A DNA stretch of 64,000 nt from Nocardioides lijunqiniae (GTDB lineage: Bacteria; Actinomycetota; Actinomycetes; Propionibacteriales; Nocardioidaceae), in the NCBI RefSeq assembly GCF_015024225.1, contig NZ_JACJGM010000003.1, positions 62,001 through 126,000 of the forward strand, written 5' to 3'. Below the pieces are notes generated by a model. That model saw nothing but the letters and a program-made list of their open reading frames with translations. It was not told where the DNA came from and did not search any database. Shown one piece after another: positions 1 to 64,000 of the stretch (position 1 is the first letter of the stretch; the number at the start of each line of letters is the position of its first letter). The position numbers and the translations under genes are program-made.

Positions 1-35
1 GCTCCTCGCTGGCGCTCGTCGCTGCTCGACCACCG
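1..35. repeat. Dispersed intergenic repeat, copy 1 (cut by window edge)
   Basis: These bases match the reverse complement of the right part of the element at 30310-30358 at 33 of 35 positions; the two differences are a C/G swap in two neighbouring submotifs. The left end runs off the window. The copy lies just past the stop codon of the acyl-CoA synthetase gene. It looks like a dispersed intergenic repeat family of the kind I associate with Nocardioides-type genomes, which is from memory and not checked. Confidence 0.6.
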
Positions 36-45
36 GCGAGGTGGG

Positions 46-1611
46 TCAGCGGTAGGTGGTGCCTCGGGGGTCGCGGGTCCAGGTGGCGCCGGCGGGGCCG
101 GCGGCGGAGAGCTGGCGCTTGAGGACCTTGTTGGTGGCGGTGCGGGGGAGGTCGTCGACGATCTTCACGAAGCGGGGCCAGGCCTTGGGGGAGAGGTCGG
201 GCTGGTCGGCGAGGAAGGTCTCCAGCTCGGCGGGCTCGAGCGGGGACAGGGTGATCAGCGCGGCCATGACCTGGTCGCCGACGGACTCGTCGGGCACGGC
301 GTAGACGGCGGCCTCGGAGATCGCGGGGTGGCGCAGCAGGATCCGCTCGATGGGGGCTGCGGCGAGGTTCTCGCCGTCCACCCGGAGCCAGTCCGCCGTC
401 CGGCCGGCGAAGTAGACGAAGCCCTCGGCGTCGCGGTAGGCGAGGTCGCCGGACCAGTACATGCCCGAGCGCATCCGCTCCGACTCGGCGTCGGGGTCCT
501 TGTAGTAGCCGGCGAACGCGCCCGCTCCCTGGGTGTTGACCAGCTCGCCGGTGGCCGCGTCGGCGTTGAGCAGCTCGCCGTGCGCGCCGAACTCGGCGTC
601 CGGCGTCTCCTCCATGCTGACGGGGTCGAGCACCTGGACTCCGTCCAGCGGACGCCCGAGGCTGCCGGGCGGCATCTCCGGCACGCGCTGCACGACCACG
701 GCGTTCTCGGTCGAGGAGTAGGAGTCGACGACGACGCAGCCGAAGCGCTCGCCGAACGCCGCGATGTCGCGCTCGTTGGCCTCGTTGCCGAAGACGATGC
801 GCAGCGGGTTGTCCGCGTCGTCGGGCTGCTCGGGGGTGGCCATGATGTAGGTGAGCGGCTTGCCGACGTAGTTGGCGTACGTCGCGCCGTAGCGGCGCAC
901 GTCCGCCAGGAAGCCCGACGCGCTGAAGCGCGGTGCCAGCGCGATCGTGGTGCCCGAGGCGACGGCCGGCCCCCAGCCGGCCATGATCGCGTTGGAGTGG
1001 AACATCGGCATCGACAGGTAGGCCACGTGCTCGGGGCCGAGGCCGAAGCGGTCGGCGAGGAACAGCCCGGGGAACGCCACCTTCACCTGGGTGATGTTGA
1101 CGGCCTTGGGGTTGCCGGACGTGCCGGAGGTGAAGATCAGCATCATCAGGTCGTCCATGACGACCTCGACGTCGGGCACGCCCGCGCCGGCGTGCTCCGC
1201 CAGCAGCGCCGTCCACTCCTCGGAGTCGGTGCGCAGCACCGGCACACCCACGTCGACGCCGTCCAGCAGCGAGGCGTACGTCGCGTCCGTGACCACCAGC
1301 TGGCAGTCGGAGCGAGCGATGTCGGCCAGCAGCGACTCACCGCGGCGCGTCGTGTTGAGGCCGACGACCACCTGGCCGCCGAGGGCGGCGCCGCCCAGCA
1401 GCAGGCTGAACTCCGGGGTGTTGTCGAGCAGCACCCCCACGTGGGGCGGCTGGCCGTCGGTCAGCAGCGAGGCCATGACCGCGGAGCGCACGCACGACTC
1501 GTCGAGCACCTCGTCCCAGGTCCACGAGTCGTCCCCCGCCAGGAGTCCGGTGTGGGTCTCGCCCCGCCGCGCGAGGAGCTGGTTGCGGACGGTGATCTGC
1601 TCGTCGGACAT
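46..1611 (-). CDS. fadD17: Acyl-CoA synthetase, FadD17-like (steroid side chain)
   Basis: AMP-forming acyl-CoA ligase of 521 aa, expected to convert a carboxylic acid, ATP and CoA to acyl-CoA. The P-loop-like motif TSGTSGNPKA is at residues 161-170. The downstream motifs YSSTENAVV, SGDLAYRD and GRTADWLRVDGEN, and the C-terminal lysine region TNKVLK, complete the ANL fold. The start ATG directly abuts the stop of the fadE27-like gene, so the two are translationally linked. The gene order fadE26-fadE27-fadD17 is that of the mycobacterial cholesterol cluster, where FadD17 acts on steroid acids with a shortened side chain. Substrate here is inferred from that synteny; another medium-size acid is possible. 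Confidence 0.85.
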   Translation of the reverse strand: MSDEQITVRNQLLARRGETHTGLLAGDDSWTWDEVLDESCVRSAVMASLLTDGQPPHVGVLLDNTPEFSLLLGGAALGGQVVVGLNTTRRGESLLADIARSDCQLVVTDATYASLLDGVDVGVPVLRTDSEEWTALLAEHAGAGVPDVEVVMDDLMMLIFTSGTSGNPKAVNITQVKVAFPGLFLADRFGLGPEHVAYLSMPMFHSNAIMAGWGPAVASGTTIALAPRFSASGFLADVRRYGATYANYVGKPLTYIMATPEQPDDADNPLRIVFGNEANERDIAAFGERFGCVVVDSYSSTENAVVVQRVPEMPPGSLGRPLDGVQVLDPVSMEETPDAEFGAHGELLNADAATGELVNTQGAGAFAGYYKDPDAESERMRSGMYWSGDLAYRDAEGFVYFAGRTADWLRVDGENLAAAPIERILLRHPAISEAAVYAVPDESVGDQVMAALITLSPLEPAELETFLADQPDLSPKAWPRFVKIVDDLPRTATNKVLKRQLSAAGPAGATWTRDPRGTTYR

Positions 1612-2715
1612 CTAGACGGGCTCGCTGGCGAGGGCGCGACCGATGGTGAGCGCCTGCTCGGTGGCACCGCCGAAGAGGAACTCGAAGCGCTTGGCGCTCG
1701 TGAAGTAGCGGTGCGCCTCGCCGTCGAGGTCGATCCCGACGCCGCCGTGGACGTGCACGGTGGTGTGCGCGAGCCGGTGGCCCGCGTCGGCGGCCCAGAG
1801 CTTGGCGGTCGCGACCTCAGTCGCGGCCGGCAGACCCTCCGCGAGCCGCCATACCGCCACCCACAGGGTCAGTCGCTGGGCGAGCACGTCGATGTAGCCG
1901 TCGGCGAGGCGCTGGGAGACGGCCTGGAACGTGCCGATCGGGCGGCCGAACTGCTCGCGCGTCTTCGCGTACGACGCCGTCAGCCTCAGTGCGCCCTCCG
2001 TGACGCCCAGCTGCTCGGCGGCCGAGCACACGGTGAGCAGCTGGCCGAGGCGCGTCGCCGCCTCCCCGTCCGGCGTACCGACCAGGGAGGCGGTGGCGCC
2101 GGTCAGGTCCAGGCGCGCGACGGCGTCGCCGTCGCTGGTGTGCTGCTCGACCAGCTCGACACCGTGGGCGCCGGGCTCCACCAGGAAGACACCGACCCCG
2201 TCGGGCGTGGAGGCGGTGACCAGGATCGCCGAGGCGGCCAGGCCGGCGCGCACGATCGCCTTGGACCCGGACAGCGCCCAGCCCTCGCCCTCGGGGGCGG
2301 CCGTGACCGTCGGACGTGCCGGCAGGTGGGCGCGCTCCTCGGCGACGGCGGCCGTGAGCACGCCCTCGCCCGACGCGGCACCCGGCAGCCAGGCGGCCTG
2401 CTGCTCCTCGGTGCCGAGCTCGGCCAGCAGCAGCGCCGCGGCGCCCTGCACGGCGAGCGGCACGGGCGCGACCGTGCGGCCCACCTCGACGAGCACGCGG
2501 CACAGCTCGATGAGGCCCAGCCCGGCTCCGCCGTGCTGCTCGGGCACGGCCAGCGACAGGAGGCCGGCCGAGGCCAGCTCGCCCCACAGGGTGCGGTCGA
2601 AGCGGTCGCCGGCGCGCTCGACCTCCTGGAGCCGGTCGGTGCCGGTGCGGTCGCCGAGGATCCGCGCGGCCAGCGCGGCCGCCTCGTCCTGCTCGGGGGT
2701 GAAGGTGAAGTCCAT
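1612..2715 (-). CDS. fadE27: Acyl-CoA dehydrogenase subunit, FadE27/ChsE5-like
   Basis: Acyl-CoA dehydrogenase fold of 367 aa. The N-terminal helical domain starts at MDFTFTPEQDE, the beta domain lies in the middle, and the C-terminal four-helix domain contains KTREQFGRPIGTFQAVSQ and HVHGGVGIDLDGEAHRY. Steroid-CoA dehydrogenases work as alpha2beta2 pairs in which one subunit binds FAD incompletely, and this shorter, diverged protein next to a full-size partner fits that scheme. The gene lies 68 bp after the fadE26-like gene, a gap holding a dispersed repeat, and directly before fadD17. Expected role: alpha,beta-dehydrogenation of a steroid side-chain CoA ester. Pairing and substrate are inferred from gene order. 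Confidence 0.82.
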   Translation of the reverse strand: MDFTFTPEQDEAAALAARILGDRTGTDRLQEVERAGDRFDRTLWGELASAGLLSLAVPEQHGGAGLGLIELCRVLVEVGRTVAPVPLAVQGAAALLLAELGTEEQQAAWLPGAASGEGVLTAAVAEERAHLPARPTVTAAPEGEGWALSGSKAIVRAGLAASAILVTASTPDGVGVFLVEPGAHGVELVEQHTSDGDAVARLDLTGATASLVGTPDGEAATRLGQLLTVCSAAEQLGVTEGALRLTASYAKTREQFGRPIGTFQAVSQRLADGYIDVLAQRLTLWVAVWRLAEGLPAATEVATAKLWAADAGHRLAHTTVHVHGGVGIDLDGEAHRYFTSAKRFEFLFGGATEQALTIGRALASEPV

Positions 2716-2737
2716 CGGTGTGCCTTTCGGGTCACGG

Positions 2738-2776
2738 GGTTTCGAGACGGTCGCTGCGCGACCTCCTCAACCTCCG
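2738..2776. repeat. Dispersed intergenic repeat, diverged member
   Basis: The 68-bp gap between the two acyl-CoA dehydrogenase genes is mostly this element. It starts GGTTTCGAGACGG and ends CTCAACCTCCGG, the same framework (GGTyTCGA ... CTCrACC.CCG) as the copies at 1-35 and 30310-30358, but with a shorter and different core. It sits inside an apparent operon, so it probably does not block transcription. Confidence 0.45.
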
Positions 2777-2783
2777 GGAGGAG

Positions 2784-3971
2784 CTAGCGCTTGGCGGCGG
2801 GCAGGCCGAGTCCGACGTAGCCGATGATGTCGCGCTGGATCTCGTTGGTGCCGCCGCCGAAGGTCATGACGAGGGCGGAGCGGAAGTAGCGCTCGAGGCG
2901 CCCGGCGAGCACGGCGCCCTCGGAGGCGCCGGTGATGCCGGCGTTGGGTCCGACGACCTCCATCAGCGAGCGGTAGACCTCCGTGGCGAGCTCGGAGCCG
3001 TAGATCTTGGTGGCCGACGCCTCGGCCGGTGACAGGTCGACCTTCGCGTCGGCGTCGGCGGCGAGCTTCCAGTTGATCAGGCTCAGCGCCTCGATGCGGG
3101 CGTGGGCCCGGCCCAGCGCGATCTGGACCCACTCGGAGTCGATCACCCGCTGGCCGTCGGGGTTCTTGGTCTGCTGGGCCCACTCGCGCACCATCTTCAG
3201 CGAGTGCACCAGCGGCGCGGCCGACGTGAGCGCGACGCGCTCGGCGTTGAGCTGGTTGGTCATCAGCGACCAGCCGCCGTTGAGCTCCCCGACCAGGTTG
3301 GCGGCCGGCACGCGCACGTCCTCGTAGTACGTCGCGCTGGTGCCGACGCCCGCCACGGTGTGCACCGGCGTGTAGGAGACGCCGGGGGCGTCTGCCGGCA
3401 CCAGGATCATCGACAGGCCCTTGTGGCGCGGGAGGTCGGCGTCGGTGCGGCAGGCCAGCCAGATCCAGTCGGCGTACTGGATCAGCGAGGTCCACATCTT
3501 CTGGCCGTCGATCACCCACTCGTCGCCCTCGCGCACTGCCTTGGTCGTCAGCGACGCGAGGTCGGTGCCGGAGCCGGGCTCGGAGTAGCCGATCGAGAAG
3601 TGCAGGTCGCCGGCCAGGATGCGGGGGAGGAAGTACTCCTTCTGCTCGTCCGTGCCGTAGCGCATGATCGTCGGCCCGACCGTGTTGAGGGTGAGGTAGG
3701 GGATGGGCACCCCCGCGACGGCCGCCGCGTCGGTGAAGATCAGCTGCTCGACCATCGAGCGCGCCTGGCCGCCGTACTCCTGCGGCCAGCCGATGCCGAG
3801 CCAGCCGTCCGCCCCGACCTGGCGGATGACCTCCTTGTAGACCGTCGAGTCCCCGAACTCCCCGGTCGCCGAGGCGAGCCCGGCGCGGCGCTCGGGGGTG
3901 ACGAGCTCGGCGAAGTACTCCCGGAGCTCCTCGCGCAGGCGGATCTGGTCGGCGTTCAGGGCGACGTGCAT
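2784..3971 (-). CDS. fadE26: Acyl-CoA dehydrogenase subunit, FadE26/ChsE4-like
   Basis: Acyl-CoA dehydrogenase of 395 aa with the FAD/substrate motif YSEPGSGTDLASLTT near the middle and the C-terminal FGGGTNEIQRDIIGY signature. It is the likely full-size partner of the FadE27-like protein. Start choice: an upstream ATG at 4010 would add 13 residues and read through a KstR-like operator, whereas ATG 3971 lies 7 nt downstream of a -10-like TAGTCT (3984-3979, minus), the leaderless layout seen repeatedly here. I therefore use 3971. Role: oxidation of steroid side-chain CoA esters, first gene of the fadE26-fadE27-fadD17 operon. Confidence 0.85.
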   Translation of the reverse strand: MHVALNADQIRLREELREYFAELVTPERRAGLASATGEFGDSTVYKEVIRQVGADGWLGIGWPQEYGGQARSMVEQLIFTDAAAVAGVPIPYLTLNTVGPTIMRYGTDEQKEYFLPRILAGDLHFSIGYSEPGSGTDLASLTTKAVREGDEWVIDGQKMWTSLIQYADWIWLACRTDADLPRHKGLSMILVPADAPGVSYTPVHTVAGVGTSATYYEDVRVPAANLVGELNGGWSLMTNQLNAERVALTSAAPLVHSLKMVREWAQQTKNPDGQRVIDSEWVQIALGRAHARIEALSLINWKLAADADAKVDLSPAEASATKIYGSELATEVYRSLMEVVGPNAGITGASEGAVLAGRLERYFRSALVMTFGGGTNEIQRDIIGYVGLGLPAAKR

Positions 3972-3978
3972 GCCGGCA

Positions 3979-3984
3979 AGACTA
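3979..3984 (-). promoter_or_regulatory. -10 hexamer for leaderless fadE26
   Basis: TAGTCT on the minus strand ends 7 nt before ATG 3971. It overlaps the first bases of the KstR-like operator, so a bound repressor would cover the promoter. No clear -35 box is visible. Confidence 0.45.
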
Positions 3985-4914
3985 GAACGTGTTCTTTTTT
4001 TGGTCCACACCCGTCGTGGCGGCCGCGAGGTGACGCGTCAGGAACGCCACCTGGTGCTCGACGGCCGGCTCGAACCAGTCCTTGCCGGGCCAGACGTCGA
4101 AGTGGTCGCACGGGTAGTGGCGCACCTCCGCGCGGCCCTTGAACGCCGCCTTGGCGGCCGCCCGCGGCGGTGCGCTGCGGTCGAAGTCGGCGATCTGCAC
4201 CAGCATCGGGCAGCGCACCCGCGAGGCGAGCCGGCCCGGCCGGTGCCCGCCGAGCTCGAGGCCGACCGCGGCGTCGATCTCGTTGACCCACGTCGGCCCG
4301 GCCAGGGCGAGGTAGTCCTCGTAGAGCCCCGGCAGGGTGAGCGCCGCGGTCTCGCCGGGTCGGCCCACCACCGGCATCATCACCGGCTGCCGACCCGCGC
4401 GGCTGCGGACGCCCGCCACCGTGGAGCGCAGGAGCGACGAGGGCGAGTGCGAGGCGAGCGCGTGGCGGCCCGCGGCCACGCCGTCCACGAGCGGGGTGAG
4501 GGCGACGACGGCCGCGACGTCGTCGCGGTCGGCGCCCGCGGCGATCACGTGGCCGCCGGCCAGCGAGACGCCCCACAGCACGAGCCGCTGCGGGTCGACG
4601 CCCGGCAGGGCCGCGGCCGCCGCCATGGCGGCGCGGTAGTCGGCGAGCTGACCCTCCATCGACACCTGCTGGCGCGGGCTGCCGTCGCTGGCGCCGAACC
4701 CGCGGTAGTCAAAGGCCAGGACGTCGAGGCCGGCCTGCGAGAGCCGCGTGGCGAACGGCTCGAGCCCGGAGTCCTTGGTGCCGCCGAGCCCGTGCGCCAT
4801 GACGACCACGGGCCGGCCGGCCGTCGTGGACAGCGCCTCGCCCTCGCCGGGGAAGTGCCAGGCGTCGCAGTCGGTGCCCGCGGAGCTGAAGCGGAGTGTG
4901 GTGCGGACGCTCAC
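3982..4914 (-). CDS. Alpha/beta hydrolase
   Basis: Alpha/beta hydrolase of 310 aa. Seen: the oxyanion region MAHGLGGTKDSG, the FDYRGFGASDG strand, the nucleophile elbow WGVSLAGGH, and a C-terminal His in PCDHFDVW. The start is GTG 4914, which overlaps the stop of the TetR gene (GTGA) and has GGGAGGA upstream; longer in-frame starts would run inside that gene. It is the last gene of an operon FMO - TetR - hydrolase, so it probably hydrolyses an ester or lactone made from an FMO product; this is inference. Its stop codon falls at the edge of the KstR-like operator of fadE26. Confidence 0.8.
   Translation of the reverse strand: MSVRTTLRFSSAGTDCDAWHFPGEGEALSTTAGRPVVVMAHGLGGTKDSGLEPFATRLSQAGLDVLAFDYRGFGASDGSPRQQVSMEGQLADYRAAMAAAAALPGVDPQRLVLWGVSLAGGHVIAAGADRDDVAAVVALTPLVDGVAAGRHALASHSPSSLLRSTVAGVRSRAGRQPVMMPVVGRPGETAALTLPGLYEDYLALAGPTWVNEIDAAVGLELGGHRPGRLASRVRCPMLVQIADFDRSAPPRAAAKAAFKGRAEVRHYPCDHFDVWPGKDWFEPAVEHQVAFLTRHLAAATTGVDQKKNTF
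3983..3996. promoter_or_regulatory. KstR-like operator upstream of fadE26
   Basis: TAGAACGTGTTCTT fits the published KstR palindrome TnnAACnnGTTnnA at every fixed base except the last (T for A). KstR is the TetR-type repressor of steroid catabolism in actinobacteria, released by a CoA-thioester intermediate. The site overlaps the proposed -10 of fadE26. No kstR gene is in the window. Confidence 0.75.
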
Positions 4915-5525
4915 TGGTCGGTCCTCCCGTAGATGGTGCGCAGCCAGATCTCGATGACCGCCTCCTCGATGACGGCGCGGTCGCCGCCGTGGGCGAGGCG
5001 CTCGAGCATCCGGTCGTTCAGCTCCAGCAGCACGCTGGCGACGGCGGCGGCGTCGACGCCGTCCGGTGCGCGGCCCGCAGCGCGCTCCGCCGCGATCATG
5101 GCCGCGACCGGCTCCACGAACGACAGCCGGTCGCTGTCCCAGAGCTCGCGCACCGCCGAGCTCGTCGCGCGCGCGTCGAGCATCGCCCGGAACAGGTGCC
5201 GGTTGGCCTCCCACGCGTCGAACAGGCCGCGGATGGTGGCGGTGATCCGGCTGTGGGGCGAGCCGTCGGAGCCGAGGTGGTTGCTGGTCGCGATCGCCTC
5301 GTACATCTCCTCCATGAGCGCGGCGACCGCGGCCTGCTTGTTCTCGAAGTAGAAGTAGAACGCCGAGCGCGTCACGCCCGCCCGCCGGGAGATCTCCGCG
5401 ATGTTGATCGACTCCAGGCTCGGGTCGTCGACGTCCACCCGCTCGCGCAGGATCTCGTCGAGGGAGCCGAGCAGGGCGGCGCGACGCTGGTCGCCGCGGT
5501 GGACGGCGCGGGGTGCGGGGGTCAT
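4911..5525 (-). CDS. TetR-family regulator, EthR-like
   Basis: TetR-family protein of 204 aa. The helix-turn-helix is INIAEISRRAGVTRSAFYFY, with an FYFYF-type recognition helix as in EthR. The C-terminal part AAERAAGRAPDGVDAAAV and ending IWLRTIYGR also resemble EthR's ligand-binding half. EthR represses the monooxygenase gene ethA; here the regulator is encoded directly after a flavin monooxygenase (ATGA overlap) and before a hydrolase (GTGA overlap). Autoregulation of this operon through the palindrome at 6945-6958 is inferred. Confidence 0.85.
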   Translation of the reverse strand: MTPAPRAVHRGDQRRAALLGSLDEILRERVDVDDPSLESINIAEISRRAGVTRSAFYFYFENKQAAVAALMEEMYEAIATSNHLGSDGSPHSRITATIRGLFDAWEANRHLFRAMLDARATSSAVRELWDSDRLSFVEPVAAMIAAERAAGRAPDGVDAAAVASVLLELNDRMLERLAHGGDRAVIEEAVIEIWLRTIYGRTDQ

Positions 5526-6883
5526 GGGCGCAAGCCTGTCAGCACCGGTGCGCCCTGCTGCTCCGCGCGCCGTACGCCGGCGGGCAGCTCCTTGGCGCGC
5601 AGGTCGTGCTCGTAGACGAAGTAGTCGAGCTGCTGGGTGTGCCGGGGCCGGTCGAGCACGTGACCGGTGTACTTCTCCTGGTCCGCGTCGATCACCTGCT
5701 CCATCTCCGCGGCAGGTGGCAGGGCGTAGCGCCCCACGGCGTACGCCGCGAGCAGCCGGGCCTGCGCCTCGACGAACGGGAAGAGCGTGGGCGTCGCCTG
5801 GGCGAACCCCATGAAGACCAGGTCCTCGATGCCGGGCTTGAACATCCGCTTGAACAGCCGGATCTGGTTGTCCGGAGCGCTGATGAAGCCCGGATCGAAG
5901 AACGGGAACGTGATGTTGTAGCCGGTGGCGTAGACGATGATGTCGAACTCGCTGTCCGTGCCGTCCTCGAAGTGCACGGTGCGGCCGTCGAGCCGCGCGA
6001 CGTTGCCCTTCGGCGTGATGTCGCCCGATCCCAGCCGCAGCGGCAGCTCCACCGACTGCGTCGGGTGCGCCTCGAAGAACTTGTGGTTGGGCTTGGGCAG
6101 GCCGTAGAGCTCGGGGTTGGACCCGGTCATGAACTGCATCTTCTGGATCATCCAGCGCTGCCACTTCAGTGGCAGGTGCGGCGAGGTGACGTAGTACTTG
6201 TCGGCCGGCAGACCGTAGGTGTACTTCGGCACGATCCAGGCGCTGGAGCGCGTGGACAGCGTGACCTCGTTCTGCAGCGCCTTGCTGGAGAGCTCGACGG
6301 CGATGTCGGCGGCGCTGTTGCCGATGCCGACGACCAGGATCCGCTTGCCCTTGAAGTCCAGGGGGTCGGTGGGGTCGATGTAGTGGTGGGAGTGGATCGT
6401 CTCGCCGGTGAACTCGCCGGGGAAGTCGGCCATGCGCGGGTCCCAGTGGTGGCCGTTGGCGACCACGAGCAGGTCGAAGCGGCGTACGTCGCCGGCCTGG
6501 TCGGTCAGCTCCCAGCCGCCGTCGTCGAGGCGCGCGGCGTGCTGCACGCCGTTCTCGAACTCGATGCGCTGCCGCAGGCCGAACGCGTCGGCGTAGGCGT
6601 CGAGGTAGGCCTTGATCTGGGTGTGGTGCGGGAAGTCGGGGTAGTCCTCCGGCATCGGGAAGTCCTTGAAGGACAGCCGGTGCTTGGAGGTGTCGATGTG
6701 CAGCGAGCGGTAGGCGCTGCTGTGGCCGTTGGGGTTGCCGAACGCCCAGTTGCCGCCCACCCGGTCGGAGGCCTCGAAGCAGGTGTAGTCGACGCCGTAG
6801 TCGCCGAGCATCTTGCCGGAGGTGAGGCCGCTGATGCCGGCGCCGATCACCGCGGCCCGGAGGGGGGTGCTGGGTCGGGACAT
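5522..6883 (-). CDS. Flavin-containing monooxygenase (class B)
   Basis: FAD/NADPH monooxygenase of 453 aa. The FAD Rossmann motif is VIGAGISGL near residue 12, the NADPH motif VVGIGNSAADIA is mid-protein, and between them lies GEFTGETIHSHHY, the FMO fingerprint FxGxxxHxxxY/F. The type I Baeyer-Villiger form of that motif (ending WP) is absent, so it is FMO-type, though some such enzymes do perform Baeyer-Villiger oxidations. ATATG-type motif YATGYNITFPF is present. It heads the operon with the EthR-like regulator and the hydrolase. Its location in a steroid block suggests a steroid or related ketone substrate, which is not shown. Confidence 0.88.
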   Translation of the reverse strand: MSRPSTPLRAAVIGAGISGLTSGKMLGDYGVDYTCFEASDRVGGNWAFGNPNGHSSAYRSLHIDTSKHRLSFKDFPMPEDYPDFPHHTQIKAYLDAYADAFGLRQRIEFENGVQHAARLDDGGWELTDQAGDVRRFDLLVVANGHHWDPRMADFPGEFTGETIHSHHYIDPTDPLDFKGKRILVVGIGNSAADIAVELSSKALQNEVTLSTRSSAWIVPKYTYGLPADKYYVTSPHLPLKWQRWMIQKMQFMTGSNPELYGLPKPNHKFFEAHPTQSVELPLRLGSGDITPKGNVARLDGRTVHFEDGTDSEFDIIVYATGYNITFPFFDPGFISAPDNQIRLFKRMFKPGIEDLVFMGFAQATPTLFPFVEAQARLLAAYAVGRYALPPAAEMEQVIDADQEKYTGHVLDRPRHTQQLDYFVYEHDLRAKELPAGVRRAEQQGAPVLTGLRP

Positions 6884-6929
6884 GTCGGGCCTTCCGTCGG
6901 GGCTCTTGCCACGAGACGTGACGACCGGC

Positions 6930-6958
6930 ACGCTAGGGCCAGATTTGACACGCGTCAA
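6930..6958 (-). promoter_or_regulatory. Candidate promoter of the FMO operon
   Basis: On the minus strand TTGACG (6958-6953) is followed after 17 nt by TAGCGT (6935-6930), a good sigma-70-like pair, with the FMO start codon about 45 nt downstream of the -10. The -35 lies inside the palindrome 6945-6958. Confidence 0.5.
6945..6958. promoter_or_regulatory. Palindromic operator candidate between FMO and SDR genes
   Basis: TTGACACGCGTCAA is an inverted repeat with arms TTGAC/GTCAA and a 4-nt centre, in the 90-bp divergent gap. It covers the -35 of the FMO operon promoter and lies 16 nt before the SDR start codon, so one bound dimer could control both directions. The EthR-like TetR is the obvious candidate protein. 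Confidence 0.5.
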
Positions 6959-6973
6959 CAGAGTGGGGCAGCC

Positions 6974-7720
6974 ATGGACCAGCAGAGCGTCGGACAGCGG
7001 ATCGCCGTCGTCGTGGGGGGCGCGTCCGGCATCGGCGCCGCCATCGCGACGGCCCTGGAGGGCGACGGCTGCCGGGTGGTGGTGGCCGACCTGGCCGTCG
7101 ACGCCGCAGTCGGACGGAGCGTCGACGTCACCGACGAGGCCTCGGTCGAGGCGCTCTTCGCCGCCGTCGTCGCCGAGCACGGACGGGTCGACGTCGTCGT
7201 CAACAGCGCCGGCGTCAGCACGCTCGGGCTGGTGACCGAGCTCGACGCCGCCGAGTTCCGGCGCGTCGTCGACGTCAACCTCACCGGCGCCTTCCTCGTG
7301 CTCAAGCACGGCGGCCGGGCCGTGGTCGACGGGGGAGTGCTGATCTCGCTCACCTCGCTCAACGCCCGCCAGCCCGGCACCGGCATGGGCGCCTACTGCG
7401 CGGCCAAGGCCGGGCTGGCGATGCTGACCGAGGTCGCCGCGCTTGAGCTGGCGCCGCGACGCGTGCGGGTCAACGCGATCTCGCCGGGGCTCGTGCTCAC
7501 CCCGCTCACCGCACCTGCCATGGACATCGCGGGCATCGAGGACGACTACCTCGCCAACACCCCGCTCGGCCGCGCCGGCCTGCCCGAGGAGATAGCCGCG
7601 GCCGCGGTCTACGTCGCCGGGGCGGCCTGGCTCACCGGCGAGGTGCTCGACCTCAACGGCGGCGCCCACCTCGCGCGCTACCCCGACATCCACGGCCACG
7701 TGATGAGGGCGTTCGCATGA
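6974..7720 (+). CDS. Short-chain dehydrogenase/reductase 1
   Basis: Classical SDR of 248 aa, NAD(P)-dependent alcohol/ketone oxidoreductase. Seen: the cofactor loop GGASGIGAA at the N-terminus (with VGG for the usual TGG), NSAGVSTLG, the catalytic serine in LISLTSLNA and the YCAAK tyrosine/lysine pair, and SPGLVLTPLT. It is transcribed divergently from the FMO operon and overlaps the next SDR by ATGA. Steroid hydroxyl/ketone oxidoreduction is plausible from context only. Confidence 0.85.
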   Translation: MDQQSVGQRIAVVVGGASGIGAAIATALEGDGCRVVVADLAVDAAVGRSVDVTDEASVEALFAAVVAEHGRVDVVVNSAGVSTLGLVTELDAAEFRRVVDVNLTGAFLVLKHGGRAVVDGGVLISLTSLNARQPGTGMGAYCAAKAGLAMLTEVAALELAPRRVRVNAISPGLVLTPLTAPAMDIAGIEDDYLANTPLGRAGLPEEIAAAAVYVAGAAWLTGEVLDLNGGAHLARYPDIHGHVMRAFA

Positions 7721-8580
7721 GCCGGCACGCGATCGTCACCGGCGGGGGCTCCGGCATCGGCGCCGCTCTCTGTCGGGCGCTCGTCGCCTCAGGCGACCAC
7801 GTCGTCGTCGCCGACCTCGACGAGGTCGCGGCCCAGAGGACCGTGGACAGCGTGCGCGGCAGCGGGACGGCGAGGGCGCTGCGGCTGGACGTGACCGACG
7901 CGGCGGCCGTGCAGGCCGCGGTGGACGACGTGGTGGCGCGCGAGGGCCGGCTGGACCTGATGTTCAACAACGCGGGCATCTCCCTCGGCGGGGAGACCGA
8001 GGAGCTCACGCTCGCGCACTGGAACGCGATCATCGACGTCAACATCCGTGGCGTGGTCCACGGCGTGGCGGCGGCGTACCCGGTCATGGTCCGCCAGGGC
8101 GCCGCCGTAGGTCGTGGTGGGCACATCGTCAACACCGCCTCCATGGGCGGGCTGATGGCGGCCGGGCTGCTGACCAGCTACGTGATGACCAAGCACGCCG
8201 TGGTCGGCCTGTCGTTGGCGCTGCGCTCCGAGGCGGCGGCCAAGGGCGTGGGCGTGACGGTGGTCTGCCCGTCGGCGGTCGACACCCCGATCCTGGACAA
8301 GGGGGCGGTGGGCCGCTTCCACGGCCGCGACTACTTCCTCAAGGGCCAGGGCGTCAGGCGGCCGCACGACCCCGACGTGCTGGCCCAGGAGGTGCTCCGC
8401 GCCGTGGCGGAGGACCGCGGGCTGCTGGTCACGCCCCGCACGGCACGCGCCACGTGGCTGTTCGGCCGGCTGGCCCCGGTGACGACCCAGCGGATGTCGG
8501 CGAGGTTCGTCGCCAAGCAGCGGGCGATGCAGGCGGCGCGCGCGGGGGCGGCGCTTTCATCCCCGCGGCAAAAACTATAA
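7717..8580 (+). CDS. Short-chain dehydrogenase/reductase 2
   Basis: SDR of 287 aa. Seen: TGGGSGIGAAL, FNNAGISLGG, NTASMGGLMAAG with the catalytic Ser, and SYVMTKHA (YxxxK), then VCPSAVDTPIL. It carries an extension of about 40 residues rich in basic residues past the SDR fold, common in SDRs of the steroid/lipid type. It is translationally coupled to SDR 1. Its last codons run into the KstR-like operator of kshA. Substrate unknown. Confidence 0.85.
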   Translation: MSRHAIVTGGGSGIGAALCRALVASGDHVVVADLDEVAAQRTVDSVRGSGTARALRLDVTDAAAVQAAVDDVVAREGRLDLMFNNAGISLGGETEELTLAHWNAIIDVNIRGVVHGVAAAYPVMVRQGAAVGRGGHIVNTASMGGLMAAGLLTSYVMTKHAVVGLSLALRSEAAAKGVGVTVVCPSAVDTPILDKGAVGRFHGRDYFLKGQGVRRPHDPDVLAQEVLRAVAEDRGLLVTPRTARATWLFGRLAPVTTQRMSARFVAKQRAMQAARAGAALSSPRQKL

Positions 8581-8589
8581 CCTGTTCTT
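8576..8589. promoter_or_regulatory. KstR-like operator upstream of kshA
   Basis: TATAACCTGTTCTT matches TnnAACnnGTTnnA except for the final T. It begins within the last codons of SDR 2 and lies 46 nt before the kshA start codon. It is the second such site in the window, again in front of a gene that belongs to the KstR regulon in other actinobacteria. Confidence 0.72.
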
Positions 8590-8634
8590 GTTTTGCGCGT
8601 CCGCACGCACGACCCGGTCGGAGAGAGGCACACG

Positions 8635-9816
8635 ATGAGCGACACGAGGATCCTCGACAAGGGCACGCCGCCCGAGCGCTTCGCGCGCGGCTGGCACTGC
8701 CTCGGGCTCGCCGACAGCTTCGGCGACGGCAAGCCGCACCGGATCGAGGCGTTCGGAGGTCAGCTCGTCGTCTGGCAGGACACCCAGGGCGGGCTCAACG
8801 TCCTCGACGGCTACTGCCGCCACATGGGCGGCGACCTCACCCAGGGCACGGTCAAGGGCGACGAGATTGCGTGCCCGTTCCACGACTGGCGCTGGGGCGG
8901 CGACGGCAAGTGCAAGGCCATCCCGTACGCCCGCCGGGTGCCGTTGCGCGCCCGCACCCAGAAGTACCCCACGGCCATCCGCAACGGCCAGCTGCTGATC
9001 TGGCACGACGTCGAGGGCTCCGCGGCCGACCACGACCTGCTGCCGCCCGAGCTGCCCGGTGTCGGCACCGACGAGTACACCGACTGGACCTGGGAGGTCG
9101 TGCCGATCACCGACTCCCACTGCCGCGAGCTCATCGACAACGTCGTCGACATGGCGCACTTCTACTACGTGCACTTCTCGTTCCCGACCAGCTTCCGCAA
9201 CGTCTTCGAGGGCCACCAGGCGACCCAGTTCATGGAGTCCAAGGGCCGCCCCGACATGACCGGCGGCTACGGCGACGCCGAGCTGTTCCTCAAGTCCGAG
9301 GCCACCTACTACGGGCCGTCGTACATGATCAACTGGCTCGACGTCGACTACAAGGGCTTCGAGACCGAGGTCATCCTGATCAACTGCCACATCCCGACCG
9401 GGCCCGACTCGTTCACGCTCCAGTACGGCATCACGGTCAAGAAGCCCGAGGGCATCGACGACAAGACCGCCGCCTACATCAGCAAGAAGTACGCCGAGAT
9501 GTTCGGCGGTGGCTTCCTGCAGGACGTGCACATCTGGAAGAACAAGGTGCCCGTGCAGAACCCCCTCCTCTGCGAGGAGGACGGCCCCGTCTACCAGCTG
9601 CGCCGGTGGTACGAGCAGTTCTACGTCGACCGGGCCGACGTGCAGCCGGAGATGGTCGACCGCTTCGAGTTCGAGGTCGACACCACCAAGGCCAACGAGT
9701 ACTGGCAGGAGGAGGTCGCCCAGAACCTCGCGCGGAAGGCGGCCGACGAGAAGGCCGCGGACGAGGCCCCCACGTCGACCGAGAGCGACACGCCGTCGGT
9801 CATGACGGGCACCTGA
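8635..9816 (+). CDS. kshA: 3-ketosteroid 9-alpha-hydroxylase, oxygenase component KshA
   Basis: Rieske non-heme iron oxygenase of 393 aa. The Rieske cluster ligands are C61/H63 (CRH) and C80/H83 (CPFH). The mononuclear iron ligands are H175 and H180 in DMAHFYYVHF, with an aspartate in QDVHIWKN. NVVDMAHFYYVHFSFP and VFEGHQATQF are typical of KshA. It hydroxylates C9 of 1,4-androstadienedione-type steroids, leading to opening of ring B. Start ATG 8635 has GGAGAGAGG upstream; an upstream in-frame start at 8593 lacks a ribosome site. The acidic, Lys/Ala-rich tail after about residue 370 looks unstructured. Confidence 0.93.
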   Translation: MSDTRILDKGTPPERFARGWHCLGLADSFGDGKPHRIEAFGGQLVVWQDTQGGLNVLDGYCRHMGGDLTQGTVKGDEIACPFHDWRWGGDGKCKAIPYARRVPLRARTQKYPTAIRNGQLLIWHDVEGSAADHDLLPPELPGVGTDEYTDWTWEVVPITDSHCRELIDNVVDMAHFYYVHFSFPTSFRNVFEGHQATQFMESKGRPDMTGGYGDAELFLKSEATYYGPSYMINWLDVDYKGFETEVILINCHIPTGPDSFTLQYGITVKKPEGIDDKTAAYISKKYAEMFGGGFLQDVHIWKNKVPVQNPLLCEEDGPVYQLRRWYEQFYVDRADVQPEMVDRFEFEVDTTKANEYWQEEVAQNLARKAADEKAADEAPTSTESDTPSVMTGT

Positions 9817-10112
9817 TGGCGTCCTTCGTCCCGACCAGCGCCGACACCCTCGAGGACCAGCGCCTCTACACCAGCGCCCGCCTCACCGACGTCGCGTGCC
9901 TGGACTGCCTGGCGCGGGTCGGCGTGAAGAAGAACAGCGACCACCACACCTCGATCCAGTGGAGCCGCGAGGCGCGCGAGGCGTGCCCCGAGCTGTCGCG
10001 CCGCGACGGGCGCGGGCGCGACCACCACCAGGGGTGCCCCCGGCTGAGCGCCAGCATCGAGTCCGCCGTACGTGAGGGGAAGGTCGACATCGGCGCCGAG
10101 GACGGATACTGA
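9816..10112 (+). CDS. Small Cys/His-rich protein between kshA and kshB
   Basis: 98 aa, unrecognised. The start ATG overlaps the kshA stop (TGATG) and kshB begins 8 nt after its stop, so it is co-translated with both hydroxylase components. It contains CLDCLARVGVKK, a His pair in SDHHTSIQW, a Cys in EACPEL and DHHQGC: four Cys and four clustered His, suggesting a metal site. Intact reading frame and tight coupling argue for a real protein. Possible roles are iron/cluster delivery or an adaptor for KshA, both speculative. The mycobacterial gene after kshA also encodes a small hypothetical protein; homology was not tested. Confidence 0.75.
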   Translation: MASFVPTSADTLEDQRLYTSARLTDVACLDCLARVGVKKNSDHHTSIQWSREAREACPELSRRDGRGRDHHQGCPRLSASIESAVREGKVDIGAEDGY

Positions 10113-10119
10113 CCCACCC

Positions 10120-11223
10120 ATGGACACCGCATCCTTCGAGCTCACGGTCGCGGAGGTCGTCGAGGAGACGGCCGACGCGCACTCGGTCACCTTCGAGGTC
10201 CCCGACGAGCACGCCGACCACTTCTCCTACCAGCCCGGTCAGTTCCTGACCGTCGCCGTCCCCAGCGACCGGACCGGCGTCGCCGCGCGCTGCTACTCGC
10301 TGTCCAGCAGCCCGCTGTCGTACGAGGAGACCGGACGGCTGACGATCACCGTCAAGCGCACCGTCGACGGCTACGCCTCCCACTGGATCTGCGACCGGCT
10401 CCGCCGGGGCGACACCCTGCGGGTGCTGCCGCCCAGCGGCATCTTCACCCCCGCCTCGCTCGACGCCGACCTGCTGCTGTTCGCCGGCGGGTCGGGCATC
10501 ACCCCGATCCTGTCGATCACGCGCACGGCGCTGGCGCAGGGCTCCGGGCGCATCGTGCTGTTCTACGCCAACCGCGACGAGTCGTCGGTGATCTTCGCCG
10601 CCGAGCTCAGCGCCCTCGCGGCCGAGCACCCGGAGCGGCTCCAGGTCGTCCACTGGCTCGAGTCGGTCCAGGGGCTTCCGACGCCCGAGCAGATGAAGGC
10701 GTTCGCCGCCGCCCACTCGTCGGCCGACGCGTTCGTCTGCGGGCCGGCGCCGTTCATGAAGATGACCGTGGGCGCGCTCAAGGAGCTCGGCTTCCCGCGC
10801 GACCGTCGTCACCAGGAGAAGTTCGTCTCCCTCGGCGGCAACCCCTTCGGCGACCTCCACGACGTCGAGGTGGCCGAGAGCGAGATCTCCGCGGCCGAGA
10901 CCGACGAGCAGGACGCCGCCGACGACGCGGCTGTCGGCGCGCGCGGTCCCGCCCGGCTCGAGGTCGAGCTCGACGGCGAGCAGCACGCCTTCGACGACTG
11001 GGAGGCCGGCACCAAGATGCTCGACCACCTGGAGGCGAAGGGCATCAAGGCGCCGTACTCGTGCCGCGAGGGGGAGTGCTCGGCCTGCGCGGTCCGGCTC
11101 CTCGAGGGCGAGGTCAAGCTTCTCCACAACGACGTCCTCGACGACGAGGACCTCGACGAGGGCATCCGGCTGGCCTGCCAGGCCCTCCCGGTCACGGACA
11201 CCGTCAAGGTCACCTACAGCTGA
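10120..11223 (+). CDS. kshB: 3-ketosteroid 9-alpha-hydroxylase, reductase component KshB
   Basis: Ferredoxin-NAD(P) reductase of 367 aa supplying electrons to KshA. In order: FAD domain with RCYSLSSSP; NAD domain with FAGGSGITP and VCGPAPFMK; an Asp/Glu-rich linker around residues 245-285; and a C-terminal plant-type [2Fe-2S] domain with SCREGECSAC and a final LACQ cysteine. This FAD-NAD-Fe-S order is that of KshB/PaaE-type reductases. An upstream in-frame start at 10072 lies inside the previous gene, so ATG 10120 is preferred. It is the last gene before a strong hairpin. Confidence 0.9.
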   Translation: MDTASFELTVAEVVEETADAHSVTFEVPDEHADHFSYQPGQFLTVAVPSDRTGVAARCYSLSSSPLSYEETGRLTITVKRTVDGYASHWICDRLRRGDTLRVLPPSGIFTPASLDADLLLFAGGSGITPILSITRTALAQGSGRIVLFYANRDESSVIFAAELSALAAEHPERLQVVHWLESVQGLPTPEQMKAFAAAHSSADAFVCGPAPFMKMTVGALKELGFPRDRRHQEKFVSLGGNPFGDLHDVEVAESEISAAETDEQDAADDAAVGARGPARLEVELDGEQHAFDDWEAGTKMLDHLEAKGIKAPYSCREGECSACAVRLLEGEVKLLHNDVLDDEDLDEGIRLACQALPVTDTVKVTYS

Positions 11224-11376
11224 GATCCACGGGCGGGTAACAAAGTGAGCCGGTCTAGCCCACAAAGGCAAATAGACGGTAACAGGTGACACGGAGCGCC
11301 GGGACCGGTTAGATCGTTCCCAGAACGCCTCGGTGCTCGGTGCATGGGGACCCGCCGCGGGCGTTCCTGCGGTAGC

Positions 11377-11421
11377 GCGACCTGTCCCGGCCCATCCCCC
11401 CATGTCTCCGGGACAGGTCGC
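11377..11421. terminator. Long perfect hairpin between convergent genes
   Basis: GCGACCTGTCCCGG (11377-11390) and its exact reverse complement (11408-11421) form a 14-bp GC-rich stem with a 17-nt loop. No T-run follows, as is usual in high-GC actinobacteria. A bidirectional terminator is the simplest reading. Confidence 0.6.
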
Positions 11422-11426
11422 CGCCT

Positions 11427-11450
11427 CGTCCCGCCTCTCGGGGCGGGATG
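11427..11450. terminator. Second hairpin in the same convergent gap
   Basis: TCCCGCC and GGCGGGA with two more outer pairs (one G-T) give a stem of about 9 bp and a 6-nt loop, 5 nt after the longer hairpin. Confidence 0.4.
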
Positions 11451-11467
11451 ACGTGCGGCGCGCGGAC

Positions 11468-12151
11468 CTACCAGCCCCGTGCCCGCCACTCCGGGATCGA
11501 CGCCCGCTCGGCGCCGAGCGTGGAGTCGTCGCCGTGGCCGGGGTAGAACCACGTGTCGTCGGGCAGGGCGGCGAAGATCTTGGTCTCGACCTCGTCGACG
11601 AGCTGGGCGAACGCCGCGTCGTCGCCGAAGGTGTTGCCGACGCCGCCGGGGAACAGCGAGTCGCCGGTGAACAGGTGCGGGTGACCCTCGGGGTCGCGGT
11701 AGACGAGCGCGATCGAGCCGGGGGTGTGGCCGGCGACCGCGATGACCTCCAGCGTGCAGGCGCCGACCGCGACCGTGTCGCCGTCGCCGACCGTGCGGGT
11801 GACCGGGACCCCGGTCTGGTCGGTGATGGCCGCGGCGTCCGGCGCTCCGGCCACGACCTCCGCGCCCGTCGCGCGGACGACGGCGTCCAAGGCGCGGTGG
11901 TGGTCCCAGTGCTGGTGGGTGGTGACGACGGTGGCCAAGCCGGCGTCGCCGATGACCGGCAGCAGCGTCTCGGGCTCGGACGCGGCGTCGACGAGCACCT
12001 GGTCGCCGGTCTCCCGGCAGGTGAGGAGGTAGCAGTTGTTGGACATCGCCTCGTCCACCGCGACCTTGGTGATGCGCAGGTGCGCGAGCTCGCGCACGTC
12101 GGCGCCGCCGCCGACCGTCACCTCGCCGGTGTAGCCCTCGTCGCTCACCAT
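11468..12151 (-). CDS. MBL-fold metallo-hydrolase
   Basis: Metallo-beta-lactamase-fold hydrolase of 227 aa. Metal ligands seen: THQHWDHH, a His in AGHTPGS, Asp in FTGDSLF and His in YPGHGDD. The pattern is that of glyoxalase II-like/rhodanese-associated MBL enzymes that cleave thioesters or related bonds. Start is ATG 12151 or GTG 12148; the latter gives a classic GTGA overlap with the upstream gene. The neighbour belongs to the mycothiol-dependent isomerase family, so a low-molecular-weight-thiol conjugate is a possible substrate (inference). Confidence 0.82.
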   Translation of the reverse strand: MVSDEGYTGEVTVGGGADVRELAHLRITKVAVDEAMSNNCYLLTCRETGDQVLVDAASEPETLLPVIGDAGLATVVTTHQHWDHHRALDAVVRATGAEVVAGAPDAAAITDQTGVPVTRTVGDGDTVAVGACTLEVIAVAGHTPGSIALVYRDPEGHPHLFTGDSLFPGGVGNTFGDDAAFAQLVDEVETKIFAALPDDTWFYPGHGDDSTLGAERASIPEWRARGW

Positions 12152-12852
12152 GCCTCGATCCTCGGCAGCGCGCCGCCGTCCGTCGTGAGTCCCGCTCCGT
12201 CGTCGCGACCGGTCAGCCACCACGCGAGGTCCGCGACGCTGCCGCGGACGACGGGGGAGGAGGCGGTCACCTCACCACACTGCCACGTGCCGTCCACGTC
12301 GTGCGGCGCCGCCGTGAAGGGCTGGTCGCCGGCGTCCCGCTTCATCATCGAGCGCACCACCCGCTGCGAGAACGACGTGGGCCAGTCGGCGCGGGTGTAG
12401 CCGGCGGCGAGGTCGGCATGGTGGATCTCGACCTCGCGCAGCCGCATGCCCGGCACGGCGTGCGCGACGAAGGTCCGTCCGCTGCCCGGGGTGCGCTCGA
12501 CGACGGTGTCCCATCCCGGCTCGGGCACGGCGGCGACCGCGTCCGCGAGCTCGGTCGTCGACGCCAGGAGCCGGTCGCGGAGCTCGCCGGGCTCGGCCGC
12601 GGCGAGCTCCTCGATGTCGGCGTCGCGCTGCTCCTGGGACGGGTACATCGGGGCCGGCCGGCCGCTCACGATGCCGGCCAGCACGCCCGCGAGCGCCTCG
12701 GCGTTGAGGGCGAGGTGGGCCACCACGTGGCCGCGGGTCCAGCCGGGCAGGAGAGACGCGGCGGCGTACTCCTCGTCGGTGAGGGCGTCCACGGTGCGCA
12801 CCAGGCGCGAGGTCGCGTCCTGCAGCTCATCGGTCAGGTCGGCGTCGGTCAT
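12145..12852 (-). CDS. Maleylpyruvate isomerase-family (DinB-like) protein
   Basis: 235 aa with the mycothiol-dependent maleylpyruvate isomerase N-terminal motif LLPGWTRGHVVAHLALNAEA and a metal-site-type MRLREVEIHHADL; the C-terminal part is the MDMPI_C-like domain. Such proteins use mycothiol as cofactor, but most members have no known reaction. ATG 12852 is preferred over 12861 because GAGG lies 9 nt before it and directly abuts the other. It is coupled to the MBL gene downstream. Confidence 0.78.
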   Translation of the reverse strand: MTDADLTDELQDATSRLVRTVDALTDEEYAAASLLPGWTRGHVVAHLALNAEALAGVLAGIVSGRPAPMYPSQEQRDADIEELAAAEPGELRDRLLASTTELADAVAAVPEPGWDTVVERTPGSGRTFVAHAVPGMRLREVEIHHADLAAGYTRADWPTSFSQRVVRSMMKRDAGDQPFTAAPHDVDGTWQCGEVTASSPVVRGSVADLAWWLTGRDDGAGLTTDGGALPRIEAW

Positions 12853-12970
12853 GGGGCTCATCCTCGCGCATGGGTAACGGTGGGCGTGGGAGTCGGAGAT
12901 TCCGGGCTGTCGGTGGCGCGTGAGACTCTGAGATGTCGGTCGCGTCGGCTTGATTAGCGCTCGCGGGTGA

Positions 12971-12984
12971 CGAACACTTGTTCG
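12971..12984. promoter_or_regulatory. LexA (SOS) box of uvrA
   Basis: CGAACACTTGTTCG contains the perfect actinobacterial SOS core GAAC-N4-GTTC and two further symmetric bases. It ends 26 nt before the uvrA start codon, so uvrA should be LexA-repressed and DNA-damage induced. Confidence 0.85.
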
Positions 12985-13010
12985 AACCAGACCTAGCCCG
13001 AAGGACGGCA

Positions 13011-15997
<2,987 letters not shown>

Positions 15998-16001
<4 letters not shown>

Positions 16002-17212
16002 CGGCGGCGGTGCAGCCGCTCGACCAGGTCGTGCGACAGCGCGCCGTAGCCGGTGGAGGCCCAGGGCTCGTCGTCGGTCTCGAAGTAGTGCACGGGCTTG
16101 CCGTCGCGCACCACGTCGAGGATGTCGGGGCGTCGCTTCTTGCGCAGCTCGGTGCGGCAGTCCCGGCACAGCGGTACGGCGATCCGGTCGCCGCCGCGCT
16201 CGATCGAGCCCTCCGCCGTGGCCTCGCCGTGCAGGGGGTCGAGGAAGCAGGGCGTGGTCGGCTCGAACGGCCGGCCCGCCAGGGCCGCGGTGAGCGCCTC
16301 GTCGCCGCGCTCGGCGAGGACGATCGCCCCGACGACGTCCAGCACGTCGACCTCGGCGCCGTCGCCCTCGCCGAGCACCCGGCGGGCGGCGTCGTAGTGG
16401 TCCAGCGCCGCCTGCCAGGAGCGTGGCGCGCGCGCCGCGTCCATGTCGGCGGCGTCGATGCGCTCGCCCAGCGCCAGCACCTCGCGATGGGCGCGCCGGG
16501 TGAGCTGCTCGTCGTGGGCGTCGCGCACCCGGTCCAGCACGGAGGCCGGGAGGGTGAACTCGCGCCGTCCGGCGCCACCGACGGTCCGCGACCGACCCGA
16601 ACGGCGCCGGCCGGCGGCGACGGCCCAGACCAGGACGACGGCCAGCACCACGCCACCCACGGTGTAGGCCGCCACCGGGGCGCCGTCGTCGCCGAAGCCA
16701 CCCGGGTCGGCGCCGGTTCTCGGGCTCTCGCGCCGCTCCTGGACGAGCTCGAGGTACTGCTCGGTCACGGTGCCGTCGGCGACGGCCTCGGCCACGGTCG
16801 CCAGCTGCTCGCCCAGGTCGCCGGGGGCGGTCTCCTCGCCGAGGGTCGACAGCTCGTAGCTGTCCGCGCTGGTGCCGCCCAGGCTGTCGCCCCAGGTCCG
16901 CGCCTCGAGCCGGAACTCCTGCGCCTCGGCGTAGACGGCGCCGTTGGCGACGTAGATCCCGGGCGCGTCGGACCGGTCGTGGAGCCGGCTGAGCAGGTCA
17001 CCGGCGTCGCCGTTGAACGCGTCGCCGTAGTCGAGGGGGTAGGCCACGACGAAGATCGGCTCGGGGGAGCGCGCCACGGCCGCCTCGATGCGGGCGACGT
17101 CGGCGGCGTCGACGTACCTCGCCATGGCGGGTGCGACGTAGACGCCGGTCGCGTCCAGCGACGCCTGCACGGTCGTCAGCAGCTGGTCGATACGGTCGTC
17201 GGCGTTGCTCAC
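15998..17212 (-). CDS. Membrane protein with TPM-like N-terminal domain and Cys motif
   Basis: 404 aa, unrecognised. Residues about 1-150 resemble a TPM/YgcG-type alpha/beta domain ([24 protein letters not shown]). One transmembrane helix follows at about 180-205 ([17 protein letters not shown]), then a basic stretch and a cytoplasmic region ending with the motif [11 protein letters not shown] ... VPLCRDC. The same architecture and motif occur in the 415-aa protein two genes upstream. GTG 17212 overlaps the previous stop (GTGA). No signal peptide precedes the first domain, so topology is uncertain. Its 3' end overlaps uvrA by 4 bp. Confidence 0.7.
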
Positions 17213-17859
17213 GAGGGGTCCTTCTGCCAGGGTCCGGGGACGAGGAACGGGCGACGGCGGGCGAGCCGGACGAGGCCGACCACGAGCATGAGCAGGCCGT
17301 AGGCGGCGGCCCCGCCCATCGACCCGGCGAGCCCGCCGGCGATCACCTCACCGGTCGGCTCCTCGTCGCGGGGCTCGACCGTCTGGCCGCGGAGCTGCTC
17401 GACGAGCTCGGTGATGCGCGCCTCGGGCTCGCCCTCGAAGGCCATGATGGCCGGGACGTACCCGTCCAGGGTGCCGACGTCGCCGCGGCCCGGCCCCTCC
17501 CAGACGACCATGACGGCGCGGGGGTCGATCGCGGCACCGAGCTGGTCGACGACGTCGTAGGGCGAGCCGTAGCCGGCCTGGTTGGTCTCCGCCCAGACCA
17601 CGACGTAGACGGCCGGGTCGGCGTCGGCGAGCAGGGCCTCGAGCCGGCGCTCGCCGGCCTCGTCGAGCATCCCCCGGCCGTCCTCGGGCACGTGGACGCG
17701 GTCCACGCGCAGCTCCTCGATCGCCGCCTTCACCCGGTCGCCCGGCGGCTCGACGGCGGCGATCGGGTCGGTCTCCGCCCGCAGCGCCGGCACGAGCCCG
17801 GCGGCCGTGCCCAGGAGCACGGACACCACCAGCCCGACGACGAGGCGCCAGTCCCTCAT
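17209..17859 (-). CDS. Membrane-anchored TPM-like protein
   Basis: 216 aa, unrecognised. An N-terminal hydrophobic segment (LVVGLVVSVLLGTAAGLV) acts as signal or anchor, followed by a TPM-like domain (VYVVVWAETNQAGYG, AVMVVWEGPG) and a second hydrophobic helix near residues 180-203 before a basic end. It lacks the C-terminal Cys motif of its two neighbours. ATG 17859 overlaps the upstream stop (ATGA). The middle gene of a tightly coupled three-gene operon; it probably forms an envelope complex with the other two (inference). Confidence 0.68.
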   Translation of the reverse strand: MRDWRLVVGLVVSVLLGTAAGLVPALRAETDPIAAVEPPGDRVKAAIEELRVDRVHVPEDGRGMLDEAGERRLEALLADADPAVYVVVWAETNQAGYGSPYDVVDQLGAAIDPRAVMVVWEGPGRGDVGTLDGYVPAIMAFEGEPEARITELVEQLRGQTVEPRDEEPTGEVIAGGLAGSMGGAAAYGLLMLVVGLVRLARRRPFLVPGPWQKDPS

Positions 17860-19103
17860 GACCGGTCCTCGGTGACCCGGCGCCACAGGTCGGGGTCGAG
17901 CGACCCGAAGCCCGTGCGCGCCCAGACCGTGTCGCCCTCGTAGTAGGGCCGCGGGGCCCGGGATACCAGGCCGCGGCGGCGGGCGAGCAGCGGCTCGTAC
18001 CCGCGTGCCGTGCCGCCGGCCTTGCTGCACCGCCGGCACACCGGCACGGTCACCTCGTCGTCACCGCCGACGGGCGCGCTGGTCTCGATGTAGCCGCGTC
18101 CGTGCAGCGGGTTGAGGAAGCACGGTCGGTAGGGCCGGTCGGGGTCCTGGAGGAGCTCCCGCCCGGCGCGCGCCAGCACCAGCGCCCCGACGACGTCGAG
18201 GACGTCGTCGGAGTCGACGACCTGCTCGGCCGCCACGCGGCAGCCCAGGGCGTCGTCCACCCCGGGGCCGGACGGCTTGCGGGTGAGCTCGGCGGCGAGC
18301 GTGTCCAGCGCGCTGCTGGCCTGACCGCGCACGTCCTCGACGTCGGGCATCGCGTCCGACGCCAGGGCCCGGGCCGCCGCGTCCACCTCGCGCCGCGTCC
18401 GGCCGGTGGGCCGCGAGTCGCGCCCGGTGGCCCGTCCGTGCGCGCCGGGCGCCGGAGCCGGCACCACCGCGCGCAGCGCCCAGGTGCGGGTGAGCCGCCA
18501 CAGGGTGAGCGCGACGAGCACCCCCACGCAGAGGGAGAGCCCCGCGACCTCTGAGTGCAGGTAGGCATCCTGGCGCGACTCGTAGCGGGGGCTGGTCCAG
18601 GTGGCGTCCTCGGTGTAGGTCTCCACCAGGGAGTCGGAGATGGTGCCGTCGTCGGAGGACGCCACGGTGGCGATCATGGCCGCCCGGCCGGCGTCGCTGG
18701 CTCGCGGGGCGTCGTAGTCGTAGTCGCCGTAGGTCTTCTGCAGGCCCTCGTAGATCGCGCTCTCGACGCCGACGTCGTCACCCCCGTAGGAGAACGTCGT
18801 GCCGCCGGTGCGCCCGACGGCCACGATGTAGAGAGCGTCCGGCTCGAGGTTCGACTGCAGGCGGACGGCCAGGTCCTCCGCCGGACGGTCGGCGGAGAGC
18901 TCGGGCAGCTCGCCGACGAGCGCGACGTAGATGGGGATGTCGGAGGACTCGACGATCTCGGTCAGCGCCGCGTCGATCTCCGCCGTGTGGCCGTTGCCAC
19001 GGAGCTGCTGGACGTTGACGGGGTCCTGCTCGAGGGCGGCGACGAGGTCGTCGAGGGTGTCGACGTACGCGTCGACCTGCCCGCCGGCTTCCGTCACCCC
19101 CAC
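17856..19103 (-). CDS. Membrane protein with TPM-like domain, paralogue of the 404-aa protein
   Basis: 415 aa, unrecognised. N-terminal alpha/beta domain (IPIYVALVGELPEL, ALYIVAVGRTGG) to about residue 190, one transmembrane helix (LSLCVGVLVALTLWRL), then a region containing PCFLNPLHGRG ... VPVCRRC, matching the partner protein's motif. It also shares the regions DVLDVVGA(L/I)VLA and the ending with a 'WARTGFGSL' type segment (WASTGYGAL in the partner). The two are clear paralogues from an old duplication. GTG 19103 is 6 nt after a -10-like TAGCCT, so the operon mRNA is probably leaderless. Confidence 0.7.
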   Translation of the reverse strand: MGVTEAGGQVDAYVDTLDDLVAALEQDPVNVQQLRGNGHTAEIDAALTEIVESSDIPIYVALVGELPELSADRPAEDLAVRLQSNLEPDALYIVAVGRTGGTTFSYGGDDVGVESAIYEGLQKTYGDYDYDAPRASDAGRAAMIATVASSDDGTISDSLVETYTEDATWTSPRYESRQDAYLHSEVAGLSLCVGVLVALTLWRLTRTWALRAVVPAPAPGAHGRATGRDSRPTGRTRREVDAAARALASDAMPDVEDVRGQASSALDTLAAELTRKPSGPGVDDALGCRVAAEQVVDSDDVLDVVGALVLARAGRELLQDPDRPYRPCFLNPLHGRGYIETSAPVGGDDEVTVPVCRRCSKAGGTARGYEPLLARRRGLVSRAPRPYYEGDTVWARTGFGSLDPDLWRRVTEDRS

Positions 19104-19109
19104 GGGGCA

Positions 19110-19115
19110 AGGCTA
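19110..19115 (-). promoter_or_regulatory. -10 hexamer of the three-gene membrane operon
   Basis: TAGCCT on the minus strand ends 6 nt before GTG 19103. No convincing -35. Confidence 0.4.
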
Positions 19116-19219
19116 TCGAGGTCGGTTTCTCGGCCGGCTCGCGGCTGGTTCTCATGATGCTCTCAGGCGGCTGAGTAGTGTGTCTTTCAACTACTGGACC
19201 GCTCTCGGAGGGTACTCAC

Positions 19220-19699
19220 ATGGCGACATCAGGACTCAGCAGGCGCAAGGCACTGACGGGCGCCGCCGGTGTGGGGCTGGCCCTGCCGGTGCTCGCCGCG
19301 TGCGGCAGCGACGACGACGGCGGCTCCACCGCCACGGAGGACCCGACCCCCTCGTCCCCGTCGTCGTCGGGCTCCTCGAGTCCCTCCGGACCGGCGTCCT
19401 CGTCGGCTCCGGCGGCGGCCGGCTTCGCCGCGGCCGCGGACATCCCGGTCGGCGGCGGGGCGGTCTTCCCCGAGGAGGGCGTGGTGGTCACCCAGCCGAC
19501 CGCCGGCGACTTCAAGGGCTTCGACATCCAGTGCACCCACTCGGGCTGCCCGGTCAGCGAGGTCACCAAGAGCATCGTCTGCCCCTGCCACGGCAGCGAG
19601 TTCTCGCTCACCGACGGAGCCGCCGAGAAGGGTCCCGCCACCGAGCCTCTCGGCCCGGTCGAGATCACCGTGACGGACGGCCAGATCAGCCGCGCCTGA
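19220..19699 (+). CDS. Rieske (2Fe-2S) lipoprotein 1
   Basis: 159 aa. The N-terminus SRRKALTGAAG has a twin-arginine signal and ends in a lipobox LAAC, followed by a Ser/Pro/Thr-rich linker to about residue 75. The Rieske domain has CTHSGC and CPCHGS, giving the Cys-His/Cys-His ligands plus the usual disulfide cysteines. It should be exported folded by Tat with its cluster and anchored to the outer membrane face as an electron carrier. A paralogue follows 23 nt downstream. Partner unknown; no quinol oxidase genes are adjacent. Confidence 0.88.
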   Translation: MATSGLSRRKALTGAAGVGLALPVLAACGSDDDGGSTATEDPTPSSPSSSGSSSPSGPASSSAPAAAGFAAAADIPVGGGAVFPEEGVVVTQPTAGDFKGFDIQCTHSGCPVSEVTKSIVCPCHGSEFSLTDGAAEKGPATEPLGPVEITVTDGQISRA

Positions 19700-19722
19700 C
19701 CCCCCACGCCCAGGAGGCACGC

Positions 19723-20163
19723 ATGTCCGCACCACGACAGACGCAGTACCGGCCCACCCGTCGCATCGTCTTCCACGGCCTCGGGGCCCTCGGGGTCGCT
19801 GCCGCCCTCGCGGGCTGCGGGGGCGGCTCGAGCGATGACGAGGGTGGCGGGGGCGGCGGTGCCGAGGCCGAGGCCGGCACCGAGCTCGCCACCACCTCCG
19901 AGGTGCCCGTCGGCGGCGGACTGATCCTCGGCGACCAGCAGATCGTCATCACCCAGCCCACGGAGGGCGACTTCGTCGCCTTCACCGCCGTCTGCACCCA
20001 CCAGGGCAGCACCGTCACCTCCGTCGAGGACGGCGTCATCGCGTGCGCGGTCCACGGCAGCTCGTTCTCCGCCGCGACCGGCGAGGTCGAGGGCGGGCCG
20101 GCGGGCTCGGCGCTGGCCAAGGTGCAGATCGCCGTCGAGGGCGACAAGATCCTGGCGGCGTAG
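19723..20163 (+). CDS. Rieske (2Fe-2S) lipoprotein 2
   Basis: 146 aa, paralogue of the preceding protein. Twin-arginine motif TRRIVFHGLG, lipobox LAGC, Gly/Asp/Glu-rich linker, then Rieske ligands CTHQGS and CAVHGSSF. Here the two extra cysteines that form the disulfide in classical Rieske proteins are replaced (Ser in CTHQGS, Ala in CAVH), so this is the disulfide-less type. Start ATG 19723 has GGAGG 8 nt before. The two proteins therefore probably differ in redox potential. Confidence 0.86.
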   Translation: MSAPRQTQYRPTRRIVFHGLGALGVAAALAGCGGGSSDDEGGGGGGAEAEAGTELATTSEVPVGGGLILGDQQIVITQPTEGDFVAFTAVCTHQGSTVTSVEDGVIACAVHGSSFSAATGEVEGGPAGSALAKVQIAVEGDKILAA

Positions 20164-20186
20164 GACCTCCTGCTCCGGCCGGTCGC

Positions 20187-21473
20187 TCAGACGGCCGGCT
20201 GGAGGCAGGTGTCGCGCCAGCGCTCGTCGCGCCGCGACGTACGTCGGTCCAGCCGCCGGTCGAGCAGGTCGCGGGCCTCGTCCAGCCGGTCGGCCCGGAT
20301 CAGCGCGGCGATCCTGACCTCCTCGACGATCTCGCGCTGTGCGTCCGAGCCGCCCAGGCGAGGGATCGCGGGGGAGAGGGCCGCCAGCGACGCAGCGGCC
20401 CCGGCGTACCGGCCGGCGTGCATCTCGCGCAGTGCGGCCACGAGTGGAGCGACCACCTCGCGGTGGGTCGGGTGGGCGTGGCCCGCAGCGAAGCGGCCCA
20501 GACGCTGCAGGCCGGCGCCGTCGCCGAGCGCGAGCAGGGTCACCGCGCTGTGCATGGCCAGGAAGGGCGTGGCGGGCCGCTCGAGCACGTCACGTCCGAC
20601 GACCTGGGCGACCCGCTGCAGGTCGGGCACGTCCTCGGCGTCGGGCGTCATGGACCACCGGATCAGCAGCGAGCCGCTGTCGACCAGCGCGCGGCAGCCG
20701 AGGCCTTGCTCGGGTCGCAGCTGCGCGTCGTAGCGGCGGCGCACCGCCGCCAGGTCGCCGAGCGAGAGCTCGTGGAGCGCGGCGTGCCAGGAGAAGTGGC
20801 TGATGCTGTCGATGCTCGCCCCGTCACCGGTCACCCAGCCGTCCATCCACGCCAGACCGGCTCGGTGGTCTCCGGTCTCGTAGTGCGCGTGCGCCCGGGC
20901 GTGGGCGGAGTGCCCGGCGCTGGGCTCGACCGCCAGCGACCGGCACGAGAGGTCCATGGCCTCGTCGAAGCGGCCCTGCTCCTGGCGGATGAAGGCGAGC
21001 AGCCCGGCGTACCACCAGTCGTCGCCGTAGGCGGGTGCTGCCCTCTCGACGATGTCCCAGGCCTGCTGCGGGACCTCGGTGACGCCGGCGAAGGCGATGG
21101 TCGGCACCGCCGCCGACAGCAGGAGCGCGTCGACCGGGTAGGTCTCGAGGTGGCGCACGACGGGGGTGGAGTCGCCGCGCAGGTGCGACAGGATCGCGTG
21201 GACGTGGCTGCGCTCGCGCTCGGTGGCTCGCGCGGCGTGCCGCTCGGCGTCGCGCATCCGGCCCGCGACGTCCACCGGGGCGCACAGGTCGTGACCGAGC
21301 AGGGCGAGGGCGGCGTGGCCCAGGGCGAAGGTGGGGTCGTGCGTCACCGAGGCCGCGATCGCCTCGACCGCCCCCGCGCGCAGCCGGAGCAGGTCGCCGA
21401 CGCCGCGGTTGTAGGACTCGGCGGCGACGTCCGACGTGGTGAGCCGGAGTCCGTAGCGGTCGCGACAGTGCAT
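20187..21473 (-). CDS. Tetratricopeptide-repeat protein, TTC38-like
   Basis: 428 aa of mostly helical TPR-like repeats; the N-terminal pattern YNRGVGDLLRLRAGAVEAI and HDPTFALGHAALALLGH resembles the TTC38 family, whose biochemical role is unknown. Start ATG 21473 lies 6 nt after TACTGT (21485-21480), supporting a leaderless transcript; a longer in-frame start at 21578 would add a Cys-rich segment overlapping the uvrC start region. Divergent from uvrC. No enzyme motif is seen; a protein-interaction role is likely. Confidence 0.7.
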   Translation of the reverse strand: MHCRDRYGLRLTTSDVAAESYNRGVGDLLRLRAGAVEAIAASVTHDPTFALGHAALALLGHDLCAPVDVAGRMRDAERHAARATERERSHVHAILSHLRGDSTPVVRHLETYPVDALLLSAAVPTIAFAGVTEVPQQAWDIVERAAPAYGDDWWYAGLLAFIRQEQGRFDEAMDLSCRSLAVEPSAGHSAHARAHAHYETGDHRAGLAWMDGWVTGDGASIDSISHFSWHAALHELSLGDLAAVRRRYDAQLRPEQGLGCRALVDSGSLLIRWSMTPDAEDVPDLQRVAQVVGRDVLERPATPFLAMHSAVTLLALGDGAGLQRLGRFAAGHAHPTHREVVAPLVAALREMHAGRYAGAAASLAALSPAIPRLGGSDAQREIVEEVRIAALIRADRLDEARDLLDRRLDRRTSRRDERWRDTCLQPAV

Positions 21474-21479
21474 GAAAGA

Positions 21480-21485
21480 ACAGTA
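21480..21485 (-). promoter_or_regulatory. -10 hexamer of the TTC38-like gene
   Basis: TACTGT on the minus strand, 6 nt before ATG 21473. Confidence 0.4.
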
Positions 21486-21559
21486 ATCGACGCGACAATA
21501 ACCACAAAGCCGACACTCGGGCCGGCCGAGGGCGTCCTTCGCCTGTCCGTGGCGGACCG

Positions 21560-21565
21560 TAGGCT
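21560..21565 (+). promoter_or_regulatory. -10 hexamer of uvrC
   Basis: TAGGCT ends 6 nt before GTG 21572. No LexA box is seen here, unlike uvrA. Confidence 0.45.
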
Positions 21566-21571
21566 TGAGGA

Positions 21572-23569
21572 GTGCCACCGCCCCGCTCGTCCCGACCCAC
21601 CCGCGGGCCGCTGTCCTACCGTCCCGAGCCGGGCTCGATCCCGACGCAGCCGGGCGTCTACCGCTTCCGCGACCCGAAGGGCCGCGTCGTCTACGTCGGC
21701 AAGGCGAAGAACCTCCGCGCCCGGCTGTCGTCGTACTTCCAGGACATCGGCAACCTCCACCAGCGCACGGCGACGATGGTCACGACCGCCGCCAGCGTGG
21801 AGTGGACGGTAGTCAACACCGAGGTCGAGGCGCTCCAGCTGGAGTACTCCTGGATCAAGGAGTTCGACCCGCGGTTCAACGTCAAGTACCGCGACGACAA
21901 GTCCTACCCCTGGCTCGCGGTCACCGTGGGCGAGGAGTTCCCCCGGGTGATGGTGGGGCGCGGCGCCAAGCGCAAGGGCACCCGCTACTTCGGCCCCTAC
22001 AGCCACGCGTGGGCGATCCGCGAGACCGTCGACGTCCTGCTGCGGGTCTTCCCGATGCGTTCCTGCAGCAACGGCGTCTTCAAGCGCTCGGCCCAGATCG
22101 GGCGGCCCTGCCTGCTCGGCTACATCGGCAAGTGCGCGGCGCCGTGCGTCGGCCAGGTCTCGCCCGAGGAGCACCGGGAGATCGTCGACGACTTCTGCGA
22201 CTTCATGGGCGGGCAGACCCGTCCGTTCGTGCGCCGCATCGAGAAGGAGATGTACGCCGCCTCCGACGCGCAGGACTACGAGCGTGCCGCGCGGCTGCGC
22301 GACGACCTGGGCGCGCTCGAGAAGGCGCTCGAGAAGCAGGCGGTCGTCCTGGGCGACGGCGCCGACGCCGACGTGATCGCGCTGGCCGAGGACCCGCTCG
22401 AGGTGGCCGTCCAGATCTTCTACGTCCGCGGCGGCCGGATCCGCGGCCAGCGCGGCTGGGTGGCCGACCGCGTCGACGAGGGCGGCACGCCCGAGCTCGT
22501 CGAGGACTTCCTGCTCCAGCTCTACGCCGGCGAGGCCGAGGCCGACGCCATCCCGCGCGAGATCCTGGTGCCGGCGCTGCCGCCGGACGTCGAGACCTGG
22601 GAGGACCTCCTCAGCGACCGGCGGGGGAGCCGGGTGCAGGTCCGCGTCCCGCAGCGCGGCGACAAGAAGACGCTGCAGGAGACCGTGGCCCGCAACGCCG
22701 GACAGGCGCTGGTCCTGCACAAGACCCGTCGCGCCAGCGACCTCACCACCCGCAACCGCGCGCTGGAGGAGATCCAGCTGGCGCTCGACCTCGACGAGGT
22801 CCCGCTGCGCATCGAGTGCTACGACGTCTCCAACCTGCAGGGCACCGAGGTGGTCGCCTCCATGGTCGTCTTCGAGGACGGCCTGGCCCGCAAGGGCGAG
22901 TACCGCCGCTTCGTCATCAAGGGCGTCGACGGGCAGAACGACGTCGCCTCGATGCACGAGGTGATCACCCGCCGCTTCCGGCGCCTGCTCGACGAGCAGG
23001 CCCGCAGCAAGGAGGTCGCGACCGACAGCGGCCCGATGCTCGTGGACCCCGAGACCGGCCGGCCGCGCAAGTTCGCCTACGCCCCGGGCCTGGTGGTGGT
23101 CGACGGCGGCCCGCCGCAGGTCGCGGCGGCCCAGCAGGCGCTCGACGAGCTCGGCATCGTCGACATCCCGGTCGTCGGCCTGGCCAAGCGGCTCGAGGAG
23201 GTGTGGGTCCCTGGCCAGGAGGACCCGGTCATCCTGGCGCGCTCCTCCGAGGGTCTCTACCTCCTCCAGCGGGTCCGCGACGAGGCCCACCGCTTCGCGA
23301 TCAACCACCACCGGTCGCGGCGCTCCAAGACCATGGTGGAGAGCCTGCTCGACGACGTCCCGGGGCTGGGCGAGGTGCGCCGCAAGACCCTGCTCAAGCA
23401 CTTCGGCTCGCTCAAGAAGCTCCGCCTCGCCTCGGTGGAGGAGATCGCGATGGTGCCCGGCATCGGCGAGCGCACCGCGACCGCGATCAAGGACGCCGTC
23501 GCCCAGACCGCGCCCACCGGCCAGACTGTGTCCGTCAACACCGCCACCGGCGAGATCGAGGAGTCCTGA
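21572..23569 (+). CDS. uvrC: Excinuclease ABC subunit C
   Basis: UvrC of 665 aa, the dual-incision nuclease of excision repair. Seen: the GIY-YIG domain ([22 protein letters not shown]) at residues about 28-60, the Cys cluster [13 protein letters not shown], the UVR motif [19 protein letters not shown], the RNase H-like nuclease half ([31 protein letters not shown]), and C-terminal helix-hairpin-helix repeats ([25 protein letters not shown]). GTG 21572 with GAGGA just before it. It heads the uvrC-rapZ-yvcK chain. Confidence 0.97.
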
Positions 23570-24456
23570 TGACCCCCACGCGCGACACCGACGCCACCGA
23601 GCGGGGCGAGCTCGTGGTCGTCACCGGCATGACCGGCGCCGGGCGCAGCACGGCGGCCAAGGAGCTCGAGGACCTCGGCTACTACGTCGTCGACAACCTG
23701 CCCCCCAGCCTCCTGCCGGACGTCGTCAAGCTCGTCGACGAGGGCTTCTCCTCGGCCCAGCGCATCGCGGTCGTCGTCGACGTCCGGTCCGGGTCGTTCT
23801 TCCACACGCTGCACGCCAACCTCGCGCAGGGCGCGACCGGTCGACGCACCACCCTGGTCTTCCTCGACGCCGCAGACGACGTCCTCGTACGCCGCCAGGA
23901 GGCCGCCCGCCGCCCGCACCCGCTGCAGGGCACCGGACGGCTGCTGGACGGCCTGCAGCGCGAGCGCCAGGTCCTCGGCGACCTGCGCAGCGACGCCGAC
24001 CTGGTCATCGACACCACCGCGCTCAACGTCCACCAGCTCACCGACGCGATCGGCGAGGCCTTCGGCTCGCCGGAGACGATGCGGCTCAGCGTCAACGTGA
24101 TCAGCTTCGGCTTCAAGTACGGCATCCCCGTCGACGCCGACTTCGTCGCGGACATGCGCTTCCTGCCCAACCCGTTCTGGGTGCCCGAGCTGCGCGCCAG
24201 CACCGGCAAGGACGGGCCGGTGTCCGACTACGTCCGCGCCCAGCCCGGCGCCGAGGAGTTCCTCGACGCCTACGTGCCGGTGCTGACCGGCGTCGCCGAG
24301 GGCTACCTCCGCGAGGGCAAGCGGTTCATGCGCGTGGCGCTGGGGTGCACCGGCGGCAAGCACCGCAGCGTCGCCATGAGCGAGGAGATCGGCCGGCGCC
24401 TGGTCGCGCACGGTCTCGAGGTCAGGGTCACCCACCGCGACCTCGGACGGGAGTGA
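23569..24456 (+). CDS. rapZ: RapZ-family nucleotide-binding protein
   Basis: 295 aa. Seen: the P-loop GMTGAGRST, where Arg replaces the usual Lys as is common in actinobacterial members; DNLPPSLLPD; SFGFKYGIPVDADFVADMRF; and the C-terminal GCTGGKHRSVAMSE. In E. coli RapZ controls a small RNA in amino-sugar control; the actinobacterial role is not settled. It starts within the uvrC stop (TGATG), in the conserved uvrC-rapZ-yvcK-whiA neighbourhood of Gram-positive bacteria. Confidence 0.93.
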   Translation: MTPTRDTDATERGELVVVTGMTGAGRSTAAKELEDLGYYVVDNLPPSLLPDVVKLVDEGFSSAQRIAVVVDVRSGSFFHTLHANLAQGATGRRTTLVFLDAADDVLVRRQEAARRPHPLQGTGRLLDGLQRERQVLGDLRSDADLVIDTTALNVHQLTDAIGEAFGSPETMRLSVNVISFGFKYGIPVDADFVADMRFLPNPFWVPELRASTGKDGPVSDYVRAQPGAEEFLDAYVPVLTGVAEGYLREGKRFMRVALGCTGGKHRSVAMSEEIGRRLVAHGLEVRVTHRDLGRE

Positions 24457-24463
24457 GGGCCCG

Positions 24464-25426
24464 GTGAACGACATGCGCGCCCAGTCGGTCGTCGCGTTCG
24501 GGGGTGGTCACGGGCTCTTCGCCTCGCTCACGGCGCTCCGGCTGCTCGTCGACGACCTCACCGTGGACGACCTCACCGCCATCGTCACGGTCGCCGACGA
24601 CGGCGGATCCTCCGGGCGGCTGCGCGGCGAGTTCGGCGTCCTGCCGCCCGGCGACCTGCGGATGGCCCTGGCCGCGCTGTGCGGTCAGGACACCTGGGAC
24701 GTCACCTGGTCGCGCGTCCTGCAGCACCGCTTCGAGGGTGCGGGCGACATGCGTGGCCACGTCGTCGGCAACCTGCTCATCGTCAGCCTCTGGGAGCTGC
24801 TCGGCGACCACGTCGACGCGCTCGACTGGGTGGGCCGGCTGCTGGGGGCCAAGGGACGGGTCCTGCCGATGGCGCTGACGCCGATGGTGATCACCGCCGA
24901 GGTGGAGGGACTCGAGCCCGCCTCGCTGGTCACCGTCCGCGGCCAGGTCGAGGTCGCCTCGACGTCCGGGCGCATCGCCTCGATCGCGCTGGAGCCGGCC
25001 GACCCGACCGTCTGCCCCGAGTCCGTGGCCGCCGTACGAGCCGCCGACTGGCTGGTGCTCGGGCCCGGGTCGTGGTTCACCTCCGTCATCCCGCACCTCA
25101 TGGTCCGCGAGCTGTGCGAGGCGATCGTCACCACCGAGGCACGCCTGATCGTCGTGCTCAACCTCGAGGAGCAGGCGGGGGAGACCGACGGTCTCGGTCC
25201 GGCCGGTCACCTCGCGGTGCTGCTGGAGCACGCCCCCGGGCTGCGCCCGCACGTCGTCCTCGCCGACCCCCGCTCGCTGGGTGACGGTGCCGACGAGCTC
25301 GCGACGGCCGTGGCGGCGCAGGGCGCGCGGCTGGTGCTCGACGACGTGATGGTCGAGGACGGCTCGGCCCGCCACGACCCCGCCAAGCTGGCCGCCGCCT
25401 ACGCGCGGATCATGGCCGACGACTGA
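24464..25426 (+). CDS. yvcK: Gluconeogenesis factor YvcK/CuvA family
   Basis: 320 aa, start GTG. Seen: the N-terminal nucleotide-sugar-binding loop FGGGHGLFASL, VTVADDGGSSGRLR, PPGDLRMAL, GNLLIVSL and LGPGSWFTS. YvcK-family proteins bind UDP-GlcNAc and are needed for carbon metabolism and cell-wall homeostasis. It lies 7 nt after rapZ, consistent with an operon. Confidence 0.93.
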   Translation: MNDMRAQSVVAFGGGHGLFASLTALRLLVDDLTVDDLTAIVTVADDGGSSGRLRGEFGVLPPGDLRMALAALCGQDTWDVTWSRVLQHRFEGAGDMRGHVVGNLLIVSLWELLGDHVDALDWVGRLLGAKGRVLPMALTPMVITAEVEGLEPASLVTVRGQVEVASTSGRIASIALEPADPTVCPESVAAVRAADWLVLGPGSWFTSVIPHLMVRELCEAIVTTEARLIVVLNLEEQAGETDGLGPAGHLAVLLEHAPGLRPHVVLADPRSLGDGADELATAVAAQGARLVLDDVMVEDGSARHDPAKLAAAYARIMADD

Positions 25427-25497
25427 CCGGGCCGTCGCCGCCGAGGGCCGGGAGGCCTGCCCCCGAGGGTGATTGACTCGCGTGCGAGGATCGGCGC

Positions 25498-27625
<2,128 letters not shown>

Positions 27626-27626
27626 C

Positions 27627-28826
27627 GTGAGCGACCTCTCCTCGCTGGGTGACGTCCGCGGCCGGCGCGTGCTGGTCCGCTCGGACCTGAACGTCCCGCT
27701 CGATGGCACGCGAATCTCCGACGACGGCCGGATCCGCGCGAGCGTCCCGACCATCCAGAAGCTGGTCGGGGCCGGCGCCCGGGTGGTCGTCACCGCCCAC
27801 CTGGGACGGCCCCAGGGCGCCCCGGACCCGGCGTACTCGCTGCGTCCGGTCGCCGACCGGCTCGGTGAGCTGCTCGGCGCTCCCGTCGCCTTCGCCACCG
27901 ACACGGTGGGGGAGTCGGCGCAGCAGACCGTGGCCGCACTCGGCGACGGAGAGGTCGCCCTGCTCGAGAACGTCCGCTTCAACGCGGGCGAGACGAGCAA
28001 GGACGAGAGCGAGCGCGGCGCCTTCGCCGACGAGCTCGCGGCGCTCGCGGACGCCTTCGTCTCCGACGGCTTCGGCGTCGTGCACCGCAAGCAGGCGTCG
28101 GTCTACGACGTCGCCCAGCGGCTGCCGCACGCGATGGGCGACCTGGTCGCCACCGAGATCGAGGTCCTGCGCCGGCTCACCGTCGACCCCGAGCGGCCCT
28201 ACGTGGTCGTGCTCGGCGGCTCCAAGGTCTCCGACAAGCTGGGCGTCATCGACAACCTGCTTGGCAAGGCCGACAAGCTGCTCATCGGCGGCGGCATGGT
28301 GTTCACCTTCCTCAAGGCCCAGGGCCACGAGGTCGGCAAGAGCCTGCTCGAGGACGACCAGCTCGACGTGTGCCGGTCCTACCTCCAGCGGGCCGAGGAG
28401 TCGGGCGTCGAGATCGTGCTGCCGACCGACGTCGTCGTCGACACGGCGTTCCCCTCGGGCGACACCGAGCCGCACCCGAGCGTCGTTCCCGCCTCGGAGA
28501 TCCCCGCCGACGCCCTCGGGCTCGACATCGGACCCGACTCCGGCGCGGCGTTCGCCGCAGCCCTCCAGGGCGCCCGTACGGTGTTCTGGAACGGGCCGAT
28601 GGGCGTGTTCGAGGTCGCGGCGTTCGCCGAGGGAACCCGCGCGGTCGCCCAGGCGTTGACCGAGATCGACGGGCTCTCGGTCGTCGGCGGTGGCGACTCC
28701 GCTGCGGCCGTCCGCGCGCTCGGCTTCGACGAAGCCGCCTTCGGGCACATCTCCACCGGTGGTGGGGCCAGCCTGGAGTACCTCGAGGGCAAGGAACTGC
28801 CCGGCATCACGGTCTTGGAGGACTGA
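27627..28826 (+). CDS. pgk: Phosphoglycerate kinase
   Basis: 399 aa. Seen: [11 protein letters not shown] at the N-terminus, [50 protein letters not shown], and the C-terminal nucleotide site [15 protein letters not shown] with [18 protein letters not shown] start one base after the gap stop. Makes ATP from 1,3-bisphosphoglycerate. Confidence 0.97.
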
Positions 28827-28829
28827 CGC

Positions 28830-29648
28830 ATGGCTGTCACGAGCAAGGCCGGCAAGCCGGCGGGTCGCACGCCGCTGATGGCGGGCAACTGGAAGATGAA
28901 CCTCAACCACCAGGAAGCGGTGGTGCTCGTCCAGAAGCTCGCATGGACGCTCTCGGACAAGCGCCACGACTTCGCGAAGGTCGAGGTCGTCGTGTGCCCG
29001 CCGTTCACCGATCTGCGGTCGGTGCAGACCCTGGTCGACGGTGACCGTCTCTCGGTGAAGTACGCCGCCCAGGACGTCTCGACGAAGGACTCCGGTGCCT
29101 ACACCGGGGAGATCTCCGCGGGGATGCTGGCCAAGCTCGGCTGCTCCTACGTCGTGGTCGGCCACTCCGAGCGCCGTGAGTACCACGCCGAGACCGACGA
29201 GGTCGTCAACGCCAAGGCCCACCAGGCCCACCGCGCCGACATGACCCCGATCGTGTGCGTCGGCGAGGGCCTCGAGGTCCGCCAGTCGGGCCAGCACGTG
29301 CCCTACACGCTGGCGCAGGTCGACGGCTCGCTCGCCGGCTTCACGGCCGAGCAGGTCGCCGGCCTGGTCGTGGCGTACGAGCCCGTGTGGGCCATCGGCA
29401 CCGGCGAGGTGGCCACCCCGGACGACGCGCAGGAGGTCTGTGCGGCCATCCGGGCGCGCATCCGCGAGGTCCACGGCGACGAGGCGGCCGACGGCGTGCG
29501 GGTGCTCTACGGCGGCTCGGTGAAGGCCAACAACGTCGCCGGGATCATGGCCAAGGAGGACGTCGACGGCGCCCTCGTGGGCGGCGCGAGCCTCCAGGTC
29601 GACGAGTTCGGCGGCATCTGCCGCTTCTACGACATGCCGGTCCTCTGA
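28830..29648 (+). CDS. tpi: Triosephosphate isomerase
   Basis: 272 aa TIM barrel. Seen: [13 protein letters not shown] with the catalytic Lys, [11 protein letters not shown] with the catalytic His, [14 protein letters not shown] with the catalytic Glu, and the phosphate loop [19 protein letters not shown]. It carries about 15 extra residues at the N-terminus compared with the usual length ([13 protein letters not shown]). It follows pgk by 3 nt. Confidence 0.97.
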
Positions 29649-29665
29649 CTCCCCACCCTCTGACG

Positions 29666-29671
29666 TAGGAT
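29666..29671 (+). promoter_or_regulatory. -10 hexamer of secG
   Basis: TAGGAT ends 8 nt before GTG 29680, suggesting that secG has its own leaderless promoter in addition to read-through from tpi. Confidence 0.45.
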
Positions 29672-29679
29672 TCCTCGCT

Positions 29680-29916
29680 GTGACAACGCTCTTCACTGTT
29701 CTGCTCGTCATCACGAGCACCCTGCTGATCGTCCTCGTGCTCCTGCACAAGGGACGGGGCGGCGGGCTCTCCGACATGTTCGGTGGCGGTGTCAGCAGCT
29801 CTCTGGGCGGCTCGTCCGTCGCCGAGCGCAACCTCGACCGGTTCACGGTCGGCATCGGTGTCATCTGGTTCGCCTGCGTGATCGCGCTGGGCCTGTTGCT
29901 CGCTTACCAAAACTGA
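29680..29916 (+). CDS. secG: Preprotein translocase subunit SecG
   Basis: 78 aa with two transmembrane helices (residues about 3-20 and 54-74) and the loop HKGRGGGLSDMFGGG followed by AERNLDRFT, both diagnostic for SecG. It is part of the SecYEG channel. Located after tpi as in many Gram-positive bacteria. Confidence 0.93.
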   Translation: MTTLFTVLLVITSTLLIVLVLLHKGRGGGLSDMFGGGVSSSLGGSSVAERNLDRFTVGIGVIWFACVIALGLLLAYQN

Positions 29917-29931
29917 GGGAAGGGTAGACAC

Positions 29932-30291
29932 GTGGCTGGTGGAGGTAACGCCATTCGTGGCAGCCGGGTCGGCGCCGGACCCATGGGTGAGGCCGAGCGC
30001 GGCGAGGCCGCGCCCCGCCAGCCCGTCACGTACTTCTGCTCCCGCGAGCACACCTCGGTCGTGACCTTCTCGGTCGAGGCCGTCGCGCCCGACTCGTGGG
30101 ACTGCCCCAAGTGCGGCCTGCCAGCAGGCCGGGACTCCGAGAACGCCCCGCCGGCGACGAAGGTCGAACCCTACAAGACCCACCTCGCCTACGTGAAGGA
30201 GCGCCGCTCCGACACCGAGGCCGCCGACATCCTCGACGAGGCGATCCAACTCCTCCGCTCGCGCCGCAAGTCCGGCGACATCATCTTCTAG
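29932..30291 (+). CDS. rbpA: RNA polymerase-binding protein RbpA
   Basis: 119 aa. Seen: a basic N-terminal tail, the zinc-site region TYFCSREHTSVVTFS ... WDCPKCGLPAG, and the C-terminal sigma-interaction domain RSDTEAADILDEAIQLLRSR. RbpA binds the housekeeping sigma factor and stabilises open complexes in actinobacteria. GTG 29932 has AGGGAAGGG upstream. Last plus-strand gene before the convergent repeat-rich gap. Confidence 0.95.
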   Translation: MAGGGNAIRGSRVGAGPMGEAERGEAAPRQPVTYFCSREHTSVVTFSVEAVAPDSWDCPKCGLPAGRDSENAPPATKVEPYKTHLAYVKERRSDTEAADILDEAIQLLRSRRKSGDIIF

Positions 30292-30309
30292 GGCGGACCC
30301 CGGCCCCAC

Positions 30310-30358
30310 CGGTGGTCGAGCAGCGAGGAGCGCCAGCGACGAGCGTCCGTCGAGACCC
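30310..30358. repeat. Dispersed intergenic repeat, copy 2 (complete)
   Basis: Runs from CGGTGGTCGAGCAGCG to GTCCGTCGAGACCCC. Its reverse complement matches bases 1-35 at 33 of 35 positions, and its ends share the framework of the diverged copy at 2738-2776. Confidence 0.65.
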
Positions 30359-30425
30359 CTGCACCTGTGGCTGCCTCCTCGGGGCTGATCTGGGGTGCCG
30401 CGCGCGTAGCCGGTCGCGTCTCCGC

Positions 30426-30478
30426 GTCAAGGATCGCCTGCGGCGCCCGCTTCGCGGCGGCCTGCGGCCGTCCTTGAC
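30426..30478. repeat. GC-rich palindromic element
   Basis: Outer arms GTCAAGGA (30426-30433) and TCCTTGAC (30471-30478) enclose two direct copies of GCCTGCGGC (30436-30444 and 30460-30468) around a CCGC-TTC-GCGG mini-hairpin. The layered symmetry is REP/BIME-like. Confidence 0.5.
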
Positions 30479-30618
30479 CCGGAGCCTCTCTCGACCGGCT
30501 TGGCGGCGCACGGGGCGACACGGGCTTCGCCCGCGCCGCCCGCGCAATGCGCGGCACCCTCCGGCTGGTGAGGCTCGTGGGGCTGGTGTGACTGGTGGTG
30601 CGACTTGTGACACTCAGC

Positions 30619-30687
30619 GTCGGCAGTTGGTCACGACCTCGGCCCAGCCAAGCGTGAAGACGTCGGCGTGAGGCGCGAACTGCCGAC
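30619..30687. repeat. Inverted repeat with long spacer
   Basis: GTCGGCAGTT (30619-30628) is exactly complementary to AACTGCCGAC (30678-30687), with 49 nt between. GGTCAC directly inside the left arm also has a partner GTGACC just outside the right arm. Could be a structured RNA, terminator or repeat. Confidence 0.4.
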
Positions 30688-30723
30688 ATAGGTGACCGAT
30701 GGGCAGGGCTAGCTCGCGGGCCG

Positions 30724-30750
30724 ACACCAGCCCCGCACACACCAGCCCCG
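30724..30750. repeat. Short direct repeat
   Basis: ACACCAGCCCCG occurs at 30724-30735 and 30739-30750. Only two units. Confidence 0.4.
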
Positions 30751-30758
30751 AAGGACGC

Positions 30759-31481
30759 CTAGAGCTGCGACGCCGCCTCGCGGTCGAGGAACCACACGGT
30801 GTCGACCTGGCCCTGCACGCCGCGCGCCGGGGTGTCGTGGATCGAGCCGTCGTCGGCCAGTGCCTTGGCGACCGCCTCCGCCTTGCCCTCGCCGCTGGCG
30901 ATCAGCCAGGTGGAGCGGGTGCGGTTGAGGGCGGAGTAGGTGAAGCTGATGCGCTCGGGCGGGGGCTTGGGGGAGTCCGTCACCGAGACGGCGATCCGGT
31001 CCTCGACCGTGAGCTCGGGGCGACCAGGGAACAGGGAGGCGACGTGGCCATCGGGTCCGATGCCGAGCATCACGACCTCGAACTCGCCGACCCCGTGCGC
31101 GTGCACGGTCTCCTCGAACGCCAACGCCGCGGCCTCGACGTCGTCGTAGGCGTCGCTGGCCGGCATCTCGTGCACCTGGGTGGCGCCGACGGCGTCCAGG
31201 AAGGCACGGCGGGCCTGGCCGGCGTTGCGGTCGGCGTCGTCGGAGGGCACGAAGCGCTCGTCACCGAACCACACCACGACGCGGGTCCAGTCGACCTCGG
31301 AGCCGGGGGAGAGCCGCGCCAGCTCGCGGTGGAGCGCCTCGGCGATGGTGCCGCCGGTGAGGGCGATGTGCGGCTCACGCCCGGCCTCCTGGGCGTCCGC
31401 GAGGCGCGAGAGCAGCTCGCCGGCGACCGCGGTGGCCAGGGCGGCGGAGTCGGGGTGGACCTCGACCAGCGGGGCGCTCAC
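30759..31481 (-). CDS. pgl: 6-phosphogluconolactonase
   Basis: 240 aa DevB-type lactonase. Seen: HIALTGGTIAEALHR, VVVWFGDERFVPSDDADRNAGQAR (in part), MLGIGPDGHVASLFPG and a GEGKAEAVAKAL segment, the NagB/sugar-isomerase-fold signatures. Hydrolyses 6-phosphogluconolactone, the product of Zwf encoded two genes upstream. GTG 31481 overlaps the opcA stop (GTGA). Last gene of the pentose phosphate operon. Confidence 0.93.
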   Translation of the reverse strand: MSAPLVEVHPDSAALATAVAGELLSRLADAQEAGREPHIALTGGTIAEALHRELARLSPGSEVDWTRVVVWFGDERFVPSDDADRNAGQARRAFLDAVGATQVHEMPASDAYDDVEAAALAFEETVHAHGVGEFEVVMLGIGPDGHVASLFPGRPELTVEDRIAVSVTDSPKPPPERISFTYSALNRTRSTWLIASGEGKAEAVAKALADDGSIHDTPARGVQGQVDTVWFLDREAASQL

Positions 31482-32386
31482 GACGCCTGCGCCTTCCGCA
31501 GCCGCTTGGTGACGTCGGCGTAGACGTCGTCCTCGTCGAGGCGCCGCAGCTCCTCGGCGAGCAGCTCGGGCAGGCTGCGTCGCTTCAGCGCGATCGGCCG
31601 GTCCGGCTTGCCGGGCGACTCGTACGTCGCCAGCTTGCCGTCAGGGCGGCTGATCCGGATCGGTCCCTGGGTGGTCTCGAGGACCACCTCGGTGATGCCC
31701 GGACCCGACGAGGTGGTGCGGTCGACGCTCACGCGCAGCCGCGAGCCCAGCCAGGCGGCCAGCAGGTCGGCGCTGGGGCTGATGCGCTCGGCGGCGACAG
31801 AGGCGCCGGTGACCTTCACGTGGTGCTGGTCCAGGGCGGCGGCGAGCAGCGCGCGCCACGGCGTGATGCGGGTCCAGGCCAGGTCGGTGTTGCCCTTGAC
31901 GTAGGACGTGCACTGCACGTGCAGCGCCTTGCCCTTGGCGCGCGGCGCGGCGGCGGCGTCGGTGATGCGCCGCTGCGCGAGCGCACCGAGCGGGTCGGCG
32001 GCGGGGTCGTCGGGGGCCTCGGTGGGCCACCAGACCGCCACGGGAGAGTCGGGCAGCAGCAGCGGCAGCACGACCGAGGCCGCGTGCTTGACGACCTCTC
32101 CCTTGAGCCGGATCACCGCGGTCTCGCCGGTCCAGCCGGAGCCGGTGCCGACCTGCGCGTTGATCTCCGCGGCTCCGCGGGCGTCGCCCAGGATCACGCC
32201 GAGCGCGCGGGCGGGGTGCTCGTGGGAGGCCTCGCGGGCGGCCTTCATGGCCGCCTCGGCGTCGTCCTCCGGCACGACGATGACCAGCGTCATCACCATG
32301 CCCATGGCGGGACTGCCGGCCTTGACCCGGCCGCGCACGAACTCCGCGGCGATCTTCGAGGATGTGGTGTTGGTGAGCTCGATCAT
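31478..32386 (-). CDS. opcA: Glucose-6-phosphate dehydrogenase assembly protein OpcA
   Basis: 302 aa, actinobacterial/cyanobacterial OpcA family: MTLVIVVPEDDAEAAMKAA, SVVLPLLLPDSPVAVWWP, DLAWTRITPWRALLAAALD and AWLGSRLRVSV are typical blocks. OpcA is required for Zwf activity and links it to redox state. The start ATG lies 2 nt after the zwf stop, using a GGAGGAGG ribosome site inside the zwf end. Confidence 0.93.
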   Translation of the reverse strand: MIELTNTTSSKIAAEFVRGRVKAGSPAMGMVMTLVIVVPEDDAEAAMKAAREASHEHPARALGVILGDARGAAEINAQVGTGSGWTGETAVIRLKGEVVKHAASVVLPLLLPDSPVAVWWPTEAPDDPAADPLGALAQRRITDAAAAPRAKGKALHVQCTSYVKGNTDLAWTRITPWRALLAAALDQHHVKVTGASVAAERISPSADLLAAWLGSRLRVSVDRTTSSGPGITEVVLETTQGPIRISRPDGKLATYESPGKPDRPIALKRRSLPELLAEELRRLDEDDVYADVTKRLRKAQAS

Positions 32387-32388
32387 GG

Positions 32389-33912
32389 TTACGGCCTCCT
32401 CCAGACGCGTCCGTCGCGGGCCAGCATCTTGTCCGCCGACTCCGGTCCCCAGGTGCCGGAGCCGTACTGGTCCGGCTTCCCCTTGCGCTCCCACGCCTGC
32501 AGGATCGGGTCGAGGATCTTCCAGGAGAGCTCGACCTCCTCGTGGCGCGGGAACAGCGGCGGGTCGCCGAGCAGGACGTCCAGGATCAGCCGCTCGTAGG
32601 CCTCCGGGCTGTCCTCGGTGAACGAGCCGCCGTAGGCGAAGTCCATGTTGACGTCGCGGATCTCCATCGCGGTGCCGGGCACCTTGGAGCCGAAGCGCAG
32701 CGTCATGCCCTCGTCGGGCTGGATCCGGATGACCAGCGCGTTCTGCGTGAGCTCCTCGACCGAGGAGGCGCTGAACGGCTGGTGCGGGGCCCGCTTGAAG
32801 ACGACGGCGACCTCGGTGACGCGACGCCCCAGGCGCTTGCCGGTGCGCAGGTAGAACGGCACCCCGGCCCAGCGCCGGTTGTCGACGTGGAGCGTGATGG
32901 CGGCGTAGGTCTCGGTCGTCGACCGGGCGCCGATGCCCTCCTCCTCGAGGAACGACGCGACCTTCTCCCCGCCAGCCCAGCCGGCGGCGTACTGGCCGCG
33001 GGCGGTCGTGAGGTCGAGGCGGCGGGGGAGCGTGATGCTCGAGAGCAGCTTCTGCTTCTCGATGCGCAGGCTCTCCGCGTCGAACGACGTCGGCTCCTCC
33101 ATCGCCACCAGCGACATCAGCTGCAGGAGGTGGTTCTGGATGACGTCGCGCGCGGCGCCGATGCCGTCGTAGTAGCCGGCCCGGCCGCCGATGCCGACGT
33201 CCTCGGCCATGGTGATCTGCACGTGGTCGACGTAGTTGTTGTTCCAGAGCGGCTCGAACATCGTGTTGGCGAAGCGCGTCGCCAGGATGTTCTGCACCGT
33301 CTCCTTGCCGAGGTAGTGGTCGATGCGGAAGATCGACCCGGACTCGAAGACCTCCGCCAGCGTGGAGTTGAGCTCGATCGCCGACTCCAGGTCGTGCCCG
33401 AACGGCTTCTCCACGACCACGCGCCGCCAGGAGTCCTCGCGGGGGTCGGCGAGGCCGTGCTCCTTGAGCTGGCCGACGACGTCGCCGAAGAAGCCCGGCG
33501 GGATCGCGAGGTAGAACGCGTGGTTGCCCTCGGTGCCGCGGGTGCGGTCGAGCTCCTCGATGGTCTGGCGCAGCTGCTCGAAGGCCTCGTCGTCGTCGAA
33601 GTCGCCCTGGACGAACCGGAAGCCCTCGGAGAGCTGCTTCCAGACCTCCTCGCGGAACTCCGTGCGGGCGTAGGCCTTCACCGAGTCGTGCACGATCTGG
33701 GCGAAGTCCTGGTCGGCCCAGTCGCGCCGCGCGAAGCCGACGAGGCTGAAGCCGGGAGGCAGCAGACCGCGGTTGGCGAGGTCGTAGATCGCCGGCATGA
33801 TCTTCTTGCGCGACAGGTCGCCGGTGACGCCGAACAGCACCATGCCGCACGGCCCCGCGATGCGCGGGAGGCGGCGGTCGCGGACGTCGCGCAGCGGGTT
33901 GACGTAGGTCAT
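32389..33912 (-). CDS. zwf: Glucose-6-phosphate 1-dehydrogenase
   Basis: 507 aa. Seen: the NADP motif FGVTGDLSRKKIMPAIYDL, the substrate motif RIDHYLGKE with the catalytic His region, ITMAEDVGIGGRAGYYD and VPFYLRTGKRL. First, NADPH-yielding step of the oxidative pentose phosphate branch. ATG overlaps the pgi stop (ATGA). Confidence 0.96.
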   Translation of the reverse strand: MTYVNPLRDVRDRRLPRIAGPCGMVLFGVTGDLSRKKIMPAIYDLANRGLLPPGFSLVGFARRDWADQDFAQIVHDSVKAYARTEFREEVWKQLSEGFRFVQGDFDDDEAFEQLRQTIEELDRTRGTEGNHAFYLAIPPGFFGDVVGQLKEHGLADPREDSWRRVVVEKPFGHDLESAIELNSTLAEVFESGSIFRIDHYLGKETVQNILATRFANTMFEPLWNNNYVDHVQITMAEDVGIGGRAGYYDGIGAARDVIQNHLLQLMSLVAMEEPTSFDAESLRIEKQKLLSSITLPRRLDLTTARGQYAAGWAGGEKVASFLEEEGIGARSTTETYAAITLHVDNRRWAGVPFYLRTGKRLGRRVTEVAVVFKRAPHQPFSASSVEELTQNALVIRIQPDEGMTLRFGSKVPGTAMEIRDVNMDFAYGGSFTEDSPEAYERLILDVLLGDPPLFPRHEEVELSWKILDPILQAWERKGKPDQYGSGTWGPESADKMLARDGRVWRRP

Positions 33913-35555
33913 GCGAGCACTCCCTGGATCGCCTCGAGGTCAGCGGGGGAGCTGACGTGGAGCCGCAGGACCGGGCGGCCCTTGTCGGCGAGCACCTGGC
34001 CGTCGCCCACTGCCTGGGCCGTCAGGAACTCGTGGAACGTGAACGGCCGGTCGGGCACCGCGAGGTCGGCCTCGGGCTGGCCGGTCACCTGCAGGTAGAC
34101 GCCCGTCGCGGGGCCGCCCTTGTGGTACTGGCCCGTGGAGTGCAGGAAGCGCGGGCCCCAGCCGAAGGTGACCGGGCGTCCGGTGCGCTGCGCGAGCGTC
34201 CGTCGTACGCCGGAAAGCGCGGCGTCGCGGTGGCGGTCGAGGTAGGCCTGGACGGCGACGTAGCCGGCGCGGCCGTCCACGGAGCCGAGGAGCGCGTCGA
34301 CCGCCGCGGCGACGGTGCTGGTGCCCTCGGGCAGCCAGCCGGGGGAGGCGTAGACCGTGACCGCGCCGTCGACGAAGACCGGCGTGGGCTGGTTGCCGCC
34401 TCCGTCGAGCATCTCGCGGGCGGCCGCCTTGGCGCTCTCGACGTCGGGCTGGTCGAAGGGGTTGATGCCGATCACGCGGCCGGCGACGGCGGTGGCGTAC
34501 TCCCAGAGCAGCATCTGGCCGCCCAGCGACGCGTCGACGGTCGCGCCCCAGCCGGAGGCGGGACGCACGTCGTCGAACACGAAGTCGGGGCCGATGGTCA
34601 CCAGCACCTCGTCGGGCGTGCTCGGCACGAAGTCGGGCGCGTCGAGGGACTCCACGACGACCGGCAGGATGCCCTTGCCGTCCTTGCCCGTGGACTCGGC
34701 CACCAGCTGCTCGGCCCAGTCGCCGAAGCCGGCGAACGGCGCACCGGCGTTGGCGAGGACCAGCTTGTCGGCGCCGGCGAGGTTGGCCGCACCGAGCAGG
34801 GCGCCGAGACGCAGCCCGGGGTTGTCGACGGAGTCGGCCTCGAGGGCGGGGCGCAGGGCCTCCGCCTGGTCGAGCAGGGCCGAGATGTCGGCGCCGGCGA
34901 GACCGCTGGGGACCAGCCCGAAGGCGGTCAGGGCGGAGTAGCGGCCGCCCACCTCGGGGTCGGCCAGGAACACGGGGTAGCCGGCCTCACGGGCCGACCC
35001 CTCCAGCGGCGAGCCGGGGTCCGTGACCACGACGATGCGCTCGGCGGGGTCGAGCCCGACGTCGCGGAAGGCCTTCTCGAAGGCGCGCCGCTGGCTGTCG
35101 GTCTCGACGGTGCCACCGGACTTCGACGACACCACCACGACGGTCTCGTCGATGCGGCTCTCCAGGGCCGTCCGCACGAAGTCGGGGTCGGAGGAGTCCA
35201 GCACGTCCAGGTCGACGCCGAAGGCCTCGCAGATGACCTCGGGGGCCAGTGACGACCCACCCATGCCGCACAGGACGACCCGCGTCAGCCCGAGCTGGGT
35301 GAGCTTGACCCGCAGCTCGGTGATCTCCTCGACCAGCGGGCGCGAGCGCTCGGACAGGTCGACCCAGCCCAGGCGCTTCGCGGACTCCTCCTCGGCGGCG
35401 GGGCCCCACAACGTGGCGTCGCGACCGGCGATGCCGCTCGCGACGCCGTCGGAGACGAGCGCCTGCACCGTCGCGGCGTACGACGCCTCGTCGGCGTAGC
35501 CGAAGAACAGCTCGAAACCGTCCCCCGCGACAGTGTTCCAAGCCGTCTCGGTCAT
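33909..35555 (-). CDS. pgi: Glucose-6-phosphate isomerase
   Basis: 548 aa SIS-fold isomerase. Seen: [54 protein letters not shown], and [20 protein letters not shown] with the catalytic region, plus [10 protein letters not shown] near the C-terminus. This matches the pgi type found inside actinobacterial pentose phosphate operons. ATG 35555 overlaps the tal stop (ATGA). Confidence 0.92.
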
Positions 35556-36658
35556 GCGCCCGCCTTCTCCATCTGGCCGCGGACCGTCTCGACGAGTTCG
35601 GTCCAGGACTTCTTGAACTTGTCGACGCCCTCGTGCTCGATGGTGAGCAGCACGTCCTCGAAGTCGACGCCCACGGCCTCGAGTCCGTCGAGCACCTTCT
35701 GGGACTCCTCGACGCGGCCGGTGACCTGGTCGCCGGTCACCTCGCCGTGGTCGGCGAAGGCGTCCATCGTCTTCTCGGGCATGGTGTTGACGGTGCCGTC
35801 GACGACCAGCTCGGTGACGTAGAGGGTGTCCGGGTAGTCGGGGTTCTTGACCCCGGTCGAGGCCCACAGCGGTCGCTGCGTGCGGGCGCCGGAGTCGGCC
35901 AGCGACTGCCAGCGCTCGCCGGAGTGCACCTCCTGGTAGGCGGCGTAGGCCAGGCGGGCGTTGGCGATCGCGGCCTTGCCCTTGAGGGCCGTGGCCTCGT
36001 CGGTGCCGATCTTGTCGAGGCGGCTGTCCACCTCGGTGTCGACCCGAGAGACGAAGAACGAGGCCACCGACTGGATGGTCGCCAGCTCGATGCCCGCGTC
36101 ACGGGCCTGCTCGAGACCGGTGAGGTAGGCATCCATGACCTCGCGGTAGCGCTCGAGGCTGAAGATCAGCGTGACGTTGACGCTGATGCCGTGTGCGATC
36201 GCGTGGGTGATCGCCGGCAGACCCTCCTTGGTGGCGGGGATCTTGATCAGGGCGTTGGACCGGTCGACGGCCTTCCACAGCGCCTCGGCCGAACCGATCG
36301 TGCCCTCGGTGTCGTTGGCGAGGTCGGGCTCGACCTCGATCGAGACCCGGCCGTCCGACGGGCTGCCGTCGGCGACGGTCTTGAGGATGTCGCAGGCGTT
36401 GCGGACGTCCTCCGTGGTGAGCTCGAAGATCACCTTGTCGACGTCGGCGCCGTCGGCGACCAGCCGCTTGACCTGGTCGTCGTAGCGCTCGCCGTCGGCG
36501 ATCGCGCCCGCGAAGATCGTCGGGTTGGTGGTCACGCCCACCACCGACCTCTCCTTGACGAGCTCGGCGAGGTTGCCGCTCTCGATGCGCTCGCGCGACA
36601 GGTCGTCGAGCCAGATGGACACCCCGGCGTCCGCCAGGGCCTTCAGTCGGTCAGTCAT
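35552..36658 (-). CDS. tal: Transaldolase
   Basis: 368 aa. Seen: [43 protein letters not shown] with the Schiff-base Lys, [19 protein letters not shown] and [13 protein letters not shown]. Actinobacterial long form. ATG 36658 with GGAGAG 5 nt upstream; 41 nt after tkt. Confidence 0.96.
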
Positions 36659-36699
36659 GGGTCTCTCCGCTCGTCGGTGGTGCTGGAGGCCGTCCGGGG

Positions 36700-38814
<2,115 letters not shown>

Positions 38815-38866
38815 GTCGGTCCTCTCCGTGGGGTTGCGCCGTTCCGAGCCTACTCAGGGGACGAGA

Positions 38867-38872
38867 TAGACT
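38867..38872 (+). promoter_or_regulatory. -10 hexamer of ctaB
   Basis: TAGACT in the 109-bp tkt/ctaB divergent gap, 51 nt before the ctaB start. On the opposite strand TAGGCT (38851-38846) could serve tkt. -35 boxes are weak for both. Confidence 0.35.
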
Positions 38873-38923
38873 CGCACTCGCACCGGTTGCCCGAAGCAGC
38901 CTTCTCCATTCCTGAGGACCTCC

Positions 38924-39880
38924 GTGACCTACGTCGGCCAGACGCATGCGGCTGCGCAGCAGCCCGAGCGTGAGGGCGAGACCGGGCGACCGTCGTTCAA
39001 GGACGTCGTCGCCGCCTACGTCGGGCTGACCAAGCCGCGAGTCATCGAGCTGCTCCTGCTCACGACGGTGCCGGTGATGTTCTTCGCCGACCGGGGCGTG
39101 CCCGAGCTCGGTCTGGTGCTCGCCACCGTCGTCGGCGGGACGCTCTCGGCCGGCTCCGCGTCGGCGTTCAACTGCGTCTACGACCGCGACATCGACGAGC
39201 AGATGCGTCGTACCCGGCGCCGAGCCCTGCCGCGCCACATCGTCACCCCGCTCTCGGCACTGCTCTTCGCCACCGTGCTCGCCGTGCTGTCGACCGTGGT
39301 GCTGGCGCTGTGGGTCAACACCCTCTCGGCCGTCCTCGCGCTCGTGGCCAACGCGTTCTACGTCCTCGTCTACACGATGGTGCTCAAGCGCCGCACGACG
39401 CAGAACATCGTCTGGGGCGGCCTCGCCGGCTGCTTCCCGGCGCTCATCGGGTGGACCGCCGTCACCGGCGAGCTGTCGTGGGTGCCGGTCATCCTCTTCG
39501 CCGTCGTCTTCTTCTGGACGCCGCCCCACACGTGGGCGCTGGCGCTGCGCTACCGCGAGGACTACGCCAACGTCGACGTGCCGATGCTGCCGGTGGTCGT
39601 CCCGGCCCGCGAGGTCGGCCGTCAGATCGTCCTCTACAGCTGGGTGATGGTCGCGACGTCGCTGCTGCTGTGGCCGGTCGCCGGCACCGGCCCGTTCTAC
39701 CCCGTCGCGGCCGCCGTGCTGGGCGCCGTGTTCCTCGTCGAGGCTCACAAGCTGATGCGCCGCGCACGCGGCACCGAGGACCTCAGCGAGATCCAGCCGA
39801 TGCGGCTGTTCCACCACTCGAACCTCTACCTCTCGCTGCTCTTCGTCGCCGTCGCGCTGGACCCGCTGCTCAAGATCTGA
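38924..39880 (+). CDS. ctaB: Protoheme IX farnesyltransferase (heme O synthase)
   Basis: 318 aa UbiA-type prenyltransferase with about nine transmembrane helices. Seen: [17 protein letters not shown], the first Asp motif [30 protein letters not shown] and [26 protein letters not shown] with the second Asp motif. Converts heme B to heme O for cytochrome oxidase; CtaA (51757-52641) does the next step. GTG 38924 with GAGGACCTCC upstream. Confidence 0.95.
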
Positions 39881-39885
39881 GGTGA

Positions 39886-39902
39886 GGGCGCCGGTGGCGC
39901 CC
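39886..39902 (+). terminator. Hairpin after ctaB
   Basis: GGGCGCC and GGCGCCC form a 7-bp stem with a 3-nt loop starting 6 nt after the ctaB stop. No T-run. Confidence 0.45.
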
Positions 39903-39917
39903 GGCCCACGCCGTGAC

Positions 39918-39923
39918 TACCGT
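39918..39923 (+). promoter_or_regulatory. -10 hexamer of the APC permease gene
   Basis: TACCGT ends 6 nt before GTG 39930. Confidence 0.35.
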
Positions 39924-39929
39924 GCTGGG

Positions 39930-41438
39930 GTGGATCTCTTTCGCACGAAGTCCGTCGAGCAGTCGATCGCCGAGACCGACGAGCCGGAGCACCGGCTCAA
40001 GAAGGATCTCGGCGTCCTGGACCTGCTGATCTTCGGCGTGGGCGTCATCGTCGGCGCCGGCATCTTCGTGGTGACCGGGACCGTCGCCAAGACCAACTCC
40101 GGCCCGGCGATCACCATCTCCTTCGCCATCGCCGGCCTGGCCTGCGCGCTGGCGGCGCTCTGCTACGCGGAGTTCGCCTCGACCCTGCCGGTCGCCGGCA
40201 GCGCCTACACGTTCAGCTACGCCTCCTTCGGCGAGCTGCTGGCGTGGATCATCGGCTGGGACCTGGCGCTGGAGTTCACGATCGGTGCCGCCGCGCTCAG
40301 CACGAGCTTCTCGGGGTACTTCCAGGAGGTCTTCGCCGGCACGTTCCTCGAGGTGCCGAGCTCCCTCGGCTCCGCCGGGGACGGGGTGGTCGACCTGCCG
40401 GCGGTCGTGATCTCGCTGCTGGTGACCGCCATCCTGATCGGCGGCATCAAGCTGTCGAGCAGGATCAACCAGGTGATCGTCGCGATCAAGCTGCTCGTCA
40501 TCGCCGCGGTCATCGTCTTCGGCGTCGGGCACATCTCCGGCGACAACTACACGCCGTTCATCCCGCCGTCGGAGCCCACGCCCGATGCCCAGGGCGGCTT
40601 CCTCGACCACACCCTGATCAGCTCGCTGCTGGGCATCGACCCGGCGGTCTACGGCCTGGCCGGCGTCATCGCCGGAGCCTCGATCGTGTTCTTCGCGTTC
40701 ATCGGCTTCGACGTCGTGGCCACCACCGCCGAGGAGACCAAGAACCCCCAGCGCGACGTGCCGCGCGGGATCCTCGGGTCGTTGGTCATCGTGACCCTGC
40801 TCTACATGGCCGTCAGCCTGGTCCTCACCGGAATGCGGAGCTTTCGCGACATCGAGGAGGGCGACCCGGCCCCGCTCGCGACCGCCTTCGACGCGGTCGG
40901 CCTGGACTTCATGGGCCGGCTGATCTCGATCGGCGCCTGCATCGGCCTGATCGTGGTCGTCATGATCCTGATGCTCGGCCAGACGCGGGTCGCCTTCGCG
41001 ATGGCACGCGACGGCCTGCTGCCGAAGAGCCTGGCGAAGGTGCACCCGCGCTTCGGCACGCCGTACGTGATCACGGTCATCACGGGCGTGGCCGTGGCTC
41101 TGATCGGCGGGCTCGTCGACCTCGCCGTGCTGGTCAACCTGGTCAGCATCGGCACGCTGTTCGCGTTCATCCTGGTCAGCGTCGGCGTCGTCATCCTGCG
41201 CCGCAGCCGCCCCGACCTGCACCGCGGCTTCCGCACACCGGCGGTCTACGTCGTCGCCACCGCGTCGGTGCTGCTGTGCCTCTACCTGATGCTCAACCTG
41301 ACCGGCGGCACCTGGGTGCGCTTCCTGGTCTGGATGGCCATCGGCCTCGTCGTCTACGCGGTCTACGGCTACCGGCACTCGCGGCTCGGGCTCGCGGAGT
41401 CCGGGCGCGCGGAGCAGCCGGGGGAGTCCGTCACCTGA
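39930..41438 (+). CDS. APC-family amino acid permease (cationic amino acid type)
   Basis: 502 aa with about 12-14 transmembrane helices. Seen: the APC signature FGVGVIVGAGIFVVTGT in TM1, FIGFDVVATTAEETKNPQRD and VPRGILGS, which are typical of the YfnA/CAT subfamily. It should import amino acids by proton symport. Start GTG 39930 rather than 39882, because the longer frame covers the ctaB hairpin. It marks the left end of the accessory stretch between ctaB and ctaA. Confidence 0.88.
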   Translation: MDLFRTKSVEQSIAETDEPEHRLKKDLGVLDLLIFGVGVIVGAGIFVVTGTVAKTNSGPAITISFAIAGLACALAALCYAEFASTLPVAGSAYTFSYASFGELLAWIIGWDLALEFTIGAAALSTSFSGYFQEVFAGTFLEVPSSLGSAGDGVVDLPAVVISLLVTAILIGGIKLSSRINQVIVAIKLLVIAAVIVFGVGHISGDNYTPFIPPSEPTPDAQGGFLDHTLISSLLGIDPAVYGLAGVIAGASIVFFAFIGFDVVATTAEETKNPQRDVPRGILGSLVIVTLLYMAVSLVLTGMRSFRDIEEGDPAPLATAFDAVGLDFMGRLISIGACIGLIVVVMILMLGQTRVAFAMARDGLLPKSLAKVHPRFGTPYVITVITGVAVALIGGLVDLAVLVNLVSIGTLFAFILVSVGVVILRRSRPDLHRGFRTPAVYVVATASVLLCLYLMLNLTGGTWVRFLVWMAIGLVVYAVYGYRHSRLGLAESGRAEQPGESVT

Positions 41439-42075
41439 ACATGGCCGCGGCCTCCGCGAGGCCGGTGACCTCCACGGCGACGTACGGCGTGCTCGCAGCC
41501 CAGCGGTCGGCGGTGAGACGGAGTCGGTCGGAGACGAGCACCTCGTCGCCGCGCCGGTCACGGGAGATGCCGTCGGACTGATAGCCGAGCCGGCGGGAGA
41601 CGCCCTGCGACGCGTGGTTGTCCGGGAAGACCTCGGTGGTCGCGTCCGTGGCGCCGAGGTGGTCGAAGGCGAGCGTCAGGAGCGCGGCGCGGGCCTCGGT
41701 GCCGTAGCCCAGTCCCTGGTGCGCGAGCCCGAGCCAGGAGGACGTCGAGACCTCACGCGTGACGACGAAGTCCCGTGCTCGCAGGGTGGCGACCCCGAGA
41801 GCCGGCCCGGTGTGGAGGAAGACCCCGAGGCCGAGGTGCCACTCCTCCGGAGTCCAGGACGCCAGCTCGTCCCAGTGCCCCTGGAGTACGGAGCGCGCCC
41901 GCTCCTCCGGAGTCCCCTCGGTCCAGGGGGTCAGGAACGGACGCTCGTCAGGCCCGTGGACGCCGCGCGCCGCGAGGCGCGCCAGGTCACCGATCTCCGC
42001 CTCCGAGGGCAGCCGCAGGACCAGGCGCGGCGTCGTGAGCGTGAGGGCGTACGTAGGCCACAGGTCGGCGAGCAT
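41431..42075 (-). CDS. GNAT-family N-acetyltransferase (RimJ-like)
   Basis: 214 aa. Seen: TTPRLVLRLPSEAEIGDLA at the start, WLGLAHQGLGYGTEARAALL for the acetyl-CoA pyrophosphate loop, and DNHASQGVSRRLGYQSDG, the typical Asn-Ser-Arg/Leu-Gly-Tyr end of RimJ/RimL-type acetyltransferases. ATG 42075 has AAGGA 8 nt upstream; ATG 42084 is an alternative. Tail-to-tail overlap of 8 bp with the APC gene. Substrate unknown. Confidence 0.82.
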   Translation of the reverse strand: MLADLWPTYALTLTTPRLVLRLPSEAEIGDLARLAARGVHGPDERPFLTPWTEGTPEERARSVLQGHWDELASWTPEEWHLGLGVFLHTGPALGVATLRARDFVVTREVSTSSWLGLAHQGLGYGTEARAALLTLAFDHLGATDATTEVFPDNHASQGVSRRLGYQSDGISRDRRGDEVLVSDRLRLTADRWAASTPYVAVEVTGLAEAAAMFR

Positions 42076-42491
42076 GCTCCGCATCCTTCCTCGCCTCGTG
42101 CCCCGAGCGCACGGGAGTTGGATGACGGGGAGGTCTGGTTGATCACGTCGGCGCCGGGCGTGATCACGTGGCCCGGCAGGATCGTGGTGATGCGGATCCC
42201 GACGGGCGCGCGCTCGGTGGCCAGCGCCTTGCTGTAAGCGTTGAGCGCGGCGCGACGCCCTCGCGGCCCGCTCGCTCGCCACGGTCGAGTCGCTGGCACC
42301 GGGGGCTGGAGGCGCTCGCGAAGGCGGTGGTCGACCCGGCGACCCTGAACCGCATCGCCACCGCGCCGCCGTGGACAACATCGCCCTCGACACGACTCGC
42401 GAGACAGGTCGCGCGCCCTCTCTCGGCTAAGGGAGAGCGGGTTCTCCACAGGGCTCGCTTCGGCGCTCGACGGGTGTCGGTGGTCGGGTCT
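42076..42491. other. Decayed intergenic stretch
   Basis: 416 bp before the HNH gene. It holds an SDR gene remnant (42132-42251, minus). The rest (about 42256-42470) has high GC and open frames on both strands but no recognisable protein and no start signals; it is probably degraded coding sequence. Confidence 0.5.
42132..42251 (-). pseudogene. SDR C-terminal remnant
   Basis: The minus strand encodes LNAYSKALATERAPVG followed by IRITTILPGHVITPGA: the YxxxK catalytic pair and following strand of a short-chain dehydrogenase, with nothing of the Rossmann N-terminus before it and no proper end after it. It is about 40 codons of a gene that would need 250. Confidence 0.55.
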
Positions 42492-42496
42492 ATGGT
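42491..42496 (+). promoter_or_regulatory. -10 hexamer of the DUF222/HNH gene
   Basis: TATGGT ends 7 nt before ATG 42504 and abuts the SOS box. A poor -35 (TCGACG, 42467-42472) is 18 nt upstream. Confidence 0.4.
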
Positions 42497-42511
42497 CGAA
42501 CACATGTTCGA
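42496..42511. promoter_or_regulatory. Perfect LexA (SOS) box over the HNH gene start
   Basis: TCGAACACATGTTCGA is a perfect 16-bp palindrome matching TCGAAC-N4-GTTCGA. The ATG at 42504 lies inside it, so LexA would cover the transcription and translation start. 13E12/DUF222 genes of mycobacteria are known LexA targets with boxes at the same place. Confidence 0.85.
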
Positions 42512-43802
42512 GTCACTCATGCGGCAGGTCCGAGAAGCGCGGTCCGCGCTCGCCGCCTGCCCGAGCGACATGGACGATGCCGAGCGGGTCGATCTCCTGC
42601 GGGAGCTGGAGGACCTCAAGTGCGCGGCGTCGGCCGCGCAGACGGTCACCGCGGTGGAGCTGGAGGCCTCGCAGCGTGCGGCGCAGATCGAGGCCGGTGT
42701 CCGTCCGAGCCGGGTGGGGGAGGGCATCGCGGCGCAGATAGGCCTGGCCCGTCGCGAGTCGCCCCACCAGGCCGCGCGGCTGCTGGGCCTGGGCAAGGTC
42801 CTGACCCGCGAGATGCCCCACACGCTGCGCCTCATGCAGCAAGGCCGCCTGTCGGAGTGGCGGGCCACGATCCTGGCCCGCGAGACCGCCTGCCTGTCGC
42901 TGGAGCACCGCGCCGAGGTCGACGCCCGGCTGTGTGCCAGTGGTGACGCCGCGACGATGAGCGACCAGGGCCTGACCCGCGCCGCGAGGAAGCTCGCGTG
43001 CGAGCTCGACCCGGCCGCGGTCGCCGAGCGTGCCCGTCGCGCGGAGACCGAGCGGCACGTCTCGCTGCGGCCCGCGCCGGACACGATGTGCTGGATCCGG
43101 GTCCTGCTCCCGGTCAAGCAGGCGGTGTGGGTCTACGCGGTCCTGCTCACGATCGCCAAGACCGCCCGCGCCCAGGGCGACCCCCGCTCCCAGGGGGAGC
43201 TCATGGCCGACACCCTGGTCGAGCGCGTCACCGGCGAGTCCACCGAGGCGGCGCCGAAGGTCGAGGTCAAGCTGGTCATGAGCGACACCTCCTTCTTCGG
43301 CACCTCCCAGGACGCCGCCCACGTCGAGGGCTACGGCCCGGTGCCGGCACCATGGGCACGGGCATTCGTCAAGGACGCCGCCACCCAAGCCAGGCTCTGG
43401 GTCCGGCGGCTCTACGTTCTGCCGAGCACCGGTGAGCTGATCGCGATGGACTCCCGCGCCCGCTGCGCCCCGGCCGGGTTAGCCGACTTCGTGGCCACCC
43501 GTGACCTGGGCCTGTGCCGCACCCCGTGGTGCGGCGCCCCGATCCGTGAGTCCGACCACGTCGAGGCCTACGAGCACGGCGGCCCCACGGCCTCCTACAA
43601 CCTGCAGGGCCTCTGCCGGCGCTGCAACCTCGTCAAGCAGGCCCTCGGGTGGCGCGCGGCCCAGGTCTTCAGCCTCTGGCGCCACACCGTCGAGACGATC
43701 ACCCCGACCGGTCACCGATATCGCTCCCGCGCACCCGCCCCACCCGGCCACGTCGAGATCTACACCTACGGCGAACGACTCGAGCTCGAACTCACCGCCT
43801 AA
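42504..43802 (+). CDS. DUF222 / HNH endonuclease protein (13E12 type), SOS-controlled
   Basis: 432 aa. An N-terminal helical DUF222 domain (about residues 10-330) is followed by an HNH nuclease domain: CRTPWCGAPIRESDHVEAYEHGG ... NLQGLCRRCNLVKQ in part, with zinc cysteines and the DH/N core. Such proteins are abundant, mobile-looking families in actinobacteria with unknown biological role. ATG 42504 lies in the SOS box with a -10 just upstream (leaderless); ATG 42492 is possible too. It is flanked by gene remnants, fitting repeated insertion at this locus. Confidence 0.88.
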   Translation: MFESLMRQVREARSALAACPSDMDDAERVDLLRELEDLKCAASAAQTVTAVELEASQRAAQIEAGVRPSRVGEGIAAQIGLARRESPHQAARLLGLGKVLTREMPHTLRLMQQGRLSEWRATILARETACLSLEHRAEVDARLCASGDAATMSDQGLTRAARKLACELDPAAVAERARRAETERHVSLRPAPDTMCWIRVLLPVKQAVWVYAVLLTIAKTARAQGDPRSQGELMADTLVERVTGESTEAAPKVEVKLVMSDTSFFGTSQDAAHVEGYGPVPAPWARAFVKDAATQARLWVRRLYVLPSTGELIAMDSRARCAPAGLADFVATRDLGLCRTPWCGAPIRESDHVEAYEHGGPTASYNLQGLCRRCNLVKQALGWRAAQVFSLWRHTVETITPTGHRYRSRAPAPPGHVEIYTYGERLELELTA

Positions 43803-43814
43803 CGTCGCATCAGA

Positions 43815-44312
43815 CGCACCGCGCGTCTGGCGCAGCGAGTGCGGGCTGATGTGTCGCGGGATCGCTGCGGCCCGGGCGATGCGCTGGACCATCCCCGGCA
43901 TGCCTCGAGCACCCGCAGGACCGGGACGGTGATCGGCATCGTGGCGGGTTTGTTGCCCTTGCCTACTAGGTGAAGGACGCGGACCGCCTTCGGTCAACGA
44001 GCGGATGTAGAGCTCGACGTGCGCGCGCTCTACGCCGATCAGCGCGTCGATCCCGCTGGTCTCGCACCAGGCGAACCACCGTCGCAACTGGTAGACGTAC
44101 AGGTGGTGGGTCGGTCCGGAGCAACGGGCAGGGAACGAGACGGCGGCAAGTTGAGCGGGCGTCATGGAGGCTGGCTGGAACGGCATCAGCTCTCTGAGAG
44201 CGTAGTGGCTGGTCAGGGGGTACTCCGCGGCGATGTCGGCATGACCTGCCGTGCTCGCCGTCGACGCGACGAGGTCAGAGGCGCGCTGGAAGTCGCGCAC
44301 CAGGATCGGCAA
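43815..44312 (-). pseudogene. Broken tyrosine recombinase (integrase)
   Basis: Three fragments of one integrase in order on the minus strand, in three frames. The first is the N-terminal core-binding domain (VYQLRRWFAWCETSGIDALI, AHVELYIRSLTE). The second is the beta-hairpin with the catalytic Lys (RVLHLVGKGNKPATMPITV, then PVLRVLEACRG). The third is the box II start (MVQRIARAAAIPRHISPHSL with HSLRQ). The segment with catalytic Arg I and the C-terminal Tyr are missing. At least two internal deletions plus loss of the end make it inactive. Confidence 0.8.
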
Positions 44313-44328
44313 CGGGACGTCGCTCCCG

Positions 44329-44868
44329 CTAGCTGATCGGGTGGTCGTGCACTGCCGATGAGAGGTGCACGCCGTTCAGCTCCAGGTAAAGCTGCCGCTC
44401 CGTGACGGTGAGCGTGATCGTGTTGCGGCGCTCCATCGTGTCCACCGCTGAATCGATGAACCCGGGATCGAAGTTGTGCAGCACGATCTCGGCGGCGCGG
44501 TGGATCCTCGCCCCTGCCCACTGCGCGAGCACCTTGGCCGGGTCGCGGTGCGTGTAGATCGTCGTGCGCTCGGCAGCCTTGCTGCCCGTGTGAAGCCGCG
44601 CGGCATCCGGTGCGCCGACCTCGATCCAGGCGAGCAGCTTCCCGCTCAGGTCACGCACCAGCACCGCCGGGGCGTCGGTCGCCGAGATGCCCTCGCTGAA
44701 TGCGATGCCCTCTTCGTGCTCGAGACAGTAGGCGAGCACGCGCGTCACGAGGTACGCCTCGGTCTCTGACGGATGCCGCGCCGCGCGCAGCGTGAACTCC
44801 TCGTAGACGCCGCGATCGGTGTCGGCCAACTCGACTTCAAACGTGTGCATCGTCGCGCCGGCCGCCAT
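44329..44868 (-). CDS. YaeQ-family protein
   Basis: 179 aa. The pattern ARHPSETEAYLVTRVLAYCL, ISATDAPAVLVRDLSGKL, AWIEVGAPDAARLHTGSKAA and TTIYTH is that of YaeQ, a PD-(D/E)XK nuclease-like fold protein of uncertain function. ATG 44868 lies 7 nt after TAGGCT (44881-44876), so the longer N-terminus is preferred over ATG 44850. It follows the integrase remnant and has an intact frame. Confidence 0.82.
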   Translation of the reverse strand: MAAGATMHTFEVELADTDRGVYEEFTLRAARHPSETEAYLVTRVLAYCLEHEEGIAFSEGISATDAPAVLVRDLSGKLLAWIEVGAPDAARLHTGSKAAERTTIYTHRDPAKVLAQWAGARIHRAAEIVLHNFDPGFIDSAVDTMERRNTITLTVTERQLYLELNGVHLSSAVHDHPIS

Positions 44869-44875
44869 GGGGCTC

Positions 44876-44881
44876 AGCCTA
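44876..44881 (-). promoter_or_regulatory. -10 hexamer of the YaeQ-family gene
   Basis: TAGGCT on the minus strand, 7 nt before ATG 44868. Confidence 0.45.
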
Positions 44882-44996
44882 GTCCGGGAACGGGTACCTC
44901 TCGCGTCGTCATCACCGTCGCCTGATCGCGGCGGAATGCCCTGGGTAGTCGGCGCCAGACACCAGGACGCCTCGAGCTTGAGGTGGTGCCCTCAGA

Positions 44997-45590
44997 TCAG
45001 AAGACATCAGCGAGTCGTCGCCGCACGACGCGGCGCCGGAGCGTGGGGGAGGCATGCACCTCGTAGCCGGCTTCGAGGAAGACCTGCAGCAGCCCCACCG
45101 ACGCCTCGTCCCAGATCACCTGCTTGCCGGGCGGCGGCTCGATCGGGTAGCCCTCGAGGATGCGGGCGCCGACCTGGGCGCCGTACTCGACGGTGGCGTT
45201 GGCGAGCTCGTAGGTTAGTCCCACCTGGCGCCAGCCCTTGCGGACGACGAAGCAGGTGACCGACCAGACGCCTGGCAGCTCCGGGTCCATCCGCATCCAG
45301 GGTTGCTTGCGGCTCCACAGGCGCGGGTAGTTCTCCCGGGGCTCGACGGCGACCCAGCCGGCAGCCTCGCCGTCGACGTAGCCGATCAAGCCGGACGTCG
45401 GCCCCAGAGTGCCGCACGCTGTCTGCTCGAGCAGCGCGACGTCGCGCTCCTCCTGGGTGGTGTCGCGCCAGATCCATCCCGGCACCTTCATCGCCTGGCA
45501 GCGGCACTTGCGGGCGCCGCTGGTGGCGAACACCGCCTCGACGTCCTCGACCGTTGCTTGGTTGGCGGGGAGCCAGGTGAACTCGGGCAT
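44997..45590 (-). CDS. GNAT-like acetyltransferase
   Basis: 197 aa. A Cys-containing N-terminal segment (ARKCRCQAMKVPGWIW) is followed by the GNAT core GLIGYVDGEAAGWVAVEPRENYPRL, the strand VWSVTCFVVRKGWRQVGLTYELA, and the end LLQVFLEAGYEVHASPT. This is a recognised actinobacterial GNAT type with unknown substrate. ATG 45590 lies 6 nt after TAGGGT (45602-45597). Confidence 0.75.
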   Translation of the reverse strand: MPEFTWLPANQATVEDVEAVFATSGARKCRCQAMKVPGWIWRDTTQEERDVALLEQTACGTLGPTSGLIGYVDGEAAGWVAVEPRENYPRLWSRKQPWMRMDPELPGVWSVTCFVVRKGWRQVGLTYELANATVEYGAQVGARILEGYPIEPPPGKQVIWDEASVGLLQVFLEAGYEVHASPTLRRRVVRRRLADVF

Positions 45591-45596
45591 GGTGCG

Positions 45597-45602
45597 ACCC
45601 TA
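45597..45602 (-). promoter_or_regulatory. -10 hexamer of the GNAT-like gene
   Basis: TAGGGT on the minus strand, 6 nt before ATG 45590. Confidence 0.4.
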
Positions 45603-45659
45603 GGACCACCGCTCCCCGTGCAGAGCGCTCTCTCTCTTTGATCCGCCGAAGTCGTGGGG

Positions 45660-48455
45660 CTAGCGCTTCCTGACCCGGAAGGTCAGGACCTTGGGCCTGG
45701 ACACGAGCCCGGTGGTTCCGGTGACGGTGATCGTCGCCCTGTAGGTGCCCGGCACGAGCTTCTTGGTGCGGTAGGCGATCGCGGTCCTGCCCGCCGACTG
45801 CGTGCTGCTCAGCGTCGTGACCACCCGGGTGTAGGTGCACTTCTTCTTCGCCTTGTTCTTGGCGGTCTTCGGCTTGCAGACACCCGCGACCATCCGGCCG
45901 ACAGTGGGCTTGCCGACCAGGACCCGCGTGACCCCACGAGCCGAGGACGTCACCGAGAACGTGACGCGCTTCCCCCTGGCGACGGACTTGGGGGCGACGC
46001 CAGCCGCCCTGATGACGGGAGCGGCGGTTGCGGGCGGAGTGGTGGGCGGGACGTCGAAGTGGGCTCTGACGATCTTGTCTGCGTCCATCGTGACGACGCA
46101 GGGGTTGGCGCTGCCCGTGCAGCCACCGGTCCAGTACGAGAAGGTCGATCCGGGGTCCGGCGTCGCGGTCAGGGTGACGACCTCACCGTCGTCGTACGTC
46201 GATTCGCAGGAGGACCAGCAAGGAAACGCGCCATCGGCCCCCTGGACGCTGCTGCCGCCCAGTATCTGGACCTTCAGACTGCGGGGCCGGCGGAACCTGG
46301 GTGTCACGATGGTGCCGCCGTCCTTGACGGTGACCTCGCACTCCGGGTCCGTGCCGCAGTCGACGTCGTCACCCCACCCCAGGAGCTCCGAGTCGCTGTC
46401 CGGTGTCGCGGTCAGGACGACGACGGCACCGACGGGCACGTCGGAGTCGGTGCAGGTCGTGCCGCAGTCGATGCCCGGCAGGTCGCTCGTGACCGTCCCG
46501 GTCCCGGTGCCGGTCTTGACGACGGAGAGGGGCGCGTGGTTGACCGTCCCGGCGACAAGCTCGCCGGTGACGTCGGCGGCGAGGCAGAACGTCGTGCCGG
46601 CGCAGGCCACGCCCTGGTACGTGGTGGGCCGCCGGCCCGACGCCTGTGCGACCGCACCATTCCACCATTCCTCATCCAGCCCGGGGGCCTGGGCGATGAG
46701 GTATCCGGAGGAGACCGCCACGCAGACGTCGTCCGCACTGCAGTCGATGTCGAAGATCCGTGAGCGCGCGGTGTCCTGGGGGAAGCCGGCGACCGGCACC
46801 TCGTACCAGTCGTTGAGGTCCTCGGAGGGGTTCAGCCGCCACAGGTGGCCGCCCGCGTCACCGACGAGACAGCGGGTGGCGGAGGGGCAAGTCATGGCTC
46901 GGGGCGCCCACTCCACGGTGGCGGGCTTGTCGCCTCCGGAGGACCAGCCGTCCGTGGCGGGGTCCGTCGACCGCAGGATGTGACCGCCGTTCGTCACGGC
47001 GAAGCACTCGGTCGTCGTGCGGCAGGTCACGACGCTGATCCAGTCGTCCGTGACGATCGGGTCGACGGCCCAGGCTGCGGTGGTCGGCGCCGTGGAGGTG
47101 ATGATGTCGCCGTCCTGGGTGCCGAGCACGCAGAGAGCGGCCGACGGGCACGACACAGCACCGATGGTCGCGGCGCCCGCGACGTTGCGGACGGTCGCGG
47201 TGCGTGCGCCGAAGGGGTCCTCCACGGTGACGACCTCGCCGCCCGTGTAGCCCACGACGCACAGGGAGACGGTCGGGCAGTCGACCTTCTGCGCGGCCCG
47301 GCCCGACGGGTTGACCTGGGTCGTCGTCCAGGCGGAGGCGGCCCCGGTGGGGGAGCTGCTCGTGAGCAGGTGGCCGGTGCCGTCGACGGCGACGCACGCC
47401 GTGGCCGAGAGGCAGTCGACGTCGGTGAGGCTGTTGAGCTCCTCCCGTACGCCGCCCGTGGTCCAGGTCGCGGTCGAGGCGGCAGCGTCTTCGGTGCTGA
47501 TCATGCGGCCGTCGGTGGTCCCGACCACGCACGCCGTGCCCCCTCGCACGCAGCCGACGGCGCTCATACCCTCCGGGTGAGTCGTGGTCGGGGTGAAGGA
47601 CCCTCCGCCGATGCTGCGTCGGGCCGTCGTGCTGGCGGCGTCGATCTCGACGCACAGGCTCGTCGTAGGGCAGTCGAGCTCGCTCGTCGAGTCCGCCGCG
47701 CGCCCCACGCAGGTGGTCGGCGTCGAGCACGAGACCGTGACGTGGTGATTCACGGCGTTGGCGATGGACCAGCTGGCGAACGGTGACCCGGGGGAGCTCA
47801 TCGACTCCATCTCCCCGCCGTGCCCGTCGACGCCCTTGCAGAGCGTGCCGGGCGAGACCGCGCACGAGACGTCGGTGAAAGGCACCTGGTTGAAGTAGTC
47901 GCGCACGTCCCAGCTCTGGATCGGGTCCGTGGAGTACCACAGCCCACCGCCGGAAGGTCCCCGTCCCGCGGCGGCGCACAGCGTGGTCGTCGCACACGAG
48001 ACCGCGGTCAAGGGATGGGGCTGGTCGAGGACGACCCTCCAGGACGACTCGGTCGCGGGCTCGTCCGATCCGTACATCAGGCCGGACTCCGTCGCGGCGA
48101 GACAGAACGACGCCGTGGCGCACGCGATGTCGGTGAAGCGCAGCGCGTGGTCGGTGAAACGCTCCGTCCACGGCCCTGCGGTGCCAGGCGCGGTGCGGAC
48201 GACGCCGTACTGGCTCACCGACGCGCAGAAGCCGGCCGACGGGCACGAGACGCCGGTGACCCGGGCCCTGCTGCTGAACGGCGCCTCGTTCACCACCTGC
48301 TGCGACGTGCCCCAGGTGACGGTGTCACCGGTCTCATCGGGAGCCGCAGCCGTGGCCGGCCCGCTCGGCGGGCCGACCAGGATTCCGAGGGTCGCGATGA
48401 TCACCGCCAGGACCGACAGCAGTGAGACCGACCGCCTCGTTCGACGAGCGAGCAC
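45660..48455 (-). CDS. Large secreted protein with 14 Cys-motif repeats
   Basis: 931 aa. Sec signal peptide (TRRSVSLLSVLAVIIATLG ... ATAAAP). Residues about 65-650 hold 14 copies of a motif like VxCPxxxxCxA (for example VSCPSAGFCAS, VDCPTVSLCVV, MTCPSATRCLV), most followed by a G-x-hydrophobic strand and a T-x-DP turn, spaced about 40-50 residues: a beta-propeller-like layout with one potential disulfide per blade. Two 'bacterial repeat' modules follow (LTATPDSDSELLGW, LTATPDPGSTFSYW), then an Ig-like basic C-terminus. No LPXTG or membrane anchor. GTG 48455 has GAGGAGGG just upstream. Function unknown; adhesion or surface binding is likely. Confidence 0.75.
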   Translation of the reverse strand: MLARRTRRSVSLLSVLAVIIATLGILVGPPSGPATAAAPDETGDTVTWGTSQQVVNEAPFSSRARVTGVSCPSAGFCASVSQYGVVRTAPGTAGPWTERFTDHALRFTDIACATASFCLAATESGLMYGSDEPATESSWRVVLDQPHPLTAVSCATTTLCAAAGRGPSGGGLWYSTDPIQSWDVRDYFNQVPFTDVSCAVSPGTLCKGVDGHGGEMESMSSPGSPFASWSIANAVNHHVTVSCSTPTTCVGRAADSTSELDCPTTSLCVEIDAASTTARRSIGGGSFTPTTTHPEGMSAVGCVRGGTACVVGTTDGRMISTEDAAASTATWTTGGVREELNSLTDVDCLSATACVAVDGTGHLLTSSSPTGAASAWTTTQVNPSGRAAQKVDCPTVSLCVVGYTGGEVVTVEDPFGARTATVRNVAGAATIGAVSCPSAALCVLGTQDGDIITSTAPTTAAWAVDPIVTDDWISVVTCRTTTECFAVTNGGHILRSTDPATDGWSSGGDKPATVEWAPRAMTCPSATRCLVGDAGGHLWRLNPSEDLNDWYEVPVAGFPQDTARSRIFDIDCSADDVCVAVSSGYLIAQAPGLDEEWWNGAVAQASGRRPTTYQGVACAGTTFCLAADVTGELVAGTVNHAPLSVVKTGTGTGTVTSDLPGIDCGTTCTDSDVPVGAVVVLTATPDSDSELLGWGDDVDCGTDPECEVTVKDGGTIVTPRFRRPRSLKVQILGGSSVQGADGAFPCWSSCESTYDDGEVVTLTATPDPGSTFSYWTGGCTGSANPCVVTMDADKIVRAHFDVPPTTPPATAAPVIRAAGVAPKSVARGKRVTFSVTSSARGVTRVLVGKPTVGRMVAGVCKPKTAKNKAKKKCTYTRVVTTLSSTQSAGRTAIAYRTKKLVPGTYRATITVTGTTGLVSRPKVLTFRVRKR

Positions 48456-48494
48456 GGGTCCCTCCTCAGGGGCACAGCGCAGCATGGTGACTCG

Positions 48495-50624
48495 CTAGCC
48501 CCCCACGCCGCTCAGGGGCACGTGGCCGGTCAGCGCGCCGGGTGCGGTGATCGCGATGGAGGCGGTGGCACTGCCCGCCTGACTGGGATCGAAGCCCACC
48601 TGGAAGAGGCACGTCGCGTTCGGTGCGAGGACCTTCCCGGCGCACTCGTCGGGATCGATGAGGAACTGGCCAGGCACGTTCTCGTCCTCGAGAGCGAAGC
48701 TGACGACCCCCGAGGGCGCTTCGCCGGTGTTCCTCAGCACCAGGGTTCGTTCGGAGTACCCGACAGCCACCGGGATCGTCCCGAAGTTGATCGAGGTAGT
48801 GGGGGCCACCGAGAACATGGCCGGTGCGCGGACGGTGCCCTCCAGCGAGGCGGTCGTGGTCCCGCCGGGCTGGCCGCTCACGACGAGCGCGGCCGACCTC
48901 CCGCCGTGGGAGCCCGTGGGCTCGAACAGAACGGTCACCGAACAGGTGGATCCGGTGGTGAGAGTGGCGCCACCGCACCCATCGCTGACGATCCGGAACT
49001 GGGATGCGTCCGGACCTGTCAGCTGGCTGCTCAACGCGCCGGTGGTGGCGGCATCGAGGTTGGTGACCGTGAACGACGTGGCCTGCGTGGTCTCCCCGGC
49101 GAAGGCACTGAAGGAGCGGCTGGAGGGGGCGACCGTCATCGGGCGGCCCGAGCCTGTGAGAGCGATGACGACGATGCCGCCAGGGGTGGAGCGCAAGGAG
49201 AGCTGCGCCGTCTTGGCGCCGGGTGACGTGGGCCGGAAGGCGACCTCGATGCTGCACGACTGTCGGGGAGCGACCTGGGGTGAGCAGTTCTGCCACCCGA
49301 GCTGGAACTGATCGGCGTCGGGGCCGGTGATGGTCACGCTGACGTCCCTCTTGGTGTCGTCGGTCGCGTTGCCGGGACTGATCGTCTGGGTGCCGCTCTG
49401 GTCTCCGACGGCGACCGTCCCGAAGTCCACCTGGGAGTTCCAGATCCAGAAGCCCGTCTCGCCGGTCCCCGTGAGCATGAAGCTCAGGTCGCCTCCCGGC
49501 GCGGCACTGACCCAGAGCTTCGCGTACAGGGGGCCCTGAGCGCGCGCCTCGAGGTTCACCGAGACCGTGCACGACTCGCCGACATCGAGCGTCACGCCGG
49601 CGCAGGTCTGCGACACGATGTTGAAACCCGTGGCCGCGCCGTTCTCGATGGCCGGCTCCGCGATCACCCCGGACTCGTAGGTGCCGTCGTTGGAGATGGT
49701 GAAGGTGGTGGTGGGGGTGGCCACCCGCTGGGGGACCGTGCCGAAGTCCTGGCCGCCGACCCCGCTCGTGAGGTGCGCCCCCAGCGGGTCGACGCCCGTG
49801 CCCTGAAGACCGGTGGTCGCCGAGACGAGGCCAGGCCCGGCCCCCGCGCGGACGGTCAGACTGCCCGCCTTGGTCCCGGGGCCGGCGGGGCTGAAGCTCA
49901 CGACCAGGTTGCACGCGGAGCCGACCCGCAGTGGCTTGCCGGCACACCCGTCGGTGACGATCGCGAAACCGCTGTCGCCGGTCAGCGCCGCGCGGGCCAA
50001 GGCGGGCAGCGATCCGGTGCCGGTGTTGGTCACGGTGATGGTCTTCTGGGCAGGGGCGGACCCGATCGCCACCGTCTGGAAGTCGTAGCTCGTCGGGGCG
50101 AGCGTGAGCTTCCCGCCGGAGGGGGCGGCCGGCCCGGACGCCGTGACCCGGATCGGCTTGGTGCTGACCCGGCAGTTGTTCCTCTCGTTGCGCTCGCGGA
50201 CCTTCTTCTTCGCGTCGGCGCAGACGACCAGGTAGTAGGACCCCGCCGCTGTCCGGGAGGGGATCGCCACCGAGATCTTGCGGGAGACGGACCTCCGCGG
50301 TCGCAGTGGCGTCATCTTGCTGGTCGCAGCCAGACCGGTGTCACCACCGACCTTGCGATCCCGGGACAGCGACAGGCCGACGACCGACGCGCCGGCGGCC
50401 TTGGTGCCGGTGTTCTTGAGCGTGGTCGAGATCCGCATGCTCGTGCCGGCCCTCACCGCCGAGGCGGTGGCGACCTTCGCGACCGTCAGGTCGGGCTGGC
50501 GCTTGGCGGCGGTGGATGCCTGCCCGGGGGCCCCCAGAGCAGGCAGCACCAGCGCTAGGAGGAGCAGGGAGATGGCGGTCCGCGAGGTCGTACGCCGGCG
50601 TCTCGCGCCCGCAGCGGTAGTCAC
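48495..50624 (-). CDS. Secreted protein with CARDB and five ASH-type repeats
   Basis: 709 aa. Signal peptide (SRTAISLLLLALVLPALGAP). Residues about 43-160 form a CARDB-like adhesion domain (LTVAKVATASAVRAG, NERNNCRVS). Then come five ASH/'choice-of-anchor D' repeats, each with F(G/Q)TVxxG at the start and a C-x(4-8)-G-x-x-C pair before a V-x-F-x-P strand. The protein is encoded just upstream of the 14-repeat protein and ends 40 bp before it, so the two are probably co-expressed. No anchor seen. A surface or matrix role is inferred. Confidence 0.75.
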   Translation of the reverse strand: MTTAAGARRRRTTSRTAISLLLLALVLPALGAPGQASTAAKRQPDLTVAKVATASAVRAGTSMRISTTLKNTGTKAAGASVVGLSLSRDRKVGGDTGLAATSKMTPLRPRRSVSRKISVAIPSRTAAGSYYLVVCADAKKKVRERNERNNCRVSTKPIRVTASGPAAPSGGKLTLAPTSYDFQTVAIGSAPAQKTITVTNTGTGSLPALARAALTGDSGFAIVTDGCAGKPLRVGSACNLVVSFSPAGPGTKAGSLTVRAGAGPGLVSATTGLQGTGVDPLGAHLTSGVGGQDFGTVPQRVATPTTTFTISNDGTYESGVIAEPAIENGAATGFNIVSQTCAGVTLDVGESCTVSVNLEARAQGPLYAKLWVSAAPGGDLSFMLTGTGETGFWIWNSQVDFGTVAVGDQSGTQTISPGNATDDTKRDVSVTITGPDADQFQLGWQNCSPQVAPRQSCSIEVAFRPTSPGAKTAQLSLRSTPGGIVVIALTGSGRPMTVAPSSRSFSAFAGETTQATSFTVTNLDAATTGALSSQLTGPDASQFRIVSDGCGGATLTTGSTCSVTVLFEPTGSHGGRSAALVVSGQPGGTTTASLEGTVRAPAMFSVAPTTSINFGTIPVAVGYSERTLVLRNTGEAPSGVVSFALEDENVPGQFLIDPDECAGKVLAPNATCLFQVGFDPSQAGSATASIAITAPGALTGHVPLSGVGG

Positions 50625-50778
50625 GTGTCTGACGCTCCTGCACGGTTGCGGGCAGGGTCCCCGACGAGGGTGCCCGAGTGTGCTGGCGACATTAGCGGAG
50701 AGTGCGGTTCTGCGCAGTTGTCAACCGGCCCCGGGCTAGACCAGGGAGCCATCGGCCGGCTCGCCGCGTCACACGAGC

Positions 50779-51744
50779 ATGTCGATGCCTCCACGGACGG
50801 GAGTGGCTGCGGCCCTGGTGTCGTGCCTCTCAGCGCTCTTCCTGACGGCGTGCGCCGGCACCGACGAGGCGAAGGAGCGGCCGCGCGCTCTCTCAGGTCG
50901 GGCAGGGTCTCCGGCTGGCGCGTCGGCGCCCGGCGAGTGCCTGGACGCGGCGGAGGCGACGAGGAGGAGCGTGGAGGGGGCGCCGCTGTGGGCGAGGTTC
51001 TGCCCAGGCTCGCAAGGGAGCACGTCGCCGGCCGAGGTGCCGTCCGACGCGTTGATCACCCACATGGAGCTCCTCGACGGGCTGGTCGCGCTCAGGTCGG
51101 TGGGTGGGCCGAGGCGGGTGGGGTGCGCGGGGTCAGGGGCTCGGACCTACCGGCTCCAGATCGGCTACGACGACGGCCGGGTCGCGACCGTCGTCGGGCA
51201 CACCGACCCACACTGCGCCGGGTACATCCCCGGCGCCGGAACGTTGGTCGACGGCCCGAACGGCCTCGGGGTCTACGGGCTGCTGATGACGGCGTTCGGT
51301 CGCCAGCACGCCGACGGCTTCGAGGACGCCGCGGGCGACCAGGCGCTCGCCTGCCCGACAGACCCTCGCCAGCCCGACAGCGTCGACCGTGACGGCGCGT
51401 CGGCGTCGATGGACACCGGCTACGTCCTCGGAGAGCGGGCGCCGATGGTCATGCCGCTGCCGGCGGTCCGCGGGATCGTCTGCACCTGGCCGTTCGGGGC
51501 GGAGAGCAAGGCAGCCCGGGTGCGAGACCTCAGCCCCGAGGACGCCGAGCGCGTGCGCATCGGCCTGCACGCCATCACCAGCGGCATGGTCGACTGCGGG
51601 GGGAGCCCGGAGCCCACGCACACCGCTGTCGTCGAGGACCGGACGGGCACCCGGCGCGCGGTGACGGTCGTCGATTCGGAGTGCGAGACCGTGATTCGCA
51701 GCGACGAGGGGTACGGCCTGGGTCTCGCCTGGCTCGAGCGGTAG
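50779..51744 (+). CDS. Lipoprotein of unknown function
   Basis: 321 aa. Signal peptide with lipobox LTAC at about residues 22-25, then a low-complexity linker and two similar-looking segments with conserved Cys (GECLDAAEATRRS, GCAGSGARTYRLQIGYDDGR, DPHCAGYIPG and MVDCGGSPEPTHT, SECETVIRS). No family recognised. It is divergent from the ASH-repeat gene and convergent with ctaA, at the right edge of the accessory stretch. Confidence 0.65.
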   Translation: MSMPPRTGVAAALVSCLSALFLTACAGTDEAKERPRALSGRAGSPAGASAPGECLDAAEATRRSVEGAPLWARFCPGSQGSTSPAEVPSDALITHMELLDGLVALRSVGGPRRVGCAGSGARTYRLQIGYDDGRVATVVGHTDPHCAGYIPGAGTLVDGPNGLGVYGLLMTAFGRQHADGFEDAAGDQALACPTDPRQPDSVDRDGASASMDTGYVLGERAPMVMPLPAVRGIVCTWPFGAESKAARVRDLSPEDAERVRIGLHAITSGMVDCGGSPEPTHTAVVEDRTGTRRAVTVVDSECETVIRSDEGYGLGLAWLER

Positions 51745-51756
51745 TGCAGCCCCGGC

Positions 51757-52641
51757 TCAGGCCGGTTTCGACGTCCGTCCGTCGAGCACCAGGAGCAACG
51801 CCCACGTCACGGTGGCGGACACGAGTGCCGCGCCGAGCATGTGGAAGCCGACCAAGATCTCGGGCAGGTCGGTGAAGTACTGCACGAAGCCGATGGCGCC
51901 CTGGCTGAAGGAGACGGCCAGCAGCACGACGACGGCCCGGCGCGCCTCGCGCGACGCGCCGACGGCGATGAGCGCGAACAGCAGCCCGACGCTCAGGCCG
52001 AAGAACAGGAAGACGGAGTCGGCGTGGAGCTGGCTCACCTGGAGCGGGTCCAGCTCGTTGCGCTTGGACTCCAGGTCGCCGGCGTGCGGGCCGGAGCCGG
52101 TGACGACCGTGCCGATGTAGAGCACGACCCACGCGGCGGCGAAGGTCAGCCAGGCGAGGCCGACGAGGCCGCGCGCAGCCCGCTGCGGGTCAGGGTGGTC
52201 GATCCGTCGCAGGAACAGCACCGCGAGGCCGATGATCGCCATCGAGCACAGCAGGTGGAACGAGACGATCCACGGGTTCAGGTCGGTGAGCACGGTGATG
52301 CCGCCGATGACGGCCTGCGCCGGGATCCCCAGCGCGAGGACGATCGAGAGGCGGCGGAGCTCGCGCCGGCGGGTCTGCCAGGCCGAGACGAACGTCGCCA
52401 CGGCGATCGCCACGAGGACGAACGTCAGCATCCGGTTGCCGAACTCGATGGCGGCGTGGAGGGTCAGCTCGCCGTGGGGACGGAACGACTCCTCGGTGCA
52501 GCGGGGCCAGGTGGGGCAGCCGAGGCCCGAGCCGGTCAGTCGGACGGCGCCGCCGGTGACGACCAGCATGATGTTGGCGACCAGGGTGGCCCAGCCGAGC
52601 GGGCGCACCCAGCGCGCCAGGCTCCAGCGGGTGTCGGTCAC
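51757..52641 (-). CDS. ctaA: Heme A synthase
   Basis: 294 aa with about eight transmembrane helices. The four heme-ligand histidines are in HAAIEFGNRML, SFHLLCSMA, QLHADSVF and GFHMLGAAL. The Cys pair in GLGCPTWPRCTE is in the first outer loop, as in Bacillus-type CtaA. Oxidises heme O, made by CtaB, to heme A. GTG 52641 overlaps the ABC permease stop (GTGA), so it belongs to the ABC exporter operon. Confidence 0.94.
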   Translation of the reverse strand: MTDTRWSLARWVRPLGWATLVANIMLVVTGGAVRLTGSGLGCPTWPRCTEESFRPHGELTLHAAIEFGNRMLTFVLVAIAVATFVSAWQTRRRELRRLSIVLALGIPAQAVIGGITVLTDLNPWIVSFHLLCSMAIIGLAVLFLRRIDHPDPQRAARGLVGLAWLTFAAAWVVLYIGTVVTGSGPHAGDLESKRNELDPLQVSQLHADSVFLFFGLSVGLLFALIAVGASREARRAVVVLLAVSFSQGAIGFVQYFTDLPEILVGFHMLGAALVSATVTWALLLVLDGRTSKPA

Positions 52642-53410
52642 TCCCACGTGAACGTCCTCGCGGTGAGGACGGCGCCCCCGACGGCCCACCCGACGAGCAC
52701 GGCGAGCTCGCGCCAGGCGACGGCGGAGTCGAGGAGGGCGTCGCGCATGGCGTTGCCCAGCGCCCCCGAGGGCAGCCACCGGACGACCTCGCCGAAGTCG
52801 CCGTACGCCGAGGTCGGCAGCACGACGGCGCCGCCCGCGAGCAGCAGCAGGTAGACGAGGTTGGCGGCGGCCAGCGTGGCCTCCGCACGCAGCGAGCCGG
52901 CCAGCGCGAGGCCCAGGCCGGCGAAGGCGGCGGTGCCGAGCACCAGCGAGAGGAGCACGGCGACGACGTCGACGCGGGGCGACCAGCCCATGGCGAGCCC
53001 GACTCCGGAGATGACCGCGACCTGGAGCACCTCGACCAGCAGGAGGGCGCCGACCTTGCCGGCGAGGAGGCCGGTGCGCGACAGGGGAGAGGTGCCCAAG
53101 CGCTTGATGACGCCGTAGCGGCGCTCGAAGCCGGTGGCGATCGCCAGTGAGGTGAACGCCGTCGACATGATCGCCAGCGCCAGGACGCCGGGGGTGAGCA
53201 CGTCGACGGCGGGGCGCGAGAAGTCCAGGCCGATCCGGTCGGCGCCCTGGACGCCGCCGACCAGCACGATCGCCGGGATGACGACGGCCAGCAGCAGCTG
53301 CTCGCCGTTGCGCAGCATCAGCCGCGCCTCCATGCCGGCCTGCGCCAGGACCATGCGGGGGAGCGGTGCGGCTCCGGGCATCGGGGTGAAGGTGCCAGTG
53401 GTGGGGCCGG

Positions 53411-53414
<4 letters not shown>
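52638..53414 (-). CDS. ABC-2 type transporter permease
   Basis: 258 aa with about six transmembrane helices, typical of the DrrB/YhfP ABC-2 export permeases (AIMSTAFTSLAIATGFERRYG, KRLGTSPLSRTGLLAGK). Its GTG 53414 overlaps the ATPase stop (GTGA). ABC exporters next to ctaA/ctaB occur widely in actinobacteria and Bacillus relatives, but the substrate is not known. Confidence 0.88.
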
Positions 53415-54349
<935 letters not shown>

Positions 54350-54352
54350 CGC

Positions 54353-54362
54353 AGTCTAGGGT
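54353..54362. promoter_or_regulatory. Overlapping divergent -10 elements
   Basis: Ten bases AGTCTAGGGT contain TAGACT for the ABC operon (minus) and TAGGGT for the 54370 gene (plus), sharing the central TA. The plus hexamer ends 7 nt before GTG 54370. Confidence 0.45.
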
Positions 54363-54369
54363 TGCGGCC

Positions 54370-54735
54370 GTGAACGTCTGGGTCATGGGTGCGGTGCTCG
54401 TGCTGGCCGCCGTGACCTTGCTCGCGGTGGCGGTCCTGCTGGTGCGAGACGAGCCGGCCGGTGACCGCGAGTTCGTCGTGATGGGCGCGGCCGAGGCGGT
54501 GCTGCTGGTCCAGCTGGTGCTCGGGCTGGTGCTGCTGTCGGGCACGGAGCGGGAGATGTCGGGGGTGCTGTTCGTGAGCTACCTGGTCGGCGTCGCGCTC
54601 GCCCTTCCCATCGGCGCCTTCTGGTCGCTGGCCGAGCGCTCGCGCGCCGGGACGGCCGTGCTCGGCGTCGCGACCTTCACGGTCGTGGCTCTCGAGCTGC
54701 GCCTGTGGGCGATCTGGGGAGGCGCCGGTGCGTGA
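54370..54735 (+). CDS. Small integral membrane protein A
   Basis: 121 aa with four predicted transmembrane helices (about residues 6-24, 36-57, 65-85 and 95-115). No family motif recognised. Its 3' end overlaps the next membrane protein by 8 bp. A conserved pair upstream of suf is likely, but the role is unknown. Start GTG 54370 is 7 nt after TAGGGT. Confidence 0.7.
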   Translation: MNVWVMGAVLVLAAVTLLAVAVLLVRDEPAGDREFVVMGAAEAVLLVQLVLGLVLLSGTEREMSGVLFVSYLVGVALALPIGAFWSLAERSRAGTAVLGVATFTVVALELRLWAIWGGAGA

Positions 54736-55135
54736 CCTCTCCGCCGGCCCCGGACGGGTGCTGGTCTTCGTCTACGGCGTCTTCGCGGTCGCCGCGACCG
54801 GCCGGTCGCTGGTCCAGCTCGGCACGGCCGCCGACCGCGCTCCGGTCGCCTACTCCCTCTCGCTGCTCGCCGCCGTCATCTACCTCGTCGCGACCACCTG
54901 CCTGCTGCTGGGCGGGCCGCGCGCCTGGTGGATCGCGGTGGCCGCGGTCTCGGTGGAGCTCGCCGGGGTCGCGCTGGTGGGGGTGCTCAGCTACGTCGTG
55001 ACCGACTGGTTCCCCGACAAGACGGTGTGGTCGCACTTCGGTCAGGGCTACGCCTTCCTGCCCCTCGTGCTGCCCTTCGCCGGCCTCGCCTGGCTGCGCG
55101 CGACGAGACCCGGGTCACACCCTGCTGCCGGGTAA
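54728..55135 (+). CDS. Small integral membrane protein B
   Basis: 135 aa with four predicted transmembrane helices ([69 protein letters not shown]). Translationally coupled to protein A. Its stop codon lies inside the iron-box-like palindrome in front of sufR, so transcription from here could read into suf. Function unknown. Confidence 0.7.
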
Positions 55136-55146
55136 GGCTCACCTTC
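55128..55146. promoter_or_regulatory. IdeR/DmdR-type iron box upstream of sufR
   Basis: The centre GGTAAGGCTCACCT fits the DtxR/IdeR consensus TWAGGTWAGSCTWACCTWA at nearly all central positions; the outermost bases differ. The box lies about 40 nt before the sufR start and overlaps the stop of the upstream membrane gene. Iron-responsive control of Fe-S assembly would make sense. Confidence 0.55.
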
Positions 55147-55172
55147 CTTGAAGGACCCCCCGCATTAACGTC

Positions 55173-55187
55173 ACACTGGTGTTGTGG
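55173..55187. promoter_or_regulatory. SufR-like operator over the sufR start
   Basis: ACACT-GGTGT-TGTGG resembles the ACACT-N5-TGTGA motif I recall being proposed for mycobacterial SufR, missing only the last base. It covers the GTG start codon at 55184. A TTGAAG (55148-55153), 18-nt spacer, CACACT (55172-55177) promoter would make the mRNA leaderless and put the operator on the start site. The motif memory is unverified. Confidence 0.4.
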
Positions 55188-55891
55188 AATTCAACGAGGC
55201 GCCCGTCAGCGGGCCCGACCAGACGACGCGACAGCGCGTCGTGCGGTCGATCCTCGTCGACGGACCGTCCACCGCCGCAGCGCTGGCGGAGCGGCTCGCC
55301 CTGACGCCGGCCGCCGTACGCCGCCACCTCGACCAGCTGGTCGAGGAGGGCGCCGTGGAGGCACGCGAGCCGCGCTCGCAGGGCACCCGCGGCCGCGGTC
55401 GCCCGGCCAAGCTGTTCGCGCTCACCGAGGTCGGCCGCGACGGCTTCGACCAGAAGTACGACGACCTCGCCGTGCTGGCCCTGCGCTTCCTGGCCGAGAC
55501 CGGTGGCGAGGAGGCCGTCCGCGCCTTCGCCGACCGTCGCGTCGCGTTCGTCGAGGAGCGCTTCGGCCCCGTGAGCGCCGCCGAGCCCGACCTCAGCCCG
55601 GCCGAGGTCCTCGCTCGGATCTTCACCGAGGAGGGCTACGCCGCCTCGGTGCGCCAGCTTCCCGTCGTGGGGGAGCAGCTGTGCCAGCAGCACTGCCCGG
55701 TCTCCCACGTCGCCCACGAGTTCCCGCAGCTGTGCGAGGCCGAGACCGCGGCGATCAGCCGCGTGCTCGACCACCACGTCCAGCGACTTGCCACCATCGC
55801 GCACGGCGACGGGGTCTGCACCACGTGCATCCCCGGCGCCGCCGCCACCAGCCCAGGCTCGACCAACCAGAAGGAGAGGGTCACCGGATGA
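55184..55891 (+). CDS. sufR: Fe-S-sensing repressor SufR
   Basis: 235 aa. The winged helix ([33 protein letters not shown]) is followed by a C-terminal region with the cluster cysteines [24 protein letters not shown] and GVCTTC. SufR represses suf when its own Fe-S cluster is intact. It is the first gene of the suf operon; its stop overlaps the sufB start (ATGA). The two candidate operators directly upstream indicate autorepression and iron control. Confidence 0.92.
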
Positions 55892-57306
55892 CCTCCATCG
55901 AAGAGCTCAACCCCGAGCTCCAGGGAATCGGCCGCTACGACTTCGGCTGGGCCGACACCGACGTCGCGGGTGCCACCGCGAAGCGAGGACTCAGCGAGGA
56001 CGTCGTCCGCAACATCTCCGCGCTCAAGAACGAGCCGCAGTGGATGCTCGACCTGCGCCTGAAGGGCCTCAAGCTCTTCCACCGCAAGCCGATGCCCACG
56101 TGGGGCTCCGACCTCGGCGCGATCGACTTCGACAACATCAAGTACTTCGTGCGCTCCAGCGAGAAGCAGGCCGCGACGTGGGACGACCTCCCCGAGGAGA
56201 TCAAGAACACCTACGACAAGCTCGGCATCCCCGAGGCGGAGAAGCAGCGCCTCGTGTCCGGCGTGGCCGCGCAGTACGAGTCCGAGGTCGTCTACCACTC
56301 GATCCGCGAGGACCTCGAGGCCCAGGGCGTGCTCTTCCTCGATACCGACACCGCCCTGCGCGAGCAGCCCGAGCTGTTCCAGGAGTACTTCGGCACCGTC
56401 ATCCCCGTCGGTGACAACAAGTTCGCCGCGCTCAACACCTCGGTGTGGTCCGGTGGCTCGTTCATCTACGTGCCCAAGGGCGTCCACGTGGACATCCCGC
56501 TCCAGGCCTACTTCCGGATCAACACCGAGAACATGGGCCAGTTCGAGCGCACGCTGATCATCGTCGACGAGGACGCCTACGTGCACTACGTCGAGGGCTG
56601 CACCGCGCCGATCTACTCCTCCGACTCGCTGCACTCCGCGGTCGTGGAGATCATCGTGAAGAAGGGCGGCCGCTGCCGCTACACGACCATCCAGAACTGG
56701 TCGAACAACGTCTACAACCTCGTCACCAAGCGCGCGACGTGCGAGGCCGGCGCGACCATGGAGTGGGTCGACGGCAACATCGGCTCCAAGGTGACGATGA
56801 AGTACCCCGCCGTCTACCTCATGGGCGAGCACGCCAAGGGCGAGACGCTGTCGATCGCCTTCGCCGGCGAGGGCCAGCACCAGGACGCCGGCGCCAAGAT
56901 GGTCCACGCCGCGCCGAACACCTCCAGCTCGATCCTGAGCAAGTCGGTGGCGCGAGGCGGCGGCCGCACGTCGTACCGCGGGCTGATCCAGATCAACGAG
57001 GGCGCCCACGGCTCGAAGTCCAACGTGCTGTGCGACGCGCTCCTGGTCGACCAGATCAGCCGCTCCGACACCTACCCCTACGTCGACATCCGCGAGGACG
57101 ACGTCTCGATGGGGCACGAGGCGAGCGTCTCGAAGGTGTCTGACGACCAGCTCTTCTACCTGATGTCGCGCGGCATGGAGCAGGACGAGGCCATGGCGAT
57201 GATCGTGCGCGGGTTCATCGAGCCGATCGCCAAGGAGCTCCCGATGGAGTACGCCCTCGAGCTCAACCGGCTCATCGAGCTCCAGATGGAGGGGGCCGTC
57301 GGCTGA
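55888..57306 (+). CDS. sufB: Fe-S cluster assembly scaffold SufB
   Basis: 472 aa. Seen: [45 protein letters not shown], the core Cys region [16 protein letters not shown], and [22 protein letters not shown] at the C-terminus. With SufC and SufD it forms the SufBC2D scaffold on which clusters are built. ATGA overlap with sufR. Confidence 0.97.
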
Positions 57307-57352
57307 CCGCCGACCCCTCTCCGACCACCTGCAACGCGAGGAAGACGACGTA

Positions 57353-58570
57353 GTGACTGTGACCGATGCTGCACGCGAGAGCGTGGAGTCGATGCTCGAG
57401 ACCAAGAAGATCGAGAGCCACCTCAACCCGACCGGGTCCTTCGACCTGGCCGACCACCCGGTCCCCACGGGGCGCGAGGAGATCTGGCGGTTCACCCCGC
57501 TCAAGCGCCTGCGCGGGCTGCACGCCGAGGCGGAGTTCGCCGCCCCGACGAGCGCGACGGAGTGGAACACCCCGGCCGGCGTGCGCATCGAGGTCGTCGA
57601 GGGTGACGAGGCCCGGGCCCTGCGCGGCGTGAGCGGGCTCGTGCCCAACACGCGGTTCGCCGCGCGGGTGCTGGCCGAGGTGCCCTCGACCCTGCTGGTC
57701 GACGTGCCGGCGGAGGCCGACGTGTCCGAGCCGATCCACGTGCGGGTCCAGGGCCAGGACGCCGGTTCCGCGGAGGCGGCCCACGTCGTGCTGCGCTTCG
57801 GCGCCCACTCGCGGTCCGTCGTGGTCCTCGACCACAGCGGCCACGCCTCGCTCGCCCAGGTGGTCGAGGTCGTCGCCGGCGACGGCGCGCAGGTCTCGGT
57901 CGTCTCGCTGCAGGACTGGTCCGACGACGCCGTCCACCTGACCCACCACGAGGCCAGCGTCGGTCGCGACGCGACGTACAAGCACGTGGCGATCAGCTTC
58001 GGCGGCGACGTCGTGCGGATGGACTCCAACGTCCACTACGCCGGACCCGGCGGCTCCGCGGAGCTGCTCGGCCTCTACTTCGCCGACGAGGGCCAGCACA
58101 TCGAGCACCGGCTCTTCGCCGACCACAACGAGCCCCGCACCAAGAGCAACGTCGTCTACAAGGGCGCGCTGCAGGGCCAGGGCGCGCACACGGTGTGGGT
58201 CGGCAACGTCCTGATCCGCCAGGTGGCGGAGGGCATCGAGACCTACGAGGAGAACCGCAACCTCGTGCTCACCGACGGCTGCCAGGCCGACTCGGTGCCG
58301 AACCTCGAGATCGAGACCGGCGAGATCGAGGGCGCGGGCCACGCGTCCGCCACCGGCCGCTTCGACGACGAGCAGCTGTTCTACCTCCGTGCCCGCGGCA
58401 TCGCCGAGGCCGAGGCCCGTCGCCTGGTCGTGCACGGGTTCTTCAACGACCTGATCCGCAAGATCGGCGTCGCCTCGCTCGAGGAGAAGCTGATGGCGAC
58501 CGTCGAGGACGAGCTGTCCAAGAACGTCCTCAAGGACGTCACCGGGGACGTGACGGAGGTCGGCGTCTGA
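57353..58570 (+). CDS. sufD: Fe-S cluster assembly protein SufD
   Basis: 405 aa, SufB paralogue: REEIWRFTPLKRLRG near the N-terminus, beta-helix core with LGLYFADEGQHIEHRL, TKSNVVYKGALQGQGAHTVW, and the C-terminal GHASATGRFDDEQLFYLRARG segment with the conserved His. GTG 57353 with GAGGAAG upstream, 46 nt after sufB. Confidence 0.96.
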   Translation: MTVTDAARESVESMLETKKIESHLNPTGSFDLADHPVPTGREEIWRFTPLKRLRGLHAEAEFAAPTSATEWNTPAGVRIEVVEGDEARALRGVSGLVPNTRFAARVLAEVPSTLLVDVPAEADVSEPIHVRVQGQDAGSAEAAHVVLRFGAHSRSVVVLDHSGHASLAQVVEVVAGDGAQVSVVSLQDWSDDAVHLTHHEASVGRDATYKHVAISFGGDVVRMDSNVHYAGPGGSAELLGLYFADEGQHIEHRLFADHNEPRTKSNVVYKGALQGQGAHTVWVGNVLIRQVAEGIETYEENRNLVLTDGCQADSVPNLEIETGEIEGAGHASATGRFDDEQLFYLRARGIAEAEARRLVVHGFFNDLIRKIGVASLEEKLMATVEDELSKNVLKDVTGDVTEVGV

Positions 58571-58905
58571 TGGCCTTCGAGCTCGCCTGCGCCCTGAGCG
58601 ACGTCCCCACCGATGAGGCCCTCGGGGTCACCGTCGGGGGAGTCGACCTCGCGGTCGCGCGTCACGAGGACGAGGTCTTCGCGCTGCAGGACCTCTGCTC
58701 CCACGCGGCGGTCGCGCTGAGCGAGGGCGAGGTGGAGGACTGCACGGTCGAGTGCTGGCTCCACGGCTCGCGCTTCGACCTGCGCACCGGCAAGCCGAGC
58801 GGGTTCCCCGCCACGGAGCCGGTCGCCACCTTCCCGGTCGAGGTCCGCGACGACGGCGTCTACGTCGACGTCTCGTCCACCCTCAACGGCGTCCGTCCCA
58901 GCTGA
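58570..58905 (+). CDS. Rieske-type ferredoxin in the suf operon
   Basis: 111 aa Rieske domain: ligands CSH (LCSHAAVAL) and CWLH (VECWLHGSRFD). Soluble, with no signal or membrane segment. It starts inside the sufD stop codon (TGATG) and ends 47 nt before sufC. Ferredoxins of this NirD/BphF-like type occur in actinobacterial suf operons and probably bring electrons for cluster assembly; the exact role is not established. Confidence 0.88.
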   Translation: MAFELACALSDVPTDEALGVTVGGVDLAVARHEDEVFALQDLCSHAAVALSEGEVEDCTVECWLHGSRFDLRTGKPSGFPATEPVATFPVEVRDDGVYVDVSSTLNGVRPS

Positions 58906-58952
58906 GGTCCAGCACCTCCACCCTCGAACTTCCGCAGAACCTAGGAGACACA

Positions 58953-59708
58953 ATGAGCACCCTCCAGATCACCGACCTGCACGTCTCGGTCGACACCGAG
59001 GACGGCCCCAAGCAGATCCTCAAGGGCGTCACGCTGACGATCGACGACGGCGAGACCCACGCGATCATGGGGCCCAACGGCTCCGGCAAGTCCACGCTGG
59101 CCTACTCGATCGCCGGTCACCCGAAGTACACGGTCACGGGCGGCAGCGTGACCCTCGACGGCGAGGACGTCCTCGCGATGTCCGTCGACGAGCGCGCCCG
59201 CGCCGGCCTGTTCCTGGCGATGCAGTACCCCGTGGAGGTGCCCGGCGTCTCGGTGTCGAACTTCCTGCGTACCGCCAAGACCGCCATCGACGGCGAGGCG
59301 CCCAAGCTGCGCCACTGGGTCAAGGACGTCAACAAGGCGCTCCAGGACCTGAACCTCGACCCGTCGTTCGGCACCCGCTCGGTCAACGAGGGCTTCTCCG
59401 GCGGCGAGAAGAAGCGCCACGAGATCGCCCAGCTCGAGCTGCTCGACCCCAAGGTCGCGATCCTCGACGAGACCGACTCCGGCCTCGACATCGACGCGCT
59501 CAAGGTCGTCTCCGACGGCGTCAACCGCTTCCGCGCGAAGGAGGGCAAGGGCGTCCTGCTGATCACGCACTACACCCGCATCCTGCGCTACATCACGCCC
59601 GACCGCGTGCACGTCTTCGTCGACGGCAAGATCGCCGACCAGGGCGGCCCGGAGCTGGCCGACCAGCTCGAGGCCGAGGGCTACGACAAGTACCTCACGA
59701 AGGTCTGA
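58953..59708 (+). CDS. sufC: Fe-S cluster assembly ATPase SufC
   Basis: 251 aa ABC ATPase. Walker A MGPNGSGKST, SufC-specific GLFLAMQYPVEVPGV, signature GFSGGEKKRHEI, Walker B VAILDETDSGLDIDALK, and the H-loop ITHYTRIL. Powers SufBC2D. ATG 58953 with TAGGAGA upstream. Confidence 0.97.
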   Translation: MSTLQITDLHVSVDTEDGPKQILKGVTLTIDDGETHAIMGPNGSGKSTLAYSIAGHPKYTVTGGSVTLDGEDVLAMSVDERARAGLFLAMQYPVEVPGVSVSNFLRTAKTAIDGEAPKLRHWVKDVNKALQDLNLDPSFGTRSVNEGFSGGEKKRHEIAQLELLDPKVAILDETDSGLDIDALKVVSDGVNRFRAKEGKGVLLITHYTRILRYITPDRVHVFVDGKIADQGGPELADQLEAEGYDKYLTKV

Positions 59709-59712
59709 CCCG

Positions 59713-60969
59713 ATGGACGGTCTTCTCCCCGAGCTGGACGTCATTCGCAAGGACTTCCCGATCCTCGAGCGGACGCTCGACAACGGGCAGCCGCTGGTCT
59801 ACCTCGACAGTGCCAACACCTCGCAGAAGCCCCAGGTCGTCATCGACACGATGGTCGACCACCTGGAGCGCCACAACGCGAACATCTCGCGGGCGATGCA
59901 CCAGCTCGGGGCGGAGTCGACCGAGGCGTTCGAGGCCGCGCGCGACAAGGTGGCGACGTTCATCGGCGCCCCCGACCGCGACGAGGTCATCTTCACCAAG
60001 AACGCCACGGAGGCGCTCAACCTCGTCGCCAACACGCTCGCCTGGGCGACCGGCGACCTGGCCATCGGCGAGGGCGACGAGGTCGTCATCACCGAGATGG
60101 AGCATCACTCCAACATCGTGCCGTGGCAGCTGCTCACCCAGCGCAAGGGTGCGACGCTGCGGTGGTTCGGGCTGACCGACGACGGCCGCCTCGACCTGTC
60201 GAACCTCGACGAGCTCGTCAACGAGCGCACCAAGGTCGTGTCGCTGACCTGGGTCTCCAACATGCTCGGCACGATCAACCCGATCACGCAGATCGCCCGC
60301 CGCGCCCACGAGGTCGGCGCGATCGTCGTCGTGGACGCCTCGCAGGCCGTGCCGCAGCTGCCCGTCGACGTCGCCGCCTCGGGCGCCGACCTGCTGGCCT
60401 TCACCGGCCACAAGGTCGTCGGGCCGACCGGCATCGGCGTGCTGTGGGGCAAGCGCGCGGTGCTCGACCAGCTGCCGCCGTTCCACGGGGGCGGCGAGAT
60501 GATCGAGACCGTCCGCATGGACATCTCGACGTACGCCGGCATCCCGCACAAGTTCGAGGCCGGCACCCCGCCGATCGTCGAGGCCATCGGCCTCGGCGCC
60601 GCGGTCGACTACCTCGGCCACATCGGCATGGAGGCCGTGCACGCCCACGAGCAGGCCATCACCCGCTACGCGCTCGAGGGCCTCGCCACCGTGCCGGGCC
60701 TGACGGTCCTGGGCCCGCTGGACGCGCGCGAGCGCGGCGGCGCGATCTCCTTCGAGGTCGAGGGCGTCCACCCCCACGACATCGCGCAGGTGCTCGACTC
60801 CCGCGGCATCGCCGTGCGCGCCGGCCACCACTGCGCCAAGCCCGCGCACGCGCGGTTCGGGGTGCAGAGCTCGACCCGGATGTCGTCGTACCTCTACACC
60901 ACGCCGAGCGAGATCGACGCCCTCGTCGAGGGGCTGGAATACACCCGGTCCTACTTCAAGTTGGGTTGA
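59713..60969 (+). CDS. sufS: Cysteine desulfurase SufS
   Basis: 418 aa PLP enzyme. Seen: FPILERTLDNGQPLVYLDS, FTKNATEALNLVAN, TEMEHHSNIVPWQLL, the PLP Lys in FTGHKVVGPTGIGVLW, and the persulfide Cys in GHHCAKPAHARFGV. Mobilises sulfur from cysteine and hands it to SufU, encoded 3 nt after its stop. Confidence 0.96.
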   Translation: MDGLLPELDVIRKDFPILERTLDNGQPLVYLDSANTSQKPQVVIDTMVDHLERHNANISRAMHQLGAESTEAFEAARDKVATFIGAPDRDEVIFTKNATEALNLVANTLAWATGDLAIGEGDEVVITEMEHHSNIVPWQLLTQRKGATLRWFGLTDDGRLDLSNLDELVNERTKVVSLTWVSNMLGTINPITQIARRAHEVGAIVVVDASQAVPQLPVDVAASGADLLAFTGHKVVGPTGIGVLWGKRAVLDQLPPFHGGGEMIETVRMDISTYAGIPHKFEAGTPPIVEAIGLGAAVDYLGHIGMEAVHAHEQAITRYALEGLATVPGLTVLGPLDARERGGAISFEVEGVHPHDIAQVLDSRGIAVRAGHHCAKPAHARFGVQSSTRMSSYLYTTPSEIDALVEGLEYTRSYFKLG

Positions 60970-60972
60970 GAG

Positions 60973-61440
60973 ATGAGCAACGAACTCGACGCGCTGTACC
61001 AGGAGATCATCCTGGACCACTACAAGCACCCTCACCACCAGGGGCTCCGCGAGCCCTTCGAGGCCGAGGTGCACCACGTCAACCCCACCTGCGGCGACGA
61101 GGTGACCCTGCGCGTCCACGTCGACGACGGGGTCGTGAGCGACGTCTCCTACGACGCCGTCGGCTGCTCGATCTCGCAGGCCTCGACCTCGGTCATGGCC
61201 GACCTGGTGATCGGCAAGCCGGTCGACGAGGCCATGAGCATCCACCAGGAGTTCCTGACCCTCATGCAGGGCAAGGGCACCGTCGTGCCGGACGAGGACG
61301 TCCTCGAGGACGGCATCGCGTTCGCCGGTGTCGCCAAGTTCCCGGCGCGCGTGAAGTGCGCTCTACTGTCATGGATGGCCTGGAAAGACGCCACCACCCA
61401 GGCGGGCGCGTCCGACGCGACCGCATCGAAGGAGATCTGA
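60973..61440 (+). CDS. sufU: Sulfurtransferase SufU
   Basis: 155 aa IscU-like, zinc-dependent sulfur acceptor. Three conserved Cys: NPTCGDEV, VGCSISQAST and RVKCALLSW, with the SufU-specific insertion between the second and third. ATG 60973. Its stop overlaps the next start (TGATG). Confidence 0.96.
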   Translation: MSNELDALYQEIILDHYKHPHHQGLREPFEAEVHHVNPTCGDEVTLRVHVDDGVVSDVSYDAVGCSISQASTSVMADLVIGKPVDEAMSIHQEFLTLMQGKGTVVPDEDVLEDGIAFAGVAKFPARVKCALLSWMAWKDATTQAGASDATASKEI

Positions 61441-61826
61441 TGGCTGACACTAGTTCTATCAACTATGGCGACCTGCCCGACGTACCCGAGGCAGCCCCGA
61501 CGGGCGGCGGCACCGCCACCGTGTCGATCGACGACGTCACCGAGGCCATGAAGGACGTCGTCGACCCCGAGCTGGGCATCAACGTCGTCGACCTCGGCCT
61601 CGTCTACGACGTCCACCTCGACGAGGGCAGCAACGTCGTCCTCGACATGACCCTGACGTCGGCGGCCTGCCCGCTGACCGACGTGATCATGGACCAGACC
61701 AACTCCGCCTTGGAGGGCATCGTCAACGACGTCGCCATCAACTGGGTCTGGATGCCGCCCTGGGGCCCGGACAAGATCACCCCCGACGGCCGTGAGCAGC
61801 TGCGCGCCCTCGGGTTCAATGTCTAG
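61440..61826 (+). CDS. sufT: Fe-S assembly factor SufT (MIP18/DUF59)
   Basis: 128 aa. DUF59 domain: MKDVVDPELGINVVDLGLVY, the Cys in TLTSAACPLTDVI and WMPPWGPDKIT near the end. SufT assists cluster maturation. Coupled to sufU; last of the canonical suf genes. Confidence 0.94.
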   Translation: MADTSSINYGDLPDVPEAAPTGGGTATVSIDDVTEAMKDVVDPELGINVVDLGLVYDVHLDEGSNVVLDMTLTSAACPLTDVIMDQTNSALEGIVNDVAINWVWMPPWGPDKITPDGREQLRALGFNV

Positions 61827-61870
61827 GCCGTGACCTGATCCTCATCCCCGCCGCCCGCGTCGAGCGCTGG

Positions 61871-62455
61871 GTGGCCAACTTCGTCGAACGCCACGGCGGC
61901 GCCACGTTGGCGGTGACGGACGGCGCCCTGGCCGGGACGGCCGAGGACGGCTCGGACTTCACCGCGGTGCTGCCGTTCGACGCGTCGTACGACGGTCCGC
62001 CGGACGCGGCGTCGTTCGCCGGCGCCGTGACGTCGGCCGTGCCGTCCGACTGGGGCGTGCTGCTGGTCCGCAAGGGGGGCTTCGCCGTGGCGCGGATGAC
62101 GGGCGACACGTTCGCGGAGTCCAAGGTCGGTCAGCGACACGTCCAGGGCCGCACCAAGGCCGGGGGCCAGTCGCAGCAGCGCTTCGCCCGACGCCGGGGC
62201 AACCAGGCGCGCCAGGCCTACGAGGCCGCCGCCGACCACGCGGCGCGCATCCTCGGCAGCGGCTCGCGCCTCGTCGTCGTCGGCGGTGACCACGCCGCCG
62301 TGGAGGAGGTGCTGGGCGACCCTCGCCTGGGCGCCCTCTCCGTGGTGGATCCGTGGCTGCCGGTGCCCGACCCGCGGCGCGGGATCCTCGAGCAGGCCGC
62401 GCGCGACGCCTGCGCTGCGCGGTTCGAGGTGCGCAACGCGGAGGAGGCGTCGTGA
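61871..62455 (+). CDS. Vms1-like release factor (acVLRF1-type peptidyl-tRNA hydrolase)
   Basis: 194 aa from GTG 61871. An eRF1-domain-2-like core with the catalytic loop AGGQSQQRFARRRGNQ, the bacterial counterpart of the Vms1/GGQ motif that cleaves peptidyl-tRNA in ribosome rescue. The upstream in-frame codons read RDLILIPAARVERW, which looks like the family's real N-terminus, yet no ATG/GTG/TTG occurs there before a stop; a start at CTG 61835 or a sequence variant may explain it. Follows sufT by 44 nt and overlaps the next gene (GTGA). Confidence 0.78.
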   Translation: MANFVERHGGATLAVTDGALAGTAEDGSDFTAVLPFDASYDGPPDAASFAGAVTSAVPSDWGVLLVRKGGFAVARMTGDTFAESKVGQRHVQGRTKAGGQSQQRFARRRGNQARQAYEAAADHAARILGSGSRLVVVGGDHAAVEEVLGDPRLGALSVVDPWLPVPDPRRGILEQAARDACAARFEVRNAEEAS

Positions 62456-62958
62456 CCCGGCTGCTGCTCCTCGCCGACACCCACCTCCCCAAGCGGGCAC
62501 GCGACCTGCCCGAGCAGGTGTGGGCCGAGGTCGACGCCGCGGGCGTCGTCGTCCACGCGGGCGACTGGGTCGAGCCGTCGCTCCTCGACGCGCTGGAGGC
62601 CCGGTCAGCCGCCCTGCTGGCCTGCTACGGCAACAACGACGGCGCCGAGCTGCGCCGGCGCCTCCCCGAGGTGGCACGGGCCGTCGTCGGCGGCGTGCGG
62701 ATCGCGGTGGTGCACGAGACGGGCGACGCGAAGGGCCGTGAGACGCGCTGCGCGGCGACGTACCCCGACGACGACGTGCTGGTCTTCGGCCACAGCCACA
62801 TCCCGTGGGACACCACGACCGCGACGGGTCTGCGGCTGCTGAACCCCGGCTCGCCGACCGACCGCAGGCGCCAGCCGCACTGCACGTACATGACCGCGGT
62901 CGCGACCGGCGGTCGCCTCGAGGACGTCACGCTGCACCGGCTGCCGCCCCGACGCTGA
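62452..62958 (+). CDS. Metallophosphoesterase, YfcE/MJ0936-like
   Basis: 168 aa calcineurin-fold phosphodiesterase. Metal motifs: LLLADTHLPK, VHAGDW, YGNNDGAE, VHETGD and FGHSHIPWD. GTG 62452 (GTGA overlap with the Vms1-like gene, GGAGGAGG upstream) is chosen over a 33-residue longer form that lies entirely within it. Coupled expression with a release factor suggests a role in RNA or nucleotide turnover, unproven. Confidence 0.85.
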   Translation: MTRLLLLADTHLPKRARDLPEQVWAEVDAAGVVVHAGDWVEPSLLDALEARSAALLACYGNNDGAELRRRLPEVARAVVGGVRIAVVHETGDAKGRETRCAATYPDDDVLVFGHSHIPWDTTTATGLRLLNPGSPTDRRRQPHCTYMTAVATGGRLEDVTLHRLPPRR

Positions 62959-63002
62959 CGGCGTTCGAGGCCTGGTTGCGCGGCGATCGGGTCGGGATCG
63001 GC

Positions 63003-63008
63003 TAGCGT
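63003..63008 (+). promoter_or_regulatory. -10 hexamer of the APH-fold gene
   Basis: TAGCGT ends 7 nt before ATG 63016. Confidence 0.45.
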
Positions 63009-63015
63009 CCGAGGC

Positions 63016-63921
63016 ATGTGGCAGCCCGAGCCCGGGTGGCATCCGCTCCCCGGCGGCACCGGCACGTCCACCGTCGGCGTGTGGCGCACCTCGCTCAGCG
63101 GCCGCCCGATGGTCGTCAAACGGCTCGCCCGACCAGTGCCCGGGGACCCGTCCGAGCTCTCGGACCCGCGGCACTTCGCGTACTGGCGGCGCGAGGCCGA
63201 CGTCCTCGACTGCAGCCTCACCGCCACCACGCCCGGCCTCCGAGCCGCCCCAGCGGGCGTCGAGGAGGACGGCGAGGGCATCACCGTCACGCGCGAGTGG
63301 GTCGAGGACGCCGCGGTGAGCGGCCTGTTCGCGGCGGTGTCGCTCGGCCGCTTCGCCGGGGCCGCGCTGCCGTCGCTGACCTGGCTGTCGCAGGACCAGC
63401 TGCGCGCACGCGTGCAGCGGCTGGAGACCCGCGGGGGGTGGCGCACCCTGGCGCGGACGACGGTCGCCGACATCGCCGACCACCTCTGGACCCGTCGCGC
63501 CACCATGCTGGAGCTCAGCGAGTCGCTGCCGCAGGTCGCGCAGCACGGGGACCCGGCGCTGGCCAACTTCCCCGGCCGACACGGCGACGACCTCGTGGCC
63601 ATCGACTGGGCGACGCTCGGCACCGGGCCGGTGGGCGCCGACCTCGGGCTGCTCTCGCTGGCCACGCGCGAGGAGTTCGAGCCGTTGCTCGACGCCTACC
63701 TGCTGGGTCTGCCCCCGGACATCGCGACGTCCGAGGAGGTGCTCACCGGAGCGCGGATCACCGGCGTCTTCACCGCCCTCACCCGCGCGGAGTGGGCCCT
63801 GTCGCGGGTCGCCGGGGGAGAGGGCGCCCTCGCCGGCAAGTACCGGCACCCCGCCGTCGCTCCCCACCTGCGCGCGCTGCAGCGCCAGTTCCCCGCGATC
63901 GAGGCGCTGCTCGGCTGGTGA
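63016..63921 (+). CDS. Aminoglycoside phosphotransferase-fold kinase
   Basis: 301 aa. The catalytic loop QHGDPALANF (HGD...N) and the metal Asp IDWATLGTGPVGADLG are those of the APH/choline-kinase fold; the N-lobe Lys is in MVVKRLARP. The substrate is not indicated; most actinobacterial members are not resistance enzymes. ATG 63016 is 7 nt after TAGCGT. Confidence 0.82.
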   Translation: MWQPEPGWHPLPGGTGTSTVGVWRTSLSGRPMVVKRLARPVPGDPSELSDPRHFAYWRREADVLDCSLTATTPGLRAAPAGVEEDGEGITVTREWVEDAAVSGLFAAVSLGRFAGAALPSLTWLSQDQLRARVQRLETRGGWRTLARTTVADIADHLWTRRATMLELSESLPQVAQHGDPALANFPGRHGDDLVAIDWATLGTGPVGADLGLLSLATREEFEPLLDAYLLGLPPDIATSEEVLTGARITGVFTALTRAEWALSRVAGGEGALAGKYRHPAVAPHLRALQRQFPAIEALLGW

Positions 63922-63951
63922 GTCTCGCGGCACGCGGCGCGCGGCCCGCGG

Positions 63952-64000
63952 CTAGACCCGCCGCCCGTCGAAGGTGTCGCAGGCCTCGAGCGTGCCCTGG
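63952..64000 (-). CDS. C-terminal end of a minus-strand gene (partial)
   Basis: On the minus strand the last 15 codons before a TAG read QGTLEACDTFDGRRV. The rest lies beyond the window, so the protein cannot be identified. It is convergent with the APH-fold gene. Confidence 0.45.
   Translation of the reverse strand, partial: QGTLEACDTFDGRRV

Follow-up and report, generated by a model that had tools for sequence, protein, structure and literature searches.

Several described proteins resemble parts of the locus studied here. Ycf48/PSII_BNR proteins (PF14870) and other Asp-box (BNR) propellers form seven-bladed BNR-type rings. In GH74 enzymes, two tandem seven-bladed Asp-box propellers arise from one continuous stretch of repeats, according to a survey of Asp-box proteins (PMC2716378), and its main text contains neither "disulfide" nor "cystein". 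The 14 blades of the Nostoc protein WRAP (PDB 2YMU) likewise form two seven-bladed rings, as given in PMC6805158, whose main text does not use the word "disulfide". Cysteine pairs within propeller repeats are described from two eukaryotic systems, both likened to our locus by description only. The ectodomain of plant CRINKLY4 has seven repeats of ~39 residues, each with a cysteine pair and a putative intra-repeat disulfide (PMC4617170), and CyRPA of Plasmodium, a propeller of neuraminidase fold, has five disulfides within its blades (PMC5349852). Among the open-access matches listed, no description of a bacterial propeller family whose blades each hold two paired cysteines was recognised from titles and the starts of abstracts.

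Here we analysed a pair of adjacent genes, A and B, in a 64,000-nucleotide stretch of the Nocardioides lijunqiniae genome (the window). Protein A is probably a secreted, two-ring, seven-bladed propeller of BNR/Ycf48-like kind that serves as a non-catalytic binding scaffold, with B as a separate Ig-like rod.

Gene layout and domain architecture

Both open reading frames are present on the minus strand of the window, in the order B (48495..50624, 709 aa, GTG start) and then A (45660..48455), with B upstream and a gap of 39 nt, and the two genes are probably co-transcribed. The best start of A is the GTG at 48455 behind GAGGAGG (48467-48461), which gives 931 aa; an alternative longer frame has 941 aa. 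The earlier note had called the two proteins giant, which is not exact at these lengths, and had described A as a 931-aa protein with 14 cysteine-pair repeats, which the start site and the list of cysteines bear out. No further copy of A was found in the same genome at an E-value of 0.001. A search for copper-binding MopE gave no match in this genome and none in the control genomes either, and is uninformative.

Protein A combines a tandem propeller, InlB-B repeats and a Cys-paired tail. Residues 1-37 (48345..48455, minus strand) read by eye as a Sec-type signal peptide with a basic head and a hydrophobic core, through which A would be exported, and a full-length AF2 model places a low-confidence helix at residues 12-22. 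A lone strand-D-like segment, TVTWGTSQQV (residues 45-54; 48294..48323, minus), precedes blade 1 and is a candidate velcro strand from its sequence and the family pattern. Motif positions and alignment delimit the first propeller, blades 1-7 (residues 65-341; 47433..48263, minus), while the second, blades 8-14 (residues 342-644; 46524..47432, minus), was assigned from AF2 and VIA-align. Two InlB B-repeat (Flg_new_2) modules follow at residues 645-801 (46053..46523, minus; outer limits approximate). They hold four Cys pairs and match PF18998 in two stretches (62.8 bits against a cut-off of 23.6, E 3e-17), so that the "bacterial repeat" modules claimed earlier are indeed two. The Ig-like C-terminal tail (residues 802-931; 45660..46052, minus) has one Cys pair (860/873) and a weak TIGR03769 match under the cut-off of that model; neither an LPXTG motif nor a membrane segment was seen in it by eye. 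The InlB-B repeats and the tail may act as a stalk or a wall contact.

Protein A contains 38 cysteines. The Cys pairs of blades 1-7 start at residues 71, 112, 154, 198, 243, 262 and 302, and those of blades 8-14 at 348, 393, 436, 478, 523, 572 and 618, giving spacings of 41, 42, 44, 45, 19, 40, 46, 45, 43, 42, 45, 49 and 46. At 19 residues against 40-49 elsewhere in A, repeats 5 and 6 lie closer together than the rest, as had been observed before. Blade 5 is a 19-residue stub (47691..47747, minus, from alignment and motif spacing), which by alignment keeps the Cys pair of strands A-B and is without the part aligned with strands C-D. This blade would have lost its two outer strands, leaving the two inner ones. 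The expression C-x(4-7)-C-x-[AGVIL] matches A 14 times. Twelve of these matches lie in the propeller region, covering every blade except 1 and 6, and two fall in the InlB-B modules; 10,000 shuffles of A gave a mean of 2.4 matches and a maximum of 9, and none reached 14. Blades i and i+7 are no more alike than other pairs, and thus show no signal of a recent doubling of a single ring.

The features claimed earlier for the neighbour B were all recovered. B seems to be secreted as well, its signal peptide being judged by eye. Its CARDB domain (residues 43-152; 50169..50498, minus) matches PF07705 with 72.7 bits (cut-off 22.7, E 3.1e-20), and five ASH/choice-of-anchor-D repeats (residues 173-709; 48498..50108, minus) match NF012200 in five stretches (197.3 bits against a curated cut-off of 45, E 6e-59), as well as PF22073, PF22544 and PF15780. 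The 12 cysteines of B comprise a CARDB pair (135/151) and one pair per ASH repeat, spaced by 10-11 residues. B resembles choice-of-anchor D/ASH proteins in its five NF012200 domains but differs from them in showing no known C-terminal anchor by eye.

Seven-bladed rings in A and its relatives

The AF2 model of blades 8-14 had 28 strands, or seven blades of four, with a pLDDT of 74.2 and a pTM of 0.80. This was the one good model of five (the others had pLDDT values of 34-52), and its input alignment included the propeller-1 blades of A itself as rows. Residues 1-19, 278-289, 319-324 and 328-331 were below 50 pLDDT. VIA-align matched the model best to the seven-bladed nvWrap-T (7bie; 278 residues superposed at 2.2 A, Z 32.3), and the top 50 rows had Z scores from 30.0 to 32.3. 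In Foldseek, Ycf48 ranked second by E-value, but its TM of 0.53 and rmsd of 10.4 were worse than those of MEP50 (TM 0.68, rmsd 3.8), so the structure gives no particular preference to Ycf48. In the AF2 model, residues 323-326, at the start of the InlB-B region, supply the last blade with its fourth strand at low confidence, which counts against velcro closure by the N-terminal strand. The full-length AF2 model, which covers blades 1-7, was unusable (pLDDT 35), and a seven-bladed propeller 1 and the mode of ring closure are inferred.

Library searches placed A poorly. It had no Pfam propeller match, including none to a BNR model, and did not reach the gathering score of PF14870. Searches against solved structures with single sequences found none for A and two weak matches for B, and a 13-row profile gave nine weak matches, the best being Utp4 (E 0.003).

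Relatives of A were collected with a profile of seven-blade rows and the propeller of a homologue from the same genus (G183), which has one ring of seven blades followed by three InlB-B repeats; part of the listed places was sampled. The profile matched 57 unique ORFs, from which seven cut by the end of their stretch and one with fewer than four matches were left out. Eleven of the remaining 49 had supplied seed blades for the profile, one is the G183 query itself, and paralogues from the same genomes are included, so the counts are not independent. By profile, 29 of these 49 complete relatives have exactly 7, 14 or 21 blades. Automatic gap-filling gave multiples of seven in 35 of 49 with some overcounted, and all 49 were therefore read by eye. 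This reading, which was not blind, found seven blades in 32 relatives, 14 in 14 (in one, L067, the 14th blade as read has no Cys pair) and 21 in one. The two exceptions are L110 with six blades and L127 with 11.

An open solenoid or a single large ring of 14 repeats, with no seven-fold rings, would agree with the failed full-length model and with the 11 repeats of L127. We consider such an arrangement highly improbable, given the multiples of seven in 47 of 49 relatives by eye, the AF2 and VIA-align results for blades 8-14, and the two rings formed by the 14-blade WRAP. Instead, A would fold into two tandem seven-bladed beta-propellers. The suggestion of two such propellers in the earlier note thus holds for blades 8-14 as modelled and agrees with the ring counts of relatives; the model that includes blades 1-7 is of low confidence.

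The cysteines of the propeller segment add up to an even number in 48 of 49 relatives, and wherever a blade match was scored at both Cys columns (450 matches), both cysteines are present. From this parity and co-conservation, we suggest that one disulfide staples the first two strands of each blade and would keep the rings rigid outside the cell. In the good model of blades 8-14, the hairpin strands 22-29 and 32-37 place Cys 27 and Cys 33 one step off direct register, which counts against such a bond. In 29 relatives, a Trp strand is found at 223 of 243 internal positions (background 64 of 280); it precedes the first blade in 19 of these relatives and follows the final blade in 8.

Pfam propeller matches among the 49 relatives were PSII_BNR (five; L051 and L053 pass the PF14870 cut-off), Sortilin-Vps10 (five), BNR (three), BNR_2 (three), PQQ_2 (one) and Tachylectin (one), and the NCBIfam Ycf48 model was matched by five. 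This leaves at least 30 of the 49 outside every propeller family listed. We are inclined to think, with modest confidence, that secreted seven-bladed propellers with their own disulfide in each blade make up a large family in Actinomycetota, most of it without a name, and are used as interchangeable binding heads. On the same reading, each protein has one to three rings joined to Ig, TIG, fibronectin or InlB-B domains, one lies inside a sedolisin-type protease, the family is expanded in some genomes, and A is a two-ring member tolerating a half-deleted blade. No relative in viral contigs was confirmed by two protein queries, and a DNA pattern found none.

Pairing of A and B across genomes

The earlier note proposed that A and B form a disulfide-rich adhesive or matrix pair. 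An obligate extracellular complex, in which the Ig rod of B presents or anchors the propellers of A, fits the 39-nt spacing on one strand, the strand and order kept in Nocardioides sp. 503, and the similarly raised dN/dS of the two genes (0.45 for the A propellers and 0.39 for B). The distribution of homologues argues against it. Apart from this window, the A-B pair turned up in Nocardioides sp. 503 alone. Matches to B occurred in 21 of 196 genomes of the genus, and were full-length only in these two species (up to five candidates scored per genome). The G183 genome has a propeller, yet its B matches cover the CARDB region only, as seen genome-wide with all candidates scored. The sampled stretches around other propellers contained no ASH ORF; of the 49 propeller ORFs there, 36 had 1 kb or more of flank on each side and 17 had 2 kb or more. 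By the earlier note's test of adjacency among homologues, the idea of a pair fails outside the close lineage. Furthermore, each cysteine in A and B has a potential partner close by and could pair within its own domain, which leaves none for cross-linking and makes a disulfide-linked A-B matrix unlikely. We therefore regard the complex as a doubtful explanation and B as more plausibly a separate Ig-like rod of CARDB and five ASH repeats.

A decaying, lineage-specific pair of surface proteins, with blade 5 truncated here and a frameshift in the sister species, is a similarly weak candidate. It would account for the stub, for the one-base deletion in the blade-14 region of A in sp. 503, for the dN/dS of the A propellers against 0.09, 0.06 and 0.22 in three neighbours, and for propeller homologues in only 3 of 196 genus genomes (up to four candidates scored per genome). 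Here and elsewhere, such rates are lower bounds, since the searches scored at most 4, 5, 7 or 17 candidates per genome, depending on the search. However, A is open over 931 codons in N. lijunqiniae with all 14 Cys pairs intact, and dN/dS is below 1. Both reading pieces of A in sp. 503 are otherwise open, and hence the frameshift there could be an artefact of assembly, and the stub is common to both species and hence not a new lesion.

Binding role and comparison with known systems

An exported enzyme of GH74/sialidase kind, with its active site between the two propellers, would match the tandem architecture of GH74, and the NCBIfam glycosylhydrolase model F510_1955 is matched by 5 of 49 relatives. 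We find this very improbable. No glycosidase model of Pfam or NCBIfam matches A, and the invariant columns over 13 aligned propellers are all Cys, with G, V, S, W and C near-invariant, which argues against a family-wide active site. Because no polar residue is common to the family, we read the rings as a putative non-catalytic binding head, although its absence leaves room for an active site private to A. The Plasmodium propeller CyRPA has a non-enzymatic role.

The fold is known, and its Cys-per-blade variant escapes most library models. Such secreted proteins would be left without a fold assignment, though their cysteines reveal both the fold and the number of rings. Blade counts in multiples of seven provide a simple rule that lends itself to testing, and blade 5, as a stub, offers a natural experiment on how far a blade can be cut down within a ring.

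The preferred reading of A as a two-ring binding scaffold sets it apart from each of its closest counterparts. A shares the seven-bladed ring of Ycf48 and other BNR propellers, but has no BNR model match and carries a Cys pair in every blade. It resembles GH74 in building two rings from one stretch, and differs in lacking a glycosidase match and a family-wide polar site. WRAP and nvWrap-T have WD40 blades that are near-identical to one another. CRINKLY4 is RCC1-like, has the motif C(X10)CWG and belongs to a plant receptor kinase, and CyRPA has six blades and comes from an unrelated organism.

Cysteine-paired blades in protein A and its relatives

Protein A (931 aa; 45660-48455, minus strand) has by eye a signal-peptide-like N-terminal start, followed by 14 Cys-pair motifs, two InlB-B repeats (PF18998, E 3e-17), and a Cys-paired tail. 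The Cys repeats described in the earlier note were borne out: a loose Cys-pair expression gave 14 matches in A, whereas 10,000 shuffles averaged 2.4 and never exceeded 9. Two of the 14 matches lie in the InlB-B modules, and blades 1 and 6 are missed. The 14 blade pairs were read directly from the full cysteine list. Near-neighbour pairing took in 38 of 38 cysteines in A and 12 of 12 in the adjacent protein B. Repeat 5 of A has 19 residues, compared with 40-49 for those other repeats that are delimited by a following motif; it keeps its Cys pair and is missing the region that aligns with strands C and D in other blades. A of Nocardioides sp. 503 shares this gap, so a new lesion is not the explanation.

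A profile of a single blade, built from 81 seed blades of 11 proteins, was run on the unique ORFs of the fetched DNA stretches. It matched 57 ORFs, and the removal of seven cut by the stretch end and one with fewer than four matches left 49. Raw profile counts were seven blades in 20 ORFs, 14 in eight, 21 in one, and other numbers in 20. When these 20 off-count ORFs were read by eye, sub-threshold blades were found in 18, including a last blade read without Cys in L067; inspection of the ends and gaps of the 29 on-count ORFs revealed no missed blades. The final totals among the 49 ORFs, which include paralogues and were read by one reader who was not blind, were 32 with seven blades, 14 with 14, one with 21, and two exceptions to the multiple-of-seven rule, L110 with six blades and L127 with 11 (5484-7646 of its stretch, minus strand). 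The cysteine number from the first to the last scored blade was even in 48 of the 49, most commonly 14 or 28. Both Cys were present in all 450 blade matches scorable at both Cys columns, a figure toward which selection by a Cys-rich profile is biased.

Further architectures were seen among the relatives. In a 1141-aa ORF of L090 (5454-8876, plus strand), a linker that is TIG-like by eye separates 14 blades from a further seven, making three rings. An ORF of L056 (7953-11597, plus strand) combines a Pro-kumamolisin activation domain (PF09286) with a complete seven-blade Cys propeller mid-protein; GGTSAAAP, sedolisin-like by eye, follows C-terminal of the propeller, and the ring thus seems to be inserted in the protease domain. 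In several proteins of L053-L056, L093, L102, and L120, the propellers are followed by a second repeat, GYWFVASDGGIFSFG..GSMGGKPLNKPIVGMA, which may explain the unexpected Pfam matches to DUF6087 and DUF2510.

Predicted fold and ring closure

AlphaFold2 was unsuccessful on full-length A with three alignment rows (pLDDT 35). With eight rows, consisting of the window's own pieces and those of sp. 503, blades 8-14 gave a model with a pLDDT of 74.2, a pTM of 0.80, and 28 strands in seven fours; the remaining four models scored 34-52. A Foldseek search with this model returned 1,875 matches at E ≤ 0.001, the first being the tandem WD protein 4nsx and the second Ycf48 (5ojr; TM 0.53, rmsd 10.4), with MEP50 fitting better (TM 0.68, rmsd 3.8). 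Re-examination of the Foldseek list with VIA-align 2 placed the seven-bladed ring of nvWrap-T (7bie) best (Z 32.3, 2.2 Å over 278 residues), and its best 50 rows, mostly WD40 and lyase propellers, had Z from 30.0 to 32.3. Because of the 28 modelled strands and the match to 7bie, the predicted fold of blades 8-14 is a seven-bladed propeller; the match does not give the subfamily. The suggestion that the 14 repeats form two propellers is supported by the model of the second ring together with the multiple-of-seven rule. The sequence of A had no Pfam propeller match. Among the 49 relatives, PSII_BNR (Pfam) and the NCBIfam Ycf48 model each matched five, which ties part of the family, as judged from these profiles, to the BNR/Ycf48 side.

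A Trp strand was found in 223 of 243 internal blades and in 64 of 280 background windows. A lone Trp strand precedes the first blade in 19 of 29 ORFs and more rarely follows the last (8 of 29), and several relatives end as soon as strand C of the last blade is complete. In A, TVTWGTSQQV stands before blade 1 and the last blade stops after strand C by sequence, as expected from velcro closure. Such closure is not confirmed in the model of blades 8-14. Because the model takes its residues 323-326, a low-confidence segment at the InlB-B start, as the fourth strand of the last blade, velcro closure is weakened; it lies outside the main two-propeller claim.

The A-B pair and the spread of the propellers

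The gene for B (48495-50624, minus strand) comes before A in transcription order, 39 nt away, and encodes CARDB plus five choice-of-anchor-D/ASH repeats (Pfam and NCBIfam matches). The surrounding genes look ordinary; they comprise YaeQ, CtaA, and an ABC transporter together with two that had no Pfam match, one of 197 aa and a lipoprotein-like one of 321 aa. A DUF222-HNH endonuclease gene lies nearby (42168-43802, plus strand). The 321-aa gene (50779-51744, plus strand) stands between ctaA and B. It was apparently gained or lost between the window's species and sp. 503, because the latter has only some 170 bases between the ctaA ORF (to 5671 of L027, its locus) and B (from about 5838).

Nocardioides sp. 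503 is the nearest relative at this locus and keeps the B-A order, with protein identities of 661/708 for B and 531/615 for the propeller part of A. A one-base frameshift interrupts its A in the blade-14 region; both reading pieces are otherwise open, and the shift may be a sequence error or a recent lesion. The dN/dS values were 0.45 for the A propellers and 0.39 for B, and 0.09, 0.06, and 0.22 for three neighbours. At 49400-49999, B is nearly identical to L027 (2, 0, and 4 bases differing in its three 200-base blocks), compared with about 2-19% difference per block in the remainder of B and A; this similarity suggests recent exchange or local constraint.

Among 196 genus genomes, with at most five candidates scored in each, 21 matched B (E 1e-15), at full length in the own genome and sp. 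503 and partially in the other 19; the whole genome of G183, a further member of the genus, gave CARDB-region matches only. An ASH profile built from the B repeats found ASH ORFs in the own genome, in sp. 503, and in loci that had been fetched with B as query; it found none in propeller stretches L028 or L050-L129, where many flanks are short (at least 1 kb on both sides in 36 of the 49 propeller ORFs and at least 2 kb in 17). Since full-length B was found only in the own genome and sp. 503 among the genus genomes, and other propeller stretches gave no ASH ORF, the pair is a local partnership at most. The earlier note's proposal of an adhesive pair found no support beyond adjacency in these two close species.

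With at most four candidates scored per genome, A matched 9 of the 196 genus genomes, three by propeller (own, sp. 503, and G183) and six by the InlB-B part or signal region only, one alignment reaching the end of blade 14. In the G183 homologue, three InlB-B repeats come after a propeller of seven blades. With this propeller as query, matches came from 6 of 396 phylum genomes at E 1e-10, a count that includes the own genome, and from 4 of 294 family genomes at E 1e-8, where both the own genome and G183 are counted. A 13-row profile matched 16 of 148 genomes in the class of genome G415 (E 1e-12), and two of these had over 20 matched places each. All these rates are lower bounds, since the scoring covered only part of the candidates in each genome. 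The 24 and 25 matched places in G415 and G837 (one ORF may hold several) indicate that the family has probably expanded in some lineages.

Proposed role and known parallels

The rings of A would be rigid and probably disulfide-hardened, and they have no family-wide polar residue; the reading preferred on these grounds is that of non-catalytic binding heads, though A may have a site of its own. The InlB-B repeats and tail may serve as a stalk or wall contact, and B may form a separate Ig-like rod. According to an Asp-box survey, known structures of such propellers use the top face alone (PMC2716378). A would be a Cys-paired variant of an already known fold. The closest parallels found, by analogy only, are plant CRINKLY4 (PMC4617170) and Plasmodium CyRPA (PMC5349852), where, as in A, all or most blades carry a Cys pair.
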